From Hellea sp. (GTDB taxonomy: Bacteria > Pseudomonadota > Alphaproteobacteria > Caulobacterales > Maricaulaceae), in NCBI GenBank assembly GCA_013002305.1, contig JABDKG010000040.1, forward strand, positions 62,001 through 126,000: 64,000 nucleotides of DNA, written 5' to 3'. Shown in pieces: positions 1 through 64,000 of this stretch. A model generated the notes under the pieces. That model was not told where the DNA came from. It did not search any database and was given only the letters and a program-made list of their open reading frames with translations. Each line of letters starts with the position of its first letter. The first letter of the stretch is position 1. Both the position numbers and the translations under genes were made by a program.

Positions 1-2
1 AT

Positions 3-923
3 TTTGACAAGGCCGAATCTCTTTTTCGCAAAGCGGTGGCGCTGACGCCAAGCGAACCCAATCCTCATGATTTACTGGGTGATGTGCACCGCGCCCAAAA
101 TAAGCTCGAGGCCGCTTACGACAATTATACGATGGCCGCTGAGCTTGCCCCGGATCTGGGATCAGGGCTTCAGCAGCGCGGTCACGTCAATTCTTTCCTC
201 GGAAATTTTGATGAAGCCCGGGCCGATTATAACACTGCCGCGGACCTTGAAGATGCGCGCGGCAGTACAGCCGGTCCTAACTTTCGGGTCTTCCGCGCCT
301 ATGTCCATTTGCACGAAGGTATGCCGAACAATGCGATTGCCGAATTGCAAGGCATCGCTGATAGTCTGTCGGGATCTTCCATGGACGGCGCTGATGATAT
401 TCAAATCGGGGCGCTCTATAATATTGCTCTCATCGCGATCGAAGAAGGAAAGGCAGATATTGCCGCCAAAGCGATCAATGATGCCGGTACTATCCAGATG
501 CAGCAGGCTGAACGAGTGAAGTCTGATGATATTCGCAACGCCGGGAAAGCGACCCAGCTTTACCATCAAGGCCTGCTGGCCGCGCGCATGGGTGACAGTG
601 CAAAAGCCGAAGCGAAAGCGGGCGAATTTGAGAATTTGGTCGCGGGGAATAGTAATCCGCGCAAATTTGAACGGATGCATGAAATACTCGGCATGAATGC
701 TTATCAGCAAGGCGACTTTGCCTTGGCCGCCGAGCATTTCGCCAAAGGCAATCATGTCAACAACATGTATACGAAATATTATCTGGCCCGCGCGCATGAG
801 CAGGCCGGCAATGGCGAAAAGGCTGCCAAATTATATGATGAAATGGCGGTCTATAATTTTAACGGGCCGGGCTATGCAATGTTTCGAAAAGATATTGTCG
901 AGCGGGCCGGCGGCACGCATTAG
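3..923 (+). CDS. TPR repeat protein, 5' end cut by window edge
   Basis: The reading frame is open from the first bases of the window (FDKAESLFRKAVALTP...), so the GTG at 36 is probably internal and the true start lies upstream. The visible 306 residues contain helical tetratricopeptide-like units: 'AESLFRKAVALTPSEPNPHD', then one ending 'NYTMAAELAPDLGSG', then 'NFDEARADYNTAADLE', and later degenerate helix pairs ('GDFALAAEHFAKGNHVNNM', 'GNGEKAAKLYDEMA'). TPR arrays are protein-interaction scaffolds; the partner cannot be inferred. The gene ends five bases before the convergent O-antigen ligase gene. Because the N-terminus is missing I cannot say whether it is exported or fused to another domain. 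Confidence 0.85.
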   Translation, partial: FDKAESLFRKAVALTPSEPNPHDLLGDVHRAQNKLEAAYDNYTMAAELAPDLGSGLQQRGHVNSFLGNFDEARADYNTAADLEDARGSTAGPNFRVFRAYVHLHEGMPNNAIAELQGIADSLSGSSMDGADDIQIGALYNIALIAIEEGKADIAAKAINDAGTIQMQQAERVKSDDIRNAGKATQLYHQGLLAARMGDSAKAEAKAGEFENLVAGNSNPRKFERMHEILGMNAYQQGDFALAAEHFAKGNHVNNMYTKYYLARAHEQAGNGEKAAKLYDEMAVYNFNGPGYAMFRKDIVERAGGTH

Positions 924-927
924 CGCG

Positions 928-2241
928 TCATAGCTGGCGAGGCTGGTGGAAGGGCACATTGCGGCCGTCGCGCCAATAGGGGCGCTCAAACGCAAATAGT
1001 TTGGCGGCGGTCGCAACAAACATCACCCAGGTCAGATCGTTTTGGGCCAGGATGGTGCTTTCCGACATGGAAAAGAACAGAAACATCAAGGTTGATAAAA
1101 TCACCCAATAAGTCTCGACGCCGCCGCGCCCGAGCCGGTTAATCGCAAGCAACAATGTGATAATATATTGCAAGCCGAACAGAGCGACAATAACGACGCC
1201 GCCGGAGAGCCAGATCTCAATCCAGCCATTATGGGCTGTCGGCACGCCCCATTCGAGAATTTTGCGAACGTCATAAGAAGGGCCCAGCTCATCCTGCCAG
1301 TAAACCCCAAATCCATATCCAAGCGTAAAACGCTCTTTGATCGACTCGATCAATAGCGACCAAATTTCGGTTCGCCCGGTCAAAGTCGGGTCTTTCCCGA
1401 GCAGGCCAAACACTTCTTCTGGAAAGGCCAGGATCGCGACCAGGAAAAACGAAAGGGCCATGACCGAAAAATACATTACGGGAATTCGCAAAACCGGGAA
1501 GCGCCGAAAAACGCGAATAGCGACAAACAATCCAATCGACGCCGTCGAGACCAGCAAAGCTGTCTTGGAGGTCGACATAATCACCAGAAAATAACACAGC
1601 ACGCCTGCCGGCACCCAAAGCCACCATCGATCCGGCCGCATCGCAAAGGCGCACATCATCGCGACCAAGCCTTTGGTCATATTGCCGCCGAGATAGTTTT
1701 TCTCGACCCAGGGTCCACGCCACGCGCCGTGATGGATTTCTTGCATCAAGCCTTTGACCGGCCAAAGGACAGCGGTGAGAACCGAGATGACCGCCAAAAT
1801 GAGAAAAGCCAGAGCGATCCGCTGAACCAGCTGACCCCAATCATATCGCGCCGCAAGCGCAAAGCCGAGTATTGTGCCCATGCCGAGCGCGATGGTTCGG
1901 CGAAACGTCACGGCCGGTATTTCGGACCAAAGCATGGATATGCCGCACCACATCACACAAAGTATGATAAGCGGCGAAAAGGCAGCGGACCGGATTACCT
2001 GCGGCAGCGAGCGGACACAAAGCAGCGCCACCAACACATAGACCGGATACCACAAAAGCCGCGCCATCGGATTATCCGCCGCATCGATGTCATTGGAATG
2101 CGTAAACAGCAGGCCGACAAAGGCGCCGCTGTAGAAAATAATCAAAAATATAAAAAGGCAGGTTTCCAGAAATTTGAACAAGCGCCATAGCGCAGCGCTG
2201 CGCTGCTGGTCGAGCATATCATCATATGTCATGCTTACCAT
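928..2241 (-). CDS. O-antigen ligase / polymerase family membrane protein
   Basis: A 437-residue, very hydrophobic protein with about ten predicted membrane helices, of the WaaL/Wzy/ExoQ superfamily that joins or polymerises lipid-linked sugar chains on the periplasmic side of the inner membrane. The family signature lies in the large periplasmic loop: 'TLTGRTEIWSLL' followed by 'LGYGFGVYW' and 'AHNGWIEIWLSGG' (roughly residues 285-355), the Wzy_C region with its conserved Arg, Gly-x-Gly and His-Asn-x-W. ATG codons at 2241 and 2232 are both possible; neither has a strong ribosome site. A perfect CtrA box lies 52 bases upstream. Wza-like, GumC-like and GT39 genes about 56 kb away may belong to the same polysaccharide pathway. 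Whether it is ligase or polymerase cannot be told from sequence. Confidence 0.85.
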   Translation of the reverse strand: MVSMTYDDMLDQQRSAALWRLFKFLETCLFIFLIIFYSGAFVGLLFTHSNDIDAADNPMARLLWYPVYVLVALLCVRSLPQVIRSAAFSPLIILCVMWCGISMLWSEIPAVTFRRTIALGMGTILGFALAARYDWGQLVQRIALAFLILAVISVLTAVLWPVKGLMQEIHHGAWRGPWVEKNYLGGNMTKGLVAMMCAFAMRPDRWWLWVPAGVLCYFLVIMSTSKTALLVSTASIGLFVAIRVFRRFPVLRIPVMYFSVMALSFFLVAILAFPEEVFGLLGKDPTLTGRTEIWSLLIESIKERFTLGYGFGVYWQDELGPSYDVRKILEWGVPTAHNGWIEIWLSGGVVIVALFGLQYIITLLLAINRLGRGGVETYWVILSTLMFLFFSMSESTILAQNDLTWVMFVATAAKLFAFERPYWRDGRNVPFHQPRQL

Positions 2242-2292
2242 GGCTGGGGTTGGCTCTCGTGTCGATTCGACTGCCAGATTTGGACTGAGACA

Positions 2293-2308
2293 TTAAGATT
2301 AAATTAAC
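2293..2308. promoter_or_regulatory. CtrA binding box (TTAA-N7-TTAAC)
   Basis: Bases 2293-2296 are TTAA, seven bases follow, then TTAAC at 2304-2308: an exact match to the full CtrA consensus known from Caulobacter and relatives. It lies between the divergent O-antigen ligase gene (start 2241) and carB (start 2468), closer to the former. A GANTC (CcrM methylation) site, GATTC, sits at 2264-2268. The match is exact; function as a CtrA site is inferred. Confidence 0.6.
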
Positions 2309-2373
2309 CATAAGGCCGGGAGCCTGAAAAAGGGTCTGAAACGGCCAAATATAGACCTTTTCGCCATATTTCC

Positions 2374-2400
2374 TTGAACCTTGTTTCGCTTCTATATAAG
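2374..2400 (+). promoter_or_regulatory. possible carB promoter
   Basis: TTGAAC at 2374-2379 is followed after 15 bases by TATAAG at 2395-2400 (or after 13 bases by TATATA at 2393). Both hexamers are good but the spacing is short for sigma-70, so this is tentative. It would leave a leader of about 60 bases before the carB start at 2468. Confidence 0.3.
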
Positions 2401-2467
2401 GGGGGACAATTTGGTTTTTAGTCGGACGATTCTAGAGTTAATCAGAAGGCCAAATCGGGAAATGATA

Positions 2468-5400
2468 ATGGGTAAACGAACAGATATTGAAACGATTCTG
2501 ATTATCGGCGCAGGCCCGATTATTATCGGTCAGGCCTGCGAATTTGACTATTCCGGCGTTCAAGCCTGCAAGGCCCTGAAAGACGAAGGCTATAAGGTCA
2601 TTTTAATTAACTCCAACCCGGCAACTATCATGACCGACCCCGGGATGGCCGACGCCACCTATATCGAACCGATCACACCGGAGATAGTTGAGAAAGTCAT
2701 CGCCAAAGAACGCCCCGACGCGCTGCTGCCAACCATGGGCGGGCAAACCGCGCTCAATACGGCGCTCAAGCTCGAGGAAATGGGTGTGCTGGAAAAATAC
2801 GGTGTCGAAATGATTGGCGCCAAGGCGGACGTCATTGACAAGGCCGAGAACCGCGAGCGCTTCGCTGCCGCGATGACCAAAATCGGCCTTGAGAATCCGC
2901 GCGCAACCATCATTACGGCGCCCGCCGGCGACATTGCCCAAGGCGTGGCGGATGCGTTGCAGCGGATGGACGAAACCGGCTTGCCGGCAATTATCCGCCC
3001 GGCCTTTACCCTCGGCGGTACCGGCGGCGGCATTGCCTACAATAAAGAAGAATTTGCGCATTTTGTCCGCTCAGGCCTGTCCGCCTCGCCGACCAACCAG
3101 GTCCTGATCGATGAAAGCCTTTTGGGGTGGAAAGAATATGAGATGGAAGTTGTCCGCGACAAGGCGGATAATTGTATCATCATTTGCTCGATAGAAAATA
3201 TTGATCCGATGGGCGTACACACTGGCGATTCTATTACGGTCGCGCCGGCGTTGACCCTGACCGACAAAGAATATCAGATTATGCGCAACGCCTCGATCGC
3301 CGTGCTGCGCGAGATCGGCGTCGAAACCGGCGGATCCAATGTGCAGTTTGCGGTCAATCCTGAAGACGGCCGGATGGTCGTGATCGAAATGAACCCGCGC
3401 GTCTCGCGCTCTTCGGCGCTGGCGTCAAAAGCGACCGGTTTTCCGATCGCCAAAATCGCCGCCAAGCTTGCCGTTGGCTATACGCTCGATGAGCTTGACA
3501 ATGACATTACCGGCGCAACCCCGGCCTCGTTTGAACCGGCGATTGATTATGTCGTGACCAAAATTCCGCGCTTTGCGTTTGAGAAGTTTCCGGGCTCTGA
3601 GGCGACACTTACGACGTCGATGAAGTCCGTCGGCGAGGCCATGGCAATTGGCCGGACCTTCACCGAAAGTTTTCAGAAAGCCCTGCGCTCGCTTGAGACC
3701 GGCCTGACCGGCCTCAATGAGATCGAGATCGAAGCTGAAGATGGCAATCTGGACAAGGCGATAAAATCGCGCCTGTCGATTCAAGCGCCGGACCGGATGC
3801 AGGTTGTCGCTCAGGCTTTCCGGCACGGTCTCTCGGTCGAAAAAGTCAATCAATATACCTCCATTGACCCTTGGTTCCTGCGCCAGTTCGAAGCGTTGAT
3901 GAAAGCCGAGGCCCATCTGCAATCTGACGGGCTGCCCAAATCCGCGGCCGAATGGCGCGCGATTAAATCGGAAGGGTTTTCCGATGCCCGGATCGCCGAG
4001 CTGACGGAGACGACTGAAATTAAAGTTCGCGCCGCGCGCCGCGCCGCCGGCGTTCGCCCGGTCTATAAGCGGGTCGATACATGCGCCGCCGAATTTGCCG
4101 CCAAGACCCCCTATATGTATTCGACTTATGAAGTTCCCAGTTTTGACGGGAAGGTTGAAGATGAAGCCCGCGTCTCGAGCCGCGACAAGGTCATCATTCT
4201 GGGCGGCGGGCCTAATCGGATCGGTCAGGGGATTGAGTTTGATTATTGCTGTTGTCACGCCGCCTTTGCGATGGCGGATCTGAATATTGAATCGATTATG
4301 GTCAATTGTAATCCTGAAACGGTTTCAACCGATTATGACACGTCGGACCGGCTGTATTTTGAACCGCTGACCGATGAAGACGTACTCGAGATAATCCTGA
4401 CCGAACAGCAGGCCGGAACGCTGAAAGGCGTGATTGTCCAGTTTGGCGGCCAGACACCGCTGAAACTGGCGGAAAGCCTCGAAGCCAATAATATCCCGCT
4501 GCTCGGAACGCCGCGCGACGCGCTTGACCGCGCCGAAGACCGCAAACGGTTTAAAGATCTGGTCGAGAAGCTCGGCCTGCGCCAGCCCAATAATGCAATC
4601 GCCAGCAATGCCAGCGAAGCCGAAGCCGCAGCCGAAGAAGTCGGCTATCCGGTCGTCCTGCGCCCGTCCAATGTTCTGGGCGGCCGGGGCATGGAAATTG
4701 TCGACAGCACTGAAGAGCTCAGACGTTACATCAAAGAGGCGGTCAAAGTCTCGGGCAAGTCACCGCTCTTGATTGACCAATATTTGCGCGACGCTATCGA
4801 GCTTGACGTCGATGTTATCTGTGATGGTGACGATGTGTTTGTCGCCGGCGTCATGGAACATATTGAAGAAGCCGGGGTTCACTCCGGGGATAGTGCCTGT
4901 TCGCTGCCGCCCTATTCATTGTCGGACGAAATCGTCGATGAGCTTAAACGGCAAGGCGCAGTGTTGGCGCGGGAACTCGGTGTTGTCGGGCTGATGAATA
5001 TCCAGTTCGCGGTCAAAGATGATGTGGTTTATCTGATCGAGGTTAATCCGCGCGCCTCGCGCACCGTGCCCTTTGTCGCCAAAGCTGTCGGCCTGCCGAT
5101 TGCCAATATTGCGGCCAAAGTCATGGCCGGGGAAAAGCTTGCAAGTTTTGATCTGACGCCAACCATAAAATCGCAAATCGCGGTCAAAGAAGCCGTCTTC
5201 CCTTTCGCGCGCTTCCCGGGTGTTGATACGGTGCTGGGCCCCGAAATGCGCTCGACCGGTGAAGTGATGGGTCTGGCCGATAATTTCGGCATGGCCTTTG
5301 CCAAGAGCCAGCTTGGCGGCGGTGTCACTCTGCCGAAATCCGGCAAAGTCTTTATCTCTGTCCGCGAAGATCATAAACCGATGATGGCAGACCTCGCCAA

Positions 5401-5734
5401 AGAGCTGATTGATCTGGGCTTCACCATTATGGCGACCGGCGGCACCACCAAATATCTGCGCGAACAAGGCCTTGAAGTTGACTATGTCCGCAAAGTCCAT
5501 GAGGGCCGCCCGCATATTGTTGACGCCATGAAAAACGATGAAATCGCGCTCGTTTTTAATACAACGTCCGGCAAGCAGTCTCTAGAGGATAGTTTCTCGC
5601 TCCGGCGCACCGCCCTGACCCAGCGCATTCCATATTTTACGACGGCCGCGGCTGCCAAAGCCTGCGTCGCTGCGATCCGCGCCTTGTCGGAAAAAGACTA
5701 TGAGGTCGAAAGCCTGCAGGCACTGGCCGGGTAG
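2468..5734 (+). CDS. carB: carbamoyl-phosphate synthase large subunit
   Basis: CarB makes carbamoyl phosphate from bicarbonate, ATP and ammonia supplied by CarA, for arginine and pyrimidine synthesis in the cytoplasm. The 1088-residue length is normal. The start at 2468 ([18 protein letters not shown]) matches the family N-terminus and has GGGA seven bases upstream; longer in-frame starts are not needed. Two homologous halves are visible: the first carboxyphosphate domain with '[11 protein letters not shown]' near residue 180 and '[15 protein letters not shown]' near 305; the second starting at '[19 protein letters not shown]' near 575 with '[11 protein letters not shown]' and '[12 protein letters not shown]'. 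The C-terminal 130 residues form the MGS-like allosteric domain. carA is not adjacent here. Confidence 0.98.
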
Positions 5735-5741
5735 AGGCGGG

Positions 5742-7121
5742 CTAATTCGTCTGCACAGAAACTTCAAAAACGGTTCCTGTCTCATCGCTGCTCACCAGCG
5801 CCAGATCGCCGCCCTGTGCCTGCGCCAGTTCTTTGGCGATTGAGAGGCCGAGCCCTGTACGCCCTCGACCTCCGCTGGACATAAACGGCGTAAACAAGGT
5901 TTCGCGAACCTTGAGCGGCAGGCCGGGGCCATTGTCAGAAACCATTACCCGAATGAAATTCTGATCGGAGCCGACCTTTAATCGAATGCGCGGCGCTTGG
6001 GTTTCTTTCATCGCCTGCGCCGCATTTCGAATAAGATTTTGGAAGATGCGATAGGTAAAATCGAGATCGGCAGTCGCGTTTATCGCGTCGTCTATTTCAA
6101 CATCATAACTGACCGCCGGATAGGCCTGCAGCGTGTCCCAGGCCGCTTCATCGACAAGCCGGGCAAGATGGATCACTTCTGGGGTGACGTCTTCGGTTTT
6201 ATCCGATCCATATTCCAGAACGCCCTCGGCAATGCGGACGCCGCGGTTGACGGATCTGACAAGGCGCTCGCCCATTTTGCGGATCCGTTCATCCTTATCC
6301 ATCGCCAGACGATCGGAAACGAGCTGAGCCGATGTCAGCACATTTCTAAGATCATGATTTATTTTGGAGACGGCGAGCCCCAAATCGGCGAGGCGCTTTT
6401 GCTGTTCAAACGAGGATTGGACGCTTTCCTGCATGTCCGAAAAAGAGCGCGAGAGATCGCCAATTTCATCTTTGCGATCTTCGGTTCGTTTGTGTTTAAT
6501 CGGCGCTTCCGGGTTTTCCCGAAACTCTTCAATATCATCGGCCAGGCACTTGACGGGTCGAACGATCAGAAATGATAGAACCGCATAGAGCAAGAGCCCG
6601 GTCATAATGGCGATCAAAATGGATAGTCTAAGAATATTATGGCAATATTTTTCAATCGCCTGTTGGAGCGCCCGCCTCGGCACCAGATATTCGAGCGATT
6701 CAAATTCATCAGAAGGTGGTTTGGCCAGAACGCGTAAGTAACCGTCTTTTTCTGAAAATGCCAATAAAGCCGCGCCGATTTGCCAGCCGGTTTGCTCCGC
6801 GCGCAGATCGACGACTTTAATGTCTGGATTTGAAGGGGGCGTGCCTAAAACCAGTTCGGTTCGGCCCATCGTTTCTGTGCGCACGACCGAAATCCCGGTA
6901 TCCCGCATAAATGCGTCCGCCAGCATTTTCCGGCTAAAGGTTTCGGGTGCTTCTACCAGCGCAATCGCGAGATGGCCGGCGCTCATCGCGCGTTCGCTGA
7001 GCCAGTTTTTGCGAAATGATGCAACTGACGGAATAAAAATCACCGCTTCGGCGACCAGCACGAAAATAATTGTGAGGATCAATAATTTACCGGACAGGCG
7101 GGATATGAAGCGCGGCACCAT
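5742..7121 (-). CDS. membrane sensor histidine kinase (HAMP, HisKA, HATPase)
   Basis: A 459-residue two-component sensor. A first membrane helix (about residues 11-32) and a second (about 168-192) flank a periplasmic sensing region of some 135 residues with no family I recognise. A HAMP linker follows ('RPVKCLADDIEEF...KDEIGDLSRSFSDMQ'), then a coiled helix and the phospho-acceptor in 'KINHDLRNVLTSAQL' (His near residue 256). The ATPase domain has the N box 'NLIRNAAQAM', G1 'VSDNGPGLP' and G2 'GRGRTGLGLSIAKELAQ'. All catalytic boxes are intact. No response regulator is adjacent, so it is an orphan kinase whose partner and signal are unknown. It is convergent with carB (7-base gap) and divergent from the thioesterase gene. 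Confidence 0.92.
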   Translation of the reverse strand: MVPRFISRLSGKLLILTIIFVLVAEAVIFIPSVASFRKNWLSERAMSAGHLAIALVEAPETFSRKMLADAFMRDTGISVVRTETMGRTELVLGTPPSNPDIKVVDLRAEQTGWQIGAALLAFSEKDGYLRVLAKPPSDEFESLEYLVPRRALQQAIEKYCHNILRLSILIAIMTGLLLYAVLSFLIVRPVKCLADDIEEFRENPEAPIKHKRTEDRKDEIGDLSRSFSDMQESVQSSFEQQKRLADLGLAVSKINHDLRNVLTSAQLVSDRLAMDKDERIRKMGERLVRSVNRGVRIAEGVLEYGSDKTEDVTPEVIHLARLVDEAAWDTLQAYPAVSYDVEIDDAINATADLDFTYRIFQNLIRNAAQAMKETQAPRIRLKVGSDQNFIRVMVSDNGPGLPLKVRETLFTPFMSSGGRGRTGLGLSIAKELAQAQGGDLALVSSDETGTVFEVSVQTN

Positions 7122-7196
7122 GACCTATCACCTTAACATTTAAAATCAGTTTGAAAACTCATTTGACGGGCTTGGCTGGGACGGCCATAGGAAGAT

Positions 7197-7625
7197 ATGG
7201 ACCCCTTGATTTCAAAAATATCTGTCGAAGATCTGAACAAATTTTTTCAGCAGGCCTTTGCCCATAGAGCGATGGAAGTTCCTGAAACCGTTGAGGTCGA
7301 GTCCGGACGGGCCGTAGTTAAAATGAAGATCCATCCGGATATGCTCCGTCCCGGCGGCTTTATTTCGGGCCCGGCTCAAATGGCACTGGCCGACCACGCC
7401 GCCTATGTCGCGATCTTCACCCAGCTTGGGCTTGTGCCGATGGCGCTGACGTCCAGCCTCAGCATCGATTTTCTAAGGCCCTGCCAAGGCGAAAGCCTGA
7501 TCGCTGATGCGCGTATCGCCAAACGCGGTCGCTCGCTGGTGGTCATCAATGTCGAGATGAAAGGCGCGAGCTCGGATAAAGTCTCAAGCCAGGCGGTTGT
7601 GACCTATGCATTGCCCAAAGAATAA
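7197..7625 (+). CDS. hotdog-fold thioesterase, PaaI/YigI type
   Basis: A 142-residue single hotdog domain. 'HPDMLRPGGFISGPAQMALADHAAYVAIF' corresponds to the substrate-tunnel helix with the conserved Gly and Asp typical of PaaI-like acyl-CoA thioesterases, and 'TSSLSIDFLRPCQGESLIADARI' to the following strands. These enzymes hydrolyse acyl- or aryl-CoA thioesters as cytoplasmic tetramers; the substrate cannot be predicted. GGAAG lies directly upstream of ATG 7197. It stands alone between the divergent kinase and the MipA-like genes. Confidence 0.8.
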   Translation: MDPLISKISVEDLNKFFQQAFAHRAMEVPETVEVESGRAVVKMKIHPDMLRPGGFISGPAQMALADHAAYVAIFTQLGLVPMALTSSLSIDFLRPCQGESLIADARIAKRGRSLVVINVEMKGASSDKVSSQAVVTYALPKE

Positions 7626-7683
7626 AGGGTCCGGGCCTGTTGTTCTCGCGTATAAATTTCATTGAATATAATACAGGTTTCTT

Positions 7684-8514
7684 ATGAAATATCGATTATT
7701 TTTGGCGAGTCTAATGCCTATCCTAGTGACCGCGGGTTTTTCCGAGGCTCAGTCTGGTCCTCCGGGAAAACCGGTCGATGATGGCTGGTCGGTCTATGTC
7801 GGCGCGGCTGCGATTTACACGCCGACTTATCTCGGAGATGATGACCACAATCTCTCTGTCGTTCCGTCCATCCGGATTACAAAGGGTGAGAATTTCACGG
7901 CCTCTGTCGAGGATGGTATTCGCTACAAAGCCCTAAGCGAAGACGGCCTGTCGATCGGCCCGATGGCAAAGATTGATTTTGGCCGCGACGAAGATGGCGG
8001 AGGGCCGTTTCGGATCGCCGGCGACAAGACAAATGACCTGATCGGGTTTGGCGACATCGACACAACGGTCTCTCTTGGCGCGTTCGCCGAATATGAATTT
8101 GAAGAATTTGCGCTCAAGGTCAGCGGCGGACAAGCCGTCAGCGGTCACGATGGTTTTACCGGCGAGATTTCTCTGCAATATAAACCGGTTATCCGGATTA
8201 AAGGCCCGCCATTGATCATCGGCGTCGGTCCCCGCGTCAAATTTGCTGATCGGAATTACACGCAAAGCTATTTTGGAATTACGCCCGCGCAGGCATTGGC
8301 GACGGGTCTTCCGGCCTATGAAGCCGGCGGCGGGATTACATCTTATGGGCTGGGCGGAAATCTTTTATTGCCGCTGACACGTGATGGCCTCGGTATGGTC
8401 GTTTTTGGAGGGTATGAGCGCCTATCCGGCGATGCGGCGGATTCCCCGTTAGTGCTTGAGCGCGGCAGCCGCGATCAATATTCCATTGGCGCGGCCCTGT
8501 CTCAAAAATTCTAG
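7684..8514 (+). CDS. MipA/OmpV family outer-membrane protein (copy 1)
   Basis: A 276-residue exported protein with a signal peptide (about residues 1-22, cleavage after 'GFSEA'). The mature part matches MipA/OmpV: 'GWSVYVGAAAIYTPTYLGDD' at the start, 'FRIAGDKTNDLIGFGDIDTT' in the middle, the conserved block with 'YFGITPAQALATGLPAY' and a C-terminal strand ending in 'ALSQKF', i.e. a terminal Phe as usual for outer-membrane beta-barrels. E. coli MipA scaffolds murein enzymes, whereas OmpV-like members act as adhesins or porins; the role here is open. A second copy follows immediately, so this is a tandem duplication. Confidence 0.88.
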   Translation: MKYRLFLASLMPILVTAGFSEAQSGPPGKPVDDGWSVYVGAAAIYTPTYLGDDDHNLSVVPSIRITKGENFTASVEDGIRYKALSEDGLSIGPMAKIDFGRDEDGGGPFRIAGDKTNDLIGFGDIDTTVSLGAFAEYEFEEFALKVSGGQAVSGHDGFTGEISLQYKPVIRIKGPPLIIGVGPRVKFADRNYTQSYFGITPAQALATGLPAYEAGGGITSYGLGGNLLLPLTRDGLGMVVFGGYERLSGDAADSPLVLERGSRDQYSIGAALSQKF

Positions 8515-8542
8515 GCGCGTCCTAATTTAGCCGAAATTCGCG

Positions 8543-8589
8543 CTTACCCTTGACCCGCTTGAGCAAAGCGGCGAAACTGCAAGGGTAGG
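8543..8589 (+). promoter_or_regulatory. nested hairpin over the ribosome site of the second MipA gene
   Basis: CTTACCCTTG (8543-8552) pairs with CAAGGGTAGG (8580-8589), with one G-U pair, enclosing an inner hairpin CCGCTT (8555-8560) / AAGCGG (8566-8571) with loop GAGCA. The right arm overlaps the AGGGG ribosome site at 8587-8591, four bases before ATG 8595. It could mask translation of copy 2 or act as a processing site between the two cistrons. The pairing is seen directly; the function is inferred. Confidence 0.45.
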
Positions 8590-8594
8590 GGCCG

Positions 8595-9464
8595 ATGACA
8601 CAATTCATTCGATATTTTTCCATAATAGCCGGAACCGCATTGTTTGCGATGACTGCCTCTGCGCAAACTCAACACCCGGAAAAAACCCCCGATCAAGCGG
8701 CCAAAGACACACCCAAACGAGCGATGACGCTTGAGGGGTGGAATGTTTTTGTCGGCGCGGGCACGCTCGTCATGCCCAATTATTCCGGGGATGATGACTA
8801 CCGCCTTATGGCCGTACCCTTTGTCCGTGTCAGTCACGGAACAAAGTTCTTTGCCTCGGTTCCGGAAGGTATCGGTTATGCGGTGATTGAAAAGGGCGGC
8901 CTTAAGGCCGGGCCCTTGGCGGTCTTAAATTTTGGCCGCGGCAATAAAGGCAATAGTCCGTTCAGGGTCGGCGGCAAAAAAACTACGGATCTTATCGGGC
9001 TTGGTAAAATAGACCCGACCTTGCAGCTGGGCGGCTTCTTCGAATATGATTTTGGCGATATTGAAATAACCGCCCGAGGCGGACAGGCCGTAAGCGGCCA
9101 CGACGGCGCAATTGCCAAATTCGGCATGGCTTATGAAACCCGCATAGCCACGCCCGGGCCGCCTTTATTTTTCAAGGCTGGGCCGAATATTCGCATCGCG
9201 GATGATAATTTCATGCAATCATTTTACGGAATCACGCCGGCGCAATCGGCCGCCTCCGGACTGCCGGCCTATGACGCGGATAGCGGTGTGGTCTCATATG
9301 GGTTTACCGCAAACCTTCTGGTGCCTGTATCTTATACGGCCGGGTTTGGATTTTTTGGCGGATATGAGCATCTGACGGGGAACGCCGCAAAATCGCCGCT
9401 GATCCAGCAGCGCGGCCGCGAAGATCAGCTGATTGGCGGCATAGCTTTTGCCCGCAAGTTTTAA
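8595..9464 (+). CDS. MipA/OmpV family outer-membrane protein (copy 2)
   Basis: A 289-residue paralogue of the preceding gene. It has a signal peptide ending 'FAMTASAQT' (about residue 24), a short charged linker, then the same landmarks: 'GWNVFVGAGTLVMPNYSGDD', 'FRVGGKKTTDLIGLGKIDPT', 'SFYGITPAQSAASGLPAYD' and C-terminal 'GGIAFARKF' with terminal Phe. Identity with copy 1 is clear along the whole length yet well diverged, so the duplication is old. Translation may be controlled by the hairpin directly upstream. Its TAA shares the palindrome TTAA (9461-9464) with the stop of the convergent gene. Confidence 0.88.
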   Translation: MTQFIRYFSIIAGTALFAMTASAQTQHPEKTPDQAAKDTPKRAMTLEGWNVFVGAGTLVMPNYSGDDDYRLMAVPFVRVSHGTKFFASVPEGIGYAVIEKGGLKAGPLAVLNFGRGNKGNSPFRVGGKKTTDLIGLGKIDPTLQLGGFFEYDFGDIEITARGGQAVSGHDGAIAKFGMAYETRIATPGPPLFFKAGPNIRIADDNFMQSFYGITPAQSAASGLPAYDADSGVVSYGFTANLLVPVSYTAGFGFFGGYEHLTGNAAKSPLIQQRGREDQLIGGIAFARKF

Positions 9465-10156
9465 GCAAATTTGGACGGGCGGCCTTTTTCGATCCATCCG
9501 ATCAATGTCGCAAACAAGCAAATCACAAACAAAAACGACAGGCCCAGCACCAGATCCGGCGGGGCATGGGTGATATCAAAAGTGCCGTTTTGGACCTGTA
9601 GACCTTGGTGCACGATAAAGGCAAAATGCGCCGCAACCATCAGCAAAAACAGCGCCCAGATGGCATAATCATATGTCTTTCTTTTGGGCGTTGTGACCTT
9701 TTGCCAAAACAGTAAAGCGCCGCCGAGCATCCCCGCTTCCAATGCAAAAGCCAGCCAAGGAAAATCCCAAAGCGCAAAACCAAGCAGCGTTTCGCCGCCC
9801 GGATAGAAGGGAAGATCGGGCCGATGAACAACCAGGTCCAGGATCCAGTGGGAGAAGACCAATAGCGCAATGATCCCGAACTCCCGCTTGCCGGAGGCCG
9901 GACGCAACAATCGATAGAGACAGCCGGCGACAAGCGCGATAATGACGGCGCTGAGCAAAGAGTGTGACCACGGCACATGAAAGATCGGATCTCCGGCAGC
10001 GTTCAGGCGCGTGCCTTCGATGCCAAACATCACGAGCGTTCCGGCCATCAAATCCATAGCCTGAACCGCCAAAAAGGCTTCCCAAAGCTTAATAATTGGC
10101 TTGGCGTGACCGCGCTGCGTATCCCAGACCGCCGGTCCGTAATGTCCAATAAACAT
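9461..10156 (-). CDS. YdjM-like polytopic membrane protein (metal-dependent hydrolase-like family)
   Basis: A 231-residue protein with about six membrane helices. The segment 'HVPWSHSLLSAVIIALVAG' followed by 'FSHWILDLVVHRPDLPFYPG' carries the spaced His and Asp residues (HxxxSH..., SHWxLDxxxH) of the YdjM-type inner-membrane family often annotated as metal-dependent hydrolases; catalytic activity has not been shown for most members. GGGGGAGA just before ATG 10156 supports the start. It is convergent with the second MipA gene, sharing four bases. I assign the family with moderate confidence and no substrate. Confidence 0.65.
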   Translation of the reverse strand: MFIGHYGPAVWDTQRGHAKPIIKLWEAFLAVQAMDLMAGTLVMFGIEGTRLNAAGDPIFHVPWSHSLLSAVIIALVAGCLYRLLRPASGKREFGIIALLVFSHWILDLVVHRPDLPFYPGGETLLGFALWDFPWLAFALEAGMLGGALLFWQKVTTPKRKTYDYAIWALFLLMVAAHFAFIVHQGLQVQNGTFDITHAPPDLVLGLSFLFVICLFATLIGWIEKGRPSKFA

Positions 10157-10220
10157 AAATGTCTCCCCCTATTTTGGCCGAGTATGCCATATTTACGGGG
10201 GTAAAACCAGTCAGGCCCGA

Positions 10221-11660
10221 TCAATGGAGTTTGGTAAGAAAGCCGGCCAGCTTGCGGGTCTTATCGCTAAACACGGTTTCGGTATAAAACGAACTGGCAG
10301 CGCGCTTTACGGCTTCTGCCCGCGTTGGGTAAGGCGAGATAAATTGGGCGAGGCCGGAAATTTTCACCCCATTGGTCATCGCCAATGAAATCAACTGTAT
10401 CAAGTCACCGGCGCTCTCGCCCAGAATTGAGGCTCCGAGAATTTTGCCTTTGGTGGTCGCGATAATTTTGACATTACCCTCGGTACGGCGCTCGGCGATT
10501 GCGCGATCATTTTCCTCAAATTCAAAATGAAGCACTTTGAGCTTGTGCCCGGCTTCGCGCGCTGCTGCTTCGGTCAATCCAATAGAGGCGAGCTCCGGCG
10601 ATGTATATATCGCGGCCGGCATACGATCTGTTGTTGCCCTGCCTTTCCAGCGATTAAAAGGCGGCGGTAGAAAGTAAAAGCTCTTGATGATTGCGCCGGC
10701 ATGAAAGCCGGCCGCGTGGGTCAGTCCGCCGCGACCTGCCGCGACATCGCCAACCGCAAAGATTTTTTTATTGGAAGTCCGTAGGCAGTCATCCGTCGTG
10801 ATTCCCCGCCGCGTATATTCAACCCCGGCCGCCTCGAGATTAAGCTCGTTCACAACCGGCGCGCGTCCGGCGGCCACAAGTAAATGTGAGCCTTTGAGCT
10901 TTTTTCCGCCTTCCAGATGCATGGTGATACCGGATTTTGTCTGGGTAATTTTTTTGGTTGTCACGGGTGCATGAAATTCAACACCTTCTTCTTCCAGACA
11001 TTTGGCGAGCGCCTTTGCATGTTCGGGTTCACTCTGGCCGAGCGGCGGCGCAATATCGACAATACTGACCTTGCTGCCAAGTCGCCGAAATGATTGACCC
11101 AGTTCAAGCCCGATGGGCCCGGCGCCGATTATCAAAAGATGAGTCGGCAGAATATCCGCTGAGAAAATGGTTTCATTGGTGAGATAGTCGACCTTATCAA
11201 GGCCCGGAATCGGCGGCACTGATGCCCGCGACCCGGTTGCGACGATGAAGCGTTTGGCCGTGACCTCAAATGTCGCCGACTCGACAGTTTTCCCGTCTTT
11301 AAACCGTGCCCGTTCACGAATGACGGTGACGCCCATACCTTCGAATCGTTCCTGACTATCCACCGGGGCGATGGTTTCAATGACGCCGCTAATATGAGAT
11401 TTGACCGCACTCCAATCTACTTTCGGGGTGACCGGTTTAATGCCGAATTTCTTGCCGGCGGTTTGGGCATGCGCATATTTGGCCGCGCTGATCAGGGCTT
11501 TGGAGGGGACGCAGCCATAATTCAGACAATCCCCGCCCATTTCCTCAGCTTCGAATAGAACGACCGAGCGTCCAAGCTGCGCTGCGCCCGAGGCGATTGA
11601 AAGCCCGCCAGCGCCAGCGCCAATTATACAAATATCAACGTCGTGCAAATTTTTGGGCAT
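10221..11660 (-). CDS. FAD-dependent pyridine nucleotide-disulfide oxidoreductase (MerA/Lpd-like)
   Basis: A 479-residue flavoprotein. It has the FAD site 'DICIIGAGAGGLSIASGAA', the redox-active pair in 'GGDCLNYGCVPSKAL', the NAD(P) site '[19 protein letters not shown]', the second FAD motif 'KIFAVGDVAAGRGG' and the C-terminal dimer domain. The C-terminal His-x4-Glu motif expected of lipoamide dehydrogenase is replaced by 'QFISPYPTRAEAVKRAA' (HPYPT-like), as in the mercuric-reductase-like group; no MerA N-terminal metal domain or C-terminal Cys pair is present. It starts nine bases after a TVP38-family gene. This two-gene arrangement recurs in many bacteria, suggesting a membrane-linked redox function, but the substrate is unknown. 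Confidence 0.88.
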   Translation of the reverse strand: MPKNLHDVDICIIGAGAGGLSIASGAAQLGRSVVLFEAEEMGGDCLNYGCVPSKALISAAKYAHAQTAGKKFGIKPVTPKVDWSAVKSHISGVIETIAPVDSQERFEGMGVTVIRERARFKDGKTVESATFEVTAKRFIVATGSRASVPPIPGLDKVDYLTNETIFSADILPTHLLIIGAGPIGLELGQSFRRLGSKVSIVDIAPPLGQSEPEHAKALAKCLEEEGVEFHAPVTTKKITQTKSGITMHLEGGKKLKGSHLLVAAGRAPVVNELNLEAAGVEYTRRGITTDDCLRTSNKKIFAVGDVAAGRGGLTHAAGFHAGAIIKSFYFLPPPFNRWKGRATTDRMPAAIYTSPELASIGLTEAAAREAGHKLKVLHFEFEENDRAIAERRTEGNVKIIATTKGKILGASILGESAGDLIQLISLAMTNGVKISGLAQFISPYPTRAEAVKRAASSFYTETVFSDKTRKLAGFLTKLH

Positions 11661-11669
11661 CGTTTCTCT

Positions 11670-12377
11670 CTAAGCTGTTTTGGCTTTATACTTATTGTAG
11701 AACACGGGGATCAAAGACAGGGTGATGAGACCGATAATAGGCAGCAGCACCCTGGGTTCGAGCATCACGCCTTTAAGGCTGAGATCCTCACCCTTTTCAA
11801 AAATCGCGCTGGCCCCATCGCCGATCGACGCAAACACGATCGCCCCCGGTATTATGCCAAACAATGTGGCGATAAAATAATTGCGAAACTTCACATCAAA
11901 CAAGGCCGGAACGACATTGACGACAAAGAACGGGAAAATCGGGATCAGTCTTAAGACAAATAAATAGGACAGCTCGTTCTGTTTCAGGCCGGCCTCAAAT
12001 TTTTGCATATAGGGCCCCATTTTTTGGGCCATACTGTCCCCGAGCGCAAGCTTGACCGCCCAGAAAATGATACAGGCACCGAGGGTGGCGCCGATCAATA
12101 TTCCGGCCGCGCCGGTGAGCGTGCCAAATAAAAAGCCACCAAAAATGGATAAGAGCCCGGCACCGGGAAATGAAATTCCGACCAGCACCATATAAAGCGC
12201 GATAAAGCCCAGAAAGGCGATCAAGAAATTATTGTCGACAAGGCCTGCCAAATATTCGCGGTTCTCTTTCAGGCTCTCCAGACTGATATAGTCCGGCCCG
12301 CCCAAAGCAAAAAACCCGATTAAACCTGCAGCAATCACCCCGATAGGCAGGAGGCGCTTTAGCGTATTTTTGCTCAC
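11670..12377 (-). CDS. TVP38/TMEM64 (DedA/VTT-type) membrane protein
   Basis: A 235-residue inner-membrane protein with about six helices. 'GISFPGAGLLSIFGGFLFGTL' followed by 'LIGATLGACIIFWAVKLALG' is the VTT (SNARE-associated) core of TVP38/TMEM64 and DedA proteins, and 'YLFVLRLIPIFPFFVVNVVPALFDVKF' contains the R-x-(I/L)-P-x-x-P re-entrant motif. I place the start at GTG 12377 because AAGGAGG lies five bases upstream; the longer frame has no such site. Members are linked to lipid scrambling or membrane homeostasis. It is translated just before the flavoprotein disulfide reductase and probably works with it. Confidence 0.88.
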   Translation of the reverse strand: MSKNTLKRLLPIGVIAAGLIGFFALGGPDYISLESLKENREYLAGLVDNNFLIAFLGFIALYMVLVGISFPGAGLLSIFGGFLFGTLTGAAGILIGATLGACIIFWAVKLALGDSMAQKMGPYMQKFEAGLKQNELSYLFVLRLIPIFPFFVVNVVPALFDVKFRNYFIATLFGIIPGAIVFASIGDGASAIFEKGEDLSLKGVMLEPRVLLPIIGLITLSLIPVFYNKYKAKTA

Positions 12378-12487
12378 CCGGACCTCCTTAACAGCTATCG
12401 ATGATTTGACCAGCCTCATAACATGAAAGCGCCGCTTGGCACGACACAAGTTGCGTCACAGGGGTTCACATATCTGTGAGCGTAGGG

Positions 12488-13117
12488 TCAGGCTTTTCCG
12501 GTTGATACCGCGACCATAGCGGCGCGCAAAGTGCGATCGCCAATCGTAAAGCCGACCTGCATCACTTCCGCGACATGACCCTTTTCCTCATCGGAGGGAA
12601 TTTGCGCCACGGCCTGATGGACATTAGGATCAAATCTGGACCCTTTACCCGGAACCGCTTTGATGCCGTGACGGGCCAAAATAGCGTATAATTCTTTTTC
12701 CGTCAGCTCTATGCCTTCGAGCAGATTTTTCGCATTGTCGCCCATATCTTCCTTGGCTTTACCGTCGAGCGTCAATAGCGCGCGGCCCAGATTATCGACA
12801 ATGGAGAGAATATCTGTGGCGAAGCGCTCAACGCCATACATTCTGGCGGCTGCGACTTCGCGCTCAGCACGTTTTTTGACATTTTCGGCTTCGGCCATGG
12901 CGCGCAAAGCCTGATCTTTGAGATTGGCCATTTCTAGTTCAAGCGCGGCGAGTTTGGCTTCGGCGCTTTCCTCATCCGCCTTGGCGCCTTCTTCCAGAAT
13001 ATTATCTGCAGCGTCATCAAGCGCCTGGTTAATCTCGGCCTGCAAAGCGTCGAGCTCGTCATCGCTCGGGAGATTATCCGGGTCAAGTTTCAATGTTTTT
13101 CTATCTTTTCTAGCCAT
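12488..13117 (-). CDS. grpE: nucleotide exchange factor GrpE
   Basis: A 209-residue GrpE, the dimeric factor that exchanges ADP for ATP on DnaK. Layout is normal: an acidic, disordered N-terminus, a long coiled helix ('AKLAALELEMANLKDQALRA...NVKKRAEREVAAAR'), the four-helix region with 'RFATDILSIVDNLGRAL', and the C-terminal beta domain with 'GSRFDPNVHQAVAQIPSDEE' and 'VMQVGFTIGDRTLRAAMV'. It lies 14 bases downstream of hrcA in the same direction, so the two are co-transcribed heat-shock genes. GAGGAAAG before ATG 13117 supports the start. dnaK is not in the window. Confidence 0.97.
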   Translation of the reverse strand: MARKDRKTLKLDPDNLPSDDELDALQAEINQALDDAADNILEEGAKADEESAEAKLAALELEMANLKDQALRAMAEAENVKKRAEREVAAARMYGVERFATDILSIVDNLGRALLTLDGKAKEDMGDNAKNLLEGIELTEKELYAILARHGIKAVPGKGSRFDPNVHQAVAQIPSDEEKGHVAEVMQVGFTIGDRTLRAAMVAVSTGKA

Positions 13118-13131
13118 TATCTTTCCTCGTT

Positions 13132-14202
13132 CTAACGCAAGAGGCGACCTACAAGCTGCGCTGTATAGTCCACCATGGGAATAATGCGAGCATAATTTAA
13201 CCGTGTCGGACCAATAACGCCAACGGCCCCGATAATGTTCCGATCAGAATCCCGGTAAGGGGCGACCACAACAGAGCTGTCCGATAAGGAAAAGAGCGGA
13301 TTTTCGGTCCCGATAAATATTTTTACGCCGTCAGCATCTTCGGTTCTGTCCAGAAGCTCGATCAACGCCTGTTTACGCTCAAGGTCCTCAAACAACATTT
13401 GAATGCGTTCAATATCAGCCTGGGCGTCAATATTTTCCAGAAGCTGCGCCCGTCCGCGAATGATCAATGAGCGCTCCCGATCCTGAGCGCCGGACCAATC
13501 GGCCAGCCCTTTGGCGACCAGTCCCGCTGCGGCTTGATCAATTTGCGCTTCGCCGCTTTTGATTTCGCTTAAAATTTGCGTTTTGGCATCTGACAATCTT
13601 TTGCCTTTGAGACGTGCCGACAGAAAATTCCCGGCCTGCTCCAGAGACGCCGGCACCAAGCCAGCTGGCCGATCCATCAACCGGTTTTCGACACGCCCGT
13701 CTTCATAGACGATCACGACGAGGGCTTGATGGGAATCCAGATTGACAAATTCGACATGTTTGACGGCGCCGGTCCGATCGGCTCCGTCCGGGGTTAGAAC
13801 CAGTCCCGCGCCGCCGGCCAGTCCCGCCAACATGGCCGATGCCTGTTCAAATATCTTGGTCGGCGCTTCTCCGGCCGAAGACAGGCTGTTTTCTAGCCCG
13901 CCCCGGTCTTTGGCGGACAAATCTCCAATCTCGAGCAGCCCGTCGACAAACAGACGCAAGCCGATCTGGCTGGGCAGGCGTCCGGCGCTCTTGTGCGGCG
14001 ACTGCAACAGTCCGAGCCGCATCAGATCCGACATCGTATTGCGGATTGTCGCGGGCGAGAGCTGTTGACCGCTCGACATCGCCAGTGTGCGCGATCCGAC
14101 CGGCTGGCCCGTATCGAGATAGCTCTCGACAATATCTTTGAAGATCGCGCGCGTACGCGAATCCAGGTCAGACAAAGAGAAATGTTCAGGACTAAAACTC
14201 AT
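13132..14202 (-). CDS. hrcA: heat-inducible transcription repressor HrcA
   Basis: HrcA represses chaperone genes by binding CIRCE operators. The 356-residue product begins with the winged-helix domain ('LDSRTRAIFKDIVESYLD', 'QPVGSRTLA', 'LSPATIRNTMSDLMRLGLL') followed by the GAF-like dimer domain ('VVIVYEDGRVENRLM', 'KIFIGTENPLFSLSDSSVV') and the conserved C-terminus 'GAVGVIGPTRLNYARIIPMVDY'. I start at ATG 14202 (MSFSPEHFSLSDLD) rather than at a TTG 42 bases upstream, because family N-terminal similarity begins just after it. It is divergent from rph. No CIRCE repeat is visible in the 108-base divergent space, so self-regulation through CIRCE is not supported here. Confidence 0.97.
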   Translation of the reverse strand: MSFSPEHFSLSDLDSRTRAIFKDIVESYLDTGQPVGSRTLAMSSGQQLSPATIRNTMSDLMRLGLLQSPHKSAGRLPSQIGLRLFVDGLLEIGDLSAKDRGGLENSLSSAGEAPTKIFEQASAMLAGLAGGAGLVLTPDGADRTGAVKHVEFVNLDSHQALVVIVYEDGRVENRLMDRPAGLVPASLEQAGNFLSARLKGKRLSDAKTQILSEIKSGEAQIDQAAAGLVAKGLADWSGAQDRERSLIIRGRAQLLENIDAQADIERIQMLFEDLERKQALIELLDRTEDADGVKIFIGTENPLFSLSDSSVVVAPYRDSDRNIIGAVGVIGPTRLNYARIIPMVDYTAQLVGRLLR

Positions 14203-14310
14203 CGCCAGAATATTTGGTAAAAGACTCCATAAATTCAAGAGCAAACTGGATTTTTACCTGTGGCCTGTTTAGGAGAGTAAAAACTAAACGAAATCCCGAA
14301 AGATATTAGC

Positions 14311-15024
14311 ATGAGACCTGAAAACCGCGCCTGCGACGCCCTTCGTACTGTCACACTTGAAGCCGGGGTTTCCCGTTATGCTGAAGGGTCCTGTCTGGCC
14401 AAGTTCGGCCACACCCATGTCTTATGTACCGCCAGCGTTGATGAAAATGTCCCGCGCTGGATGAAAGGCACGGGCAAGGGCTGGGTTACGGGCGAATATG
14501 GCATGCTGCCGCGCTCAACCCATTCCCGAAATAACCGCGAGGCCGCGCGCGGCAAGCAGGGCGGACGCACGGTAGAAATCCAGCGCCTGATCGGCCGCTC
14601 TTTGCGGGCCTGTGTCGACCTTAAGAAACTCGGTGAGCGCCAGATCATTATTGATTGCGATGTTATGCAAGCTGATGGCGGCACGCGAACCGCCTCGATA
14701 ACCGGTGCCTGGGTTGCGCTTAATCAGGCCTGTCAGGGTCTGGTCGAGAAAGGCCTACTCAAAGAAAACCCGGTAACCGACCGGATGGCCGCCGTGTCCT
14801 GCGGTATCGTCGACGGAGAATGCCGTCTGGATCTGGAATATGTCGAAGATAGCGCTGCGCAGGCTGACGCCAATTTCGTGCTGACCGAAACCGGCGGCGT
14901 GATCGAAGTGCAGGCCTCCGCCGAAGATACGCCGTTTACCACCGATGAAATGGCCGAGCTAATGCGGCTCGCCGGTAAGGGCATTGGCGAGCTATGTGAG
15001 ATGCAGAAAGCGGCGGCGGGTTAG
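14311..15024 (+). CDS. rph: ribonuclease PH
   Basis: RNase PH trims tRNA 3' ends with phosphate. The 237-residue length is typical. Conserved stretches are '[20 protein letters not shown]', '[19 protein letters not shown]', '[19 protein letters not shown]' and '[19 protein letters not shown]', which include the phosphate-binding Arg residues, and '[19 protein letters not shown]' with the catalytic Asp region. rph divergent from hrcA is a frequent alphaproteobacterial order; the usual downstream rdgB/hemN genes are absent, and the next gene is the convergent CdiI-like gene, overlapping by four bases (TTAG, 15021-15024). Confidence 0.98.
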
Positions 15025-15464
15025 AGATTTTTAGCGAAGAGGTTGAAGGCTTCAAACCACTCTGCCTTATAATCTTCGCAATTGTCTTCAAAAAGGCCGC
15101 CATTATCGGCTGAAAAACTTGTGAGGCGGACATATTCTCGATGGAAAATGGAAATCAGTCGAGATTTCATATCCGCGTGTTTGTCCCAATAAACTTTATC
15201 CGACTTCAAAACATGGCACAGCAAGTCTCCCTCTCCAAAATCTCCTGCTACTAGGATATCATCAATTAGCATATCGATCGCTACAGGAATCAGAATATCT
15301 AAGCTGATTCTTTGCCCGATCATGATCCTAAGATTTTCAGCAGAAAATTCACTTACTGGTTTATAGCGTAACTTGTGACAGGTTGTGATCAGATTGGTGC
15401 TAAATTCAGGTTCTCCCCAATCTTGACCCTCAAGTTCCGTTAGAGATCTGGAAAGGTCTACCAC
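15021..15464 (-). CDS. CdiI-like contact-dependent inhibition immunity protein (orphan)
   Basis: A 147-residue acidic protein. '[18 protein letters not shown]', '[20 protein letters not shown]' and '[20 protein letters not shown]' followed by '[14 protein letters not shown]' match the CdiI_2 family (PF18593) of immunity proteins that neutralise toxin tips of CDI or polymorphic toxins by direct binding in the cytoplasm. It starts at GTG 15464, seven bases inside the end of the glyoxalase gene. No cdiA/cdiB or other toxin gene is in the window. Local GC is lower than its neighbours, consistent with transfer. Family call is from pattern memory; the bound toxin is unknown. Confidence 0.72.
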
Positions 15465-15922
15465 TTCCCGCTATTTTCCATACTCGCCCACGGCTCCGCA
15501 GGCTCTAGGCGATCGCCTTTTTGCAAAAGCTCTATCGAAATATTATCGGGGGACCGGACAAACGCCATATAGCCGTCGCGCGGAGGGCGGTTGATCGCGT
15601 AGCCCATATCGGAGAGGCGCTGGCAGATCTCGTAAACATTATCGACGCGAAACGCCATATGGCCGAAATTGCGGCCTTCGCTGTAACCCGCCTCGTCCCA
15701 ATTATGGGTCAGCTCGATCATCGGCAGGCCGGACGGGAGCGGATATTCATCGCCCTTGAGACCAGAGCGTTTAAGGTCGTCCGGCGTCGCCAAAAATATC
15801 AGGGTAAATTTGCCCTTCTCATTATCGACGCGGCGCAGTTCCTGAAACCCAAGACCATCGACAAAAAATTTCAAGCTGGCATCGACATCGCTGATGCGGA
15901 TCATTGTGTGTAAATATTCCAT
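15458..15922 (-). CDS. gloA: lactoylglutathione lyase-like VOC protein (glyoxalase I)
   Basis: A 154-residue VOC-fold protein with two beta-alpha-beta-beta-beta modules. The four expected metal ligands of glyoxalase I can be placed: His in 'YLHTMIRISD', Glu in 'MIELTHNW', His in 'NFGHMAFRV' and Glu in 'ISIELLQKG'. 'DASLKFFVDGLGFQELRR' is the typical first module. The enzyme converts the methylglyoxal-glutathione hemithioacetal to S-lactoylglutathione. The ATG at 15922 overlaps the upstream stop as TAATG and has GGAGA nearby, so translation is coupled; its own end overlaps the CdiI-like gene. Confidence 0.82.
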   Translation of the reverse strand: MEYLHTMIRISDVDASLKFFVDGLGFQELRRVDNEKGKFTLIFLATPDDLKRSGLKGDEYPLPSGLPMIELTHNWDEAGYSEGRNFGHMAFRVDNVYEICQRLSDMGYAINRPPRDGYMAFVRSPDNISIELLQKGDRLEPAEPWASMENSGKW

Positions 15923-16398
15923 TATTCCATCTCCCGCAGCATCTCGTCGCGCAGGGTGCGCGGGGCCTTCTTGTGATAAATTTTGGCGACCTGATAGGCG
16001 ATCAGGCCCCACATGCCAATGACGCTAAAATACATAAAGAACTGCCAGACCAGACTGGACGGCGCATATTCCAGCGGCTGCCCCGCCATCTCCCAGAGCT
16101 TGGTGCTGACGATGCCATAGAGCATGACAAGCAGCGGCGTTAAAAATAAAATCATCGCCAGAGTAATGCCGATATAGGTCAAATTACGCGGCGCATAATA
16201 GCGCCGATAAGCTCTGACATAACCCTCACGGCTTAGCCGTTTGTCCACCGTACCTTGCGCTTTGCGGTGCGAATATTCAGCGTCTGCATCGCGGGCGATC
16301 TGCTTATATCCGAGCATGGCCCGGATGATAAAATAAACCGCCATCAGCGCAATGCCGCCAATGAACCAGGCCAGAGAGTGGTCGTCAAAAATTTTCAT
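15922..16398 (-). CDS. small inner-membrane protein, unknown function
   Basis: A 158-residue protein with three clear hydrophobic helices: 'LAWFIGGIALMAVYFIIRAML' near the N-terminus, 'TYIGITLAMILFLTPLLVMLYG' in the middle and 'LVWQFFMYFSVIGMWGLIAY' near the end. The loop between the first two is strongly basic and tyrosine-rich ('SREGYVRAYRRYYAPRN'), so it probably faces the cytoplasm. I recognise no domain. The start at 16398 follows an AGGG motif; an earlier in-frame ATG at 16425 is possible. It is the first gene of a coupled operon with glyoxalase I and the CdiI-like gene. Confidence 0.7.
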   Translation of the reverse strand: MKIFDDHSLAWFIGGIALMAVYFIIRAMLGYKQIARDADAEYSHRKAQGTVDKRLSREGYVRAYRRYYAPRNLTYIGITLAMILFLTPLLVMLYGIVSTKLWEMAGQPLEYAPSSLVWQFFMYFSVIGMWGLIAYQVAKIYHKKAPRTLRDEMLREME

Positions 16399-16530
16399 AG
16401 GCCCTATATTGGATGAGGGCTTCACTTAGGCAAGGTACATCTTGCACATGGGGCGATATTATTCATGCAGACCTGATTTATCTGTGGTAGAAAAACCCTG
16501 GTCAAAATCACTCAATTTACAGGAGACACT

Positions 16531-17340
16531 ATGAGTAATCTCGTCGGCAAAATGGATATTCGCAATGAAAGCGGTCAAGAGACCGGGGTCCTGAACGGCA
16601 ATACGGCCAATCTGGCGCTCGGCGGCGCAGGGGCGCAAGGCGATGTCATTCTTCGTGATGAAGAAGGGATGGGCACGATCCACATCGATGGCGGCGATGC
16701 CGATATGAACCTTGGCGGCCACGGCCATGCCGGCAATCTCAATATTAAAAATTCGCTCGGCGAAACCACGATCGATTTCTATGGCGGCTCGGCCAATATG
16801 GCGATGGGCGGCCACGGCGCGTCCGGAGATCTGGCACTGCGCGATGAAGAAGGCGCGCAGACCCTGTTTATGGACGGCGGAGACGGCAATATCGCGGTCG
16901 GCGGCGGCGGTCATAATGGCGATATCGGGCTTTACTCGGATGACGGGCTTTTGCGCATGCATATTGACGGCGGCCGCGCCAATATTTATGCGGGCGGAAA
17001 CGGCGCAGCCGGTGACATCGCCCTGAAAAATGATGATGGTGATACGGTTATTCATCTGGACGCCGGCGACGGATGTATCCGGATCAAGGGCAAACATGTC
17101 GCGACCGCCGATCACGTATTTGCGTCCAATTATGAACTGGCGTCGCTCCCTACGGTCGAGGCTTTTATTGCCTCCAAAGGTCATTTGCCCGGCGTAGACT
17201 CGGCTGAGGACATGCAGGCCAAAGGCGTTGATCTCAATGCCATGAACGGCAAGCTATTGGAAAAAATTGAAGAGCTGACCCTGCATATGATCGCGCAGAA
17301 TAAACGTATCGCGACGCTTGAAGCGCGTCTCGCTCACTAA
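16531..17340 (+). CDS. fibre-like protein: 31-residue repeats plus coiled-coil tail
   Basis: A 269-residue protein with no signal peptide. Residues 27-181 are five exact-length repeats of 31 residues, pattern N-x-x-hydrophobic-GGxGxxGD-h-x-L-xDEEG-xxTIHhDGG-x-A, preceded by a partial unit. Such regular Gly/Asp-rich short strands suggest a beta-solenoid or trimeric fibre. The C-terminal 80 residues ('YELASLPTVEAFIASKGHLP', 'MNGKLLEKIEELTLHMIAQN', then a heptad tail) match the stalk/coiled-coil end seen in many tail-fibre-like proteins. AGGAGA precedes ATG 16531. It shares CTAA (17337-17340) with the stop of convergent hutG. No phage genes are nearby. Role unknown; a surface or intracellular fibre is an inference from the repeats. 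Confidence 0.85.
   Translation: MSNLVGKMDIRNESGQETGVLNGNTANLALGGAGAQGDVILRDEEGMGTIHIDGGDADMNLGGHGHAGNLNIKNSLGETTIDFYGGSANMAMGGHGASGDLALRDEEGAQTLFMDGGDGNIAVGGGGHNGDIGLYSDDGLLRMHIDGGRANIYAGGNGAAGDIALKNDDGDTVIHLDAGDGCIRIKGKHVATADHVFASNYELASLPTVEAFIASKGHLPGVDSAEDMQAKGVDLNAMNGKLLEKIEELTLHMIAQNKRIATLEARLAH
16609..17073 (+). repeat. five tandem 93-bp coding repeats
   Basis: Five consecutive 93-base units encode the 31-residue repeats starting with Asn/Asp-x-x-hydrophobic-Gly-Gly. Length is conserved exactly while bases have diverged, so protein structure, not recent slippage, has been kept by selection. Confidence 0.85.
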
Positions 17341-18269
17341 GGGCAGAGTAAAATCTGGCGGGCCAGACAGGCAGCTGTTCTGGCCCCCACATCATCCTGA
17401 TCCAGCGCCGGGGAATATTCGACAATATCCGCGACCGGCACGTGTTTACCTGTGGATTTCGTCAGTTCCAATATCAGCTGAACCAATCGCTCGATTGTCG
17501 ATAGAGGAACGCCGCGCGAGGCCGGCGCGCTGACGCCGGGCATTTGATAATGCGGCAAGACATCCAGATCTATGGTCAAATAAATTAAATCATTGCGCGC
17601 GATGAGCTTGGAGATTTCCGCATCGGCGGCTTTAGGATTTGCAATCAGCGCATGATCCGAAACTATGCCCACATCCCATTCCTCGGCGCGTTGAAAAAGA
17701 GCGTCGGTGTTGCTCTCTTCGGCGACCCCGAGGCAGAGATAGTCAAACTGCTTGGGATCGAGCATCCGCATTTGATAGAAAGGTGTGCCGGACGAGACGC
17801 CCTTATCGCCTGGGACGCGTAGGTCCAGATGGGCGTCAAGATTGACAATGCCGATCCGGTGATCCGGATAGTGAATTTTAAGGCCGGCATAGCCGCCATA
17901 GGCTGTCTCGTGCCCGCCGCCCAAAATCAGGATACGATCAAATAATCTCAGCTGCTGATCCAGGGTCAGGGACAGGAGCGTGTGCCCGGCTTCCAGAGCA
18001 TCGTCCTCGACCCGTATATCGCCCAAATCCACAAATGGTCCGGCATTATGCGGAACTGCCAGATTTCGAGCCGCGGTCCGGATGGCGTCAGGTGCCAAGG
18101 CTGCCCCGGGCCGTCCCAGATTGCGCTGAACGCCGGCGTCGCTGGCAAATCCGATCAGAGCCCGTTTGCCGTTTTCCTTGATCCGGTTATAAAAGCGTAC
18201 AGCCATTGGCCCATCTTCCAAATCCTGACGGCCGGTCCAGTTAAAATGACTTTGCAGGTCCATACTCAT
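17337..18269 (-). CDS. hutG: formimidoylglutamase (arginase/ureohydrolase family)
   Basis: HutG hydrolyses N-formimino-L-glutamate to glutamate and formamide, the last step of the four-enzyme histidine pathway. The 310-residue protein has all ureohydrolase metal motifs: 'ILGGGHETAYGG', 'IVNLDAHLDLR' and 'YLTIDLDVLPHYQMPGVSAP', binding two Mn ions. 'GFASDAGVQRNLGRPGAALAP' is the HutG-like N-terminal pattern. The assignment to HutG rather than agmatinase or arginase rests on that pattern and on hutI-hutH-hutU 4.6 kb away, from which it is separated by an esterase, a transporter and a DUF6498 gene. Convergent with the repeat-protein gene by a 4-base overlap. Confidence 0.88.
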   Translation of the reverse strand: MSMDLQSHFNWTGRQDLEDGPMAVRFYNRIKENGKRALIGFASDAGVQRNLGRPGAALAPDAIRTAARNLAVPHNAGPFVDLGDIRVEDDALEAGHTLLSLTLDQQLRLFDRILILGGGHETAYGGYAGLKIHYPDHRIGIVNLDAHLDLRVPGDKGVSSGTPFYQMRMLDPKQFDYLCLGVAEESNTDALFQRAEEWDVGIVSDHALIANPKAADAEISKLIARNDLIYLTIDLDVLPHYQMPGVSAPASRGVPLSTIERLVQLILELTKSTGKHVPVADIVEYSPALDQDDVGARTAACLARQILLCP

Positions 18270-18407
18270 AGTTTTATGTAAACTCTAATCTCAAAAAAAA
18301 CGACAAAATTTTATCTTTAAAAAATGACTTTCCCGGCTTGCGAGCTGTCGCCGCTATTTCTAAGCTGCCGGTCAATTCAACATTTCGAACCCACCGTCAG
18401 GAATATT

Positions 18408-20246
18408 ATGTCAAATTTTCGCAAATGCCTAAGCCCTTCAATATTTGCAGGCCTGATGATGGTCGCCAGTCCCGCCAGTGCTGGCGATGATGGTCCAATT
18501 GCGCTGTTTGACGACTTGATTGTCTTTGGTGACAGCCTGTCCGATCCGGGCAATCTTCCCGGCTTGCTGAACGGTCTAAACATTCCGGGACCGCCATATT
18601 TTGAAAACCAGTTTTCCAACGGCCCGGTCTATACCTATTTGCTCGATGATCTTTTAGGCTTTCAGGCCACCCGGGATCTTAACTATGCCATTGGCGGCGC
18701 GCGTTCCGGGCCGGGCGTAACCCAGAACAATTTCGGTATTGATCACGTTAATGCTTTTCTGAACGGCAATGGCAGCGGCGCGCAAGTGGATCGCTTTCTC
18801 GCCTCCGGCTATCAAATCTCGGACTTTGATTTGTTTGTCCTCAATATTGGCGGCAATGATTATTTGGGCTTTGATCCAATGGTCGATGATCCGGCGCTGG
18901 TCGTCAGTAATGCGGTCGGCAATATTCAGACCCAGCTGGGTCAATTGATCGGCGCCGGGGCCGATCACATCCTTGTGCCCTTTGTCGCCGATACGGGTTT
19001 GACGCCGTCTGTGGCTGTTGGCGGCCCAGCGGCGATGGCCGCCAGTACGGCAATTTCGGATGCCCATAATGCAGCGCTGACCAATATGTTGTCCGGCCTG
19101 ACGACAACGACAAACACCCATATTTACACGTTCGATTCGACAACTTTGTTTCGAGATGTTTACAATAATCCAACCAAGTACGGATTGTCGGTCGTAGATG
19201 TTTCTTGTCTTGGCAATTTTGTTATTTGCAGCAATCCGGAAGATTATTTGTTTTTTGACGGGGTGCATCCGACGGCCGTTGGCCATCAGATTACGGCCGC
19301 AGCCATGGCCGATACGCTGATCTCAACCCGCATCCCCGGCGCGGCCGCCGAGGTCAGCGCCGAGATGGCGGCTGACTGGGATCATATGCTCAGCCTGACA
19401 TCCAGAACGATGAAACTGTCGGATCAATGGTCATGGTTCGGACAGGTTCATTATCTTGACGGCGAACGCGATAATCAGCGCCTGTCCTCGGGCTATGATT
19501 ATGACGGCTATGCCGCCACCTTTGGCGGGGCCCGGCAAGCCGGAAAGTTCCGCCTTGGCGTCGCCGGATCATACGGCGTGTCAGAGACCGAATATTCCAT
19601 GGTTAATGGCGGTCTGGATACGGATTCGGTCCGGGTTGGCGGATTTGCCTCACGCGATTTTAATGAGATTACGGCCACGGTCACAGGCAGCCTGTCTTTT
19701 GACGCGCATGATACGGCGCGCCATACGGGCGTTGCCGGACAGATATCTGAGGGCTCGGCCGAAGGCCGGACATTTATGGCCTCAGGAGAGCTGCGCGGAA
19801 ATTTCATCGAGATGAAAGATGAGGCCATTGGCATTCATCCTTTTGTGCGCCTGACATGGCAGGACACAAATATCGAAGGCTACGCCGAGAGCGGCGCGGC
19901 CGGCCTTGACCGTATCATTGGCGACGTCACTATCAATCCTATCAACGCTGAGGCCGGTCTTGATATTGGCGGACATTTTGATGATATATTTGTCGGGGTT
20001 CAGGGCAGCTGGGTAAAAGGTCTGGAGAATAACTCCCAAACTGTCACAACCGCGCTCGTCACCATCCCGGACGTTCCGGTGTCGATTACCACTTTGGGGA
20101 CCGACGATTCTTACGCGCGGGTCTCGGCCATTGCGGGCATCAATATTAGCGAAAATCTGAGCCTGACTGTCATCGGATCGACCGACTTTGCCCGTAGCGA
20201 CAGCGACGCCGTAAATGGGATAGTACGTCTTTCCGGCCGGTTTTAA
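18408..20246 (+). CDS. autotransporter SGNH/GDSL esterase
   Basis: A 612-residue secreted lipase/esterase anchored by its own beta-barrel (type Va, EstA-like). Signal peptide about residues 1-26 ('VASPASAGDD'). SGNH blocks: 'IVFGDSLSDPGN' (catalytic Ser near residue 42), Gly/Asn block 'LNIGGNDYLGF' near 147, and 'FFDGVHPTAVGHQI' near 283 with the catalytic Asp and His. Residues about 345-612 form the barrel, ending 'GIVRLSGRF' with terminal Phe. ATG 18408 has CAGGA upstream and is followed by a normal signal peptide, so I prefer it to an in-frame start 84 bases earlier. The passenger faces outside and probably hydrolyses lipids or esters. Confidence 0.93.
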   Translation: MSNFRKCLSPSIFAGLMMVASPASAGDDGPIALFDDLIVFGDSLSDPGNLPGLLNGLNIPGPPYFENQFSNGPVYTYLLDDLLGFQATRDLNYAIGGARSGPGVTQNNFGIDHVNAFLNGNGSGAQVDRFLASGYQISDFDLFVLNIGGNDYLGFDPMVDDPALVVSNAVGNIQTQLGQLIGAGADHILVPFVADTGLTPSVAVGGPAAMAASTAISDAHNAALTNMLSGLTTTTNTHIYTFDSTTLFRDVYNNPTKYGLSVVDVSCLGNFVICSNPEDYLFFDGVHPTAVGHQITAAAMADTLISTRIPGAAAEVSAEMAADWDHMLSLTSRTMKLSDQWSWFGQVHYLDGERDNQRLSSGYDYDGYAATFGGARQAGKFRLGVAGSYGVSETEYSMVNGGLDTDSVRVGGFASRDFNEITATVTGSLSFDAHDTARHTGVAGQISEGSAEGRTFMASGELRGNFIEMKDEAIGIHPFVRLTWQDTNIEGYAESGAAGLDRIIGDVTINPINAEAGLDIGGHFDDIFVGVQGSWVKGLENNSQTVTTALVTIPDVPVSITTLGTDDSYARVSAIAGINISENLSLTVIGSTDFARSDSDAVNGIVRLSGRF

Positions 20247-20338
20247 CATTTAAACTCATCAAGCCCTTGTAATTCATCTTTGCTTTGATAAGAGCGCGGC
20301 TCTTTTGCCGTCTCGGATGATCATCCAGGAAATTCTTC

Positions 20339-21994
20339 ATGCTTAGAACGTCGATCTCCAATTTTTTGGAGCAAGTCTCCATACCGGCGCGCCGCCGCAG
20401 CGGTCAGCCCATGACCTTTACGCCGCACCGGATCAAGGTCGAGGTGCTGGCGGGCATAACCGTCTCGCTCGCATTAATACCCGAAGCGGTCGCCTTTGCC
20501 TTTGTTGCCGGCGTTCATCCGCTGGTCGGGCTTTACGCCGCCTTTATCGTCGGATTGATCACAGCCTGTTTCGGCGGCCGGCCCGGCATGATTTCCGGCG
20601 CGACCGGCGCGCTAGCGGTTGTCATGGTGGCGCTGGTTGCCCAGCACGGTGTTGAATATCTTTTTGCGACAGTTGTGCTGATGGGGATATTGCAGGTCTT
20701 TGCGGGGATTTTCAGGCTCGGGAAATTTATCCGCCTTGTCCCGCATCCGGTCATGCTTGGATTTGTCAACGGGCTGGCGATCATCATCGGACTGGCCCAG
20801 CTCAAACAATTTGAGAAACCGGGCGCCGCCGCAGCCGAAGCGAGCACTCAGGCCGGACATCACGGCCCGTCTATTTTCTCGGCCGATTATATTACAGGAA
20901 CGCCTTTGATGATCATGCTCGCGCTCGTCGGATTGACCATGTTGGTGATCTGGCTATTGCCGCGTTTCACCAAAGCTATTCCGGCCCCGCTCGCCGGTAT
21001 TTTAATAACGGTCGGCGTTGTTCTCGCGCTCGGTATTGATGTGCCGACAGTTGGCGACATGTCGTCAATCTCGGGTGGCCTGCCGCAATTCAGCATCCCG
21101 GAAATTTCCTATAGTCTTCAAGACCTGCAGATCATACTGCCATATGCGCTGATATTGGCGGCGATTGGCCTGATCGAAAGTCTGCTGACCCTCAACCTTG
21201 TCGGAGAACTAACCGGAAAACGCGGCGGCGCCTCGCAAGAGTGTGTCGCCCAAGGCGCGGCCAATGTCGTGACAGGATTTTTCGGCGGCATGGGCGGCTG
21301 CGCGATGATCGGGCAAAGCATGATCAATGTGAAATCCGGGGCGCGTACGCGGCTCTCCGGAATTGTTGCCGCGCTCGCGCTGCTGGGTTTCATTCTTTAC
21401 GGCTCGCAGTGGATCGAACAGATCCCGCTTGCCGCGCTTGTCGGCGTTATGTTCATGGTCGTGATCGGGACATTTGCCTGGCAGTCCTTCAAAATAATGC
21501 AGCGCATTCCCAAAATGGATGCGTTCGTGATAATCTTGGTCACGGCGGTTACCGTACGTTATGATCTGGCCGTCGCCGTTATTGTCGGGGTCATTGTCTC
21601 GGCTCTGGCCTATGCCTGGAATAATGCGCGGCGCATCCATGCCCACAAAACAGAAGAAGAGGGCGCGCTGGTTTACCAGATTGAGGGCCCGCTATTCTTT
21701 GGCTCGACCGATGGATTTGCGGAAATTTTTAACCCTAAAAATGATCCGGACACCGTCATTGTCGATTTTATGCGCAGCCGCGTTGTCGATCAGTCGGCTT
21801 TGCAGGCCATTGAAGATATGGCCGGGAAATATCGCGCTCAAGGAAAGACTTTGCAGCTCAGACATTTGTCCAGAGACTGTCACGAAATTCTATCCAAGGC
21901 CGGACAATTGGTCATCGGCTCCGATGATGATCCGTCTTATGGGCTGGCGGTCGATTACGGCGTCCAAACCGGGCGCTTTGGAAACGGACATTAG
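20339..21994 (+). CDS. SulP family anion transporter with STAS domain
   Basis: A 551-residue secondary transporter of the SLC26/SulP family. 'RIKVEVLAGITVSLALIPEAVAFAFVAGVHPLVGLYAAF' (split over the first helices) is the family entry motif, followed by some 12-14 membrane helices with 'GFVNGLAIIIGLAQL' and 'GGMGGCAMIGQSMINVKSGARTRLSG'. The C-terminal 110 residues form a STAS domain ('YQIEGPLFFGSTDGFAEIF', 'VDFMRSRVVDQSALQAIED'). SulP proteins carry sulfate, bicarbonate or carboxylates; the substrate is not readable here. AGGA eight bases before ATG 20339 supports this start, although an internal ATG at 20411 is possible. Confidence 0.93.
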   Translation: MLRTSISNFLEQVSIPARRRSGQPMTFTPHRIKVEVLAGITVSLALIPEAVAFAFVAGVHPLVGLYAAFIVGLITACFGGRPGMISGATGALAVVMVALVAQHGVEYLFATVVLMGILQVFAGIFRLGKFIRLVPHPVMLGFVNGLAIIIGLAQLKQFEKPGAAAAEASTQAGHHGPSIFSADYITGTPLMIMLALVGLTMLVIWLLPRFTKAIPAPLAGILITVGVVLALGIDVPTVGDMSSISGGLPQFSIPEISYSLQDLQIILPYALILAAIGLIESLLTLNLVGELTGKRGGASQECVAQGAANVVTGFFGGMGGCAMIGQSMINVKSGARTRLSGIVAALALLGFILYGSQWIEQIPLAALVGVMFMVVIGTFAWQSFKIMQRIPKMDAFVIILVTAVTVRYDLAVAVIVGVIVSALAYAWNNARRIHAHKTEEEGALVYQIEGPLFFGSTDGFAEIFNPKNDPDTVIVDFMRSRVVDQSALQAIEDMAGKYRAQGKTLQLRHLSRDCHEILSKAGQLVIGSDDDPSYGLAVDYGVQTGRFGNGH

Positions 21995-22045
21995 ACTGGA
22001 ACCATTTCCGATTTTTACTATGATGTAAGCCGGAAGGGGCAGTCC

Positions 22046-22654
22046 ATGCCGCAAAACTGGCGAGAACCGAGCGTTTTATTATTGTACTGGGTCAATCTGA
22101 TCCCGGTTATCGGCGTGCTGTTTTTTGATTGGGGTCTGGCGATCATTCTGGCGCTTTATTGGCTAGAAACCGTTTTCATCGGCGTCCTGAATGTCCCAAA
22201 AATTCTAATGTGTCGGGGCGGCGTGTTTGAGGGCGGTATCTCTTTGTTCGGCAATCTGTTTAACGCCGCTTTCTTTTCCATTCATTTCGGCGGATTTTCC
22301 TATGGGCATTTGACTGCGCTCAATCATATGATCGGCGTCAAAAACATTTTTGCCTATTTTACCGAAAACCCGCTGTTCTGGATCGCGATCGGGAGCCTTA
22401 TGATCAGTCACATTTTTTCATTCTGGCATAATTTCTTGCGCCGTAAAGAATATAGCCGCCGCAGCTCGTCCGAGCAGATGTTCAAACCTTACGGGCGCGT
22501 GGTTGTCATGCATTTGATCATTATCTTTGGCGGATTGCTGTTGATGCAAACCGGCAGTCCCGACCTGTTACTGATTGTTCTGGTCGCGATCAAAATTGTG
22601 ATCGATGGATGGCTTCATTTGCGCTCCCATAAACCGATCATCATCAGCCCATAA
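22046..22654 (+). CDS. DUF6498 family membrane protein
   Basis: A 202-residue inner-membrane protein with about five helices: 'LLYWVNLIPVIGVLFFDW', 'LAIILALYWLETVFIGVLNV', 'NLFNAAFFSIHFGGFSYGHL', 'LFWIAIGSLMISHIFSFW' and 'LLLMQTGSPDLLLIVLVAIK'. The 'ALYWLETVFIG' helix followed by a cytoplasmic loop and a His-rich helix ('FSIHFGGF', 'MISHIFSFWHNF') is the DUF6498 pattern. No biochemical role is known. It follows sulP by 51 bases with the ribosome site AAGGGG, so the two may be co-transcribed. Confidence 0.7.
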   Translation: MPQNWREPSVLLLYWVNLIPVIGVLFFDWGLAIILALYWLETVFIGVLNVPKILMCRGGVFEGGISLFGNLFNAAFFSIHFGGFSYGHLTALNHMIGVKNIFAYFTENPLFWIAIGSLMISHIFSFWHNFLRRKEYSRRSSSEQMFKPYGRVVVMHLIIIFGGLLLMQTGSPDLLLIVLVAIKIVIDGWLHLRSHKPIIISP

Positions 22655-22689
22655 ACGCTCAGCCAGAATAGTTTATTTTTCAACGAGGT

Positions 22690-22730
22690 TTCACGTGAAG
22701 CACAGGACAATCCGTGGACGTTCCACGTGG
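22690..22730. promoter_or_regulatory. two CACGTG-centred palindromes upstream of hutIHU
   Basis: TTCACGTGAA (22690-22699) and CCACGTGG (22723-22730) are perfect palindromes with centres 32 bases apart, about three helical turns. The second also lies in a small hairpin CGTGGA-cgt-TCCACG (22713-22727). They sit in the 196-base gap between the DUF6498 gene and hutI. A paired operator for the hut operon is a reasonable inference; they do not resemble the TGTATA-type HutC operator. Confidence 0.4.
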
Positions 22731-22850
22731 TAACCGCAGTATAGAGCGTCATTCAGCCGATTTAAGGCCCGGATCTGATGCTGAAATACAATCTCATATT
22801 TTACGCTTTTTAACAAGATTATTGCGCGGGTTTTGCGTAAAAGGACTGGG

Positions 22851-24062
22851 ATGAGTACGCATCTACATCAGGTTCATGTCTATACTGGCGCCCGATTGGC
22901 AACGTTGGCCGGGCCGAGCGGCTATGGCCTCGTCGACGGCGTTATCGCTATCAAAGATCAAGCGATCGACTATGTCGGCCCCAAAAACCGTCTTCCGGGA
23001 CGGTTCGAAGATGCGCCCCGGACTGAGCTGAACGGACGGCTTGTGACGCCCGGCCTGATGGATTGTCATACCCATCTTGTCTATGCCGGATCGCGCGCGA
23101 ACGAATTTGAAATGCGGCTCGAAGGCAAAAGCTATGAGGATATTGCGCTGGCGGGCGGCGGGATAATTTCGACCGTTAAAGCGACGCGCGCGGCCAATGA
23201 TACGGACCTGTTCGTTCAGACCTTAGCGCGGCTGGACAACCTTCTGGCCGAGGGCGTTTCGACGGTCGAAATTAAATCCGGTTACGGGCTCGATATCGAG
23301 ACGGAGCTGCGCATGCTCGGGATCGCAAGACGGCTTGAAGAGGCCCGGTCGGTCAGAATTAAAACGACTTTTCTCGGCGCGCATGCGGTTCCGGCCGGCA
23401 TGGATGCTGACGCCTATATTGACGATATTTGCATCCCGGCTCTGCGCGCCGCCTTTGCTGACGGGCTTGTCGACGCTGTTGACGGATTTTGCGAAACCAT
23501 CGGATTTACGCCGGCTCAGATCACCCGTGTGTTTGATACGGCCAAAGAATTAGGCCTGCCGGTTAAGCTGCATGCCGAGCAAATCTCCTATCTGCGCGGC
23601 GCTCAGCTCGCGGCCAGTTATCAAGCATTATCGGCCGACCATTTGGAATTTATATCCGAAGAAGGCATCATCGCCATGGCCGAGGCAGGGGTGGTCGCCG
23701 GCATACTCCCGGGGGCTTATTATTTTCTCGGCGAAACCCAAAAACCGCCGATCGAAAGTCTGCGCCTCGCGGGCGTTCCGATGGCGGTTGCGACCGATAG
23801 TAATCCCGGCTCGTCGCCGATGACCTCGATCCTGCTGGCGATGAATATGGCGGCGACCCTGTTTGATCTGACGCCCGAAGAGTGCCTGCGCGGCGCGACG
23901 GTCAATGCGGCCAAGGCGCTCGGCCTGCCGATGAGCGGACGGCTCGCTAAAGGCATGCGGGCGGACCTCGCGATCTGGGATGTCGAACATCCGGCCGAGC
24001 TGACATACCGGATCGGCGACGCGCCGCTCTATCAACGTATATTTGGAGGGGCCGAATGCTGA
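22851..24062 (+). CDS. hutI: imidazolonepropionase
   Basis: HutI opens the imidazolone ring of 4-imidazolone-5-propanoate to give N-formimino-glutamate, step three of histidine breakdown. The 403-residue amidohydrolase has the metal motif '[17 protein letters not shown]', 'KSGYGLD', '[12 protein letters not shown]', 'KLHAEQIS' and '[14 protein letters not shown]' with the last metal-binding Asp. Start ATG 22851 has AAGGA about seven bases upstream. The last codons overlap the hutH start by seven bases, so translation is coupled. Confidence 0.97.
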
Positions 24063-25585
24063 CCCTTAATCCGGGGCAGGTGACCCTGTTCGAGCTTGAA
24101 GAGATATATCGGCGCGGCGAAGCTGCCAGGCTCAATGATGACGCCAATGCCGCGATTGAAAAATCCTGCGCCGTTGTGACGAAAGCGGCAGCGGGTGACG
24201 AGGCCGTTTACGGCGTCAATACGGGCTTTGGGAAACTCGCCTCAATCCGGATCGCGCCGGAAGACACAGAAACGCTGCAGCGCAATCTCATCCTGTCGCA
24301 CTGTGCTGGGATTGGTGACACAACACCGATAAATATCACGCGGCTGATGATGGCGCTTAAGCTCATCTCGCTCGGACGTGGCGCATCCGGCGTAAAACCA
24401 GATACGCCTGAAATGCTCGAAGCTCTATTGGAAAAGGGCGTAACGCCTGTTGTTCCGGCGCAAGGATCCGTCGGCGCGTCCGGCGATCTCGCGCCTCTGG
24501 CCCATATGGCGGCCGTGATGATCGGCGAAGGCGAGGCCGAGTATAACGGCAAGACTATGCCCGGCGGCGAGGCGCTTAGAAAAGCCGGGCTGACGCCGAT
24601 AGTCCTGGGTCCCAAAGAAGGGCTCGCCCTGATCAACGGCACGCAGTTCAGCACCGCCCACGCGCTGGCCGGACTGTTCGAGGCCTGGCGCGCGGCGCAA
24701 ATGTCTTTGATTACATCGGCGCTCTCCATTGACGCAGCTATGGCCTCAACGGCGCCGCTCATGCCGGGCATTCATGAACTGCGCGGTTATTTCGGCCAGA
24801 TCGAAGCGGCGGCGACGATGCGCGACCTGCTCGAAGGCTCGATTATTCGTGACAGTCACCGCGAAGATGATCCGCGCGTGCAGGATCCTTATTGTATGCG
24901 CTGCCAGCCACAAGTTGTCGGCGCGGCCATGCGCATATTGAGACAGGCCGCTCGCACGCTGATGATCGAAGCCAATGCGGCCACTGATAATCCGCTGGTC
25001 ATGCCGGACGGCTCTATTATCTCCGGCGGAAATTTCCATGCCGAGCCTGTGGCCTTTGCCGCCGATATGATTGCGCTGGCCATGGCCGAGATCGGAGCCA
25101 TTTCGCAGCGCCGCATTGCACTGCTCGTCGACCCGGCGCTGTCCTTTGATCTACCGCCTTTCCTCGCCGAAGATCCGGGGCTTAACTCCGGCATGATGGT
25201 GGTTGAGATCGCCAGCGCCGCCCTGATGAGTGAAAACAAACATCTCGCCAATCCGTGCTCAACCGACTCGACGCCGACCAGCGCCAATCAAGAAGATCAT
25301 GTGTCTATGGCGGCGCACGGCGCCAGGCGGCTCCTGCGGATGGCGGATAATCTATTTCGGATTTTAGGGATCGAGCTGTTCTGCGGCGTTGAAGGTGTAC
25401 GTTTTCGCGCGCCGGTTAATACCAGTCCGGCTTTGCAAAATGTCATGGCCGTGTTCTATGGGCGCGTCGAGCCGCTGACCCATGACCGCTTTATGACCCG
25501 CGATATGGAAACTGCTGCTGACATGGCCCGCGCCAGTGACTTTCTGGACGCGGCCGAAATCTCATTCCCATCTCTGGAGACCTGA
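24056..25585 (+). CDS. hutH: histidine ammonia-lyase
   Basis: HutH removes ammonia from L-histidine to give urocanate. The 509-residue protein carries the Ala-Ser-Gly triad that forms the MIO cofactor in '[19 protein letters not shown]' and the active-site stretch '[11 protein letters not shown]'; '[13 protein letters not shown]', '[11 protein letters not shown]' and '[17 protein letters not shown]' are further family blocks. It is the middle gene of hutI-hutH-hutU, overlapping hutI and directly abutting hutU. Length is normal. Confidence 0.98.
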
Positions 25586-27250
25586 TTGTCTTTCACCCGT
25601 AAAAACTCCCGCGATATCTATCCCCCCACGGGTACCGAACTGACCTGTAAAAGCTGGCTGACCGAAGCGCCGCTGCGCATGCTAATGAACAACCTCCACC
25701 CCGATGTGGCCGAGAACCCGCATGAGCTGGTGGTTTACGGCGGCATCGGCCGGGCGGCGCGCAATTGGGAAGCCTATGATAAAATCGTCGAAAGCCTGCG
25801 GCGGCTCGAAACCGACGAAACGCTTCTGGTGCAATCGGGTAAGCCGGTCGGGATTTTCAAAACCCACGACATGGCACCGCGCGTTTTAATCGCCAATTCC
25901 AACCTCGTGCCGGCCTGGGCCAATTGGGATCACTTTAACGAGCTCGATAAAAAGGGCCTGATGATGTATGGCCAGATGACGGCCGGCTCTTGGATTTATA
26001 TCGGGACGCAAGGCATTGTGCAGGGCACATATGAGACCTTTGTCGAGGCTGGGCGGCAGCATTATGGCGGTGACCTCACGGGCAAATGGGTGCTGACCGC
26101 AGGTCTTGGCGGCATGGGCGGCGCGCAGCCGCTTGCCGCTGTTATGGCCGGAGCCTGCTGCCTTGCTATTGAGTGCGACGAGACGAGGGCCGACTTTCGC
26201 CTGCGTACCCGTTACGTTGATGAGAAGACCCATAGCATTGACGAAGCGCTCGAGATGATTGAGCGCTGGACGGCGGCGGGCGAAGCCAAGTCTGTCGGGC
26301 TGATCGGCAATGCCGCCGAGATTGTGCCGGAGCTATTTAGGCGCGGCGTGCGGCCTGATATTGTCACCGACCAGACCAGTGCCCACGACCCGGTCCACGG
26401 CTATCTCCCGATCGGGTGGAGCGTGTCCGAATGGCGCGCGCGTCAAGAATCTGATCCGGCGCTTGTTGAAAAGGAAGCGCGCGAGTCCATGCGCGTCCAT
26501 GTCGAGGCCATGGTGGATTTCCACAAGGCCCGCGTGCCGACGGTGGACTATGGCAATAACATCCGCCAAGTCGCGTTTGACGCCGGCTTTAAAGACGCCT
26601 TCGCCTTTCCGGGTTTTGTCCCGGCCTATATAAGGCCACTGTTTTGCAAAGGGATCGGCCCGTTTCGCTGGGCCGCGCTTTCGGGTGATCCGGAAGATAT
26701 TTATAAAACTGACGCGCGTGTAAAAGAGATCATCCCGGATGATCCGCACCTGCATAACTGGCTCGATATGGCGAGGGACCGCATCGCGTTTCAGGGCCTT
26801 CCTGCGCGGATATGCTGGGTTGGTCTCGGCCTGCGCGATAAGCTCGGTCTCGCCTTTAATGAAATGGTCCGCACAGGCGAGCTCTCCGCCCCGGTCGTGA
26901 TCGGCCGTGACCACCTCGATAGCGGCAGCGTCGCCAGCCCCAACCGCGAAACCGAATCCATGAAAGACGGCTCCGATGCCGTCTCCGATTGGCCGCTCCT
27001 AAACGCGCTCCTTAACACAGCCTCCGGCGCGACCTGGGTCTCGCTCCACCACGGCGGCGGAGTCGGCATGGGCTACTCCCAGCACAGCGGCATGGTCATC
27101 TGCGCCGACGGCACAGAAGAAGCCGATGAACGATTGCGCCGCGTGCTCTGGAACGACCCGGCGACAGGGGTTATGAGACATGCGGATGCGGGGTATGATA
27201 TTGCGCGGAATTGTGCGGATGAGATGAGCTTGGATTTACCGGGGGTATAA
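25586..27250 (+). CDS. hutU: urocanate hydratase (TTG start)
   Basis: HutU hydrates urocanate to imidazolone-propanoate using tightly bound NAD+. The 554-residue protein shows the N-terminal block '[21 protein letters not shown]', the NAD site '[19 protein letters not shown]', '[14 protein letters not shown]' and the C-terminal '[19 protein letters not shown]'. I take TTG 25586 as start: it follows the hutH stop with no gap, GGAGA lies five bases upstream, and no ATG occurs before the conserved N-terminal block. With HutH, HutI and HutG it completes the pathway from histidine to glutamate. Confidence 0.97.
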
Positions 27251-27257
27251 GAATTCA

Positions 27258-27806
27258 ATGGAAAGTTTTGAGAAGTTGTGGCCTCGCATTTCCTATTTCA
27301 TTGATGAAATGTGTTCTGGTATGGCTTTCTTTGAAGGATATATTCCGTCCATTGACGCAACGAATCTTGATGCAAATATACGCTTTTTAAAAGCTCAGGT
27401 TTGTGATGGAAGTTTTGACCTCTCTGTTTGGTCTAACGAGACTACAAAACAAGACTGGAATAGGGAGTATTCGTTCAACGAATATTTGAATTTCTTCGCC
27501 ATTGATAAAATTACGATGCTGAATTTTGAGTATCAGTTGGATTTAAAAGAAGTACTTCTACATCTGAAATTGATGATTGAAAAAACTGACGATACAAACA
27601 TTAGTATTAACATAATTTGTTATCGCGACCCAATTTTAGACCATGCAAGCCCCAAAGATGTAATGGAAAAGGCAATTATTGAATTTCATAGATTGCGAAA
27701 TTTGTTCGGCGGAGGGGTTGTTTTTGTTGGACCCGACAATTTGACTTATCCTGTGGATGACAATGATTACCCAGATCATTGGATCAAGATTGAATATCTA
27801 GACTGA
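27258..27806 (+). CDS. AT-rich hypothetical acidic protein
   Basis: A 182-residue protein I do not recognise. It is rich in Asp and Glu, with aromatic residues scattered throughout, has no signal peptide or membrane helix, and has mixed alpha/beta character ('NISINIICYRDPILDH', 'NLFGGGVVFVGPDNLTYPVD'). GC is clearly lower than in the preceding hut genes, suggesting recent acquisition. It starts seven bases after hutU with only a weak ribosome site. Size, acidity and orphan state resemble immunity or antitoxin genes, but this is only a resemblance; no toxin partner is seen. Confidence 0.65.
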   Translation: MESFEKLWPRISYFIDEMCSGMAFFEGYIPSIDATNLDANIRFLKAQVCDGSFDLSVWSNETTKQDWNREYSFNEYLNFFAIDKITMLNFEYQLDLKEVLLHLKLMIEKTDDTNISINIICYRDPILDHASPKDVMEKAIIEFHRLRNLFGGGVVFVGPDNLTYPVDDNDYPDHWIKIEYLD

Positions 27807-27977
27807 ATTTGGTCTAAGGCGTACGTGGTGATGATTGGTTTCTAGTTCAAAGTTATTAAATTTCTTTGTTCCGATGAGACAATAGAGTTTGCACGCGCCT
27901 CGCAATTTTTTTAATACAAGACAGATACGAAACAATTCAGTCTTCCCAACCCGCGCCCGCTCTGCCAATAATACCGC

Positions 27978-28391
27978 ATGGGGAAAACGGTTATTATTTA
28001 TGGACTGATCCTGGCAGTAGCGGCTTTTGCGCTGACCTGGCTGGATTACCGGTTTTGGGTTCGGGATATCGGGTTTGAAGTTTATGGTCTGATTATTGCG
28101 GTGGTCTTTGCCGGGCTGGGAGTCTGGATTGAGCGGCAGAGACGGCCCGCGCCGAAAGAGAATAATCACGTCAATGAAAAAGCTATCAAGGCGCTTGGCC
28201 TGACCAAGCGGGAGCTTGAAATGCTTGGCGCGCTGTCCTCGGGTCAAAGCAATAAAGAGATCGCGCGGGTGCTGGATATATCGCCCAATACGGTCAAAAC
28301 CCATCTGGCCAATCTCTATGAAAAACTCGGCGTTCGAAACCGGACGCAGGCGGTGACCAAGGCCGCGGAGTTTTCACTGCTCATGTCATAA
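27978..28391 (+). CDS. membrane-anchored LuxR-type transcription regulator
   Basis: A 137-residue protein with two N-terminal membrane helices ('IIYGLILAVAAFALTWLDY' and 'VYGLIIAVVFAGLGVWIE') and a C-terminal LuxR/FixJ helix-turn-helix ('LTKRELEMLGALSSGQSNKE', 'ISPNTVKTHLANLYEKLGV'). There is no receiver or autoinducer domain, so input probably comes through the membrane or a partner. It directly precedes a DUF4199 gene; this pairing is common in several phyla and suggests the DUF4199 protein is the partner or target. The 91-base gap between them contains alternative hairpins. Confidence 0.88.
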   Translation: MGKTVIIYGLILAVAAFALTWLDYRFWVRDIGFEVYGLIIAVVFAGLGVWIERQRRPAPKENNHVNEKAIKALGLTKRELEMLGALSSGQSNKEIARVLDISPNTVKTHLANLYEKLGVRNRTQAVTKAAEFSLLMS

Positions 28392-28482
28392 AAATGGGTG
28401 AAAGCCGCAAACTCACCCGTTTGGGCGAGTGACAGCGCCGCATATTCGGGGCAGACAGCAAGGATCAAAACGGGAGGACATT

Positions 28483-29037
28483 ATGACAACAGCAGACAAA
28501 TCCATGGGGTTCTGGAAAACCGCGATTTTTTACGGAACGCCTGCCGGCGCTTTAATCATCGGATTTATGATGACGAACTATTTGATGTTCGGGCTTCACA
28601 GCGGCGCGACCAGCATGGTCATCGGCTTTATCATCATGTTCCTGGTCCTGTCTCTGATATTTTTCGGGATTAAAAAATTTCGTGACCGGGAACAGGGCGG
28701 CGTAATTAAATTTTCAAAAGCGCTTATGCTCGGCCTGGCTATGTCGCTATGTGCGGGGATCGCCTATGTCGTCATTTGGGAAGTTTTCCAGCTTTTCATT
28801 GGCGATCGCTTTATCACCGAATATACCGATCACTTGATTGAACTTGAAAAAGCCAAGGGCGTGTCCGCCGAAGCGCTGCAAATCTTTACGGATAAAAAAA
28901 TGGCGCTCAAAGAAAGCTATGCAAACCCGCTCTTTCGTATTCCTGTGACCTTCTCGGAAATATTCCCCATGGGCATTATCGTGTCGCTAGTCTCGGCGCT
29001 GGCTCTTCATGTCCCGAAGATCTGGGCGAGGGCCTAA
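28483..29037 (+). CDS. DUF4199 membrane protein
   Basis: A 184-residue protein with four membrane helices: 'IFYGTPAGALIIGFMMTNYLM', 'MVIGFIIMFLVLSLIFFGIK', 'LMLGLAMSLCAGIAYVVIWE' and 'MGIIVSLVSALALHVPKI'. The segment 'FGIKKFRDREQGGVIKFSKAL' between helices two and three is the DUF4199 signature. ATG 28483 has GGGAGGA upstream. Function is unknown; the gene is typically next to a LuxR-type regulator, as here. Confidence 0.82.
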   Translation: MTTADKSMGFWKTAIFYGTPAGALIIGFMMTNYLMFGLHSGATSMVIGFIIMFLVLSLIFFGIKKFRDREQGGVIKFSKALMLGLAMSLCAGIAYVVIWEVFQLFIGDRFITEYTDHLIELEKAKGVSAEALQIFTDKKMALKESYANPLFRIPVTFSEIFPMGIIVSLVSALALHVPKIWARA

Positions 29038-29106
29038 ATTTAGTGGGGAGGGCTATCGCCTACCGCCCGGCCCTGAACTACATTGTCTAATACTCACACT
29101 GGTAAA

Positions 29107-29226
29107 CTTCCGCTCATTCCCGCGTCGGCGGGAATCTAAACATGGTTCCGGATCGGCAGTATGTTTTGAGATAGGTCATGGTTCGAAACCGGTTTAGATT
29201 CCCGCCGACGCGGGGATGAGCGGAAG
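29107..29226. repeat. 35-bp inverted repeat pair (REP/REPIN-like)
   Basis: The left arm (29107-29141) and right arm (29192-29226) are reverse complements over 35 bases with one mismatch, separated by 50 bases. The left arm holds a small palindrome, ATTCCCGC-GTCG-GCGGGAAT (29116-29135). It fills the space between the convergent DUF4199 and thioredoxin-fold genes. Paired GCGGGAAT palindromes of this type are dispersed extragenic repeats in many proteobacteria; it may also end transcription from both sides. No transposase is encoded. Confidence 0.85.
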
Positions 29227-29231
29227 GGGTG

Positions 29232-29780
29232 CTACCGCCACTTAATCGAGCACCCCATGCTTGGCGTCTGCTCCCTTGGGCCGTGGCCGCGTTCTTTGAT
29301 CAGCATCATAGCGTTGAGGAGTTCCTTGGTCCGCATGGACGGGTTGCCCAGTTTGGCGTCGTCGAGACGGCCGCGATAATGGAGCTGAGCTTTTTTATTC
29401 AGCCCGAAAAAGTCGGGCGTGCAGACCGCGCCGTAGTTGCGCGCCACTGACTGATCTTCATCGATCAGATATGGAAATTCAAAGCCGTGCTCGGCTGCAA
29501 ATTCCAGCATTTTGGGCGGGGCGTCGGCCGGGTAGTTTTGATAGTCGTTCGACATCACGGCGAGCGTGTTGATGCCTTGTAGCTTGAGTATCGCCGTGTC
29601 CTCGGCTAATCGCTCGGCGATAGCTTTGACATAGGGGCAGTGATTGCAAATAAACGCGATCAGCAGGCCGTGCTCGCCCATCGACCCTAGCATAGAATGC
29701 TCTGTACCCTGCGCATCTTTCAAAGTAAAATCCGGGGCCTGCCAGCCAAAATCACAAAGTGGAGTGTCGAGTAAAGCCAT
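29232..29780 (-). CDS. thioredoxin-fold (redoxin) protein
   Basis: A 182-residue cytoplasmic protein with the AhpC/TSA-like thioredoxin fold. 'GWQAPDFTLKDAQGTEHSM' is the first strand region, 'LIAFICNHCPYVKAIAERL' carries a Cys-Asn-His-Cys pair at the thioredoxin active-site position, and 'VARNYGAVCTPDFFGLNKK' includes the cis-Pro. The C-terminus 'PSMGCSIKWR' is conserved in this subfamily, which is usually annotated as thioredoxin family protein. Substrates are unknown; a thiol-disulfide or peroxide-related role is likely. Confidence 0.85.
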   Translation of the reverse strand: MALLDTPLCDFGWQAPDFTLKDAQGTEHSMLGSMGEHGLLIAFICNHCPYVKAIAERLAEDTAILKLQGINTLAVMSNDYQNYPADAPPKMLEFAAEHGFEFPYLIDEDQSVARNYGAVCTPDFFGLNKKAQLHYRGRLDDAKLGNPSMRTKELLNAMMLIKERGHGPREQTPSMGCSIKWR

Positions 29781-29811
29781 AGAATTAACTTAGGCGCTTG
29801 CCGCGGCGTTC

Positions 29812-30360
29812 TCAAGCCCCGCGCATTTTTTCAATCAGCTGAACGGTTCCCCTCGCGGCCAGAGCCATGAAAATCACCATGGCGTTAAAGACGATATCGA
29901 CCGGATCAAAGACGCGATCCGGAATAAAGAGCTGCAGGCTTTCATCTATGCAGCCGATCAGAAAACTGATGGCAAAAGCCCAGAGTAGGATCGGCCGCAG
30001 CGCTTTTCCGTTTCGTGCCCGCTCGAACAGAATTTCGTGCACGCAAAGGGCCATAACACTATATTCGATCATATGACCGCGCTCGGTCAGGCCGAGACGC
30101 AGAAAGAGCATCATATAGATGGTCGCGATGCCGAGCAAAATAATGAGATTGGTTTTTCCGGGATTTGAGAACATCGCATAGAGCATAATCGCAAGCCCTA
30201 TCAGCCCCATTCCGCCGAGGAAAAAAGCGGCCTGCACGTTTTTATTGCCGAGTTGCTCCAGAAAAGGTCGATCCAGAAAAAGCGTCGCAAAAATCCCGCC
30301 GACGACCAGCGCCGTCGCCATCCAGAGCTGTGATTCCCGGGCTGATGTTAAAAGGGCCAT
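29812..30360 (-). CDS. VanZ-like membrane protein
   Basis: A 182-residue protein with five hydrophobic helices. 'FLIGCIDESLQLFIPDRVFDPVDIVFN' spans the last-but-one loop and has the conserved D-E-x-x-Q-x-F-x-x-x-R-x-x-D-x-x-D pattern of VanZ-like proteins. VanZ gives weak teicoplanin resistance in enterococci; most chromosomal members have no known function. It lies 31 bases upstream of the thioredoxin-fold gene in the same direction and may share its transcript. Confidence 0.85.
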   Translation of the reverse strand: MALLTSARESQLWMATALVVGGIFATLFLDRPFLEQLGNKNVQAAFFLGGMGLIGLAIMLYAMFSNPGKTNLIILLGIATIYMMLFLRLGLTERGHMIEYSVMALCVHEILFERARNGKALRPILLWAFAISFLIGCIDESLQLFIPDRVFDPVDIVFNAMVIFMALAARGTVQLIEKMRGA

Positions 30361-30369
30361 GACGCAGGG

Positions 30370-30888
30370 TTAAATGTCTTTTTCCTGAATGGATTTGTGG
30401 ATTTCATTGACTTTCATAAGGGCGGCTGAGCCGTAATATTTGGCAAACTCGACTTTAAAAATTCCGGCTTTGATCGACGGGTCAGTCTGAACCAACGCTT
30501 CGGCTTCCGCGATGGTTTCTACATTGAGAATAAACAGCCCGCGCATGTTCCCGGCTTCGACAAAAGGTCCGGCTAGAACAAGTTTTCCGTCTTCAGCGAG
30601 GCGGCCCATATTGGAAAAGTGCCCTTTAAATAGCTCCGCTCGCTTATCCTTATCCGTAATGGTTGCATCATTCGGCCCGGTCAAAAGGGTTGCGAAAACA
30701 TAGGAGCGCATCCCGTACGGATCGGCCCCGAGCTCTTGGGCGAGCTTTGCGTTAAAGCCATCGGTTTTATCAGCGACTTCGACGATCTCGTCGGGCGGCA
30801 CGGCGATGGCGCCCATATCGGACTTTTCTTTGGCGCAGGCGCTGAACAAAATTAGGGCTGATAACAGGCTGGCGATAGGGGTTTTCAT
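30370..30888 (-). CDS. YCII-domain lipoprotein
   Basis: A 172-residue protein starting at ATG 30888 with GGAGAG upstream. The N-terminus 'MKTPIASLLSALILFSACAK' is a lipoprotein signal with Cys18 as the lipidation site. The C-terminal 100 residues are a YCII (YciI-like) dimeric alpha-beta barrel: 'MRSYVFATLLTGPN', 'FKGHFSNMGRLAEDGKLVLA', 'GPFVEAGNMRGLFILNVE' and 'DPSIKAGIFKVEFAKYYG', with the His and Asp of the proposed active site. YCII proteins are normally cytoplasmic, so an exported lipidated form is unusual. Substrate unknown. Confidence 0.85.
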   Translation of the reverse strand: MKTPIASLLSALILFSACAKEKSDMGAIAVPPDEIVEVADKTDGFNAKLAQELGADPYGMRSYVFATLLTGPNDATITDKDKRAELFKGHFSNMGRLAEDGKLVLAGPFVEAGNMRGLFILNVETIAEAEALVQTDPSIKAGIFKVEFAKYYGSAALMKVNEIHKSIQEKDI

Positions 30889-30978
30889 ATCTCTCTCCAT
30901 TTGGACAAGAGTTTGCCGAGGAATGAGAGGCGGGTCAATAAGGCTTGTCTTCCGCCGCGCTCTTTGATTTAGAGGCAT

Positions 30979-31998
30979 ATGACTTATAGTTTCCGAGACG
31001 ACTATTCTGAAGGCTGCCATCCCGAGATATTGGCGGCGCTGTCGGACGCCAATCTGGTGCAGCAAGACCCGTATGGTGATGATGAATTTAGCGCGGCGGC
31101 GAGGGAGCTTATCTGCGCGCGGCTGGGCCAAACATCTGCCGTGCATTTCGTCGCCAGCGGGACAATGGCCAATCTCCTGATCATCTCATCCGTGCTTAAA
31201 CCGTTCGAGGCCGTGATCTCGGTTCAAGGCGGACACATCGCTGAACATGAAGCCGGTGCGATTGAGCGGGCCGGGCACAAGGTGATTATCGCGCCGGGCG
31301 AGCACGGAAAACTGCGGCCCGAAGATATTCGCAATGCTGTCGCCGAAAATACCATGCCGCCCCATATGGCGCGGCCGAAACTGGTCTATATTTCCAACGC
31401 GACCGAGACCGGTCTGGCCTATCGCAAGTCGGAACTGAAGGCGCTCCGTGTCGCTTGTGATACATTGGGTCTTTGGCTGATGATGGACGGTGCCCGGCTC
31501 GGAGCCGCGATGGTGTCAAAGGCTTCCGATCTGACATGGCCGGACCTTGCAAAGCTAACCGATATATTCTGGATTGGCGGCACCAAAGCCGGCGCACTGC
31601 TCGGCGAAGCGATCGTGTTTAACAAAGGAGAGCTCGCCGAAGATTTCGCGTTTCATATTAAGCAGCGCGGCGCGATGATTTCCAAAGGCCGCGTACTTGG
31701 ACTGCAGTTTAAAACGCTGTTCGAGAAAGACCTTTTTGACAGCGGGGCTTTACATGCTCACGCTCAGGCCAAAATATTATCTGACGCAATGATCGCCGCC
31801 GGCTACAAATTATCATGCCCGACTGAGACCAATCAACTCTTTCCGATTCTACCCTTGGCGCTAGTTGAAAAATTGGAACGTGATTTCGCGTTTCATCGCT
31901 GGGGCGCGGTCGGCACTGATCACATGGAAATTCGCCTGGTGACGAGCTGGGCGACTGATCCGGATCAAGTCGCGCGATTTGTCAGCGCGCTTGGCTGA
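30979..31998 (+). CDS. threonine aldolase / beta-eliminating lyase (PLP enzyme)
   Basis: A 339-residue fold-type I PLP enzyme of the low-specificity L-threonine aldolase family, which splits threonine or allo-threonine into glycine and acetaldehyde. 'FRDDYSEGCHPEILAAL' and 'DPYGDDEFSAAARELI' form the N-terminus, 'AVHFVASGTMANLL' binds the cofactor phosphate, 'LWLMMDGARLGAAM' holds the cofactor-stacking Asp, and 'IFWIGGTKAGALLGEAIVF' includes the Schiff-base Lys. Length is normal. Its 3' end overlaps the convergent glycosyltransferase gene by 17 bases. Confidence 0.92.
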   Translation: MTYSFRDDYSEGCHPEILAALSDANLVQQDPYGDDEFSAAARELICARLGQTSAVHFVASGTMANLLIISSVLKPFEAVISVQGGHIAEHEAGAIERAGHKVIIAPGEHGKLRPEDIRNAVAENTMPPHMARPKLVYISNATETGLAYRKSELKALRVACDTLGLWLMMDGARLGAAMVSKASDLTWPDLAKLTDIFWIGGTKAGALLGEAIVFNKGELAEDFAFHIKQRGAMISKGRVLGLQFKTLFEKDLFDSGALHAHAQAKILSDAMIAAGYKLSCPTETNQLFPILPLALVEKLERDFAFHRWGAVGTDHMEIRLVTSWATDPDQVARFVSALG

Positions 31999-33178
31999 TC
32001 GAAAAATCAGAGCCGAGAGCCTTGGTGTAAATATGCCCAAACAAATGTTCAAACGTCCGGTTCCAGGAAAAATGATCTTCGACATGATTGCGGGCCCGCT
32101 GGCCCATCGCGCCGAGCTGTCCGGATTGCCAAAGCGTCTCAATATTTTTAGCCATGATGTCCGCGTCGCCAACAGGGCCCAAAACCCCTAATGACTTCGG
32201 GACGCGCTCTGGCATCGCCCCGGCCGCGACGCCAACAACGGGAAGGCCAGCTGCCTGCGCCTCGATGATCGAAATCCCGAAAGTTTCAAACGCCATGGCC
32301 GAAACATAGAGATCAGAGGACGCTAGAATTTTTGCGAGCTCGGCGCGCTCAGAAATAAATCCCGCAAACATAACGGCTTCATTTTGGGTTTTTTCTGCAA
32401 GGCTTTGTTTGAGATTGCCTTCGCCGAGCATGACCAAGCTTGCCTTTAAGGATTTGGGGAGTTTTAGAAATGCTTCGACGACAATATCGGCCTGCTTCTC
32501 TTTGTCGATGCGACCAGCATAAACCAGAACAATGTCGTTCTTGCCGGCCCCAATAGAGCTGCGCCATTTATCATCGCGCTTGTCAGGATTAAAGAGTTCG
32601 AGATCAACGCCGAGCGGCAAAACATTGACGTCTTTGACACCGAGCCCTTCGAGTCTTTTGGCCATGGCGGGCTCAAGTGCATAGACGGCATCAAAGTTTC
32701 GGTAGAGCCGCCTGGCGTAATTATAAGCACGTTTTTTGAGGCGGCCCGAAAACCCCTTGCCGATAAATCTTCGAGTTAAGCCTTCCGCATAAACGGTAGG
32801 AAAGTCGGTTCGGTAGCCAGCAATCAGTCCGACATTTCCGACTTGCTCGCGATATTTAATCGCCGCCCATGGTAGATTATAAGCATCGAGGCATTCGATC
32901 GAAATCGGGTTATGTTGGTTGAGCGTTTTAATCACAGCTTTGGACCGGAGAAGGAGCCGGTAATTCGGACTGCCCGGAACGCGCGGCGATTTAATCTCGG
33001 CGGTAATATTGTGCCCATAATCAATGATGCGGTCTTTATCGCCCGGGACAATCAGCAAATGTCGGTAAGGAGTCTGGCTTGTGATGAAAGCGCGCTTGGC
33101 CGTAAGGTAAGTGCGAACACCGCCGCCAACAGCAGAATAGGACTGGGTCAGATCACAGAGAAATCCTCCTTGTTTCAC
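31982..33178 (-). CDS. glycosyltransferase, GT4 family
   Basis: A 398-residue GT-B glycosyltransferase. The N-terminal acceptor domain begins 'KQGGFLCDLTQSYSAVGGG', the donor-binding half has 'DIVLVYAGRIDKEKQADIVVEAFLKLP', 'VMLGEGNLK' and the E-x7-E nucleotide-sugar motif in 'ETFGISIIEAQAAGLPVVG'. I choose GTG 33178 because GGGAAGAGGG lies immediately upstream and the family match starts right after; longer frames would reach into the divergent promoter. It is divergent from another GT4 gene, and both probably modify the same lipid or glycan. Exact sugar and acceptor are unknown. Confidence 0.9.
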   Translation of the reverse strand: MKQGGFLCDLTQSYSAVGGGVRTYLTAKRAFITSQTPYRHLLIVPGDKDRIIDYGHNITAEIKSPRVPGSPNYRLLLRSKAVIKTLNQHNPISIECLDAYNLPWAAIKYREQVGNVGLIAGYRTDFPTVYAEGLTRRFIGKGFSGRLKKRAYNYARRLYRNFDAVYALEPAMAKRLEGLGVKDVNVLPLGVDLELFNPDKRDDKWRSSIGAGKNDIVLVYAGRIDKEKQADIVVEAFLKLPKSLKASLVMLGEGNLKQSLAEKTQNEAVMFAGFISERAELAKILASSDLYVSAMAFETFGISIIEAQAAGLPVVGVAAGAMPERVPKSLGVLGPVGDADIMAKNIETLWQSGQLGAMGQRARNHVEDHFSWNRTFEHLFGHIYTKALGSDFSISQAR

Positions 33179-33230
33179 GCCCTCTTCCCTCCCTCTTTGA
33201 TATTGCCCCGCTTGCAAGCCATATAAATTG

Positions 33231-33259
33231 GAGATAAGTCTAGCGCTTCTATTTGTCAA
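33231..33259 (-). promoter_or_regulatory. probable sigma-70-type promoter for the GT4 gene
   Basis: Read on the minus strand, TTGACA (33259-33254) is followed after 17 bases by TATCTC (33236-33231). A perfect -35 with ideal spacing and a moderate -10 point toward the gene starting at 33178. Confidence 0.45.
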
Positions 33260-33291
33260 AGAGGCGCGCGGCGATGGGAAGGGGCGTTCTA

Positions 33292-34446
33292 ATGGAGTCA
33301 CAACTTCGTATTGCGCTGTTTGGCGGTAATTATAATTTTCAGGCCGATGGCGCTAACAAAGCGCTTAATCGCTTGGTTGGTTATCTTGAGCGCGAGAATA
33401 TCGAGGTTCTGGTTTTTTCGCCGACCAATGAAAAACATGCTTTCGACGCGCCCGGTACAGTCGTTTCCATTCCGTCCATGCCTATACCATTTCGCAGTGA
33501 ATATAGAATTGGCACGGGTCTTTCGCGCCGCGTCAAACAAAAATTATTAGACTTTAAGCCAACGCTGATTCATTTGTCCGCGCCTGATATTATTGGTCAC
33601 TCGGCTTTGAAGTTTGCCGAACGCGAAAACATACCGGCGGTTGCGTCGTTTCACACAAGGTTCGACACTTATTTCGAGTATTATAATGTCGGATGGCTTG
33701 CGCCTTGGTGCCGTCGGCAAATGGCGAAATATTATAAAAGATGCCAGCATGTTTATGTTCCAAGTCCGTCGGTCGGTGATGTCTTGCAATCGCAAGAAAT
33801 TGTCGGAGAGAATATCCGGACCTGGTCACGCGGGATAGATCGTAATTTCTTCAACCCCGATAAAAGGGATATGGCATGGCGCCGAAATCTTGGCATAGAT
33901 GACGCCGATATTGTTCTGACATTTGTAGGGCGGCTGGTGAAAGAAAAAGGTTTAAATGAGTATGCAGATCTTGTGGACTCGTTGCGGCAAAGGGGCTTAC
34001 CCGTCAAAGCGATGATTGTGGGCGATGGCCCCGAAAGAGGCCGAATTGAAGGCACCCTTCCAGGCGCTATCCTCACCGGACATTTGACGGGGCCGGATCT
34101 CTCCCGCGCCTATGCCTCAAGTGATATTTTCATCAATCCAAGTCTGACCGAGACCTTTGGCAATGTGACGCTCGAGGCCATGGCATCCGGCGTGCCGTCA
34201 GTATGTCTGAGAGCCACAGGGACTTCGGACCTAATTCAAAACGGCGAAAATGGGTGGTTGATTGATTCCCCCGATGATCCCGACTGGACTGAAAAAACCG
34301 CGGAGCTTTGCACCGATAAACAATTACGCCGTCAGATGGGCCGCCGCGCCAGGGAGATTAGCGCCGACTATAATTGGGACAGAATTATGCAAAATCTGGT
34401 CGGAAATTATCGTCAGGTTCTGACGCGCTATCGCCAAACTGTTTAG
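33292..34446 (+). CDS. glycosyltransferase, GT4 family (MgtA/Agt/Sqd2-like)
   Basis: A 384-residue GT-B enzyme. 'LRIALFGGNYNFQADGANKALNRLV' starts the acceptor domain; 'SAPDIIGHSALKFAERENIPAVASFHTRFDTYFEYY' and 'RGIDRNFFNPDKRD' resemble lipid glycosyltransferases such as MgtA, Agt and Sqd2, which put sugars on diacylglycerol. The donor domain has 'TFVGRLVKEKGLNEYADL', 'IVGDGPERGRI' and 'ETFGNVTLEAMASGVPSVC' with the E-x7-E motif. Start ATG 33292 has GGAAGGGG seven bases upstream. Following genes encode DUF2141 and GDPD proteins, consistent with membrane lipid remodelling; that pathway role is inferred. Confidence 0.9.
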   Translation: MESQLRIALFGGNYNFQADGANKALNRLVGYLERENIEVLVFSPTNEKHAFDAPGTVVSIPSMPIPFRSEYRIGTGLSRRVKQKLLDFKPTLIHLSAPDIIGHSALKFAERENIPAVASFHTRFDTYFEYYNVGWLAPWCRRQMAKYYKRCQHVYVPSPSVGDVLQSQEIVGENIRTWSRGIDRNFFNPDKRDMAWRRNLGIDDADIVLTFVGRLVKEKGLNEYADLVDSLRQRGLPVKAMIVGDGPERGRIEGTLPGAILTGHLTGPDLSRAYASSDIFINPSLTETFGNVTLEAMASGVPSVCLRATGTSDLIQNGENGWLIDSPDDPDWTEKTAELCTDKQLRRQMGRRAREISADYNWDRIMQNLVGNYRQVLTRYRQTV

Positions 34447-34552
34447 CCATAGACGTTGCAGAAAAACCTCACTGTGTAAAAGGCCTTATTTTTTAATGAC
34501 ATGGCCCTGTCTTTTTGATATTTTACCTTTCTATTGACGCGGGGCGTTCAGA

Positions 34553-35293
34553 TTGGCTGAGATATCCAAATATGTTTTGTGGGCATGTATTTGCGTGGCA
34601 AGCGTCTGCGGCTCGCCTTATGCACAAACCGAGTCTTTGGCCGGTCAGCCAATCGAAATTATCCTCTACGACGCTGAAACAATTGCCCGCATAAACGCGA
34701 TTTCGGCCAGTTCTGAAACGGCTATCGCGACAGAAGTCCCTATCATAGCCGAGGCCCCAAAAATGCCGGAAACGGGGGAAGCGGCAGCTACGCCCACTAT
34801 ATCCGAGCCAGTAGTCTCTTCAATATATCCGCGCGATATCAGTTCCAAATATAATGAATTTGTTCTGGGAATTCCGGTGATTACCAATCCGGTTGACTGC
34901 GGCCAAGGCGAACTGGAGATCCGCGTAACTGTGGAGAACGTCAAAAAATCCAAGGGCTATATCATCGCGGATTTGCACAATCATATTGTCGCGGATTTTC
35001 TCGAGCCTGACAAAGTTGTCTTGCGCGTCCGACAAAGCGCGGTCAAAGGAACAACGGAACTCTGTATCCCGCTGACGCAGCCGGGCGATTATGCCATTGC
35101 GTTCTACCATGATCAGAATAGTGATCGCCGATTTAATAAGGGCCTGTTTGGAATTCCCAAAGAACGGTTCGCCATGTCAACCAATCCCAAATATGAAAAA
35201 CGAAAACCATATTATGACGAGGTCGATTTTACAGTTGGGCCAGACGGGGCCGATATTGTGGTCAAACTTGTGAGGGCTCGAGATTTGTTATAA
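34553..35293 (+). CDS. exported DUF2141 protein
   Basis: A 246-residue protein with a signal peptide ('YVLWACICVASVCGSPYAQT', about residues 7-26). A low-complexity Ala/Glu/Pro linker (about residues 50-90) leads to the DUF2141 domain: 'GELEIRVTVENVKKSKGYII', 'LPGDYAIAFYHDQNSDRRFN'-like segment and 'GLFGIPKERFAMSTNPK'. The pattern Y-A-I-x-x-x-H-D-x-N-x-D is diagnostic. The start is TTG 34553; no better start lies before the signal peptide. Its TAA overlaps the GDPD start by one base (TAATG), so the two are translationally coupled. Function unknown. Confidence 0.82.
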   Translation: MAEISKYVLWACICVASVCGSPYAQTESLAGQPIEIILYDAETIARINAISASSETAIATEVPIIAEAPKMPETGEAAATPTISEPVVSSIYPRDISSKYNEFVLGIPVITNPVDCGQGELEIRVTVENVKKSKGYIIADLHNHIVADFLEPDKVVLRVRQSAVKGTTELCIPLTQPGDYAIAFYHDQNSDRRFNKGLFGIPKERFAMSTNPKYEKRKPYYDEVDFTVGPDGADIVVKLVRARDLL

Positions 35294-36165
35294 TGTTAAA
35301 CGGGGCGCAAACAGACATTATTAGAAATTGGCGGCTTGCGAATATTTATTTGCGTGACATCGAAGAATTGCCGGAAATTGTCAGGCCGAACAAAGTCGTT
35401 GCCGTCGGCCATCGCGGCACCCAAAAATTAGCTCCTGAAAATACACTTCGCGCCCATGAGGTCGCCTATGCGCTGGGCGCGCGCGCTATAGAATTTGACG
35501 TGCGATGCACCAAAGACGGTCATTTTGTGGTTATCCATGATCGCCGGGTCGACCGGACCACAACCGGGCGCGGCTTGGTTAAAGATATGACTCTCTCGGA
35601 AATCCGCGACCTGGATGCGGGGCTCAAAAAAGGCATCCAATTTGCCGGCGAGCGCGTGCCGACGTTACGTGAGGCATTACGAAATGTCCGCGGGCGCTTT
35701 GTTGTAGACATCGATTTTAAAGGCGGACCCCGAAATTCTGCCGAGATACTCCACGAAGTTTTGGAACAGGAATGGTCGGAATCAGATCCGCTTTTGACGA
35801 TTTTTGCCCGGCCGTTTCATTTTGGTATGTTAAAGCCCCTCTGCCCGAAATATGCGCTGCGCCCGCATTATTTTAGCTCGAGCCGAACACAGGCGCTGGC
35901 CGATAAATTGCCGCTGGAGATTATGTGCTTGCGCCGCCGTTCTTTCAGCGCCCGGGCTGCTGCGGCGATACGGCAGGCAAGGCTGCACTTATTTTGCAAT
36001 GTCATGGGGCGCGATGATAATGCCCGCGGCTTTGTCAGCGCCATTCGCTCCGGCGCGCTTTTCATTCAGACCGACCATCTGGACCGGTTGACGCGATTTT
36101 TAAGTTTACGCAACCTATTGGAAACTCGGCCGCTTGGCCGAAATTATGCGCCTATTCATATTTGA
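35293..36165 (+). CDS. glycerophosphodiester phosphodiesterase family protein
   Basis: A 290-residue GDPD. 'VAVGHRGTQKLAPENTLRAHEVA' carries the first catalytic His-Arg and the Glu-Asn of the metal site, 'AIEFDVRCTKDGHFVVIHD' the Glu-x-Asp and second catalytic His, and 'VDRTTTGRGLVKDMTLSEIRDLDAG' the usual following segment. Family members split glycerophosphodiesters into glycerol-3-phosphate and alcohol. There is no signal peptide, so it is probably cytoplasmic. The first 30 residues precede the barrel and are not conserved. Coupled to DUF2141 and downstream of a lipid-type glycosyltransferase. Confidence 0.92.
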   Translation: MLNGAQTDIIRNWRLANIYLRDIEELPEIVRPNKVVAVGHRGTQKLAPENTLRAHEVAYALGARAIEFDVRCTKDGHFVVIHDRRVDRTTTGRGLVKDMTLSEIRDLDAGLKKGIQFAGERVPTLREALRNVRGRFVVDIDFKGGPRNSAEILHEVLEQEWSESDPLLTIFARPFHFGMLKPLCPKYALRPHYFSSSRTQALADKLPLEIMCLRRRSFSARAAAAIRQARLHLFCNVMGRDDNARGFVSAIRSGALFIQTDHLDRLTRFLSLRNLLETRPLGRNYAPIHI

Positions 36166-36174
36166 GTCCACCCT

Positions 36175-36732
36175 TTAGGCCTCCTCCTTCTCCGGCTTGC
36201 CGTTTTTTAACCGCTCTTCGGTGGCAACATCATCTTCGAAGTGAATAAATGTCCCCAGAAAAGTCAGGAAGATCAGGATCACCGCGACCATGCTCCAAAG
36301 GAAATATGCTGATAGGGTCAGAAGTGAAGGCTGCCAAGGGGTCAATCCTGCGATCAGCGCCAGATTGAAGATGGTAAACATTAAATAGCCAATTGTAACG
36401 GCTTTGGAGCTCCACGGTGTTACCTTATTTTTGACCTGACTGCGCCGGTACAAATAGCTTGGAACATATCCCAGAGGTACAACGACGACACACAGTGTCG
36501 ACCACCACCAAATTTTTGGATTATCCGCATACAGGTTGAACAGCATGATTGGAACTAAGAGCAAGATGACATGCAGCAGGCCTGACTCAACAAAAAACCG
36601 GAATAGGATATATTGAAACTGCGTCAAAGGCGTCCCGAAAGATTGCCGAAGCGTGGCGACAATGGTCGCAAATGCTATGAACGCTACATAAGTGTTTAAA
36701 AGTGCAAATAGGTAGTCAATATTATCAATCAT
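36175..36732 (-). CDS. polytopic membrane protein, unknown function
   Basis: A 185-residue protein with about six helices ('LFALLNTYVAFIAFATIVATL', 'LLHVILLLVPIMLFNLYA', 'WWSTLCVVVVPLGYVPSYLY', 'VTIGYLMFTIFNLALIAGL' and two C-terminal helices) and a charged tail rich in Glu and Lys. I recognise no family. ATG 36732 follows GGGGACGGG; a frame opening 48 bases earlier is possible. It is convergent with the GDPD gene, nine bases apart. Confidence 0.7.
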   Translation of the reverse strand: MIDNIDYLFALLNTYVAFIAFATIVATLRQSFGTPLTQFQYILFRFFVESGLLHVILLLVPIMLFNLYADNPKIWWWSTLCVVVVPLGYVPSYLYRRSQVKNKVTPWSSKAVTIGYLMFTIFNLALIAGLTPWQPSLLTLSAYFLWSMVAVILIFLTFLGTFIHFEDDVATEERLKNGKPEKEEA

Positions 36733-36824
36733 GCGCCCGTCCCCGCCGCGGAGTATTACACGAAAAGAGTGAAGGTTCAAGGATGCCCAGTTTATACTCT
36801 ATCACCGCTTATAGTGCAGGAACT

Positions 36825-37205
36825 TTATTCCCAGCGCAATATCCAGACGGCCCCGATTAACGCAACGGCTCCGATGACCATGGTTATCATAACGGCAAAA
36901 ATTCCGCGGCGAGAAATCCGTTCAACGCTGTGTGTATTAAGGCGATTGAATACCTTCGACGCCCTTTGATAACCCGATATGAAGATCAGGATCGCCACCA
37001 ATAAAAACCCGGTCGCTATGGCGCGCGGTACCCATTCTGGTTGTAAACGCCCGAAAAGAGCATTGAATCCCAGTGCAATCCCCATTGTTGCGAGACCCGT
37101 TCGCATCCATCCGGCAAAAGTCCGTTCATTGGCCATGACTGTGCGATCTTCAGCCATGTCGGTTCGTTCATTGGCGAGCCGATTTTTTTCAGACGTTTCG
37201 GTCAT
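36825..37205 (-). CDS. DUF202 (YidH-like) membrane protein
   Basis: A 126-residue protein of the DUF202 family. The N-terminal stretch 'LANERTDMAEDRTVMANERTFAGWMRTGLA' has the repeated R-T-x-x-A-x-E-R-T pattern that leads into three helices ('MGIALGFNALFG', 'AIATGFLLVAILIFISGYQ', 'IFAVMITMVIGAVALIGAVW'). Function is unknown; a link to membrane stress has been proposed for relatives. It lies 15 bases after the small gene at 37221-37520 and is likely co-transcribed with it. Confidence 0.85.
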   Translation of the reverse strand: MTETSEKNRLANERTDMAEDRTVMANERTFAGWMRTGLATMGIALGFNALFGRLQPEWVPRAIATGFLLVAILIFISGYQRASKVFNRLNTHSVERISRRGIFAVMITMVIGAVALIGAVWILRWE

Positions 37206-37220
37206 GATCAATAAGGTAGG

Positions 37221-37520
37221 TTAGGCCGCCTCTTCCGGGTCATATTTATTCTCGTGGGAAGGGGGTTCCTTGGGAACGGTGGGTCGATTCAGCAACAACC
37301 AGGGCGCCAGCAATTCCCGCGCGCGCTCAACTTCGGCTTTCGTGTGGTCGGCTGAACAATTATTTGCTCTTAAAAACGTCGCGATCTCCGCTGCTGCCAT
37401 CGGCCAATCATAATCTTCTTCCAGCAAATGGGACAGCCATCGACTGGCGAAAAAGAGGTTGCGTGGGTGACTGCCGAAGTAAAGATCCCGATCAAAGGCT
37501 GATTCCATAAAATTTGTCAT
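37221..37520 (-). CDS. small hypothetical protein
   Basis: A 99-residue soluble protein I do not recognise. It is rich in aromatic residues and acidic ('RNLFFASRWLSHLLEEDYDWP') with a predicted helical core ('AEIATFLRANN', 'AEVERARELLAPWLLLN') and a disordered C-terminal tail. GGAGCGA before ATG 37520 supports translation. It precedes the DUF202 gene with a short gap. Confidence 0.65.
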   Translation of the reverse strand: MTNFMESAFDRDLYFGSHPRNLFFASRWLSHLLEEDYDWPMAAAEIATFLRANNCSADHTKAEVERARELLAPWLLLNRPTVPKEPPSHENKYDPEEAA

Positions 37521-37545
37521 CTATCGCTCCTTAAGCTGCTCATAA

Positions 37546-37848
37546 ATTTGCATAAACGAACTAAGCCAGCCGCAAGGGCAGCCGCTAGCCAAATTTACAA
37601 ACCCTCTAACGGAAACGCCGGGACGGCAATTTGGTTCCCGCGAACTGACCAAGCGTTATCTCTTTATTTCTTGGAGCGCAGGTCCAGATTTCACAACGCT
37701 AGGAGCAGGCGGCAAGGACTATATTAAAGCGCGGATTGCAGTCGATATGGTAAAATTAACAATGCACTCTAATGTAGGGCGCGCTATAAGACGAAGAGAA
37801 CAGGAGAGAGAAAGCGCTACAAATACGGCCCACAAGAAATTGCAGTAA
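37546..37848 (+). pseudogene. open frame without start codon; possible gene remnant
   Basis: Between a TAA at 37543 and a TAA at 37846 one frame stays open for 100 codons and reads as plausible protein ('GSRELTKRYLFISWSAGPDF', 'GGKDYIKARIAVDMVKLT', then an Arg/Glu-rich tail), yet has no ATG, GTG or TTG until codon 65, followed by only a short tail. I recognise no family. It may be the end of a broken gene or a chance open frame; length alone is weak evidence. It is the main content of the otherwise gene-free stretch 37521-38095. Confidence 0.25.
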
Positions 37849-38095
37849 ACTTTTGATAGCTCAAAACAAACATATGGCTAAGTCATAGAATTTTGTAAAA
37901 TCGAGAAGTGCCAACACTAGCCAGAACTACACTCTTGTAGACTAAAGACATGAAAATCGATTAGGATTCCAACGCATTTTATAGTTAATGCCACGTTCAT
38001 TTCTCGCAAATTATACCAATAATAAGGGGCAAAATTGCCGAGGCTCGGTGGCAACACCTAGTCCGGTGAATGTATTTCGTAAGAAGGACAACATC

Positions 38096-38374
38096 ATGAG
38101 AAAATACTCTTATCTTAAAACAGCGATAGAAACCGAAAGACAAGCAGTCGCTCCTTTTGCAAATGACAACTTTCCGGATCAATCTGCTCCGACGCCTAAA
38201 GTAATAGGGACTAAACGTTTGTTGGACCTTGAGTGGCAGATTAATTTCACGACCCAAAAGTTACGTCGATGGAAGGGACTTGATAATCACCAATGGGTCC
38301 ATCTGGACCAGCTCAATAAGAAAGCTAAAATGAACCATCAGGAAATTCAGGCGCAGGCGCTCTCCGGTTTATAG
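38096..38374 (+). CDS. small basic hypothetical protein
   Basis: A 92-residue protein starting at ATG 38096 with an excellent ribosome site (AAGAAGGA, seven bases upstream), which is the main reason to call it. The C-terminal half is probably helical and basic ('LDLEWQINFTTQKLRRWKGL', 'LDQLNKKAKMNHQEIQAQ'); the N-terminal half is extended and Pro-rich. No family is recognised. It lies in an AT-richer stretch next to tRNA-Gly, where acquired genes often sit, but no integrase is present. Confidence 0.6.
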   Translation: MRKYSYLKTAIETERQAVAPFANDNFPDQSAPTPKVIGTKRLLDLEWQINFTTQKLRRWKGLDNHQWVHLDQLNKKAKMNHQEIQAQALSGL

Positions 38375-38490
38375 GCGCTTTCCGAAAAGACATTGCTTCT
38401 TCGAACATATAAAAACCCAGTTACAAACCGATAAATAGCCTCTCGGGCAATCCGATGTTACTTAACTATAGTAATGGCATATAAGAAAAA

Positions 38491-38565
38491 TGGAGCGGGC
38501 GAAGAGATTCGAACCCTCGACCCTCACCTTGGCAAGGTGATGCTCTACCACTGAGCTACGCCCGC
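38491..38565 (-). tRNA. tRNA-Gly (anticodon GCC)
   Basis: On the minus strand the sequence folds as a complete cloverleaf: acceptor GCGGGCG/CGCCCGC, D arm with AGCTCAGTGGTAGAGC, anticodon loop TTGCCAA with anticodon GCC, T arm with GGTTCGAAT, and an encoded CCA end (plus-strand TGG at 38491-38493). Length is 75 bases including CCA. Confidence 0.97.
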
Positions 38566-38731
38566 TCAAATTTGCGTATACGAAGACCTTAAAAAAGCCT
38601 GTCGTGGCAGATGCGCCGCTATATGGCGCAAAGCCCCAACTGAATCAACCCGCTTTTTGAAATTTGTGCATTTTTAGCGCCGGGCGGTATTTTTGACGTG
38701 CATGGCGACATTGTATGGCTATCATGGACCA

Positions 38732-40108
38732 ATGACTGCTTCGCCCAGCCCCACAGGACAGCTCCATATCGTAACTGTGCACGGCACGTTTGGCGGTCGG
38801 GCATATCTGGATAATAACCGGCTCGCCAATAAGGAATTTTACAGCGAACATTCAGATTTCAGTAAGTCACTTCGAGAGAAATTGCCAAATTCTAAATGGC
38901 ATGAATTTATCTGGAGCGGAAAGAACCTTGAAAGCGCGCGCCACCGGGCGGCCCGCCAGTTTCGCAAATATTTAACCCGTTTGCCCCTAGGGCCCGGTGA
39001 TCGACTGCTGCTTCTGGCGCATAGTCACGGCGGCAATGTGGCGCTCAACGGTTTACGCCGCGCGCCCGTAACAAATCCACTTAACCTGTTTAGCTTTGGC
39101 GCGCCTTTTATACAAAAGTCAAACCCGTCAATTTGGGGTATTTTGGGCCTTCTCATTCCGGGTCTGATTTTCTTTTTGGCTTTTTGTTTTATCGCGGCGA
39201 TCATAGCGCAGGGCCATATTCAATATATTGCTTATGGCACGCCGTTTTTCGAGCCGACCAATAAATCAATCAATGCTTTCTTCGAGGGTTTCAATCAAAA
39301 CGGGGCGACTTTGACGGCATTTGTTATTGTCGGATTATCTTTCTTTTGGTTCATGGTTTGGCCTCTAACCCGGCTGATTCACTCGACGCGATTTGATTAT
39401 GACGACGCGGCTAAATTCCGCCTTCATCAGGTTTGGCGCCGCGATGATGAAGCTATCGTCATGCTCGCCAGCGAACCTCGCGTTTCATTTCCGATCCGTA
39501 TCTTCAGCAGTTTTTTCCGGAGCGTAAGCGCGCTGGTTTTTTTGATTTTCGTCGCGCTCACCCTCCATGGCAGTTACCTATCGCTGCAGAAATATCGCGA
39601 AGAGGTCGATGCGTCGGCGGGCCTGGAATATATTTTACTGCTCGAGGCTGAAGTTATCGGGGTTGGCCTGACCGTGGTCGCCGTAATTTTGCTGCTTAAT
39701 CTCTTTATCCAGCTTGTGTTTCGAGTTCCGTTGACATGGATTTTAAGCCAGCCAATTAACTCGGTCTTGAGGAAGTCCGCGATTGGCGAGGATGGCTATC
39801 AAAGGCTGCGGGCCTCACACACGCCGAATATTCCTGAAAAATTTGTCACGGCCTATAATGAATCCAGCCCGACTGCGAAAAAAGCACTTGAAGATGTGAA
39901 AAAGCAATCGGATAAACATCTGCTCGATCACCGGGCCGAAATCATGCAGGCTATGACGACAGGCGATGGCTATCTTGAAGATGTATTGGGCCAGTCAGAT
40001 TTGTCGCTTAGCCTTATCCATTGCAATTATTTTACAGATTTAATGGCGAAATTTATTGCGGCAACTCTGCAAAAAGATTTAAAGCCAGAGCCTGAAACAC
40101 CTTCTTGA
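38732..40108 (+). CDS. alpha/beta-hydrolase-like protein with membrane segments
   Basis: A protein of 458 residues from ATG 38732 (in-frame starts at 38702 and 38693 are also possible; no ribosome site decides). The N-terminal part has strand 'LHIVTVHGTFGGRAYLD' with an oxyanion-type HG and the nucleophile elbow 'LLLLAHSHGGNVALNGL' (Gly replaced by Ala in the first position, Ser-His-Gly-Gly intact). Four membrane helices follow in two hairpins ('ILGLLIPGLIFFLAFCFIAA', 'LTAFVIVGLSFFWFMVWPL' and 'SALVFLIFVALTLHGSYL', 'VIGVGLTVVAVILLLNLFI'). Between them 'RRDDEAIVMLASEPRV' could supply the catalytic Asp, and 'LSLIHCNYFTDLMAKF' near the end a His. Probably a membrane-bound esterase or lipase; substrate unknown. 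Confidence 0.75.
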   Translation: MTASPSPTGQLHIVTVHGTFGGRAYLDNNRLANKEFYSEHSDFSKSLREKLPNSKWHEFIWSGKNLESARHRAARQFRKYLTRLPLGPGDRLLLLAHSHGGNVALNGLRRAPVTNPLNLFSFGAPFIQKSNPSIWGILGLLIPGLIFFLAFCFIAAIIAQGHIQYIAYGTPFFEPTNKSINAFFEGFNQNGATLTAFVIVGLSFFWFMVWPLTRLIHSTRFDYDDAAKFRLHQVWRRDDEAIVMLASEPRVSFPIRIFSSFFRSVSALVFLIFVALTLHGSYLSLQKYREEVDASAGLEYILLLEAEVIGVGLTVVAVILLLNLFIQLVFRVPLTWILSQPINSVLRKSAIGEDGYQRLRASHTPNIPEKFVTAYNESSPTAKKALEDVKKQSDKHLLDHRAEIMQAMTTGDGYLEDVLGQSDLSLSLIHCNYFTDLMAKFIAATLQKDLKPEPETPS

Positions 40109-40119
40109 TAGGACCCTTT

Positions 40120-40629
40120 ATGCCTGCCAGCCGCGCCGACCTTTTTGCGCTCTTTGATGAGCTGGAAATCGACCATAAAACCACTGAACACCAACCGGTC
40201 TTCACAGTGGAGGAAAGTGCTGAAATAAAAGCGTCTTTGCCCGGCGTTCACACCAAGAATCTGTTTCTCAAAGACAAGGGCGGCAATTTCTTTTTGATCT
40301 GCGCGGAAAGTCATGCACGGATCAAAGTCAATAAGCTCCACCCGCATCTGGGTTGCAAGCGCTTGTCATTTGGCAAGGCCGAATATTTGATGGAGCATCT
40401 CGGCGTAGAGCCGGGATCGGTGACGCTGTTTTCGGTGATGAATGATAAGCCGGGCGCGGTGAAACTGATTGTTGATAAGACCCTGGCGGACGCGGATATT
40501 GTCAATTTCCATCCGCTGAAAAACGATGCGACGACTGCGATCAGCGCGGACGACATGATAAAATTTGCCAAGGCGACGGGTCATGAGCCCTTGATTATGG
40601 ATTTTGCCATCTTGACGCCGGACGAATAA
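40120..40629 (+). CDS. YbaK/ProX-type aminoacyl-tRNA deacylase
   Basis: A 169-residue trans-editing enzyme of the ProXp/YbaK family, which removes wrongly attached amino acids (for example Ala) from tRNA-Pro. Family blocks: 'LDIDHKT'-like start 'LEIDHKTTEHQPVFTVEES', 'GVHTKNLFLKDKGGNFFLI' with the conserved catalytic Lys, 'RLSFGKAEYLMEHLGVEPGSVTLFSVMND' and 'VNFHPLKNDATTAISADDM'. ATG 40120 has TAGGA seven bases upstream. The pattern fits the ProXp-ala (PrdX) branch better than YbaK proper. Confidence 0.88.
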   Translation: MPASRADLFALFDELEIDHKTTEHQPVFTVEESAEIKASLPGVHTKNLFLKDKGGNFFLICAESHARIKVNKLHPHLGCKRLSFGKAEYLMEHLGVEPGSVTLFSVMNDKPGAVKLIVDKTLADADIVNFHPLKNDATTAISADDMIKFAKATGHEPLIMDFAILTPDE

Positions 40630-40667
40630 GGCCCACTTAAGGGCGACAGATTAACCGAGGAAACATT

Positions 40668-41561
40668 ATGACCGAAACAGCGGCAACAGAACTCGTAAAA
40701 CACGCCACTGATATGAGCTTCATGGCCGACGTAATCGAGGCTTCGAAAGAAGTGCCGGTTATTGTCGATTTTTGGGCGCCCTGGTGCGGCCCATGCCGGC
40801 AATTAATGCCGGTTTTGGAAAAGCTCGTAACGGCCGAAGGTGGTAAGGTAAAATTGGTCAAGGTTAATACGGATGAAAATCAAGGCGTTTCCGGACAACT
40901 TGGCGTTCGCTCACTGCCAACAATATTTGCTTTTAAAGACGGCCAGCCGGTCGATGGGTTTATGGGCGCGCAGCCCGAAAGCGAGATAAAGAAATTTATC
41001 GACCGTCTAACTGGCGAGGTTGATCCGGCCGAAGAGGCTGAAGAGCTTGTCGCCCGAGCCAAGGACAGCCTCGCGGCCGGGGATCCCGGCGGCGCGGCCC
41101 AAGATTATGCTCAGGCCCTGCAGCTTAATCCGGAAAGCGGAGAAGCGCTCGCCGGTTTGGCGCGTATTTATATGAATAGTGGTAATGAAGAAGGCGCGGC
41201 TCAAATGATCGCCAGCGCGCCGGAAAGCGTGCGCGAACATCCTGAAGTTGCCGCGGTATTATCAATGCTGACCTTGAAAGAGGAAGCGCCCGAAGACGAT
41301 GATGAATTAGCCGGCCTTAAGGCCAAAGTTGCCAATAGTCCCGATGATCTTGATGCCAGGCTAGAACTGGCAAGAGCTTTGGCGGGTGCTGGCGACAATG
41401 CCGGCGCCGTCGATCATCTGCTCTATTCGATTGAAAAGAACCGGATGCATGATGATGAAGCCGCCCGGAAATTCCTCCTGACAATTTTTGAGGCAGAAGG
41501 CACAGAAAGCGATATTTCCAAAGATGGTCGCCGCCGACTGTCTTCTATTCTGTTTGCGTAG
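40668..41561 (+). CDS. cnoX: thioredoxin-TPR co-chaperone (CnoX/YbbN-like)
   Basis: A 297-residue protein with an N-terminal thioredoxin domain and a C-terminal TPR domain ('AKDSLAAGDPGGAAQDYAQALQLNPESGEALAGLARIYMNSGNEEGAAQMI', in several helices; then 'DDLDARLELARALAGAGDNAGAVDHLLYSI'). This architecture is that of CnoX (YbbN), a holdase that protects unfolded proteins during oxidative stress and hands them to DnaK and GroEL. Here the active site is an intact 'WCGPC' (residues about 36-41), unlike the SxxC of E. coli, so reductase activity is expected. It heads a run of small genes (Lon-N, Trm112-like, DUF1244, hslV) in the same direction. Confidence 0.9.
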   Translation: MTETAATELVKHATDMSFMADVIEASKEVPVIVDFWAPWCGPCRQLMPVLEKLVTAEGGKVKLVKVNTDENQGVSGQLGVRSLPTIFAFKDGQPVDGFMGAQPESEIKKFIDRLTGEVDPAEEAEELVARAKDSLAAGDPGGAAQDYAQALQLNPESGEALAGLARIYMNSGNEEGAAQMIASAPESVREHPEVAAVLSMLTLKEEAPEDDDELAGLKAKVANSPDDLDARLELARALAGAGDNAGAVDHLLYSIEKNRMHDDEAARKFLLTIFEAEGTESDISKDGRRRLSSILFA

Positions 41562-41584
41562 AATAAATGGTATAAGATAGGTCT

Positions 41585-42268
41585 ATGAGCAGTCACTACA
41601 AAGCCCTAGCGCGCCGGACCAAACCGGAAGTGATTTCGATATTTCCTTTATCGGGTACCGTCTTGCTGCCGGGTTGTGATTTACCGCTGAATATTTTCGA
41701 GCCGCGCTATCTAAACATGATCGATGACGCGCTTAAAAGTGATCGCCTGATCGGTATGGTTCAGGTCGATGGTGACCAAGTAAAATCTGTTGGTGGTCTT
41801 GGTCGTATCATACAGTTTTCTGAAACCGAAGATGGTCGCTATGTGATTGTGCTGCGCGGTCTTAAGCGGTTCACCATCAAAGACGAAATGCCATTGACGC
41901 GCCCTTACCGCGAGGCTCGCGTTTCCTATGAGGACTTCGCTGACGATCCGGATTTTCATTTGCCGGAAAAACTTCCTGAGGCGATGAGCGATATTGGCGG
42001 GGAGAACCGTGCTGCGTTGACGCGCGCGATGAAAAGTCTGGCCTCGACCCTTGGGGTTGATGTTGATTGGGACGCCTTGTCGGAGATCCCGCTGCCGCGC
42101 CTCATTGATCAAGCCTCAATGATCAGCCCGTTCAAAGCCGAAGACAAGCAAAGCCTGCTCGAAGCCGAAAACACGGAAGAACGCCGCCGCCTTTTGATAG
42201 GCCTGATGCATCTCTATGCAGCCGGGCCGGGCGACACCGAAAGCGATCCAAAGGGAAAAATGAATTAA
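41585..42268 (+). CDS. Lon N-terminal-domain (substrate-binding) protein
   Basis: A 227-residue stand-alone Lon substrate-binding domain: '[34 protein letters not shown]' is the diagnostic beginning, followed by 'LIGMVQVDG', '[27 protein letters not shown]' and a helical C-terminal half. There is no AAA+ or protease domain, which is normal for this widespread family (YcdX/LonB-N-like, PF02190). It follows cnoX by 23 bases and precedes the Trm112-like gene by one. A role in protein quality control is inferred from the domain and neighbours. Confidence 0.9.
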
Positions 42269-42269
42269 T

Positions 42270-42482
42270 ATGGCTGATGCAGCGCAAAAAACAGGGGACG
42301 AAAAAAAACCAAAACAGGACATTGACCCAATGATGTTATCTGCGCTTGTCTGCCCCAAGACCCGAGGGCCATTAATCCATGATACGGATACTCAAGAGCT
42401 CATTTCCAAAAAAGCCAAGCTGGCCTATCCGATCCGCGAAGGCGTTCCGATTATGTTGATCGAAGAAGCGCGGGAAATATAG
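42270..42482 (+). CDS. Trm112/UPF0434-family small protein
   Basis: A 70-residue protein of the Trm112-like family. '[45 protein letters not shown]' has the complete family pattern, with the second Cys of CPxC replaced by Thr as in many alphaproteobacteria, so a zinc knuckle is not expected. Trm112 relatives activate methyltransferases; the bacterial role is not well established. The 20-residue charged N-terminus is an extension. Confidence 0.88.
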
Positions 42483-42491
42483 GATTCTCAA

Positions 42492-42800
42492 ATGACCGAA
42501 TTAACGCAAGCCGAACAGGACAGGCTCGACGCGGCGACATTTCGGCGTCTTTTAGCACATCTGGATGCGAATAAGGATGTGCAGAACATTGATTTGATGA
42601 ACCTCGCCGGTTTCTGCCGCAATTGTTTTTCGAAATGGTACAAAGCCGCCGCCGAAGATGCGGGCCATGATATTAATATGGATGCCGCGCGTGAACGGGT
42701 TTACGGCATGCCTTACGGCGAGTGGAAATCAAAATATCAGATCAAAGCCACTCCCGAGCAACTGTCCGCATTTGAGGCGAGGTCGCACAAAGAGGGTTGA
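42492..42800 (+). CDS. DUF1244 protein
   Basis: A 102-residue protein of the DUF1244 family, known mainly from Alpha- and Gammaproteobacteria. The core 'FRRLLAHLDANKDVQNIDLMNLAGFCRNCFSKWYKAAAED' and 'ARERVYGMPYGEWKSKYQ' is highly conserved, with two Cys and the tryptophan-tyrosine motif. A small helical fold is expected; no function is known. Nine bases after the Trm112-like gene in the same operon-like run. Confidence 0.9.
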   Translation: MTELTQAEQDRLDAATFRRLLAHLDANKDVQNIDLMNLAGFCRNCFSKWYKAAAEDAGHDINMDAARERVYGMPYGEWKSKYQIKATPEQLSAFEARSHKEG

Positions 42801-42844
42801 TCTTTTAGAGGGCCATACCCACTTTGATCCAAACGGAGTTTGAT

Positions 42845-43423
42845 ATGTCATCCCATGATTATGCCGACGCCAGTCAATGGCGCGGAACCACAATCCTATC
42901 AGTACGCAAAAACGGTAAAGTCGTTGTGATCGGCGATGGACAGGTCAGTGCGGGAAATACCGTTATGAAATCCGGCGCCCGAAAAGTCCGAACGCTTGCC
43001 GGCGGGCGGGTCATTACAGGGTTTGCGGGCGCAACTGCCGATGCCTTTGCGCTGATGGAGCGGCTTGAAACCAAGCTGGAGCAATATCCGACCCAGCTCG
43101 CAAGAGCCTGTGTTGAACTGGCCAAAGACTGGCGGACCGATAAATATTTACGCCAATTGCAGGCGATGATGATCGTGGCCGATAAAAACGAGACCTATGT
43201 CTTAACCGGGAATGGCGATGTGGTTGAGCCCGACCGCCTGGAAACTGGATCGGGCATTACAGCGATCGGCTCGGGCGGAAATTTCGCACTCTCTGCCGCG
43301 CTGGCAATGGACGCCTATGAGAAAGACGCGGAAACATTGGCGCGAAAAGCCATGGAAATTGCCGACCAGATCTGCGTCTTTACCAATGGCAATGTCACGG
43401 TTGAAACGCTCGACGAGAGTTAA
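42845..43423 (+). CDS. hslV: ATP-dependent protease subunit HslV
   Basis: HslV is the peptidase of the HslUV complex. The 192-residue product starts at ATG 42845 with GGAG six bases upstream. A 14-residue leader ends in '[20 protein letters not shown]', where the exposed Thr after processing is the nucleophile. '[23 protein letters not shown]' and '[14 protein letters not shown]' are standard blocks. The ATPase gene hslU, usually the next gene, is absent; an S24 repressor gene lies there instead, so hslU must be elsewhere. Confidence 0.97.
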
Positions 43424-43432
43424 ATCCAAGAC

Positions 43433-43461
43433 TTGACAGTTTAGGGAAATATTCCTAGCGA
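43433..43461 (+). promoter_or_regulatory. promoter with internal operator for the S24 regulator
   Basis: TTGACA (43433-43438) is followed after 17 bases by TAGCGA (43456-43461). The spacer holds an imperfect 16-base palindrome starting TAGG and ending CCTA (43442-43457), well placed for repression. Transcription would begin about at the ATG at 43468, giving a leaderless or nearly leaderless message. Motifs are seen; self-repression is inferred. Confidence 0.5.
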
Positions 43462-43467
43462 TAGGCC

Positions 43468-44094
43468 ATGTTTTCACATGATGATATTTGGGCCGCCATT
43501 GACAGGCTCGCGCGATCTTTATCGACGTCACCGTCCGGGCTGGCCAAGCAGGCCGGACTTGACCCGACCAGTTTCAATAAATCCAAACGCATTGGTGTGA
43601 GCGGCAAAGCCCGCTGGCCCTCCACCGAAAGCGTCGCCAAAATATTGTCAGTCGCTGGATTGAACTTTGAAGACTTCGCGGCCTTGGCGGCCGATCGTCC
43701 AGCCCGCGGGCCGGTCATTCCGGTCATCGGTCTTGCGCAGGCGGGTGACGGCGGCTTTTTTGATGATAGCGGCTATCCGGTCGGCGAAGGCTGGGATGAA
43801 GTGCGCATGCCCGGCGAAATGGATGAGAAGGTTTACGCGCTTGAAATTCATGGCGATTCTATGTGGCCGGTTTTCCGTGATGGTGACAGGGTTCTGGTGG
43901 CGCCTAATGAGACTGTTCGAAAAGGCGACCGGGTGGTCGTTAAAACTCAAGAGGGCGAAATTCTCGCCAAGGAGCTTATTCGGCAGACCACGACAAAGAT
44001 CGAACTCAAGTCACTAAACGCTGAATATGACGATCGTAATTTTAGCCGCAAAGAGATAGCCTGGATGGCTCGGATTGTTTGGGTAACTCAGTAG
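43468..44094 (+). CDS. S24/LexA-type helix-turn-helix regulator
   Basis: A 208-residue repressor-like protein. Residues about 5-75 form a phage-repressor-style HTH ('SPSGLAKQAGLDPTSFNKSKR', 'WPSTESVAKILSVAGL'), and the C-terminal half an S24 peptidase domain with 'YALEIHGDSMWPVFRDGDRV' (nucleophile Ser) and 'GDRVVVKTQEGEILAKELIR' (general-base Lys). 'LAQAGDGGFFDD' holds an Ala-Gly pair at a possible self-cleavage site. Such proteins often respond to DNA damage. It sits where hslU usually is, with its own promoter upstream. No phage genes surround it, so it is probably a chromosomal regulator. Confidence 0.88.
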   Translation: MFSHDDIWAAIDRLARSLSTSPSGLAKQAGLDPTSFNKSKRIGVSGKARWPSTESVAKILSVAGLNFEDFAALAADRPARGPVIPVIGLAQAGDGGFFDDSGYPVGEGWDEVRMPGEMDEKVYALEIHGDSMWPVFRDGDRVLVAPNETVRKGDRVVVKTQEGEILAKELIRQTTTKIELKSLNAEYDDRNFSRKEIAWMARIVWVTQ

Positions 44095-44101
44095 GGGCGG
44101 G

Positions 44102-44890
44102 CTAGTTTTGCTCGCCGTCGAGCAGTGTTTCGGCCAGTTCGGTTAGTTTTTCCGGATTTTCCAGATGCGGCCTGAATTGCTCCATCCGGGTTTTGACATC
44201 AATTTCAACGGCATTGGCGGTAGGCGCTTCATATATGCGCTGCAAGAGAGCAGCGGCTTTCTTTTCATGACGGGACGCATCAAGGCTCAATAAAGAGGCG
44301 GTATAATTGCTGAGGATAATAATATCGTCGGGGCGCTTAATCAGCGCGAGTTCGTAATATTGAATTCCGTCGACTTCATTAGCCTCGAACATATCTTGTG
44401 CCTGCTCTTCGCCGGCTTCTCGAATGATGCCCAAATGCCAGGCACCCAGCAGCGCATCGCCGCGCGGATCGTCAGGGAAGCGCTGGCGAACTTCATCGAT
44501 GGCTTTACGGGTTTTCTTGGGTAGTTTCTTACGCCAGGCTCGAAACTGGCTGGAAGCCTGGGCTTCAAATCCGTAAGCAAGGGCGTACTGGACAAGAGCC
44601 TCATGAGAGGTCTGATCCATTTCCAGAGCTTTGGCCGCCAGTTTGCGGGCTCTTTTGGCTTCGTCTTTGCGGTCATCTACATAGCCGAGCAAGACTTTGG
44701 CGGAAATAGATTCGGCAGCTAGTGTCAGCCCATCGGCCGTTCCCATAGCTTCTCCCAAACTAATAGCGCTATCATATTCCCCGGCCAGCAGCAGCGCTCT
44801 TGCGTCTGCAAAGGTGAGCTCATCAGCGTGAGCGAACGAATAATTAAAGCCAAAAACAAGGGCGGCGAATAAAGCAAAGCGGCGCAACAT
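44102..44890 (-). CDS. exported TPR-like protein, unknown function
   Basis: A 262-residue protein with a signal peptide ('FALFAALVFGFNYSFAHADE', cleavage about residue 22). The mature protein is helical and repeat-like ('ADARALLLAGEYDSAISLGEAM', 'RKLAAKALEMDQTSHEALVQYALAYGF', 'YYELALIKRPDDIIILSNYTASLLSL'), matching degenerate TPR units, so it is probably a periplasmic binding scaffold. Partners are unknown. Convergent with the S24 regulator gene, seven bases apart. Confidence 0.78.
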   Translation of the reverse strand: MLRRFALFAALVFGFNYSFAHADELTFADARALLLAGEYDSAISLGEAMGTADGLTLAAESISAKVLLGYVDDRKDEAKRARKLAAKALEMDQTSHEALVQYALAYGFEAQASSQFRAWRKKLPKKTRKAIDEVRQRFPDDPRGDALLGAWHLGIIREAGEEQAQDMFEANEVDGIQYYELALIKRPDDIIILSNYTASLLSLDASRHEKKAAALLQRIYEAPTANAVEIDVKTRMEQFRPHLENPEKLTELAETLLDGEQN

Positions 44891-45231
44891 GGGCGAATAC
44901 TATCAAAAACGGACAGATTTTTAAACTGCGCAGAGCATTTGGCTTTATTCTAGGCAAAATTATACCCCGTCGCTCGGGCTAGGAAACGACGGGGCTATTT
45001 TTGTCGCACGTGGGATGTGCGGGGACGTGGGAATTAGGAAGGAGCGCCGCCTTTGCGGGGGGCTGGCTGGGAAAAGCAGGTGACGTTTCCTTCGCTAACA
45101 ATGACTTTATGGTCTCAGGAAAAGGCCACAAAAAGACCCAATTGTGACCATTTCGGGGCAAATTACTAACCAGAAGTTAAATAATGCCCTTTAGGCTTGT
45201 CACGACCTATAGCTTTGATAGTCTGTTTGTA
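44891..45231. other. 341-base gap with hairpins, no gene recognised
   Basis: The gap between the divergent TPR and DUF2794 genes holds a strong hairpin CCCCGTCG (44974-44981) / CGACGGGG (44987-44994 region) followed by CTATTTTT, a GC-rich block (45005-45060) and an AAGGAGCG motif, but no supported protein gene. A small RNA is possible: TTGGCT near 44939 and TATACC near 44971 could serve as promoter for the plus strand. It does not match the cores of SRP, 6S, tmRNA or RNase P RNA that I know. Confidence 0.35.
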
Positions 45232-45588
45232 ATGAGCGCGAAAATTGTCAATCTACCGTTGCCGCTTTCCTCCGGGCAAAACCGCGCGCCGTCACAAATT
45301 GCCTTTAACCGTCAAGAGCTTAGCCAGATTTTAAGCGTCTATGGCCGAATGGTCAGCGCGGGTCACTGGAAAGATTATGCGATGGATTTTCTGTCTGATA
45401 AAGCGGTGTTCAGCATCTACCGCAAGGCCAGCGAACATGCGCTCTACCGAATTGAAAAGATTCCGGCTCTGCGTAATCGGCAGGGTCAATTTAGCGTCAT
45501 TGCGCCCGGTGGACTGATCCTAAAGCGCGGTCACGAGCTCGCCGCCGTTCTCAAAGTCTTTGATAAAAAGAAGTTTCAGCTCCGATAA
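45232..45588 (+). CDS. DUF2794 protein
   Basis: A 118-residue protein of DUF2794, an alphaproteobacteria-specific family. 'IAFNRQELSQILSVYGRMVSAGHWKDYAMDFLSDKAVFSIYRKASEHALYRIEK' and 'VIAPGGLILKRGHELAAVLKVFDKK' cover the whole family pattern. ATG 45232 gives the usual family N-terminus (MSAKIVNLPLP); an ATG 48 bases upstream with AGAAG before it is the alternative. Function unknown. Confidence 0.9.
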   Translation: MSAKIVNLPLPLSSGQNRAPSQIAFNRQELSQILSVYGRMVSAGHWKDYAMDFLSDKAVFSIYRKASEHALYRIEKIPALRNRQGQFSVIAPGGLILKRGHELAAVLKVFDKKKFQLR

Positions 45589-45602
45589 AAGTTGATTTTT
45601 GT

Positions 45603-45634
45603 CAAAAAAAACCCGCCATCCACGTGGCGGGTTT
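45603..45634 (-). terminator. rho-independent terminator for the BI-1 gene
   Basis: A perfect 10-base stem AAACCCGCCA/TGGCGGGTTT with a six-base loop (45609-45634) is followed, on the minus strand, by a run of seven T (45611-45604). It ends transcription of the BI-1 gene (stop at 45660) and may also stop the DUF2794 transcript from the other side. Confidence 0.88.
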
Positions 45635-45659
45635 CCGTATTGTCACTTTTTCTAAGAGG

Positions 45660-46412
45660 TTAGTCGCTGAAAATACTCATAATGTTCAACAAAAACTGGA
45701 ACATATTGTAGAACGCGAGCAGTAGACTGGCGGCACCAAAAATGGAGACTTTATTCATCAAAGCTGTATCGCCGCGTGTGCCATAATACATCGACTTCAG
45801 GGCTTGTGTTTCCCAAGCGACCAGCAAGCCGACAACGATTAATCCGGCAACGCTCAGTCCGAGATGTAGGCCTGTGCCCATTTCGAACAGACCAAACATA
45901 GAGGCCAGATATAAAGCGATAATGCCGAAAAACACAGCGCCGGCAAATTTAGCAACGCCGGTGAGATCCATTTTAGCCGTATAGCCAAACAGGCTCATCG
46001 CGCCAAACATGGCAACCGTCATGAAAAATACTTTTGTCGCAAGTTCAAACAAGGCGGCTTCGCCAAGCCTTAGTCCGATTACGGCAAAAGATATTGAGAG
46101 CAAAGCTCCGAGACCGCCTGCCATGGCAAAGAGAAAAAGCACCAAAGATGACTGGCTCATACGATTAATATTGCGGCCAACTAATCCAAAAGCCAGCATC
46201 AGGACAATAATAACGCCTAAAAAGAGAAGCGGATTACCCGCGAGCTGCATCAGGATAGTGACATTCTCTATCAAATATCCAGAGAGAAAATAGGAAACAA
46301 CGCCGGCGAATGCCATTGCCAGTCCCATCCATCGATAAGTACCTACGAGAAAATTACGTAGGCCAATATCGGTTTCACCCGCACCCACGGTTTGCGGAAA
46401 ACGATCGGTCAT
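45660..46412 (-). CDS. Bax inhibitor-1 (YccA/YbhL-type) membrane protein
   Basis: A 250-residue protein with seven membrane helices of the BI-1/TMBIM family. 'LRNFLVGTYRWMGLAMAFAGVVSYFLS' opens the family match; 'FALFGAMSLFGYTAKMDLTG'-like segment 'MFGAMSLFGYTAKMDLTGVA' and the C-terminal 'IVVGLLVAWETQALKSMYYG' with 'ALMNKVSIFGAASLLLAFYNMFQFLL' carry the conserved Asp/Glu of the proposed pH-sensing channel. E. coli relatives interact with FtsH or act as leak channels. ATG 46412 has AAGGAG six bases upstream. Confidence 0.92.
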   Translation of the reverse strand: MTDRFPQTVGAGETDIGLRNFLVGTYRWMGLAMAFAGVVSYFLSGYLIENVTILMQLAGNPLLFLGVIIVLMLAFGLVGRNINRMSQSSLVLFLFAMAGGLGALLSISFAVIGLRLGEAALFELATKVFFMTVAMFGAMSLFGYTAKMDLTGVAKFAGAVFFGIIALYLASMFGLFEMGTGLHLGLSVAGLIVVGLLVAWETQALKSMYYGTRGDTALMNKVSIFGAASLLLAFYNMFQFLLNIMSIFSD

Positions 46413-46505
46413 AAAAACTCCTTGCATAACCAAATATGAGGGGAATATAGGGAAAAAACAAAAAATTACAAAATATTTCGAACTTAAAATTCAGACAGGA
46501 TTAAT

Positions 46506-47555
46506 ATGGAATTTCGACCCCTTGGGCGTACTAATTTAAAGGTCACATCTGTCTGTCTCGGAACCATGACTTGGGGCCAGCAAAATAGTGAGGCCGAAGC
46601 TCATGAACAGCTATCCTATGCCATCAGTGAGCGCGGTATAAATTTCATCGATACGGCGGAAATGTACCCGGTCCCGGGAGATCCGAGAACTCAGGGCCGA
46701 ACCGAAGAATATATTGGAAGTTGGCTCAAGGCGCGCGGCAAGCGCGATGATCTGGTCATCGCGTCCAAGATTACCGGCCGTTCGCAAATGGTCTGGTGCC
46801 GGGACAAGAATATAGAACCGCGCCATACCCGCGTCCAAATCGATGAAGCTGTCGAAAAGTCCCTACGCCGTTTTCAGACGGATTATATCGACCTATATCA
46901 GCTGCACTGGCCGGATCGCGCCATTCCTGGATTCGGGTTTCATGCATTTTATGATTATGACGCTGAAGACATGGTTCCACTGGAGGATATTCTGGAGAGC
47001 CTGTCCCGCCATGTTGAAAAGGGCAATATCCGCCATATCGGTGTATCCAATGAATATCCCTGGGCGGTAATGAAATTCCTCGCAATCGCCGAGTCCCGCG
47101 GCTGGCCGCGTATGGTCTCCAATCAATGTGTCTATAATTTGGTGTCGCGGCGCTTTGATTATTCCGCCGCCGAGATTGCGATGCGTGAGCAGGTCGGATT
47201 GCTGGCCTATTCTCCGCTGGCGCAAGGTTATTTGACCGGAAAATATGAAGGCGGGAAATTACCGGCCAAGTCGCGCAAAGCGCTATTTGGTGGATTTTTG
47301 GGTCGTTATGAAGGCCCGGGCGCGGCGGACGCTATCCAGGACTGTCTGGAGACGGCGCGCAATCTCGGTCTGACGCCAGCCCAGTTTGCGCTCAAATTCG
47401 TCGAGACCCGTCAATTTGTGACGTCCAATATTATTGGCGCAACAACGATGGCGCAGCTTAAAGAAAATATTGACGCTCATGAGATTGAGTGGACTTCCGA
47501 AATGGAACAGGAAAGCCGCCGGATACAAAAGGTCCACCGCTCGCCCTGTCCGTAA
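46506..47555 (+). CDS. aldo/keto reductase (Tas-like)
   Basis: A 349-residue NADPH-dependent aldo/keto reductase. 'MEFRPLGRTNLKVTSVCLGT' is the family start; 'GINFIDTAEMYP' holds the catalytic Asp and Tyr, 'DLVIASKITG' the Lys, and 'YIDLYQLHWPDR' the His. 'MYPVPGDPRTQGRTEEYIGSWL' matches the Tas branch of E. coli. AGGA precedes ATG 46506. The physiological substrate is unknown. Confidence 0.9.
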   Translation: MEFRPLGRTNLKVTSVCLGTMTWGQQNSEAEAHEQLSYAISERGINFIDTAEMYPVPGDPRTQGRTEEYIGSWLKARGKRDDLVIASKITGRSQMVWCRDKNIEPRHTRVQIDEAVEKSLRRFQTDYIDLYQLHWPDRAIPGFGFHAFYDYDAEDMVPLEDILESLSRHVEKGNIRHIGVSNEYPWAVMKFLAIAESRGWPRMVSNQCVYNLVSRRFDYSAAEIAMREQVGLLAYSPLAQGYLTGKYEGGKLPAKSRKALFGGFLGRYEGPGAADAIQDCLETARNLGLTPAQFALKFVETRQFVTSNIIGATTMAQLKENIDAHEIEWTSEMEQESRRIQKVHRSPCP

Positions 47556-47597
47556 GTTAAACTTGATAAAAGCTGCTGGGCAAAGACGCAGGAACAA

Positions 47598-48170
47598 ATG
47601 GAAACCTACAGATTATTTGCCGCTATCCGGCCAACCGAGCCTGTTATTGAAGCGCTGACCCGCCTGCAAAAAGGCGTGGATGGCGCGCGCTGGTCAGGCG
47701 CTGAAAAATTACATGTCACGCTTGGCTTCTTCGGCGACGTTAAAGGCGATCAGGCTGAACTTCTCGATCAAGAGCTTGCCAAAATCCGTCAAAGCGCGTT
47801 CTCCCTATCCCTTTCCGGTGTTGGCCATTTTGGCCGTGGTAAGCCCCATTCGATCTGGGCGGGGGTTGATGACAATCTGTCACTGTCGCAGCTCCATAAA
47901 GCTATCAAGGCCGCAGCCGAGCGCGCCGGTATTATTCTCGAGCGCCGGGATTACAGGCCTCATGTCACGCTGGCCTATTTCGGGGCCCATCCGGATATTG
48001 CACGCATTGCCAAGTTCGAAGCCCGCCACCATGATTTTAAGACCGCGCCCTTTATGGTCGATCAGTTCTGGCTTTATTCCAGCTGGCAACGCAAACGCGG
48101 TTCCAATCTCTATAAAGCCGAAGCCAGCTACCCGCTTTTGGGCCGAAAAGCGACGTCTTTTCCTAAATAG
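47598..48170 (+). CDS. thpR: RNA 2',3'-cyclic phosphodiesterase (2H family)
   Basis: A 190-residue 2H phosphoesterase. The two catalytic motifs are 'KLHVTLGFFGDV' (near residue 39) and 'RPHVTLAYFGAHP' (near residue 116); 'MVDQFWLYSSWQRKRGSNLYK' is the conserved end. ThpR opens 2',3'-cyclic phosphates on RNA ends, and was formerly called 2'-5' RNA ligase. It follows the aldo/keto reductase gene by 42 bases and may share its transcript. Confidence 0.93.
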   Translation: METYRLFAAIRPTEPVIEALTRLQKGVDGARWSGAEKLHVTLGFFGDVKGDQAELLDQELAKIRQSAFSLSLSGVGHFGRGKPHSIWAGVDDNLSLSQLHKAIKAAAERAGIILERRDYRPHVTLAYFGAHPDIARIAKFEARHHDFKTAPFMVDQFWLYSSWQRKRGSNLYKAEASYPLLGRKATSFPK

Positions 48171-48278
48171 AGGTACAGACCTCAATCGATTAGGGTGCAG
48201 TTTCTAATTTTTTTCCCTATCTCAAGCCTCAAGGACACCGGAATGAATATTCGGTTTTAATTTTGAAAGGACAAAACA

Positions 48279-48770
48279 ATGGCAACTGCAAAGAAAACAG
48301 CCAAGAAAACTGTCAAAAAGACAGCGAAGACAGCGAAAAAAGCAACAGCGAAAACTGTTGATACAGCTGAAAAGAACACACTCAACGTTATCGAGGCTGC
48401 TCGCAAAGGCGCTTTGGCATATGTTGGTCTTTACGGCGCAGCTTATGAGCGTGCGACAATGCGTTGGTCACAGCTTCGCGCAACAACTGACGGCCTGTTC
48501 GACCAAATGGTTGAACGCGGCGAAGTTATCGAGTCTAAAGCCGGCGACATGTTCAAAAGCACCCAAGCTAAAGTCTCAGAGCGTTTTGAAGAAGGCACAG
48601 AAAAAGTTAAATCTATCTTGCCAACTTCCGCCAATGACCGCGTTGAAGAGCTGGAAACAGAGATCAAAGCTCTGAACAAGAAAATTGTCGCTCTTGGCAA
48701 GAAGGCTACAACTTCAGCCAAAGCCAAAATGAAAACAGAAAAAACAACTAAAGCCAAAAAAGCTGCTTAA
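48279..48770 (+). CDS. phasin with Lys/Ala-rich tails (PhaI/PhaF-like)
   Basis: A 163-residue phasin. The N-terminal 30 residues and C-terminal 20 are Lys/Ala/Thr-rich (histone H1-like, AKKT repeats), as in PhaF, and could bind DNA. The middle ('LNVIEAARKGALAYVGLYGAAYERATMRW', 'LFDQMVERGEVIESKAGDMF', then a leucine-spaced helix 'RVEELETEIKALNKKIVAL') is the phasin helix that coats polyhydroxyalkanoate granules. AAAGGA precedes ATG 48279. Codon use favours AAA, CGT and GCT more than its neighbours, fitting high expression. A strong terminator follows, so it is transcribed apart from phaC. Confidence 0.85.
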   Translation: MATAKKTAKKTVKKTAKTAKKATAKTVDTAEKNTLNVIEAARKGALAYVGLYGAAYERATMRWSQLRATTDGLFDQMVERGEVIESKAGDMFKSTQAKVSERFEEGTEKVKSILPTSANDRVEELETEIKALNKKIVALGKKATTSAKAKMKTEKTTKAKKAA

Positions 48771-48793
48771 GCCGCTTTTAGTCTTTTAGGTTT

Positions 48794-48825
48794 AAAGCGT
48801 GGGTTTCAGACCCACGCTTTTTTTT
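48794..48825 (+). terminator. rho-independent terminator after the phasin gene
   Basis: An 11-base perfect stem AAAGCGTGGGT / ACCCACGCTTT (48794-48820) with a five-base loop is followed by eight T in a row (48818-48825). Confidence 0.92.
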
Positions 48826-48920
48826 GTCGCAAAATCATCTCGGGTAAAGCCGCGCCTTTACCTTGCGCCAAAAGCATAATCAGGTTTAATATTTATCGAC
48901 CTGCAAAATTAGGAATGATC

Positions 48921-50600
48921 ATGGCAAAAACACCAGAAGAAATCGGGAAAGAAGCTGCAAAAACCACGACTGCAGTCAATACGTTAGTGGGATTGCGCCG
49001 ATCAGATTTTGTGAAGTCTCTCGGAATTCTGGTTAAAACCGCTGCAAAACAGCCCAAGCCTTTCGCCAAACATCTCGGTCAATATGGCAAAGAGCTGGTA
49101 GAGATTGCCAAGGGCAACTCCGAAATTGCGCCGGATAGCCGTGATCGCCGGTTCAAAGATGAGACCTGGTCGAAAAACCCGGTTTACAAACGCGGCCTGC
49201 AAAGCTGGCTGGCAATGCGCAATGAGCTTAAGGGCTGGATTGAAGATAGCGGCGCGACCGAGCCTGATAAGGTGCGGGCCAATTTCATGCTCGACATTAT
49301 TATCGATAGCCTTGCGCCGACCAATACGCTGCTCGGTAATCCGGCGGCGATGAAAAAACTTTACGAAACCGGCGGAACGTCTGTGCTGCGTGGTCTTAAA
49401 AATGCCTATCACGATCTTCGCCATAATGGCGGCATGCCCAGCCAGGTTGACGGAACGCCGTTTAAGGTTGGCGAAAATCTCGCAACCTCCAAAGGTGCCG
49501 TCGTGTTTAAAGACGAGATGCTCGAGCTGATCCAATATCAGCCGACCACCGACCAAGTTTACAAAATTCCAATCATGATCATCCCGCCGCAAATCAATAA
49601 GTTTTACGCCAATGATCTCGCGCCGAATAAATCGATTATCCGGTTTCTGACATCACGCGGCTATCAAGTGTTTGCCGTCTCTTGGCGGAACCCGACGCGC
49701 CAGCACTCGCACTGGGGGCTGGCTAATTATGTTCAGGCGCTGATCGACGCGTCTGACGTGGTCAAAAAAGTCACGCGCTCAGCGCGGATCAATGTTTCTG
49801 GCGCCTGTTCGGGCGGAATTACGACGGCTCTGTTTCTATCAGAGCTGGCGGCGCGCGGCGATAATCGCGTTAATGCCTATTCACTGATGGTTTGCGTGCT
49901 CGACGGCAAGCGATCAGATAGTGAAGTCGGTATGTTTGTCACCGATGGTGCCATAGAAGCTGCCCGGAAACATAGCCGGAAAAAAGGTATATTGTCCGGC
50001 GACGAGCTTGGACGCTCCTTTGCCTGGATGCGCCCGAATGATCTGATCTGGAATTATGTGGTCAATAATTACCTCCTCGGCGAAAACCCGCCGCCATTTG
50101 ATGTACTTTACTGGAATAATGATACAACCAATCTACCAGCGCAGCTGCACTCTGATTATCTGGATATTTTCCTGGATAAGAGATTTCGGAAGGATACCGC
50201 CGTTGAATTTATGGGCAATATTGTCGATTTGAAAGCTGTTACTCAGGACGGGTTTATGGTGAGCGGTGTCACGGATCACATCACGCCGTGGAAGGCCTGC
50301 TATCGCAATGTGCATCTGTTTGGCGGCGAACTCGAAATGGTCTTATCGTCGAGCGGTCATATCCAATCTTTGTTAAATCCTCCGGGCAACCCTAAAGCCA
50401 AATATTTCACCAATCCTGAGTTTCCCGAAACGCCGGATGAGTGGGTCGCCGGGGCCGAGCAGGTCGAGGGTTCATGGTGGCCGCGCTGGGATCAGTGGCT
50501 CTCCATCCGCTCGGGTGAGATGAAAAATTCGCCGCGCTCTTTGGGCAATAAGGAATATGCACCGATTAAGAAAGCGCCCGGCTCTTACGTGTTTACCTAG
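48921..50600 (+). CDS. phaC: poly(3-hydroxyalkanoate) synthase, class II-like
   Basis: PhaC polymerises 3-hydroxyacyl-CoA into storage polyester at the granule surface. The 559-residue protein has the lipase-like box 'VSGACSGGITTALF' with catalytic Cys near residue 296, catalytic Asp in 'VSGVTDHITPWKACYRN' and His in 'LSSSGHIQSLLNPPGNPKA'. The GACSGG box and the GHIQSLLNPPGNPKA block are typical of the Pseudomonas class II enzymes, which use C6-C14 monomers, rather than class I (GxCxGG). ATG 48921 has AGGA six bases upstream. phaZ, a phasin and phaD follow in one direction. Confidence 0.93.
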   Translation: MAKTPEEIGKEAAKTTTAVNTLVGLRRSDFVKSLGILVKTAAKQPKPFAKHLGQYGKELVEIAKGNSEIAPDSRDRRFKDETWSKNPVYKRGLQSWLAMRNELKGWIEDSGATEPDKVRANFMLDIIIDSLAPTNTLLGNPAAMKKLYETGGTSVLRGLKNAYHDLRHNGGMPSQVDGTPFKVGENLATSKGAVVFKDEMLELIQYQPTTDQVYKIPIMIIPPQINKFYANDLAPNKSIIRFLTSRGYQVFAVSWRNPTRQHSHWGLANYVQALIDASDVVKKVTRSARINVSGACSGGITTALFLSELAARGDNRVNAYSLMVCVLDGKRSDSEVGMFVTDGAIEAARKHSRKKGILSGDELGRSFAWMRPNDLIWNYVVNNYLLGENPPPFDVLYWNNDTTNLPAQLHSDYLDIFLDKRFRKDTAVEFMGNIVDLKAVTQDGFMVSGVTDHITPWKACYRNVHLFGGELEMVLSSSGHIQSLLNPPGNPKAKYFTNPEFPETPDEWVAGAEQVEGSWWPRWDQWLSIRSGEMKNSPRSLGNKEYAPIKKAPGSYVFT

Positions 50601-50650
50601 GTAAACTTTTTGAAACAGGCGGGGCGGCCATAAAACAACACTGGACAGAC

Positions 50651-51538
50651 ATGACTGACTACCACCCAAACTTGCCGCGAATATTTTTTTCCAAAATAGG
50701 CAACCAACAACTCCGGACCGCAATTTGGGATGGGACGGATAAGGGGCAGGGCAAACGCACGCCGCTGTTGTTCTTTAATGGTATTGGCGCCAATTTGGAA
50801 ATCGCGCAGACCTTTGCCGATAGTTTCACAGGTCGGGATATCATTACATTTGATATGCCCGGTGTCGGCGGATCTCCGGATCCGACTTTTCCTTACCGGC
50901 CATGGTGGGTCGCAAGCGCGGCCAAAACTATTCTCAAGGAAAATGGCTATGACGAGGTTGATGTTCTGGGCGTGTCCTGGGGCGGCGGTCCCGCGCAGCA
51001 ATTTGCCTGGCAATATCAGGACATGGTTCGTCATTTGGTGCTCTGTTGCACAACCACCGGCGTCACCATGGTGCCGGGACGGGCATCGGCGCTCATTAAA
51101 ATGATCTCGCCTAAGCGCTACATGGATAAGGACTTTCTGACCAAAAACTTTGAAACGCTCTATGGCGACGCGACCAAAGCGGTCGAAGAGTTTTCGATCA
51201 ATATGATCCCGCCGAGCCTAAAAGGCTATCTTTATCAGTTGGGCGCTATGGCGGGCTGGTCCAGCCTCCCATTTTTACGCCGAATCAAAGTTCCGACCCT
51301 GATTATGATGGGCGGAAATGATCATATTGTCAGACCGATAAATGGACGTATGATGCACGCCATATTGAAAAACTCGACTTATCATGAGTTTGAAGGTGCC
51401 GGACATTTGTTCATGCTGACCCGCCGTAAAGAATTTATTCATGAGCTTCGAGTGTTTTTCGAAGAACCAGAAGTGCCGCTCCCGGAAATTGAACCGGTCC
51501 AGCTGCCATCTGTAACGGCGTCTTACGCTCACTTTTAG
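50651..51538 (+). CDS. phaZ: intracellular PHA depolymerase (PhaZ-like alpha/beta hydrolase)
   Basis: A 295-residue alpha/beta hydrolase. 'VLGVSWGGGPAQQFAWQY' holds the nucleophile Ser, 'LCCTTTGVTMVPGRASALI' and 'SPKRYMDKDF' match the medium-chain-length PHA depolymerase PhaZ of Pseudomonas, and 'GGNDHIVRPINGRMMH' and 'FEGAGHLFMLTRRKEF' give the Asp and His. It releases hydroxy acids from granules. Position directly after phaC is the same as in Pseudomonas phaC1-phaZ clusters. The ATG is at 50651 with no better alternative. Confidence 0.9.
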   Translation: MTDYHPNLPRIFFSKIGNQQLRTAIWDGTDKGQGKRTPLLFFNGIGANLEIAQTFADSFTGRDIITFDMPGVGGSPDPTFPYRPWWVASAAKTILKENGYDEVDVLGVSWGGGPAQQFAWQYQDMVRHLVLCCTTTGVTMVPGRASALIKMISPKRYMDKDFLTKNFETLYGDATKAVEEFSINMIPPSLKGYLYQLGAMAGWSSLPFLRRIKVPTLIMMGGNDHIVRPINGRMMHAILKNSTYHEFEGAGHLFMLTRRKEFIHELRVFFEEPEVPLPEIEPVQLPSVTASYAHF

Positions 51539-51547
51539 GAGATCATT

Positions 51548-52006
51548 ATGGCCAAGAAAAAGTCTGGAAAATCAAGTGACAAGTCGAGCGAGAAACGCTC
51601 AACCGGCGATGCGGCGCGGCGAATTTGGCTGGCCGGAATCGGCGCCTATGGCCGGGCTTTTTCGGAAGCTCAAGAGGCCCTTAAAGATGTCACCGGCAAC
51701 ACGAGCAAGGTTTTTGATGACCTGGTTCAAAAGGGCGAGATTATAGAATCTGCTGTCTCGAGCCGATCTAAAAAAATGATGGAAAAGGCAGGAGTTCCCG
51801 GATTTGACCTGGATGACCGTATTTCCAAAATGCGCTCGAGGCTTTCGCGCGGCGAAGATGTGGCCCAGGATCTGTCTGATCTTGAAAAGCGCGTCAACGC
51901 CATGGATGTGAAACTAGATAAAATTCTTGCACTTCTTTCCAAACCTGCGCCGAAATCCAAACCGAAAAAACCAACCACCACCAAACGCACAAGCTCAAAA
52001 AAATAG
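51548..52006 (+). CDS. phasin (PhaI family), granule-associated
   Basis: A 152-residue phasin, second of the cluster. A Lys/Ser-rich start leads to 'RRIWLAGIGAYGRAFSEAQEALKDV', 'VFDDLVQKGEIIESAVSSRS' (the PhaI/PhaF family core) and a heptad-like helix 'DLEKRVNAMDVKLDKILALLS'; the end is again Lys/Pro/Thr-rich. It lies nine bases after phaZ and three before phaD, with GGAGA in front of its ATG, so the four genes phaC-phaZ-phasin-phaD form an operon. Similar in plan to the first phasin, but the two are clearly different genes. Confidence 0.88.
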   Translation: MAKKKSGKSSDKSSEKRSTGDAARRIWLAGIGAYGRAFSEAQEALKDVTGNTSKVFDDLVQKGEIIESAVSSRSKKMMEKAGVPGFDLDDRISKMRSRLSRGEDVAQDLSDLEKRVNAMDVKLDKILALLSKPAPKSKPKKPTTTKRTSSKK

Positions 52007-52009
52007 CAC

Positions 52010-52648
52010 GTGCCCGAGCGCTCCAAAACAAAGACCCGGATTTTAAAAACAGCGCTGGAGCTGTTTAATAATGAAGGCGAAGCTCAGGTTAGCGCCGTCG
52101 ATGTCGCATCGGTTATGGGGATCAGTCCGGGCAATCTCTATTACCATTATAAGGGCAAGCCGGAAATTATCGCGGCGCTGTTTGAGGATTTTGAAGAAGA
52201 GATCGAACTGATCTTATCCGGCCCGATCAGCGAGCCGCTTAATCTCGCCGATAATTGGGTCTATCTCTATATAATTTTTGAAGAGATTTATGACTTCCGG
52301 TTTTTCTACCGTAATATGTCAGATATCTTGATGCGAATTCCGCAATTGCGCACTCGTTTCTCACGAATTTTGTCTCACAAAGAACAGACGGCGTTCTCGC
52401 TTATTTCCGATCTGGAAAAAGGCGGCAATCTGACATTCCAAGAAGGCGAAAAAGGCGCGCTCGCCGGCCGGATAGCCCAGCATTTCACATTCTGGCTCCA
52501 ATATCATGATCTGCGACATGAAACGACGCCGCCAAAAATATTAATTGATCAAGGCGTTTTCACGACCCTCATCCAAATCACGCCCTATTGGACCCGGGGC
52601 GATGGTTATTCAGAACTCTTGACCGAGTTTCTTGAGGGCCAGTCTTAA
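52010..52648 (+). CDS. phaD: TetR-family regulator PhaD-like
   Basis: A 212-residue TetR-type protein. The HTH 'ILKTALELFNNEGEAQVSAVDVASVMGISPGNLYYHYKGK' is followed by a ligand-binding domain with 'DNWVYLYIIFEEIYDFRFFYRNMSDILMR', characteristic of PhaD, which in Pseudomonas activates phaC and phasin promoters in response to fatty-acid metabolites. It starts at GTG 52010 just three bases after the phasin stop, so translation is likely coupled. Placement at the end of the pha operon supports the assignment. Confidence 0.88.
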   Translation: MPERSKTKTRILKTALELFNNEGEAQVSAVDVASVMGISPGNLYYHYKGKPEIIAALFEDFEEEIELILSGPISEPLNLADNWVYLYIIFEEIYDFRFFYRNMSDILMRIPQLRTRFSRILSHKEQTAFSLISDLEKGGNLTFQEGEKGALAGRIAQHFTFWLQYHDLRHETTPPKILIDQGVFTTLIQITPYWTRGDGYSELLTEFLEGQS

Positions 52649-52743
52649 ATTTCTTGTCAAATGTAAATGATATTTAATCTCCGGCTTTATTCTCTGTTAA
52701 GCAAAAATTGCTAGATGCTGGGCAATAAATAAAGGATTGCCCT

Positions 52744-53214
52744 ATGAAAATTCTGGTTAAATCATTGCTGCTGATGGGTGCCCTGTCGACAGCTACGACA
52801 GCCTCCGCTTTGACAGCGAAACAAATCGTTCAAAAAGAAGTTGTCACAACCAATGCAAATGGTGAACAGACTATAACCTATACAGATGCGGACCGGATTA
52901 CCCCCGGTGAGCGTATTCTGTACCGGCTTGACTACGCCAATGATCAACGCGAAGCCGCAACCAATTTGGTTCTAACCATGCCCGTTCCCGGAGAAGTGGT
53001 TTTCGCCGACGGCACTGTCACTGGCGGAAGCGATATCACCTATTCAGTTGATGGTACGGAATTCAAGCCAAGAGCGGTTCTGACTGTCGTCAATGAGCAA
53101 GGCGAAGCCCGTCCTGCTAGCGCTAACGACATTACCCATATTCGCTGGAAAATTGCCGGGCCGGTTGCGCCGGGTGAAGTCGGGTCTCTGGCTTTCACAG
53201 GGACGTTAAAATAA
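52744..53214 (+). CDS. secreted DUF11-like protein
   Basis: A 156-residue protein with a signal peptide ('ILVKSLLLMGALSTATTASA', cleavage about residue 22). The rest resembles one DUF11/conserved-repeat beta-sandwich: 'ADRITPGERILYRLDYANDQREAATNLVLTMPVPGEVVFADG' and 'ITHIRWKIAGPVAPGEVGSLAFTG'. Such domains usually occur as many repeats in large surface proteins; a single free domain may be a small periplasmic or surface protein. It is followed by a good terminator and lies between phaD and rbfA. Confidence 0.78.
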   Translation: MKILVKSLLLMGALSTATTASALTAKQIVQKEVVTTNANGEQTITYTDADRITPGERILYRLDYANDQREAATNLVLTMPVPGEVVFADGTVTGGSDITYSVDGTEFKPRAVLTVVNEQGEARPASANDITHIRWKIAGPVAPGEVGSLAFTGTLK

Positions 53215-53236
53215 ACGCGTCCCAATCGATTTAGAG

Positions 53237-53264
53237 AAGCCGCCTGAAATAGGCGGCTTTTTTT
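53237..53264 (+). terminator. rho-independent terminator after the DUF11-like gene
   Basis: Stem AAGCCGCCT/AGGCGGCTT (53237-53259) with a five-base loop, followed by a T run (53258-53264). Confidence 0.92.
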
Positions 53265-53325
53265 ATGCCATTGCAAAATCGCGGCTCAATCCCTAAATGA
53301 GCGGCCTATTGTTAAAGGAATTTCT

Positions 53326-53715
53326 ATGGCGCGCCTCAAAGCCCCATCTCAAAGACAGTTAAAGGCCGGTGAACTTATTCGCCGGGCTCTGTCTGAAATC
53401 ATTGCCAAAGAACATTTGCGTGATCCGGATCTGAGCGGCGTCTCTGTGACAATTTCCGAGGTGCGCGCATCCCCGGATTTGAAACAGGCGATTGTTTACG
53501 CGGCGCCTCTGGGCGGCGGGGACAACGATAAACTGATTGCAGCGCTCAACCGCTGCGCCCGGTTTCTGCGCGGGCGTCTGGGCCATCATATGGAAATGAA
53601 ATCCACGCCGGCTCTAAAATTTGTGGCCGACACCAGTTTTGATGTCGCCACAGATATGAATAAGATTTTCAATCGCCCCGAGGTTAAACGGGATTTGAGG
53701 CACGAAGAAGAGTAG
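53326..53715 (+). CDS. rbfA: 30S ribosome-binding factor RbfA
   Basis: RbfA helps mature the 30S subunit and 16S rRNA 5' end. The 129-residue protein has the KH-like core: 'RQLKAGELIRRALSEIIAKE', 'SGVSVTISEVRASPDLKQAIVYAAPLG', 'LRGRLGHHMEMKSTPALKF' with the conserved K-x-x-P-x-L-x-F. It starts the rbfA-truB-rpsO-pnp block; infB/nusA, often upstream, are not here, and a terminator separates it from the preceding gene. AAAGGAA lies before ATG 53326. Confidence 0.96.
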   Translation: MARLKAPSQRQLKAGELIRRALSEIIAKEHLRDPDLSGVSVTISEVRASPDLKQAIVYAAPLGGGDNDKLIAALNRCARFLRGRLGHHMEMKSTPALKFVADTSFDVATDMNKIFNRPEVKRDLRHEEE

Positions 53716-53717
53716 GA

Positions 53718-54635
53718 TTGGCCCGAAGACGAAAAGGAAATCCAGTGCATGGCTGGGTGGTTTTTGACAAGCCGCTTGGCATGGGCTCGACCAAAGCGGT
53801 CGGGAAATTGCGCTGGTTATTTCAAGCGCAAAAAGCCGGCCATGGCGGTACGCTTGATCCACTCGCAACCGGTATATTGCCAATTGCACTTGGCGATGCA
53901 ACTAAAACAGTGCCGTTCACGATGGACGCAACCAAGACCTATGACTTTATATTATGCTGGGGCGAGAGCCGCGATACGATTGACGCCGAAGGCGCCGTGA
54001 CTGCCGCATCAGATGTTCGTCCGTCGCGGGCTCAGATCGAAGCGATATTGCCTGGCTTCATTGGCGACATAGAACAGGTTCCGCCGCGCTATTCAGCGAT
54101 CAAGGTCGATGGGAAGCGCGCCTATGACCTTATGCGGCAAGGCGAACAGGTCGAACTTAAGTCCCGAACAGTTTCCGTTCATTCGCTCGAAATTATGGAT
54201 TCGAAAGATGATTATGTTGTCTTGACCATGACGTGCGGGAAGGGGACTTACGTACGGTCCATCGCCCGCGATCTCGCGGCCGAGCTTGGCGCCTGCGGAT
54301 ATGTCAGTTTTTTGCGCCGGACCCGTGTTGGAAGCTTTGACGAATCAAGTGCTTTTTCACTAGACGATCTTGAAAAACTCTGTCATAGGGGCGGCGTTTT
54401 AGAGGCCCTCGCGCCTGTACAGGCTGTGCTGGACGACATCCCGGTGCAAAATGTCACAGAAATCGAGGTCCATAATCTGAAACAGGGACGGGCAATAGCC
54501 GCGTCAAACTCTCATGACCCTTCGGAAATCGAAGACGAGCCCTTTTGGGTTTTGGCCATGGAAGATGATGTTGCCATCGCTTTGTGCCATCTGCGCAGCG
54601 GTCAATTATGGCCTAAGCGTGTTTTTAATTTGTAA
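53718..54635 (+). CDS. truB: tRNA pseudouridine(55) synthase TruB (TTG start)
   Basis: TruB makes pseudouridine 55 in the T loop of tRNAs. The 305-residue protein shows '[20 protein letters not shown]', '[19 protein letters not shown]' with the catalytic Asp, '[19 protein letters not shown]' and the C-terminal PUA-like domain. The frame starts at TTG 53718, two bases after the rbfA stop, with GAAGAAGAG upstream; the next possible start (GTG 53745) would cut into the conserved N-terminus. Co-transcribed with rbfA and rpsO. Confidence 0.97.
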
Positions 54636-54652
54636 CAATAACGGAGATTACG

Positions 54653-54922
54653 ATGTCGATTACACCCGAGCGCAAAGCTGCGCTAATCAAAGATCATGCC
54701 CGCAAATCGGGCGATACAGGTTCCCCAGAAGTTCAAGTTGCCATCCTGACAGAACGGATCGTAAATTTGACGGAACATTTTAAAACTAATCACAAAGATA
54801 ATCACAGCCGCCGCGGTCTGTTGTCCATGGTGACACAGCGGCGTCGTTTGCTCGACTATCTTAAAAAGAAAGATGATGCCCGTTATCAGGACATTATCGC
54901 GAAATTGGGACTACGTCGCTAA
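54653..54922 (+). CDS. rpsO: 30S ribosomal protein S15
   Basis: An 89-residue S15, the standard length, which binds 16S rRNA early in 30S assembly. '[40 protein letters not shown]' and '[20 protein letters not shown]' are fully conserved. ACGGAG precedes ATG 54653. rpsO-pnp is the classical order, with a terminator/attenuator between them. Confidence 0.99.
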
Positions 54923-54939
54923 GACGGGTTTCTAGAATG

Positions 54940-54967
54940 AAAAGGCCGCCAAGGGGGTGGCCTTTTT
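54940..54967 (+). terminator. rpsO-pnp intercistronic terminator/attenuator
   Basis: AAAAGGCC (54940-54947) pairs with GGCCTTTT (54959-54966), extended inward by GCC/GGT, and runs into a T stretch. It probably reduces read-through from rpsO into pnp. Confidence 0.82.
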
Positions 54968-55042
54968 CTTAAAGCGCAAAGACGCGCAAAAGTACGGGCC
55001 CGACAAGACGAATGACAGGGCCAATAATGAAAGAACGTATGT

Positions 55043-57250
55043 ATGTTTAATAAACAAGTTGTTGAACTGGATTGGGCGGGTCGTCCGCTAATCCTCGAAA
55101 CGGGCGGAATGGCCCGTCAAGCCGATGGGGCGGTTCTCGCCACTTACGGCGAAACCAAATTGCTCGCGACCGTTTGTGCCGCGAAAGCTCCAAGAGAGGG
55201 ACAAAGCTTTTTCCCGCTCACAGTCAATTATATGGAAAAGTTTTATGCTGCCGGTAAAATACCGGGTGGCTATTTTAAACGCGAAGGTCGTCCGACTGAA
55301 CGCGAAACTCTTATCGCCCGTCTAACTGACCGTCCGATCCGTCCTTTGTTTGCCAAAGGCTTCAAAAACGAAGTTCAAGTTGTTATCACGGTTCTCCAGC
55401 ACGATCTGGAAAATGAACCTGATGTGCTGGGCATGATTGCAGCTTCTGCTGCCCTGACCTTGTCAGGTCTGCCATTTATGGGACCGATTGCGGCTGCCCG
55501 CGTGGGTCTGATCGACGGCGACTATGTCCTGAACCCGACGCTCCAAGAGCTCGAAGACAGTGATCTCGATCTGGTTGTCGCCGGTACTCATGACGCTGTT
55601 ATGATGGTTGAGTCTGAAGCCAAAGAATTAACCGAAGAGCAAATGCTCGGCGGCGTGATGTTTGCGCATGAAAGCTTCCAGCCTGTGCTCGAAGCAATCA
55701 TTGAACTGGCCGAAGGATCTGCAAAAGAGCCGTGGGATTATCAGGCGCCTGATTACTCAGCTGAGAAGAAGGCTGTTGCCAAACATGCCGAAAAAGCTGT
55801 GAAGGCGGCCTATAAGAAGACAGAAAAAATGGAACGCCAGGACGCCATCCGCGCTGCAAAGGATGCGGCTTGGGAAGCACTCGGGCAGTCAGACGAAAAT
55901 GAAGACGGAATGCCCTATGGAATTTTCGGTGATGTTTTTAAGTCTCTGGAATCCGGCATTGTTCGCTCATCCGTTATCAAAACCGGTAAGCGGATTGATG
56001 GCCGTAAGGTCGACGAAGTTCGCCAAATCGTTTCAGAAGCAACACCGCTCCCGCGCACACATGGTTCTGCCTTGTTTACTCGCGGCGAAACTCAAGCGCT
56101 TTGTGTGGCCACGCTCGGCACATCAGATGATGAGCAATTTGTCGATCAGCTAACCGGCACGATCAAGAACAAGTTCTTGCTGCATTATAACTTCCCGCCA
56201 TATTCTGTCGGCGAAGCCGGCCGTATGGGCGGCACATCCCGCCGCGAAACCGGTCATGGTAAACTTGCATGGCGCGCGCTTCAGGCGGTTCTGCCTAGCC
56301 CGGATGATTTCCCTTACACGATCCGTCTTGTTTCCGAGATCATGGAATCTAACGGTTCATCATCAATGGCGACCGTTTGCGGTTGCTCGCTCGCTATGAT
56401 GGACGCGGGCGTTCCGATTAAGCGTCCGGTTTCCGGCATTGCTATGGGTCTGATTAAAGAAGATGACGGCGTTGCTGTTCTCTCTGATATTTTGGGCGAT
56501 GAAGATCACCTCGGTGATATGGACTTCAAAGTCGCGGGGACTTCCGAAGGCATTACATCTTTGCAGATGGACATCAAAATTGCCGGTATCACAGAAGATA
56601 TTATGCAGACCGCTTTGGCCCAGGCCAAAGACGGCCGTCATCATATCCTTGGCGAAATGAACAAGGCGCTTGAAGAAGCCCGTGATGACGTTGGTGAATT
56701 TGCGCCGCGTATCGAAACCATGAAGATCCCGGTCGATAAAATCCGTGACGTCATCGGCTCCGGCGGTAAAGTTATCCGCGAAATCGTCGACACAACAGGC
56801 GCCCGCGTCTCTGTCGAAGATGATGGTACGATTAAAATCGCTTCAAATGACCAAGCCTCTATCACAGCGGCCAAAGACTGGATTCACAGCCTCACAGCTG
56901 AGCCGGAAGTTGGCGTGATCTATACAGGCAAAGTCGTCAAGGTTGTCGATTTCGGTGCATTTGTGAACTTCTTCGGTAAAAAAGATGGCCTTGTGCATGT
57001 CTCTCAAATCGCCAAAGAGCGCGTCAATCACCCATCTGACTACCTCAAAGAAGGTCAGGAAGTTTATGTTAAGCTGATGGGCTTTGATGATCGCGGCAAA
57101 GTTCGCCTCAACATGAAATATGTTGATCAGGAAACTGGACTTGAATTCCCTCGCGAAGATAATAGCGGATCCAAAGACGACAGTAAGAGAGAGGACAATA
57201 AGAAAAAACCTCGCCGTCGTCGCCGCGGAAAGTCTAACGAAGAAGAATAG
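55043..57250 (+). CDS. pnp: polyribonucleotide nucleotidyltransferase (PNPase)
   Basis: PNPase degrades RNA 3' to 5' with phosphate and is part of the degradosome. The 735-residue protein has two RNase PH-like domains (start '[25 protein letters not shown]'; second with '[18 protein letters not shown]' and '[24 protein letters not shown]'), the KH domain '[20 protein letters not shown]' near residue 570, and the S1 domain '[28 protein letters not shown]' near 630. The last 40 residues are a charged Lys/Arg-rich tail. Length is normal. Confidence 0.98.
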
Positions 57251-57277
57251 GCTCGACGTCCATATCTAATCTTAAAG

Positions 57278-57305
57278 CCCGGCTTTCATTGATTTGGAAG
57301 CCGGG
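57278..57305 (+). terminator. weak terminator after pnp
   Basis: CCCGGCTT (57278-57285) pairs with AAGCCGGG (57298-57305) across a 12-base loop, followed by TTTA. The long loop and short T run make this a modest prediction. Confidence 0.55.
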
Positions 57306-57710
57306 TTTATTCATGGCTAATCCTCATATATTTCGATAGGAGCCGCAATTTCTGCGTGTCCGAAACTGGGATATTCCGGGCAAAAACCAAGAAAAAAAGC
57401 CCTAAATTAAAAATAATCGACTTTTTTTGCACCCTTTTCACGCCAACTATTCACTATATCTGAAAGTATAGGCATGGAAATATACTGGTATAAAATTATT
57501 TTTAATTGCAATTTAATCAAAATAAAATGAAGTAGTAACCTATAATAACTTGTTTTAACAAGTATAAAGCTTGATTAACCATGGTCTAAATTAACCTTAT
57601 ATTTAGCACCCTCCGCAAAAATCAAATCATACGAGACGTCATTGGGAAAAATAGACGCTCGTTCAACCCAAGGGAAAACCCGGGGGTGTGGTGAAAAAAG
57701 GGAGGGCATT
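57306..57710. other. AT-rich non-coding stretch with a palindrome
   Basis: About 400 bases between pnp and the Sel1-like gene contain no supported gene. The stretch 57410-57610 is much richer in A/T than the rest of the window and has a 7-base perfect inverted repeat ACTTGTT-TT-AACAAGT (57548-57563), a possible operator or bent-DNA binding site for the gene at 57711. Confidence 0.45.
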
Positions 57711-58022
57711 ATGGCCTTTACGGAAGTGGAAGTAAAAGAAGCGGAAGCTGCAATATTTAGCGGCGCAAATAGTGAAGATCTCTTTCGGCTCGGATTGATC
57801 TATTCAACAGATGTTGAAGATCGCGGTCCGAATTTTGTCGAAGCTCACAAATGGTTCAATCTGGCCGCTATGCTCGGATCTGTTCCAGCTAAAGCTTACC
57901 GCGAAGAGATGGTGATGGAAATGAGCCCGGAAGATGTGACGCTCGCGCAGCGTGCAGCACGGGGATGGCTCGCTGAGAACCGAGAGCTTCTCAATACAAA
58001 ACGCGAAGCTCAGGCAGCTTAA
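57711..58022 (+). CDS. small Sel1-like repeat protein
   Basis: A 103-residue soluble protein with helical repeats. 'LFRLGLIYSTDVEDRGPNFVEAHKWFNLAAMLGSVPAKAYREEM' is a Sel1-like unit (A-x-x-W-F-x-L-A-A-x-x-G), and 'LAQRAARGWLAENRELL' a closing helix. Sel1/TPR-like proteins mediate protein contacts. ATG 57711 has GGGAGGG upstream; longer frames lack such a site. It lies ten bases from the convergent Wza-like gene and behind a long AT-rich leader. Function not known. Confidence 0.78.
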   Translation: MAFTEVEVKEAEAAIFSGANSEDLFRLGLIYSTDVEDRGPNFVEAHKWFNLAAMLGSVPAKAYREEMVMEMSPEDVTLAQRAARGWLAENRELLNTKREAQAA

Positions 58023-58031
58023 TCGCCAGCC

Positions 58032-58970
58032 TTACGGCGTAATAACAGTGGTTCCGCCATTATTATTGCCGAACTGATAGGACAGGTTGAAATCGACTGG
58101 CAAGACGCCGCGTATGCCTTGTACAAATAGCCCTATCTCAGCCAGACGTGTTTTAGGCACAAAGATTATATCGCCGCGTCTGAGCTGAATAACATCATTA
58201 TAATGCCCCATATTGCCAAGACCGTGGCCAATATTAACGGTCCGCATCATCATGCCGCCATTGGGTGCGCGCCTCAGAACGGCAATCCGGTTGGTTTTAG
58301 CCGATTCTCGCAAGCCGCCTGCCATAAATAATCCTTCAATCGCGCCAATCGGACCCGGCAACGTATATGTGCCTGGCGTCGCCACTTCGCCGCCAACATA
58401 AATCTGCTGTGGGCCATAAGCACGCGGCGTCACAGCAACCGTCGGGTCGCGTAATTGTTTGGCAAGCTCCGCTTTAAGCTCTGCCTGGACCTGCTGCATA
58501 GTTTTGCCAGCGGCCATAATCGGCTGGGTCATCGGCATAACAATACGGCCGTCTGGTCCCACGGTTAAAAAGCGTGACAGTTCGGGCGCGCTTGGGACAA
58601 CGATATCAAGCTGATCACCGGGATAGAGTGTATAGACCGGCTCATACTCAACCCATTGCTGAAATTGCGGCATTATCGAGCGGTTATGGGCCGAAGGCCG
58701 ATTGCCGTTTATCCGGTCGAAAAACGATCCGCCCCGATGGCTGTTTTGGCGCGGAGCCAAACCATAACGGTTAACCATTTGCGGCCTGGGCGCGCGGCGT
58801 ATTTGGCCACGATAAGCGGTCTGAGATGGTGAATAGTAACCTTTAGCCTGCGAAAAGTGATTCGTTTTACCCGGATGATTCGGTCGCGAATGGTCCTGAC
58901 AACCTGCCAAAACCAGCGCGGAAACGCCCAATATTCCCATAAAAAGGCGGTATTTTCGACTTATCGGCAT
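58032..58970 (-). CDS. polysaccharide export lipoprotein, Wza/HfsD-like
   Basis: A 312-residue outer-membrane export protein. Lipoprotein signal 'ILGVSALVLAGCQDHSR' with Cys24 as lipid anchor, a disordered basic linker, then the Poly_export domain 'VYTLYPGDQLDIVVPSAPELSRFLTVGPDGRIVMPMTQPI' and an SLBB domain 'QIYVGGEVATPGTYTLPGPIGAIEGLFMAGG'. Such proteins form the outer-membrane channel for capsule, exopolysaccharide or holdfast. It is divergent from the Wzz/GumC-like gene, its expected inner-membrane partner. No C-terminal amphipathic pore helix can be judged by eye. Confidence 0.9.
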   Translation of the reverse strand: MPISRKYRLFMGILGVSALVLAGCQDHSRPNHPGKTNHFSQAKGYYSPSQTAYRGQIRRAPRPQMVNRYGLAPRQNSHRGGSFFDRINGNRPSAHNRSIMPQFQQWVEYEPVYTLYPGDQLDIVVPSAPELSRFLTVGPDGRIVMPMTQPIMAAGKTMQQVQAELKAELAKQLRDPTVAVTPRAYGPQQIYVGGEVATPGTYTLPGPIGAIEGLFMAGGLRESAKTNRIAVLRRAPNGGMMMRTVNIGHGLGNMGHYNDVIQLRRGDIIFVPKTRLAEIGLFVQGIRGVLPVDFNLSYQFGNNNGGTTVITP

Positions 58971-59089
58971 AAATTTGGCCTCGGGAGGTGAGAAAAACTG
59001 TTTTTTTGAAGTGTTAACAAAAATGGATAACGAAAAATTAAATTTTAGCGCGTCCTTATCGCATTAACCATTTTTATTAAGGAATTTGC

Positions 59090-60916
59090 ATGTCCAGATT
59101 TGGCAGCAATGGAAACATTTCCGACTCGCGTATCGGCGGCATGACCGTTGGCGATTATGCTAATGGGATGCCCAATATTCGGATCAGCGAATTGATCCGC
59201 TCATTTGGCCGCCAATTGCGTTGGGTTATTCCGCTTTTTGCTATCGGAGCCGTTCCGGCTTGGTATATGACCAAAGACATTGAGCGCACCTATGAGGGCC
59301 GCGGCACTATTATGGTGACGCCGGGTCCGATGCACACATATCAGGATATAACCAATCCAAATGCGCAGGGCGTTTTGACAACCATCGAATCTGTCTCGCA
59401 AGCTGAAGTCGCGATCATGAAAAATGATGAGGTCATCGACCGGGTCGTTGGTGAAATGGTTTCGAAGTTTGGCGAGAGCCGTTTCAACAAATCCGCCTTT
59501 GAAAAAATCAATGCGGCGAGGCGCTCCGGCGACCCTGTTGCCTTAGCCAATGCGACCGTTGAGCTTCACAGAACGATTGAGAACAGTTTTGTTGTCATGC
59601 CTCAAGCCAAAAGCGGCGTTATTCATCTGGTTTATAAACATCCGGACGGGGAAATTGCTGTCGCCACATTGAATGCCTTTATCGAACAATATCTGGCCTT
59701 TCGCCGGACCTTATTCGTTGAGGGTGATGTTGATGTCTATCTTGAGCGCAGCATCGCGACTGAAGAACAGCTCAACGAAGTTGAAGCAAAAATCCAGTCA
59801 TTTCTGCGCCGTAACGGTGTATCCGATTTTGACTCAGAGCGGGGCGGGGCGACAACCCGGACTGAAACTCTCAGGGCCGAAATCAATACAATCCGCAGTC
59901 AGCAATCCGAAACTGAAGCTGAACTGGCGTCTGTCGAAGATCAGCTGCGCCGCACCGACCCCAATATAATTTTGTATACGGATGACATGACCGGACAGCG
60001 CATTGTTCAAGCTGAGATCGAAATGCAGCAGCTTCTGGCAAAATATCTGCCAAACAGTATCCCAGTAAAAAATAAACAAGTGGAAATCGATGAGCTCAAA
60101 CAGCTACAGGCTGCCAATGGCGGCGGGCCTTCTGGCCGTTCGCGGACCGGCGTTAATCAAACCTATCAGGCGCTGCTGACACGCCGCAATACGCTGCAGT
60201 CAACGGCTGATGCGTTGCGCGAAAAAGAGTTTACAGTTCAGCGATTATTGAATGCGGTCGATGCGAAGGTTCAAAAGCTTCAAAAAATATATCCCGAATA
60301 TAATACGCTGCTGCGCGAAAGCGAAACGTTGGAAACACGGCTTAAAGGCTATACGGACAAATATCAGGCGGCGCTGGTCAATCAGGAACAGGCTGATGCC
60401 AGCAGCGAAAATGTCCATAAGATCGAAACGCCGTCTTTGCCGCGCAAAGGCCGAAACATGTCCAAAATATTATTTGCGCTGATAATGGTAGGCTGGGGCT
60501 TTACCCTGTTTATGATTGCGCTTTTAACCGTCTTTTTGGATCCAAAACTTTACTCCGATCCAGAGCGCCGTCGTCGTCGTCGCCCGGCGCCCTCATTTGA
60601 CGATTTTGAAGATCAGAATTTTGGGTCCGAAAATCCGATACAGCAGCCATCAGAGCCCTATGTTCCGGAACCGGTGCCAATTCAGCCCGCTGCGGCGAAG
60701 CACTACGATCCTTACGCCCAGCACCCGCCTATGCAGCCCGCACAAGCGGCGGCTCCTCCGAGTCTTGCCGCCGCCTATCCCGCTCAAAGTTTTTCAGCTG
60801 TGCCTTATGAGGCCGGCGGCAATACGGCCTATGATGTGACCGCCACTCCATACGTCCCGCAACAAGGGACGGTGCATCATCCTCAGGGTGAATTGCCGGC
60901 GACTGAAGCCGATTAG
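59090..60916 (+). CDS. Wzz/GumC-like polysaccharide chain-length protein
   Basis: A 608-residue inner-membrane co-polymerase. TM1 'LRWVIPLFAIGAVPAWYM' (about residues 43-62) and TM2 'ILFALIMVGWGFTLFMIALLTVFL' (about 461-486) enclose a large periplasmic coiled-coil domain ('QLNEVEAKIQSFLRRNGVSD', 'YNTLLRESETLETRLKGYTDKYQAAL') with the GNVR-type pattern near TM2. After TM2 comes a 120-residue Pro/Gln/Ala-rich tail and no Walker motif, so any tyrosine-kinase partner is separate. AAGGA lies six bases before ATG 59090. Divergent from the Wza-like gene. Its stop shares TTAG with the GT39 stop. Confidence 0.9.
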   Translation: MSRFGSNGNISDSRIGGMTVGDYANGMPNIRISELIRSFGRQLRWVIPLFAIGAVPAWYMTKDIERTYEGRGTIMVTPGPMHTYQDITNPNAQGVLTTIESVSQAEVAIMKNDEVIDRVVGEMVSKFGESRFNKSAFEKINAARRSGDPVALANATVELHRTIENSFVVMPQAKSGVIHLVYKHPDGEIAVATLNAFIEQYLAFRRTLFVEGDVDVYLERSIATEEQLNEVEAKIQSFLRRNGVSDFDSERGGATTRTETLRAEINTIRSQQSETEAELASVEDQLRRTDPNIILYTDDMTGQRIVQAEIEMQQLLAKYLPNSIPVKNKQVEIDELKQLQAANGGGPSGRSRTGVNQTYQALLTRRNTLQSTADALREKEFTVQRLLNAVDAKVQKLQKIYPEYNTLLRESETLETRLKGYTDKYQAALVNQEQADASSENVHKIETPSLPRKGRNMSKILFALIMVGWGFTLFMIALLTVFLDPKLYSDPERRRRRRPAPSFDDFEDQNFGSENPIQQPSEPYVPEPVPIQPAAAKHYDPYAQHPPMQPAQAAAPPSLAAAYPAQSFSAVPYEAGGNTAYDVTATPYVPQQGTVHHPQGELPATEAD

Positions 60917-62430
60917 CGCGTTGTCGTAGGTTGGTAATTATAACCGGCCCATAATTTGAGCACGCGCCGCTTACCACCGCCCAAATCGATATCCAGGTCA
61001 GTTAGCGGTTCGAGCCGTGTAAAATCTTCCAATAGCGCGCTGATATAGTCCGGCTTGTCGTGATAGTTGATAATGAGGACTGGTGCCTCGCCCGCTGGAA
61101 GCGGGTGCGATATCTCAGCATGATTATTATTTGGCCGGGACTTGTAGAGCCACATATAGACCGGACCGGTTTCCGCCAGACCGTAATAATTTAGGGCATA
61201 GAAATGCATGCGTTTATCCATAGCGATCGCCCGAAAGTTTCGGCCTTCATGACCCCTATCGTAGACGGAAGAGAGCTGCGCGGCGGTTGCAGGCCAGCCT
61301 CTTAGTCGTTTGACATCATTGGCTCGCCCGGCAGCATTGACAATATCCGGCACCAGATAGAGGCTGCCGAAAATCAGGCAAATTGCCGTCTGGAAAATCA
61401 GATTGTACCGCATCCAGTTTTTCATCCGCGGCCAATGAGTCACGCCAAAATGCGCTGTCAAAATCGGGGCGGCAATATAGGCCGTAACAGCCCAGTTAAG
61501 ATCAGCGCGTGAGGTCAGGGCCTGAACGGCGATGATCGCGAGCGGCATGATTGCAAATATAGTCAACATCAGCGTTAATTGATCCGGGTGTTTCTTCCAC
61601 GCCCAAAGCGCGGCGCAAACCAGCAGGCCAAAGCTCACCGGCCCGAAGACCGCTAACTGCCCCAATGCAAATTCCAGAAGCTGCAAAGGATGAAACGGCA
61701 GCCCCCCCGCATAGTCGGCGTTGGCTGCTGTATGGGTCAGAGTAGCAAAATCATGATTCATATTCCAGATCATGTTCGGCGCGGCCCAAGCGGCAAATAT
61801 AGCCAGAACCAAAAACCCCCTGGGCCCTAAAAGCGCGCGCCGGGTCGGGCGATCAAACATTAAAACCAGAAATATTGCCGGCAGGAAAAACAGCATGGCG
61901 TATTTGCTTAGAAATCCGAGGCCAAGCGCCATGCCGAGTTGAAACGCTCGGGCCCAGCTTGGCTTGCTGCGTAAATGGACCCATGCGTTCAGGGCGATGG
62001 CCCAGCATAGTAGAAGCGGAACATCGGTGCTGATGATGGTTGACGACAGCCACAGGGCCGGCATCAATAAATAGACCGCCGCTGCCCAAAACCCGGCCAC
62101 GCTGGAAAAAGCGAACCGGGTTGTGCGATATATAATGTAGGCCGTGATTGAGTGGAGCAAAGGTGAGCCCATTCGAACCGCCCATTCCGCGTCCCCGAAA
62201 ACAAATGTGACGGCGGCGATTACGGCGGCAATCCCGGGCGGTTTGGTGAAAAAGCCCCAATCCAAATCGTTGGACCAAGCCCAATACTGGGCTTCATCGC
62301 CATGAAGGTTAAAAGGTGAAACTAAAAGAACACCTAGCCGGATCAGGAACAGGCTGCCAATCAGAAGCAGGACATATTTGTGATAATTTGGGCCTGAATC
62401 TGCAGGGCTAATATTATTCCCTGCAGTCAA
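60913..62430 (-). CDS. GT39-family (ArnT/PMT-like) glycosyltransferase, TTG start
   Basis: A 505-residue membrane transferase with about ten helices. 'FNLHGDEAQYWAWSNDLDWGFFTKPPGIAAVIA' contains the catalytic Asp-Glu and the K-P-P segment of the ArnT/PMT family, which moves sugars from polyprenyl-phosphate carriers to periplasmic acceptors. The frame starts at TTG 62430, directly after the stop of the upstream NDUFA9-like gene; no ATG occurs before the first helix. Acceptor unknown: lipid A, protein or polysaccharide are all possible. Confidence 0.88.
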   Translation of the reverse strand: MTAGNNISPADSGPNYHKYVLLLIGSLFLIRLGVLLVSPFNLHGDEAQYWAWSNDLDWGFFTKPPGIAAVIAAVTFVFGDAEWAVRMGSPLLHSITAYIIYRTTRFAFSSVAGFWAAAVYLLMPALWLSSTIISTDVPLLLCWAIALNAWVHLRSKPSWARAFQLGMALGLGFLSKYAMLFFLPAIFLVLMFDRPTRRALLGPRGFLVLAIFAAWAAPNMIWNMNHDFATLTHTAANADYAGGLPFHPLQLLEFALGQLAVFGPVSFGLLVCAALWAWKKHPDQLTLMLTIFAIMPLAIIAVQALTSRADLNWAVTAYIAAPILTAHFGVTHWPRMKNWMRYNLIFQTAICLIFGSLYLVPDIVNAAGRANDVKRLRGWPATAAQLSSVYDRGHEGRNFRAIAMDKRMHFYALNYYGLAETGPVYMWLYKSRPNNNHAEISHPLPAGEAPVLIINYHDKPDYISALLEDFTRLEPLTDLDIDLGGGKRRVLKLWAGYNYQPTTTR

Positions 62431-63387
62431 TTAGCTGATCTTTTCGTGAAACTGACCATGTTTGCGGTAGCGCTCTAAATAGGGCGGTACGATCGCTTCT
62501 ATCGTTTCCAGATCAATCCCTAAATCGCTAAAGGATTTGGCGTTATCAGAAACGACATTATCCTGTTTCAGATTAGTCACCTGATCACGGGTCAGAAATG
62601 GTTTCACGAACGGAAGCGCACCGATGATCTCGCCGACCATGCCAAGCGCGGTCGCGCCAACCCAAGGGACGGGCGCAAGAAAGCGTTTGCGGTCTATGGT
62701 TTCAAGGGTGAACTGCATCAGCTGTTTGAATGTATAAGTACTGGGTCCGCCGAGTTCATAGGTCTCTCCGCTTGTGCCGTTCGCAAGTAATTTGGCAATC
62801 GCCTGCGCGACATCGCCGGCGTAAACAGGTTGAAATTTTGTATCACCGCCAATGAGTGGAAGAATCGGAGTCATAGTTGCCATTTTGGCGAACCGGTTAA
62901 AAAAACTATCTTCCGGGCCAAACATGATCGAAGGACGGATAATATCAGCGCTTGGAATCTCGTTTTGTAAATGTTCTTCGGCAAGACCTTTGGTATGGGC
63001 ATATTCGCTGCTTGAGTCCTTATCGGCGCCAATTGCAGACACTTGAACAAAATTTGTTACGCCGGCCATTTTGGCGGCCAACGCTAAATTTTCAGCGCCC
63101 GTCATATGCACGCTACCGAATTTTTGTTTTCCGGCTTCAAACAGGATCGACACCAGATTAACAACGGCGTCGGAGCCCTCAACGGCGCGAATGACCGAGT
63201 TTCTGAAGCGGATATTTGCCTGCATCAACTGGACTTGACCGACATTTCCAATCACGCGCAAATCTTGTGCTGTATGTGGGCGGCGAACCGGAACGCGAAC
63301 ACGCCAGCCATCTTTGACAAGCGCTCTGACAACATGTTTGCCGAGAAAACCCGAACCGCCAAAAACTGTGACCAAACCTTTTGTCAT
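62431..63387 (-). CDS. complex I NDUFA9-like / NAD(P)-binding epimerase family protein
   Basis: A 318-residue atypical SDR protein. 'LVTVFGGSGFLGKHVVRALV' is the Rossmann start (GGxGFLG), 'FVQVSAIGADKDSSSEYAHT' and 'KGLAEEHL' follow, and 'DIIRPSIMFGPEDSFFNRFAKMATMTPILPLIGGDTKFQPVYAGDVAQAI' is the typical NDUFA9-like block. In alphaproteobacteria this gene is usually named NADH:ubiquinone oxidoreductase-related or NAD-dependent epimerase. The active-site YxxxK of epimerases is changed (YAHTK present). It directly precedes the GT39 gene. Confidence 0.9.
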   Translation of the reverse strand: MTKGLVTVFGGSGFLGKHVVRALVKDGWRVRVPVRRPHTAQDLRVIGNVGQVQLMQANIRFRNSVIRAVEGSDAVVNLVSILFEAGKQKFGSVHMTGAENLALAAKMAGVTNFVQVSAIGADKDSSSEYAHTKGLAEEHLQNEIPSADIIRPSIMFGPEDSFFNRFAKMATMTPILPLIGGDTKFQPVYAGDVAQAIAKLLANGTSGETYELGGPSTYTFKQLMQFTLETIDRKRFLAPVPWVGATALGMVGEIIGALPFVKPFLTRDQVTNLKQDNVVSDNAKSFSDLGIDLETIEAIVPPYLERYRKHGQFHEKIS

Positions 63388-63456
63388 TTCGATACCTTTT
63401 ATATTCGCCGCTGAAATACGGGGTTTAGAGGTTCAAGTCCACGTATTTTTTAAGGC

Positions 63457-64000
63457 CTATTCCGATAAGGCCACGCCCTCGCGGCGCGGGTCAGCCCCGC
63501 CCGTATAGCTGCCATCAGGATTGCGATAAATGATGTGAAGCCCGGATATTTCGCCTTGGCTACGAACCACCTTATGACCTTTGGCTTCAAGCGCTTCGAT
63601 GATGGCGGCGTCGAGACGATTTTCCTCGAGGCGTACCGAGCCATTTCGGGCAATGACATTTGGAAGCACAATTGCCTCTTGCGGCGTTAGGCCCCAATCG
63701 ACAATTCCAACGATCGACTTGGCGGTATAGGCAATGATTGAATTCCCGCCCGGCGAACCACTGGTGAATAAAAACTCGCCATCGGCATCGAACGCGATCA
63801 TCGGCGCCATGGATGATCTCGGGCGTTTATGTGGCGCCACTGCATTGGCAATCGGTTCACCATTGTCGTCATGCGACCGGAAAGAAAAATCCGTCAGCTG
63901 ATTGTTGAGCATGAAGCCGCGCACCATGCGTTGGCTGCCAAAGACGCTTTCAACGGTTGTTGTCATGGCGACGGTCAGCCCGTCCTTATCGACAATTGTA
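63457..64000 (-). CDS. ggt: gamma-glutamyltransferase, C-terminal part (5' end outside window)
   Basis: About 181 residues of the small subunit are visible, reading from the window edge ('TIVDKDGLTVAMTTTVESVFGSQ'). 'MLNNQLTDFSF', 'PRSSMAPMIAFDADGEFLFTSGSPGGNSII' and 'VLPNVIARNG' are the characteristic C-terminal blocks, with the oxyanion-loop Gly-Gly. The catalytic Thr lies upstream, outside the window. The enzyme transfers or hydrolyses gamma-glutamyl groups of glutathione, usually in the periplasm. Codons end at a stop at 63457. Confidence 0.94.
   Translation of the reverse strand, partial: TIVDKDGLTVAMTTTVESVFGSQRMVRGFMLNNQLTDFSFRSHDDNGEPIANAVAPHKRPRSSMAPMIAFDADGEFLFTSGSPGGNSIIAYTAKSIVGIVDWGLTPQEAIVLPNVIARNGSVRLEENRLDAAIIEALEAKGHKVVRSQGEISGLHIIYRNPDGSYTGGADPRREGVALSE

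Follow-up and report, generated by a model that had tools for sequence, protein, structure and literature searches.

We found that a 64-kb stretch of DNA (the window) from a Hellea-like (Robiginitomaculaceae) genome carries, at 48279-52648, what is probably a complete and self-contained PHA module of the class II lineage. It is the sole PHA synthase system found in this genome, and we give about a 0.7 probability to the reading that it works as proposed below.

The region contains five intact ORFs, all on the + strand: phasin, phaC, phaZ, phasin, and PhaD-type TetR regulator. Thus, the collinear gene set described in the first-pass annotation is real, and each of the five products is matched by one in class II PHA clusters of the Pseudomonas type. 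The first gene (48279-48770) encodes, by family profile, a phasin-like protein related to PhaF/PhaI with both ends rich in Lys/Ala. A terminator-like hairpin (48794-48820, + strand) with a 12-pair stem and a T run behind it separates this gene from phaC, and has the longest stem among 12 candidates (shuffled sequence averages 6.0 candidates). The PHA synthase gene phaC (48915-50600), of the class II clade, is followed by phaZ (50651-51538), for an intracellular PHA depolymerase of class II type with GVSWGG and GHLF motifs, by the second phasin gene (51548-52006), and by phaD (52010-52648), with a GTG start. The flanking genes, named by reading, are an aldo/keto reductase, thpR, and rbfA-truB-rpsO-pnp. 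A fixed genomic position was discarded, since these flanks matched in 1 of 69 loci of at least 9 kb (the close relative L077). An Rfam scan of the window gave one tRNA and no match at the PHA cluster.

Genes for PhaD and PhaI/PhaF-type phasins are linked to phaC-phaZ, as in Pseudomonas-type mcl-PHA loci. The second phasin passed PF05597 (38.7 vs. a cut-off of 28.8) and NF047773 (36.6 vs. 35), and the first stayed under both the Pfam and NCBIfam cut-offs (18.4 and 21.6 bits). Profiles of both phasin families nevertheless found PhaI/PhaF-type genes in the Pseudomonas-type clusters L173 and L174, with best E values of 6e-15 for the first phasin and 4e-14 for the second. The regulator passed PF13972 and PF00440 (Pfam) and was 35% identical to the PhaD of L173 and L174, over 206 and 163 aa. 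PhaZ shared 37-38% identity over ~262 aa with the same two clusters. Covariation of the recognition helix with the operator (SPGNL vs. SPGHL PhaDs) gave a weak signal and was dropped.

For PhaC, membership in the class II lineage is confirmed at the sequence level. It scored 707 bits against TIGR01839 (class II) and 499.5 against TIGR01838 (class I) in NCBIfam, and it lies inside the class II clade with support of 100/97. The main alphaproteobacterial clade (99/98) is sister to the Pseudomonas-type rows plus Caballeronia (96/91). A PhaC firmly inside class I was the outcome set beforehand as speaking against the class II reading; instead, constrained trees ruled it out, both for grouping with all 22 class I rows (p-AU 7e-7) and with the 20 main ones (p-AU 2e-60). 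The first-pass annotation had matched the enzymes to class II, and this stood for the gene families and the PhaC tree placement, but not for the curated cut-offs: PhaC falls below the 855 bits of TIGR01839, and PhaZ reached 178 bits against TIGR02240, where 251 are needed (NCBIfam). The TIGR01839 cut-off was passed in only 13 of 398 genomes of the phylum sample, all from one family. The genomes called Pseudomonas-type here are defined by that cut-off together with cluster layout, and 11 of the 13 have two phaC genes.

PhaC contains both GACSGG and GHIQSLLNPPGNPKA, the motifs originally reported for it, and the catalytic triad C298-D454-H482, plus Q484 and L487 (own numbering). Both class II active-site residues, Q481 and L484, are present. 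Q481 is shared with 107/107 alphaproteobacterial and 15/15 Pseudomonas-type rows (A in 22/22 class I rows), and L484 with 15/15 Pseudomonas-type rows. The Tyr-to-Phe position of class II (PMC6403647) we take to be F419 here, by our count from the catalytic Cys. Its equivalent is F in 15/15 Pseudomonas-type rows, Y in 21/22 class I rows, and mixed in alphaproteobacterial rows; we give this correspondence little weight as a class II mark.

Regarding the substrate, medium-chain monomers are plausible. Clade membership does not fix the substrate, because PhaC2 of C. pinatubonensis belongs to class II by tree and yet polymerises no substrate but 3HB-CoA, giving only short-chain polymer (PMC4636328). 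With this precedent, our cluster could also make short-chain or mixed short- and medium-chain PHA, a possibility that we take seriously while leaning against it. The PhaC described here has Cys at position 325 (Ser in 15/15 Pseudomonas-type rows) and D at position 130, and E130D and S325T are among the substitutions by which class II synthases of Pseudomonas have been altered (PMC6403647); D130 is, however, native in 11/15 Pseudomonas-type rows. Moreover, the Caballeronia synthase, the nearest in the tree to the Pseudomonas-type rows, has I484 like C. pinatubonensis PhaC2, whereas our enzyme keeps L484 together with Q481 and S477 (S477 is usual in class I too). The supply of precursor is similarly two-sided. 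PhaB over the cut-off is absent from all 18 genomes with a class II synthase alone, although beta-oxidation could still give 3HB-CoA, as might any of the 31 reductases that match under the PhaB cut-off in this genome (best 238 vs. 302 bits).

The cluster is no oddity within Alphaproteobacteria, which the first-pass annotation noted are usually described with class I phaC-phaB-phaA sets. A class II-clade synthase of this type was found in 30 of the 61 genomes compared, own genome included, and 10 of 385 class-wide genomes scored at least 600 bits for it. The lineage is also present in Hellea, Robiginitomaculum, Hyphomonas, Kordiimonas, Parvularculaceae, Parvibaculum, and sphingomonads; cultured relatives that carry this cluster include Litorimonas cladophorae KCTC 23968 and Robiginitomaculum antarcticum DSM 21748. 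The 61 genomes comprised 18 with class II synthase only, 27 with class I only, 12 with both, and 4 with no PhaC. PhaR and PhaB over their cut-offs showed the same counts: 0/18, 26/27, 11/12, and 0/4, respectively. PhaD of at least 120 bits was detected in 18/18, 1/27, 12/12, and 0/4, with a profile that took 3 of its 10 rows from these 61 genomes. Since all 18 class-II-only genomes lack PhaB and PhaR over the cut-offs, the class II module appears to take the place of the class I pathway in them. In our genome, a search for a second or class I phaC retrieved only the one phaC, and neither PhaR nor a PhaB over its cut-off was found; no class I system (class I PhaC, PhaB, and PhaR) was thus detected. 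When compared to that system in neighbouring Caulobacterales, the PHA synthase family and the triad are common, whereas the PhaC clade differs and PhaR, as well as PhaB over its cut-off, is missing.

The first-pass annotation equated the locus with the Pseudomonas gene set minus phaC2; this holds for the class II-type gene families, but the layout differs. The cluster has all gene families in common with the Pseudomonas cluster phaC1-phaZ-phaC2-phaD / phaI-phaF, including PhaD, and both have phaZ directly after phaC and an 18-bp element in front of a phasin gene. In contrast to the two synthases around phaZ in Pseudomonas, a single phaC is present here, as it is in 2 of the 13 Pseudomonas-type stretches. 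Besides, the cluster opens with a phasin gene that has an element and a terminator of its own, whereas the Pseudomonas-type phasin genes are downstream and convergent. The C. pinatubonensis JMP134 phaC2 cluster (PMC4636328) and Caballeronia L147 likewise have a single class II-clade phaC with phaZ. The cluster described here differs from them in having L484 and PhaD (no PhaD match in 11.7 kb of L147), and it contains no phaJ, whereas L147 has a MaoC gene –named by reading– beside phaC.

Upstream of the first phasin gene, at 48190-48207 (+ strand), we located TTAGGGTGCAGTTTCTAA, an 18-bp imperfect 9+9 palindrome with the dyad TTAG-N10-CTAA that is conserved before the phasin gene in relatives. 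We read it as a putative PhaD operator common to alpha- and gammaproteobacteria. In our genome it is the only site within three mismatches of the 22-mer (control 0), and none was seen at phaC, unlike in Pseudomonas. The element precedes phaC1 in 13/13 Pseudomonas-type clusters, with up to three mismatches, and phaI in 12/12 where phaI was covered. All 24 matches within three mismatches in the 13 stretches (159 kb) are at phaC or phaI, against a shuffled mean of 2.0.

A promoter, or a site for another regulator of phasin genes, would be a different explanation of the element, and one that we consider unlikely. The putative operator was found through conservation alone, and in alphaproteobacteria it marks phasin genes even far from phaD (L188, L189, L193, L194, and L196). 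Its absence from 12 PhaD-less loci is confounded with that of phasin, which is missing there as well; where a locus has PhaD but lacks a phasin gene nearby, the element occurs in 0/6. The dyad symmetry argues for an operator, as do the Pseudomonas-type matches, all at the phaC1 and phaI promoters that PhaD reportedly activates in P. putida (PMC9049629). In addition, the DNA-reading domain of PhaD is far better conserved than the rest of the protein (HTH 31-32 of 58-60 residues identical to Pseudomonas-type, remainder 32-33 of 147-148), and the element is found in 16/18 class-II-only genomes and 9/12 with both synthases, against 2/27 class-I-only. With up to one mismatch, the 61 genomes contain 41 sites and the reversed control gives 20; 8 of 14 inspected off-cluster sites have no phasin behind them.

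Sequence comparison indicates that the alphaproteobacterial cluster is an old sister lineage of the Pseudomonas cluster. A recent horizontal acquisition of the latter, with which it shares gene families and a PhaC ~45-50% identical, is hardly credible and is ruled out by both trees: PhaC nests stepwise in Robiginitomaculaceae and, further out, with Parvularculaceae and Kordiimonas (91/82 at the Kordiimonas step), the 8 Pseudomonas-type PhaC rows all fall in one clade outside the alphaproteobacterial one (100/100), and the PhaZ tree (quick method) also sets the 6 Pseudomonas-type rows together and apart from the others (98). Either ancient transfer, in either direction, or common ancestry may lie behind the two clades.

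In the mechanism that we propose, excess fatty acids or other carbon would pass through beta-oxidation to (R)-3-hydroxyacyl-CoA via MaoC/PhaJ-type hydratases encoded elsewhere in the genome. PhaC would polymerise it from Cys298, the two phasins would –as their families suggest– coat and partition the granule, and PhaZ would free monomers. PhaD may bind the palindrome at 48190-48207 and control the first phasin gene, by analogy with phaI/phaC1 in P. putida, and the phaC-phaZ-phasin-phaD operon behind the terminator would be transcribed either by read-through or from a separate promoter. This old sister of the Pseudomonas cluster would stand in place of class I phaC/phaB/phaR.

A broader reading is tentative, and we place it slightly short of even odds. 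The synthase, depolymerase, PhaI/F phasins, PhaD, and 18-bp operator would form one ancient regulatory unit of Alpha- and Gammaproteobacteria. In a marine alphaproteobacterial branch, it would have taken the place of the whole PHB pathway (class I phaC, phaB, and phaR), with PHA stored only via a PhaD-controlled route fed by beta-oxidation. Further storage genes may be under PhaD control in this branch, such as a gene of Kordiimonas-type loci that resembles wax ester synthase/DGAT.

In a large genome survey, Pseudomonas accounted for almost all the proteobacterial class II genotypes found there (PMC8312272). We recognised no description of the alphaproteobacterial lineage or of a cross-class operator in the open-licence literature; the 18-bp palindrome is new here, and the Pseudomonas part of the motif may already be in print. 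The tree places an alphaproteobacterial sister lineage, and co-occurrence indicates that the class I pathway is gone in part of it. Through this lineage, class II-type enzymes become available from many single-synthase sources, and the predicted PhaD operator provides a concrete test site for a regulator that is known chiefly from Pseudomonas.

The five genes at 48279-52648 of the window (phasin, phaC, phaZ, phasin and a phaD-type tetR) are intact open reading frames, all on the + strand, in agreement with the first-pass annotation, and they form a real class II-lineage PHA module. Against NCBIfam, PhaC scored 707 bits with the class II model (below its cut-off of 855) and 499.5 with the class I model, and PhaZ matched the PHA depolymerase model TIGR02240 at 178 bits (below its cut-off of 251). 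One phasin was above the Pfam cut-off and the other was weaker (NCBIfam and Pfam); the regulator, a TetR protein, exceeded its Pfam cut-offs. All five genes paired directly with counterparts in two Pseudomonas-type clusters. This label covers 13 genomes from one family (two genera) exceeding the class II cut-off; we infer it from that cut-off and from the phaC-phaZ-phaC-phaD/phasin-phasin layout, with two phaC genes in 11 of the 13 clusters and one in loci L185 and L186. The flanks of the cluster were matched in one of 69 loci of at least 9 kb (L077). Directly downstream, at 53326-57250, lies rbfA-truB-rpsO-pnp (gene names by reading).

The PhaC tree, built with a quick and then a careful method, contained 66 hand-picked rows: the window, 31 alphaproteobacterial, 8 Pseudomonas-type, 1 Caballeronia, 1 Tsukamurella, 22 class I and 2 class III. 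L111 was left out, as no PhaC reading frame was found there. In the careful tree, the class II clade had a support of 100/97. Within it, the window and 29 alphaproteobacterial rows formed one clade (99/98), Pseudomonas-type and Caballeronia rows formed a second (96/91), and the actinobacterial row and two divergent alphaproteobacterial rows (L126, L134) fell outside both. The class II assignment of the first-pass annotation withstood constrained trees: grouping the window PhaC with all 22 class I rows cost 79.9 log units (p-AU 7e-7), and grouping it with the other 20, without two rows labelled class I that form a separate deep branch (L161, L168), cost 180.7 (p-AU 2e-60). In a quick PhaZ tree (31 rows, 9 of 28 inner branches starred), the six Pseudomonas-type rows formed one separate group, and Caballeronia grouped with the alphaproteobacteria (91), conflicting with the PhaC tree on that row. 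The actinobacterial row, from a Tsukamurella plasmid (L148), branches off deepest within the class II clade; on this plasmid, a MaoC gene and phaZ come after phaC.

The window comes from a 2.94 Mb draft genome. Judged by PhaC, uncultured Caulobacterales, Hellea, Algimonas, Litorimonas and Robiginitomaculum are among its closest named relatives, several of which are assigned to Robiginitomaculaceae. Across the phylum, TIGR01839 scores separated 398 genomes into three groups: 13 above the cut-off, 15 at 601-707 bits (own included, all from the window's class), and the remainder at 472 or less. In a class-wide sample of 385 genomes, 10 (own included) reached at least 600 bits, two 548-557 and the rest at most 490; none reached the cut-off.

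Our genome was compared with 60 relatives. Of these 61, 30 had a class II-type synthase (18 alone, 12 alongside class I), 27 class I only, and four no PhaC. Scored as present only above curated cut-offs, PhaR and PhaB were each found in 0/18 class II-only genomes, 26/27 class I-only, 11/12 with both and 0/4 without PhaC; sub-cut-off reductase matches to the PhaB model occurred in all 61 (31 in our genome, best 238 bits vs. 302). PhaD (at least 120 bits with profile A1, three of whose ten rows came from these same genomes) was present in 18/18, 1/27, 12/12 and 0/4, respectively. These genomes are related to one another, and the co-occurrence counts are not independent events. The lone class I-only genome with a PhaD match (G052:C14:74043-74660, 281 bits) has no class II phaC.

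Comparison of upstream regions revealed a conserved 18-bp element, TTAGKRYGCGSTTTCTAR, ahead of the first phasin gene; its halves nearly form the palindrome TTAGAAAGC-GCTTTCTAA, and in the window it occupies 48190-48207. At up to 3 mismatches, a 64-kb window yields a mean of 1.1 chance matches, so one is expected; the weight of the element lies in its conservation and position rather than in its presence here. In our genome, a 22-mer at up to 3 mismatches had one site (control 0), and a looser 18-mer at 1 mismatch had two, the second without a phasin (L201).

In 80 named loci (up to 2 mismatches), the element preceded a phasin in 46 (50 sites), and one mononucleotide shuffle of their 1.07 Mb gave 4 matches. 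Eight additional matches were scored away from a phasin: three (L071, L075, L079) lie near a phasin frame start overlooked by our start-codon rule, and five are further copies downstream of the PHA cluster in Kordiimonas-type loci (L063 11934, L064 12001, L065 11957, L066 11684, L067 11843; L064, L066 and L067 named Kordiimonas). That of L064 lies ~1 kb past phaD, and in the two read (L064, L067) it precedes a wax ester synthase/diacylglycerol acyltransferase-like gene (name by reading). Of the 16 misses among the 60 loci with PhaD and phasin, two are truncated upstream (L038, L045), three are L071, L075 and L079, eight are Parvularculaceae-like (L050 named to class only), six of these with a 3-mismatch variant close to the phasin start, and L091, L098 and L109 carry a different 3-mismatch variant.

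At up to 1 mismatch, the 61 genomes held 41 sites in 27 genomes (reversed control 20 sites): 16/18 class II-only, 9/12 with both synthases, 2/27 class I-only and 0/4 without PhaC. In the two class II-only exceptions (G002, G025), a contig end cuts the cluster. Sixteen of 18 exact sites were placed at the cluster (that of G053 by distance only), and the other two precede phasin genes (L187, adjoining a PhaD gene, and L188). Among 14 of 19 off-cluster sites inspected, 6 precede phasins and 8 do not. In three genomes (L192, L195, L197), one-mismatch sites lie 71-144 bases ahead of genes whose products resemble one another and look by eye like cell-wall hydrolases (SleB-like).

The element, taken as a putative PhaD operator, could instead be a promoter or the site of another regulator, which we consider unlikely. 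It is missing from 12 loci without PhaD, but the phasin gene is missing there too: it occurs in 44/60 loci with both, 0/6 with PhaD only, 0/12 with neither, and 2/2 with phasin only (the L037 stretch stops after the second phasin; the PhaD of L048 is apparently elsewhere). It thus tracks the phasin gene, the two associations are inseparable in these loci. On this ground, our confidence in the best explanation and in the shared ancient unit, both given below, is slightly lower, and that in the promoter or other-regulator alternative slightly higher. The genome of L048, G033, has an apparently split cluster, with phasin-phaC at the start of contig 2 and PhaD ~186 kb off on that contig.

With up to 3 mismatches allowed, the 13 Pseudomonas-type stretches (159 kb) gave 24 matches, compared with a mean of 2.0 and a maximum of 4 over 20 shuffles. 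Thirteen lie ahead of phaC1 (the sole phaC in L185 and L186) and 11 ahead of phaI (three with 3 mismatches), in all 11 stretches with phaI. The L181 stretch stops before phaI, and no phasin was seen in that of L185; the phaI of G187, on a separate contig, was located via the motif itself (L202), making 12/12. Genome-wide, a pattern loosened to fit these genomes, and partly circular, gave 24 sites vs. 2 in the control at up to 1 mismatch (13 phaC1, 9 phaI, 2 elsewhere). An excerpt of PMC9049629 reports activation of both promoters by PhaD in P. putida. The DNA-binding part of the window PhaD shares 31-32 of 58-60 residues with four Pseudomonas-type PhaDs, and the remainder 32-33 of 147-148, as expected if the operator were retained and ligand sensing were drifting. 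Recent acquisition from Pseudomonas was ruled out by the PhaC and PhaZ trees.

For monomer supply, three MaoC proteins in our genome are candidate PhaJ; none passed an NCBIfam cut-off. Those in L144 and L145 are similar by eye to the one encoded next to the Caballeronia class II phaC. Substrate-relevant positions were compared over 149 distinct PhaC rows (residue numbers and effects in Pseudomonas synthases from excerpts of PMC6403647 and PMC4636328). The window PhaC carries D130, C325, S477, Q481, S482 and L484. Two of these are typical of class II: Q481, against A in 22/22 class I rows, and L484, where class I has I or V. Both classes commonly have S477 and D130. C325 is shared with 86/107 alphaproteobacterial rows, with S in 15/15 Pseudomonas-type rows and A, T or S in class I; I484 occurs in 22/107 alphaproteobacterial rows. 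C. pinatubonensis PhaC2, which a tree places in class II and which has I484, used 3HB-CoA as sole substrate (excerpt of PMC4636328). A medium-chain preference of the window PhaC is no more than likely.

Altogether, the best explanation, with a probability of roughly 70%, is a self-contained class II-lineage module that replaces the class I system, with PhaD acting on the putative operator. More tentatively, at just short of even odds, the module may be an ancient unit shared by Alpha- and Gammaproteobacteria, with the PHB pathway displaced in a marine alphaproteobacterial branch. Its regulation, and the fact that the class I pathway is gone, make it of interest more than any exotic character does.
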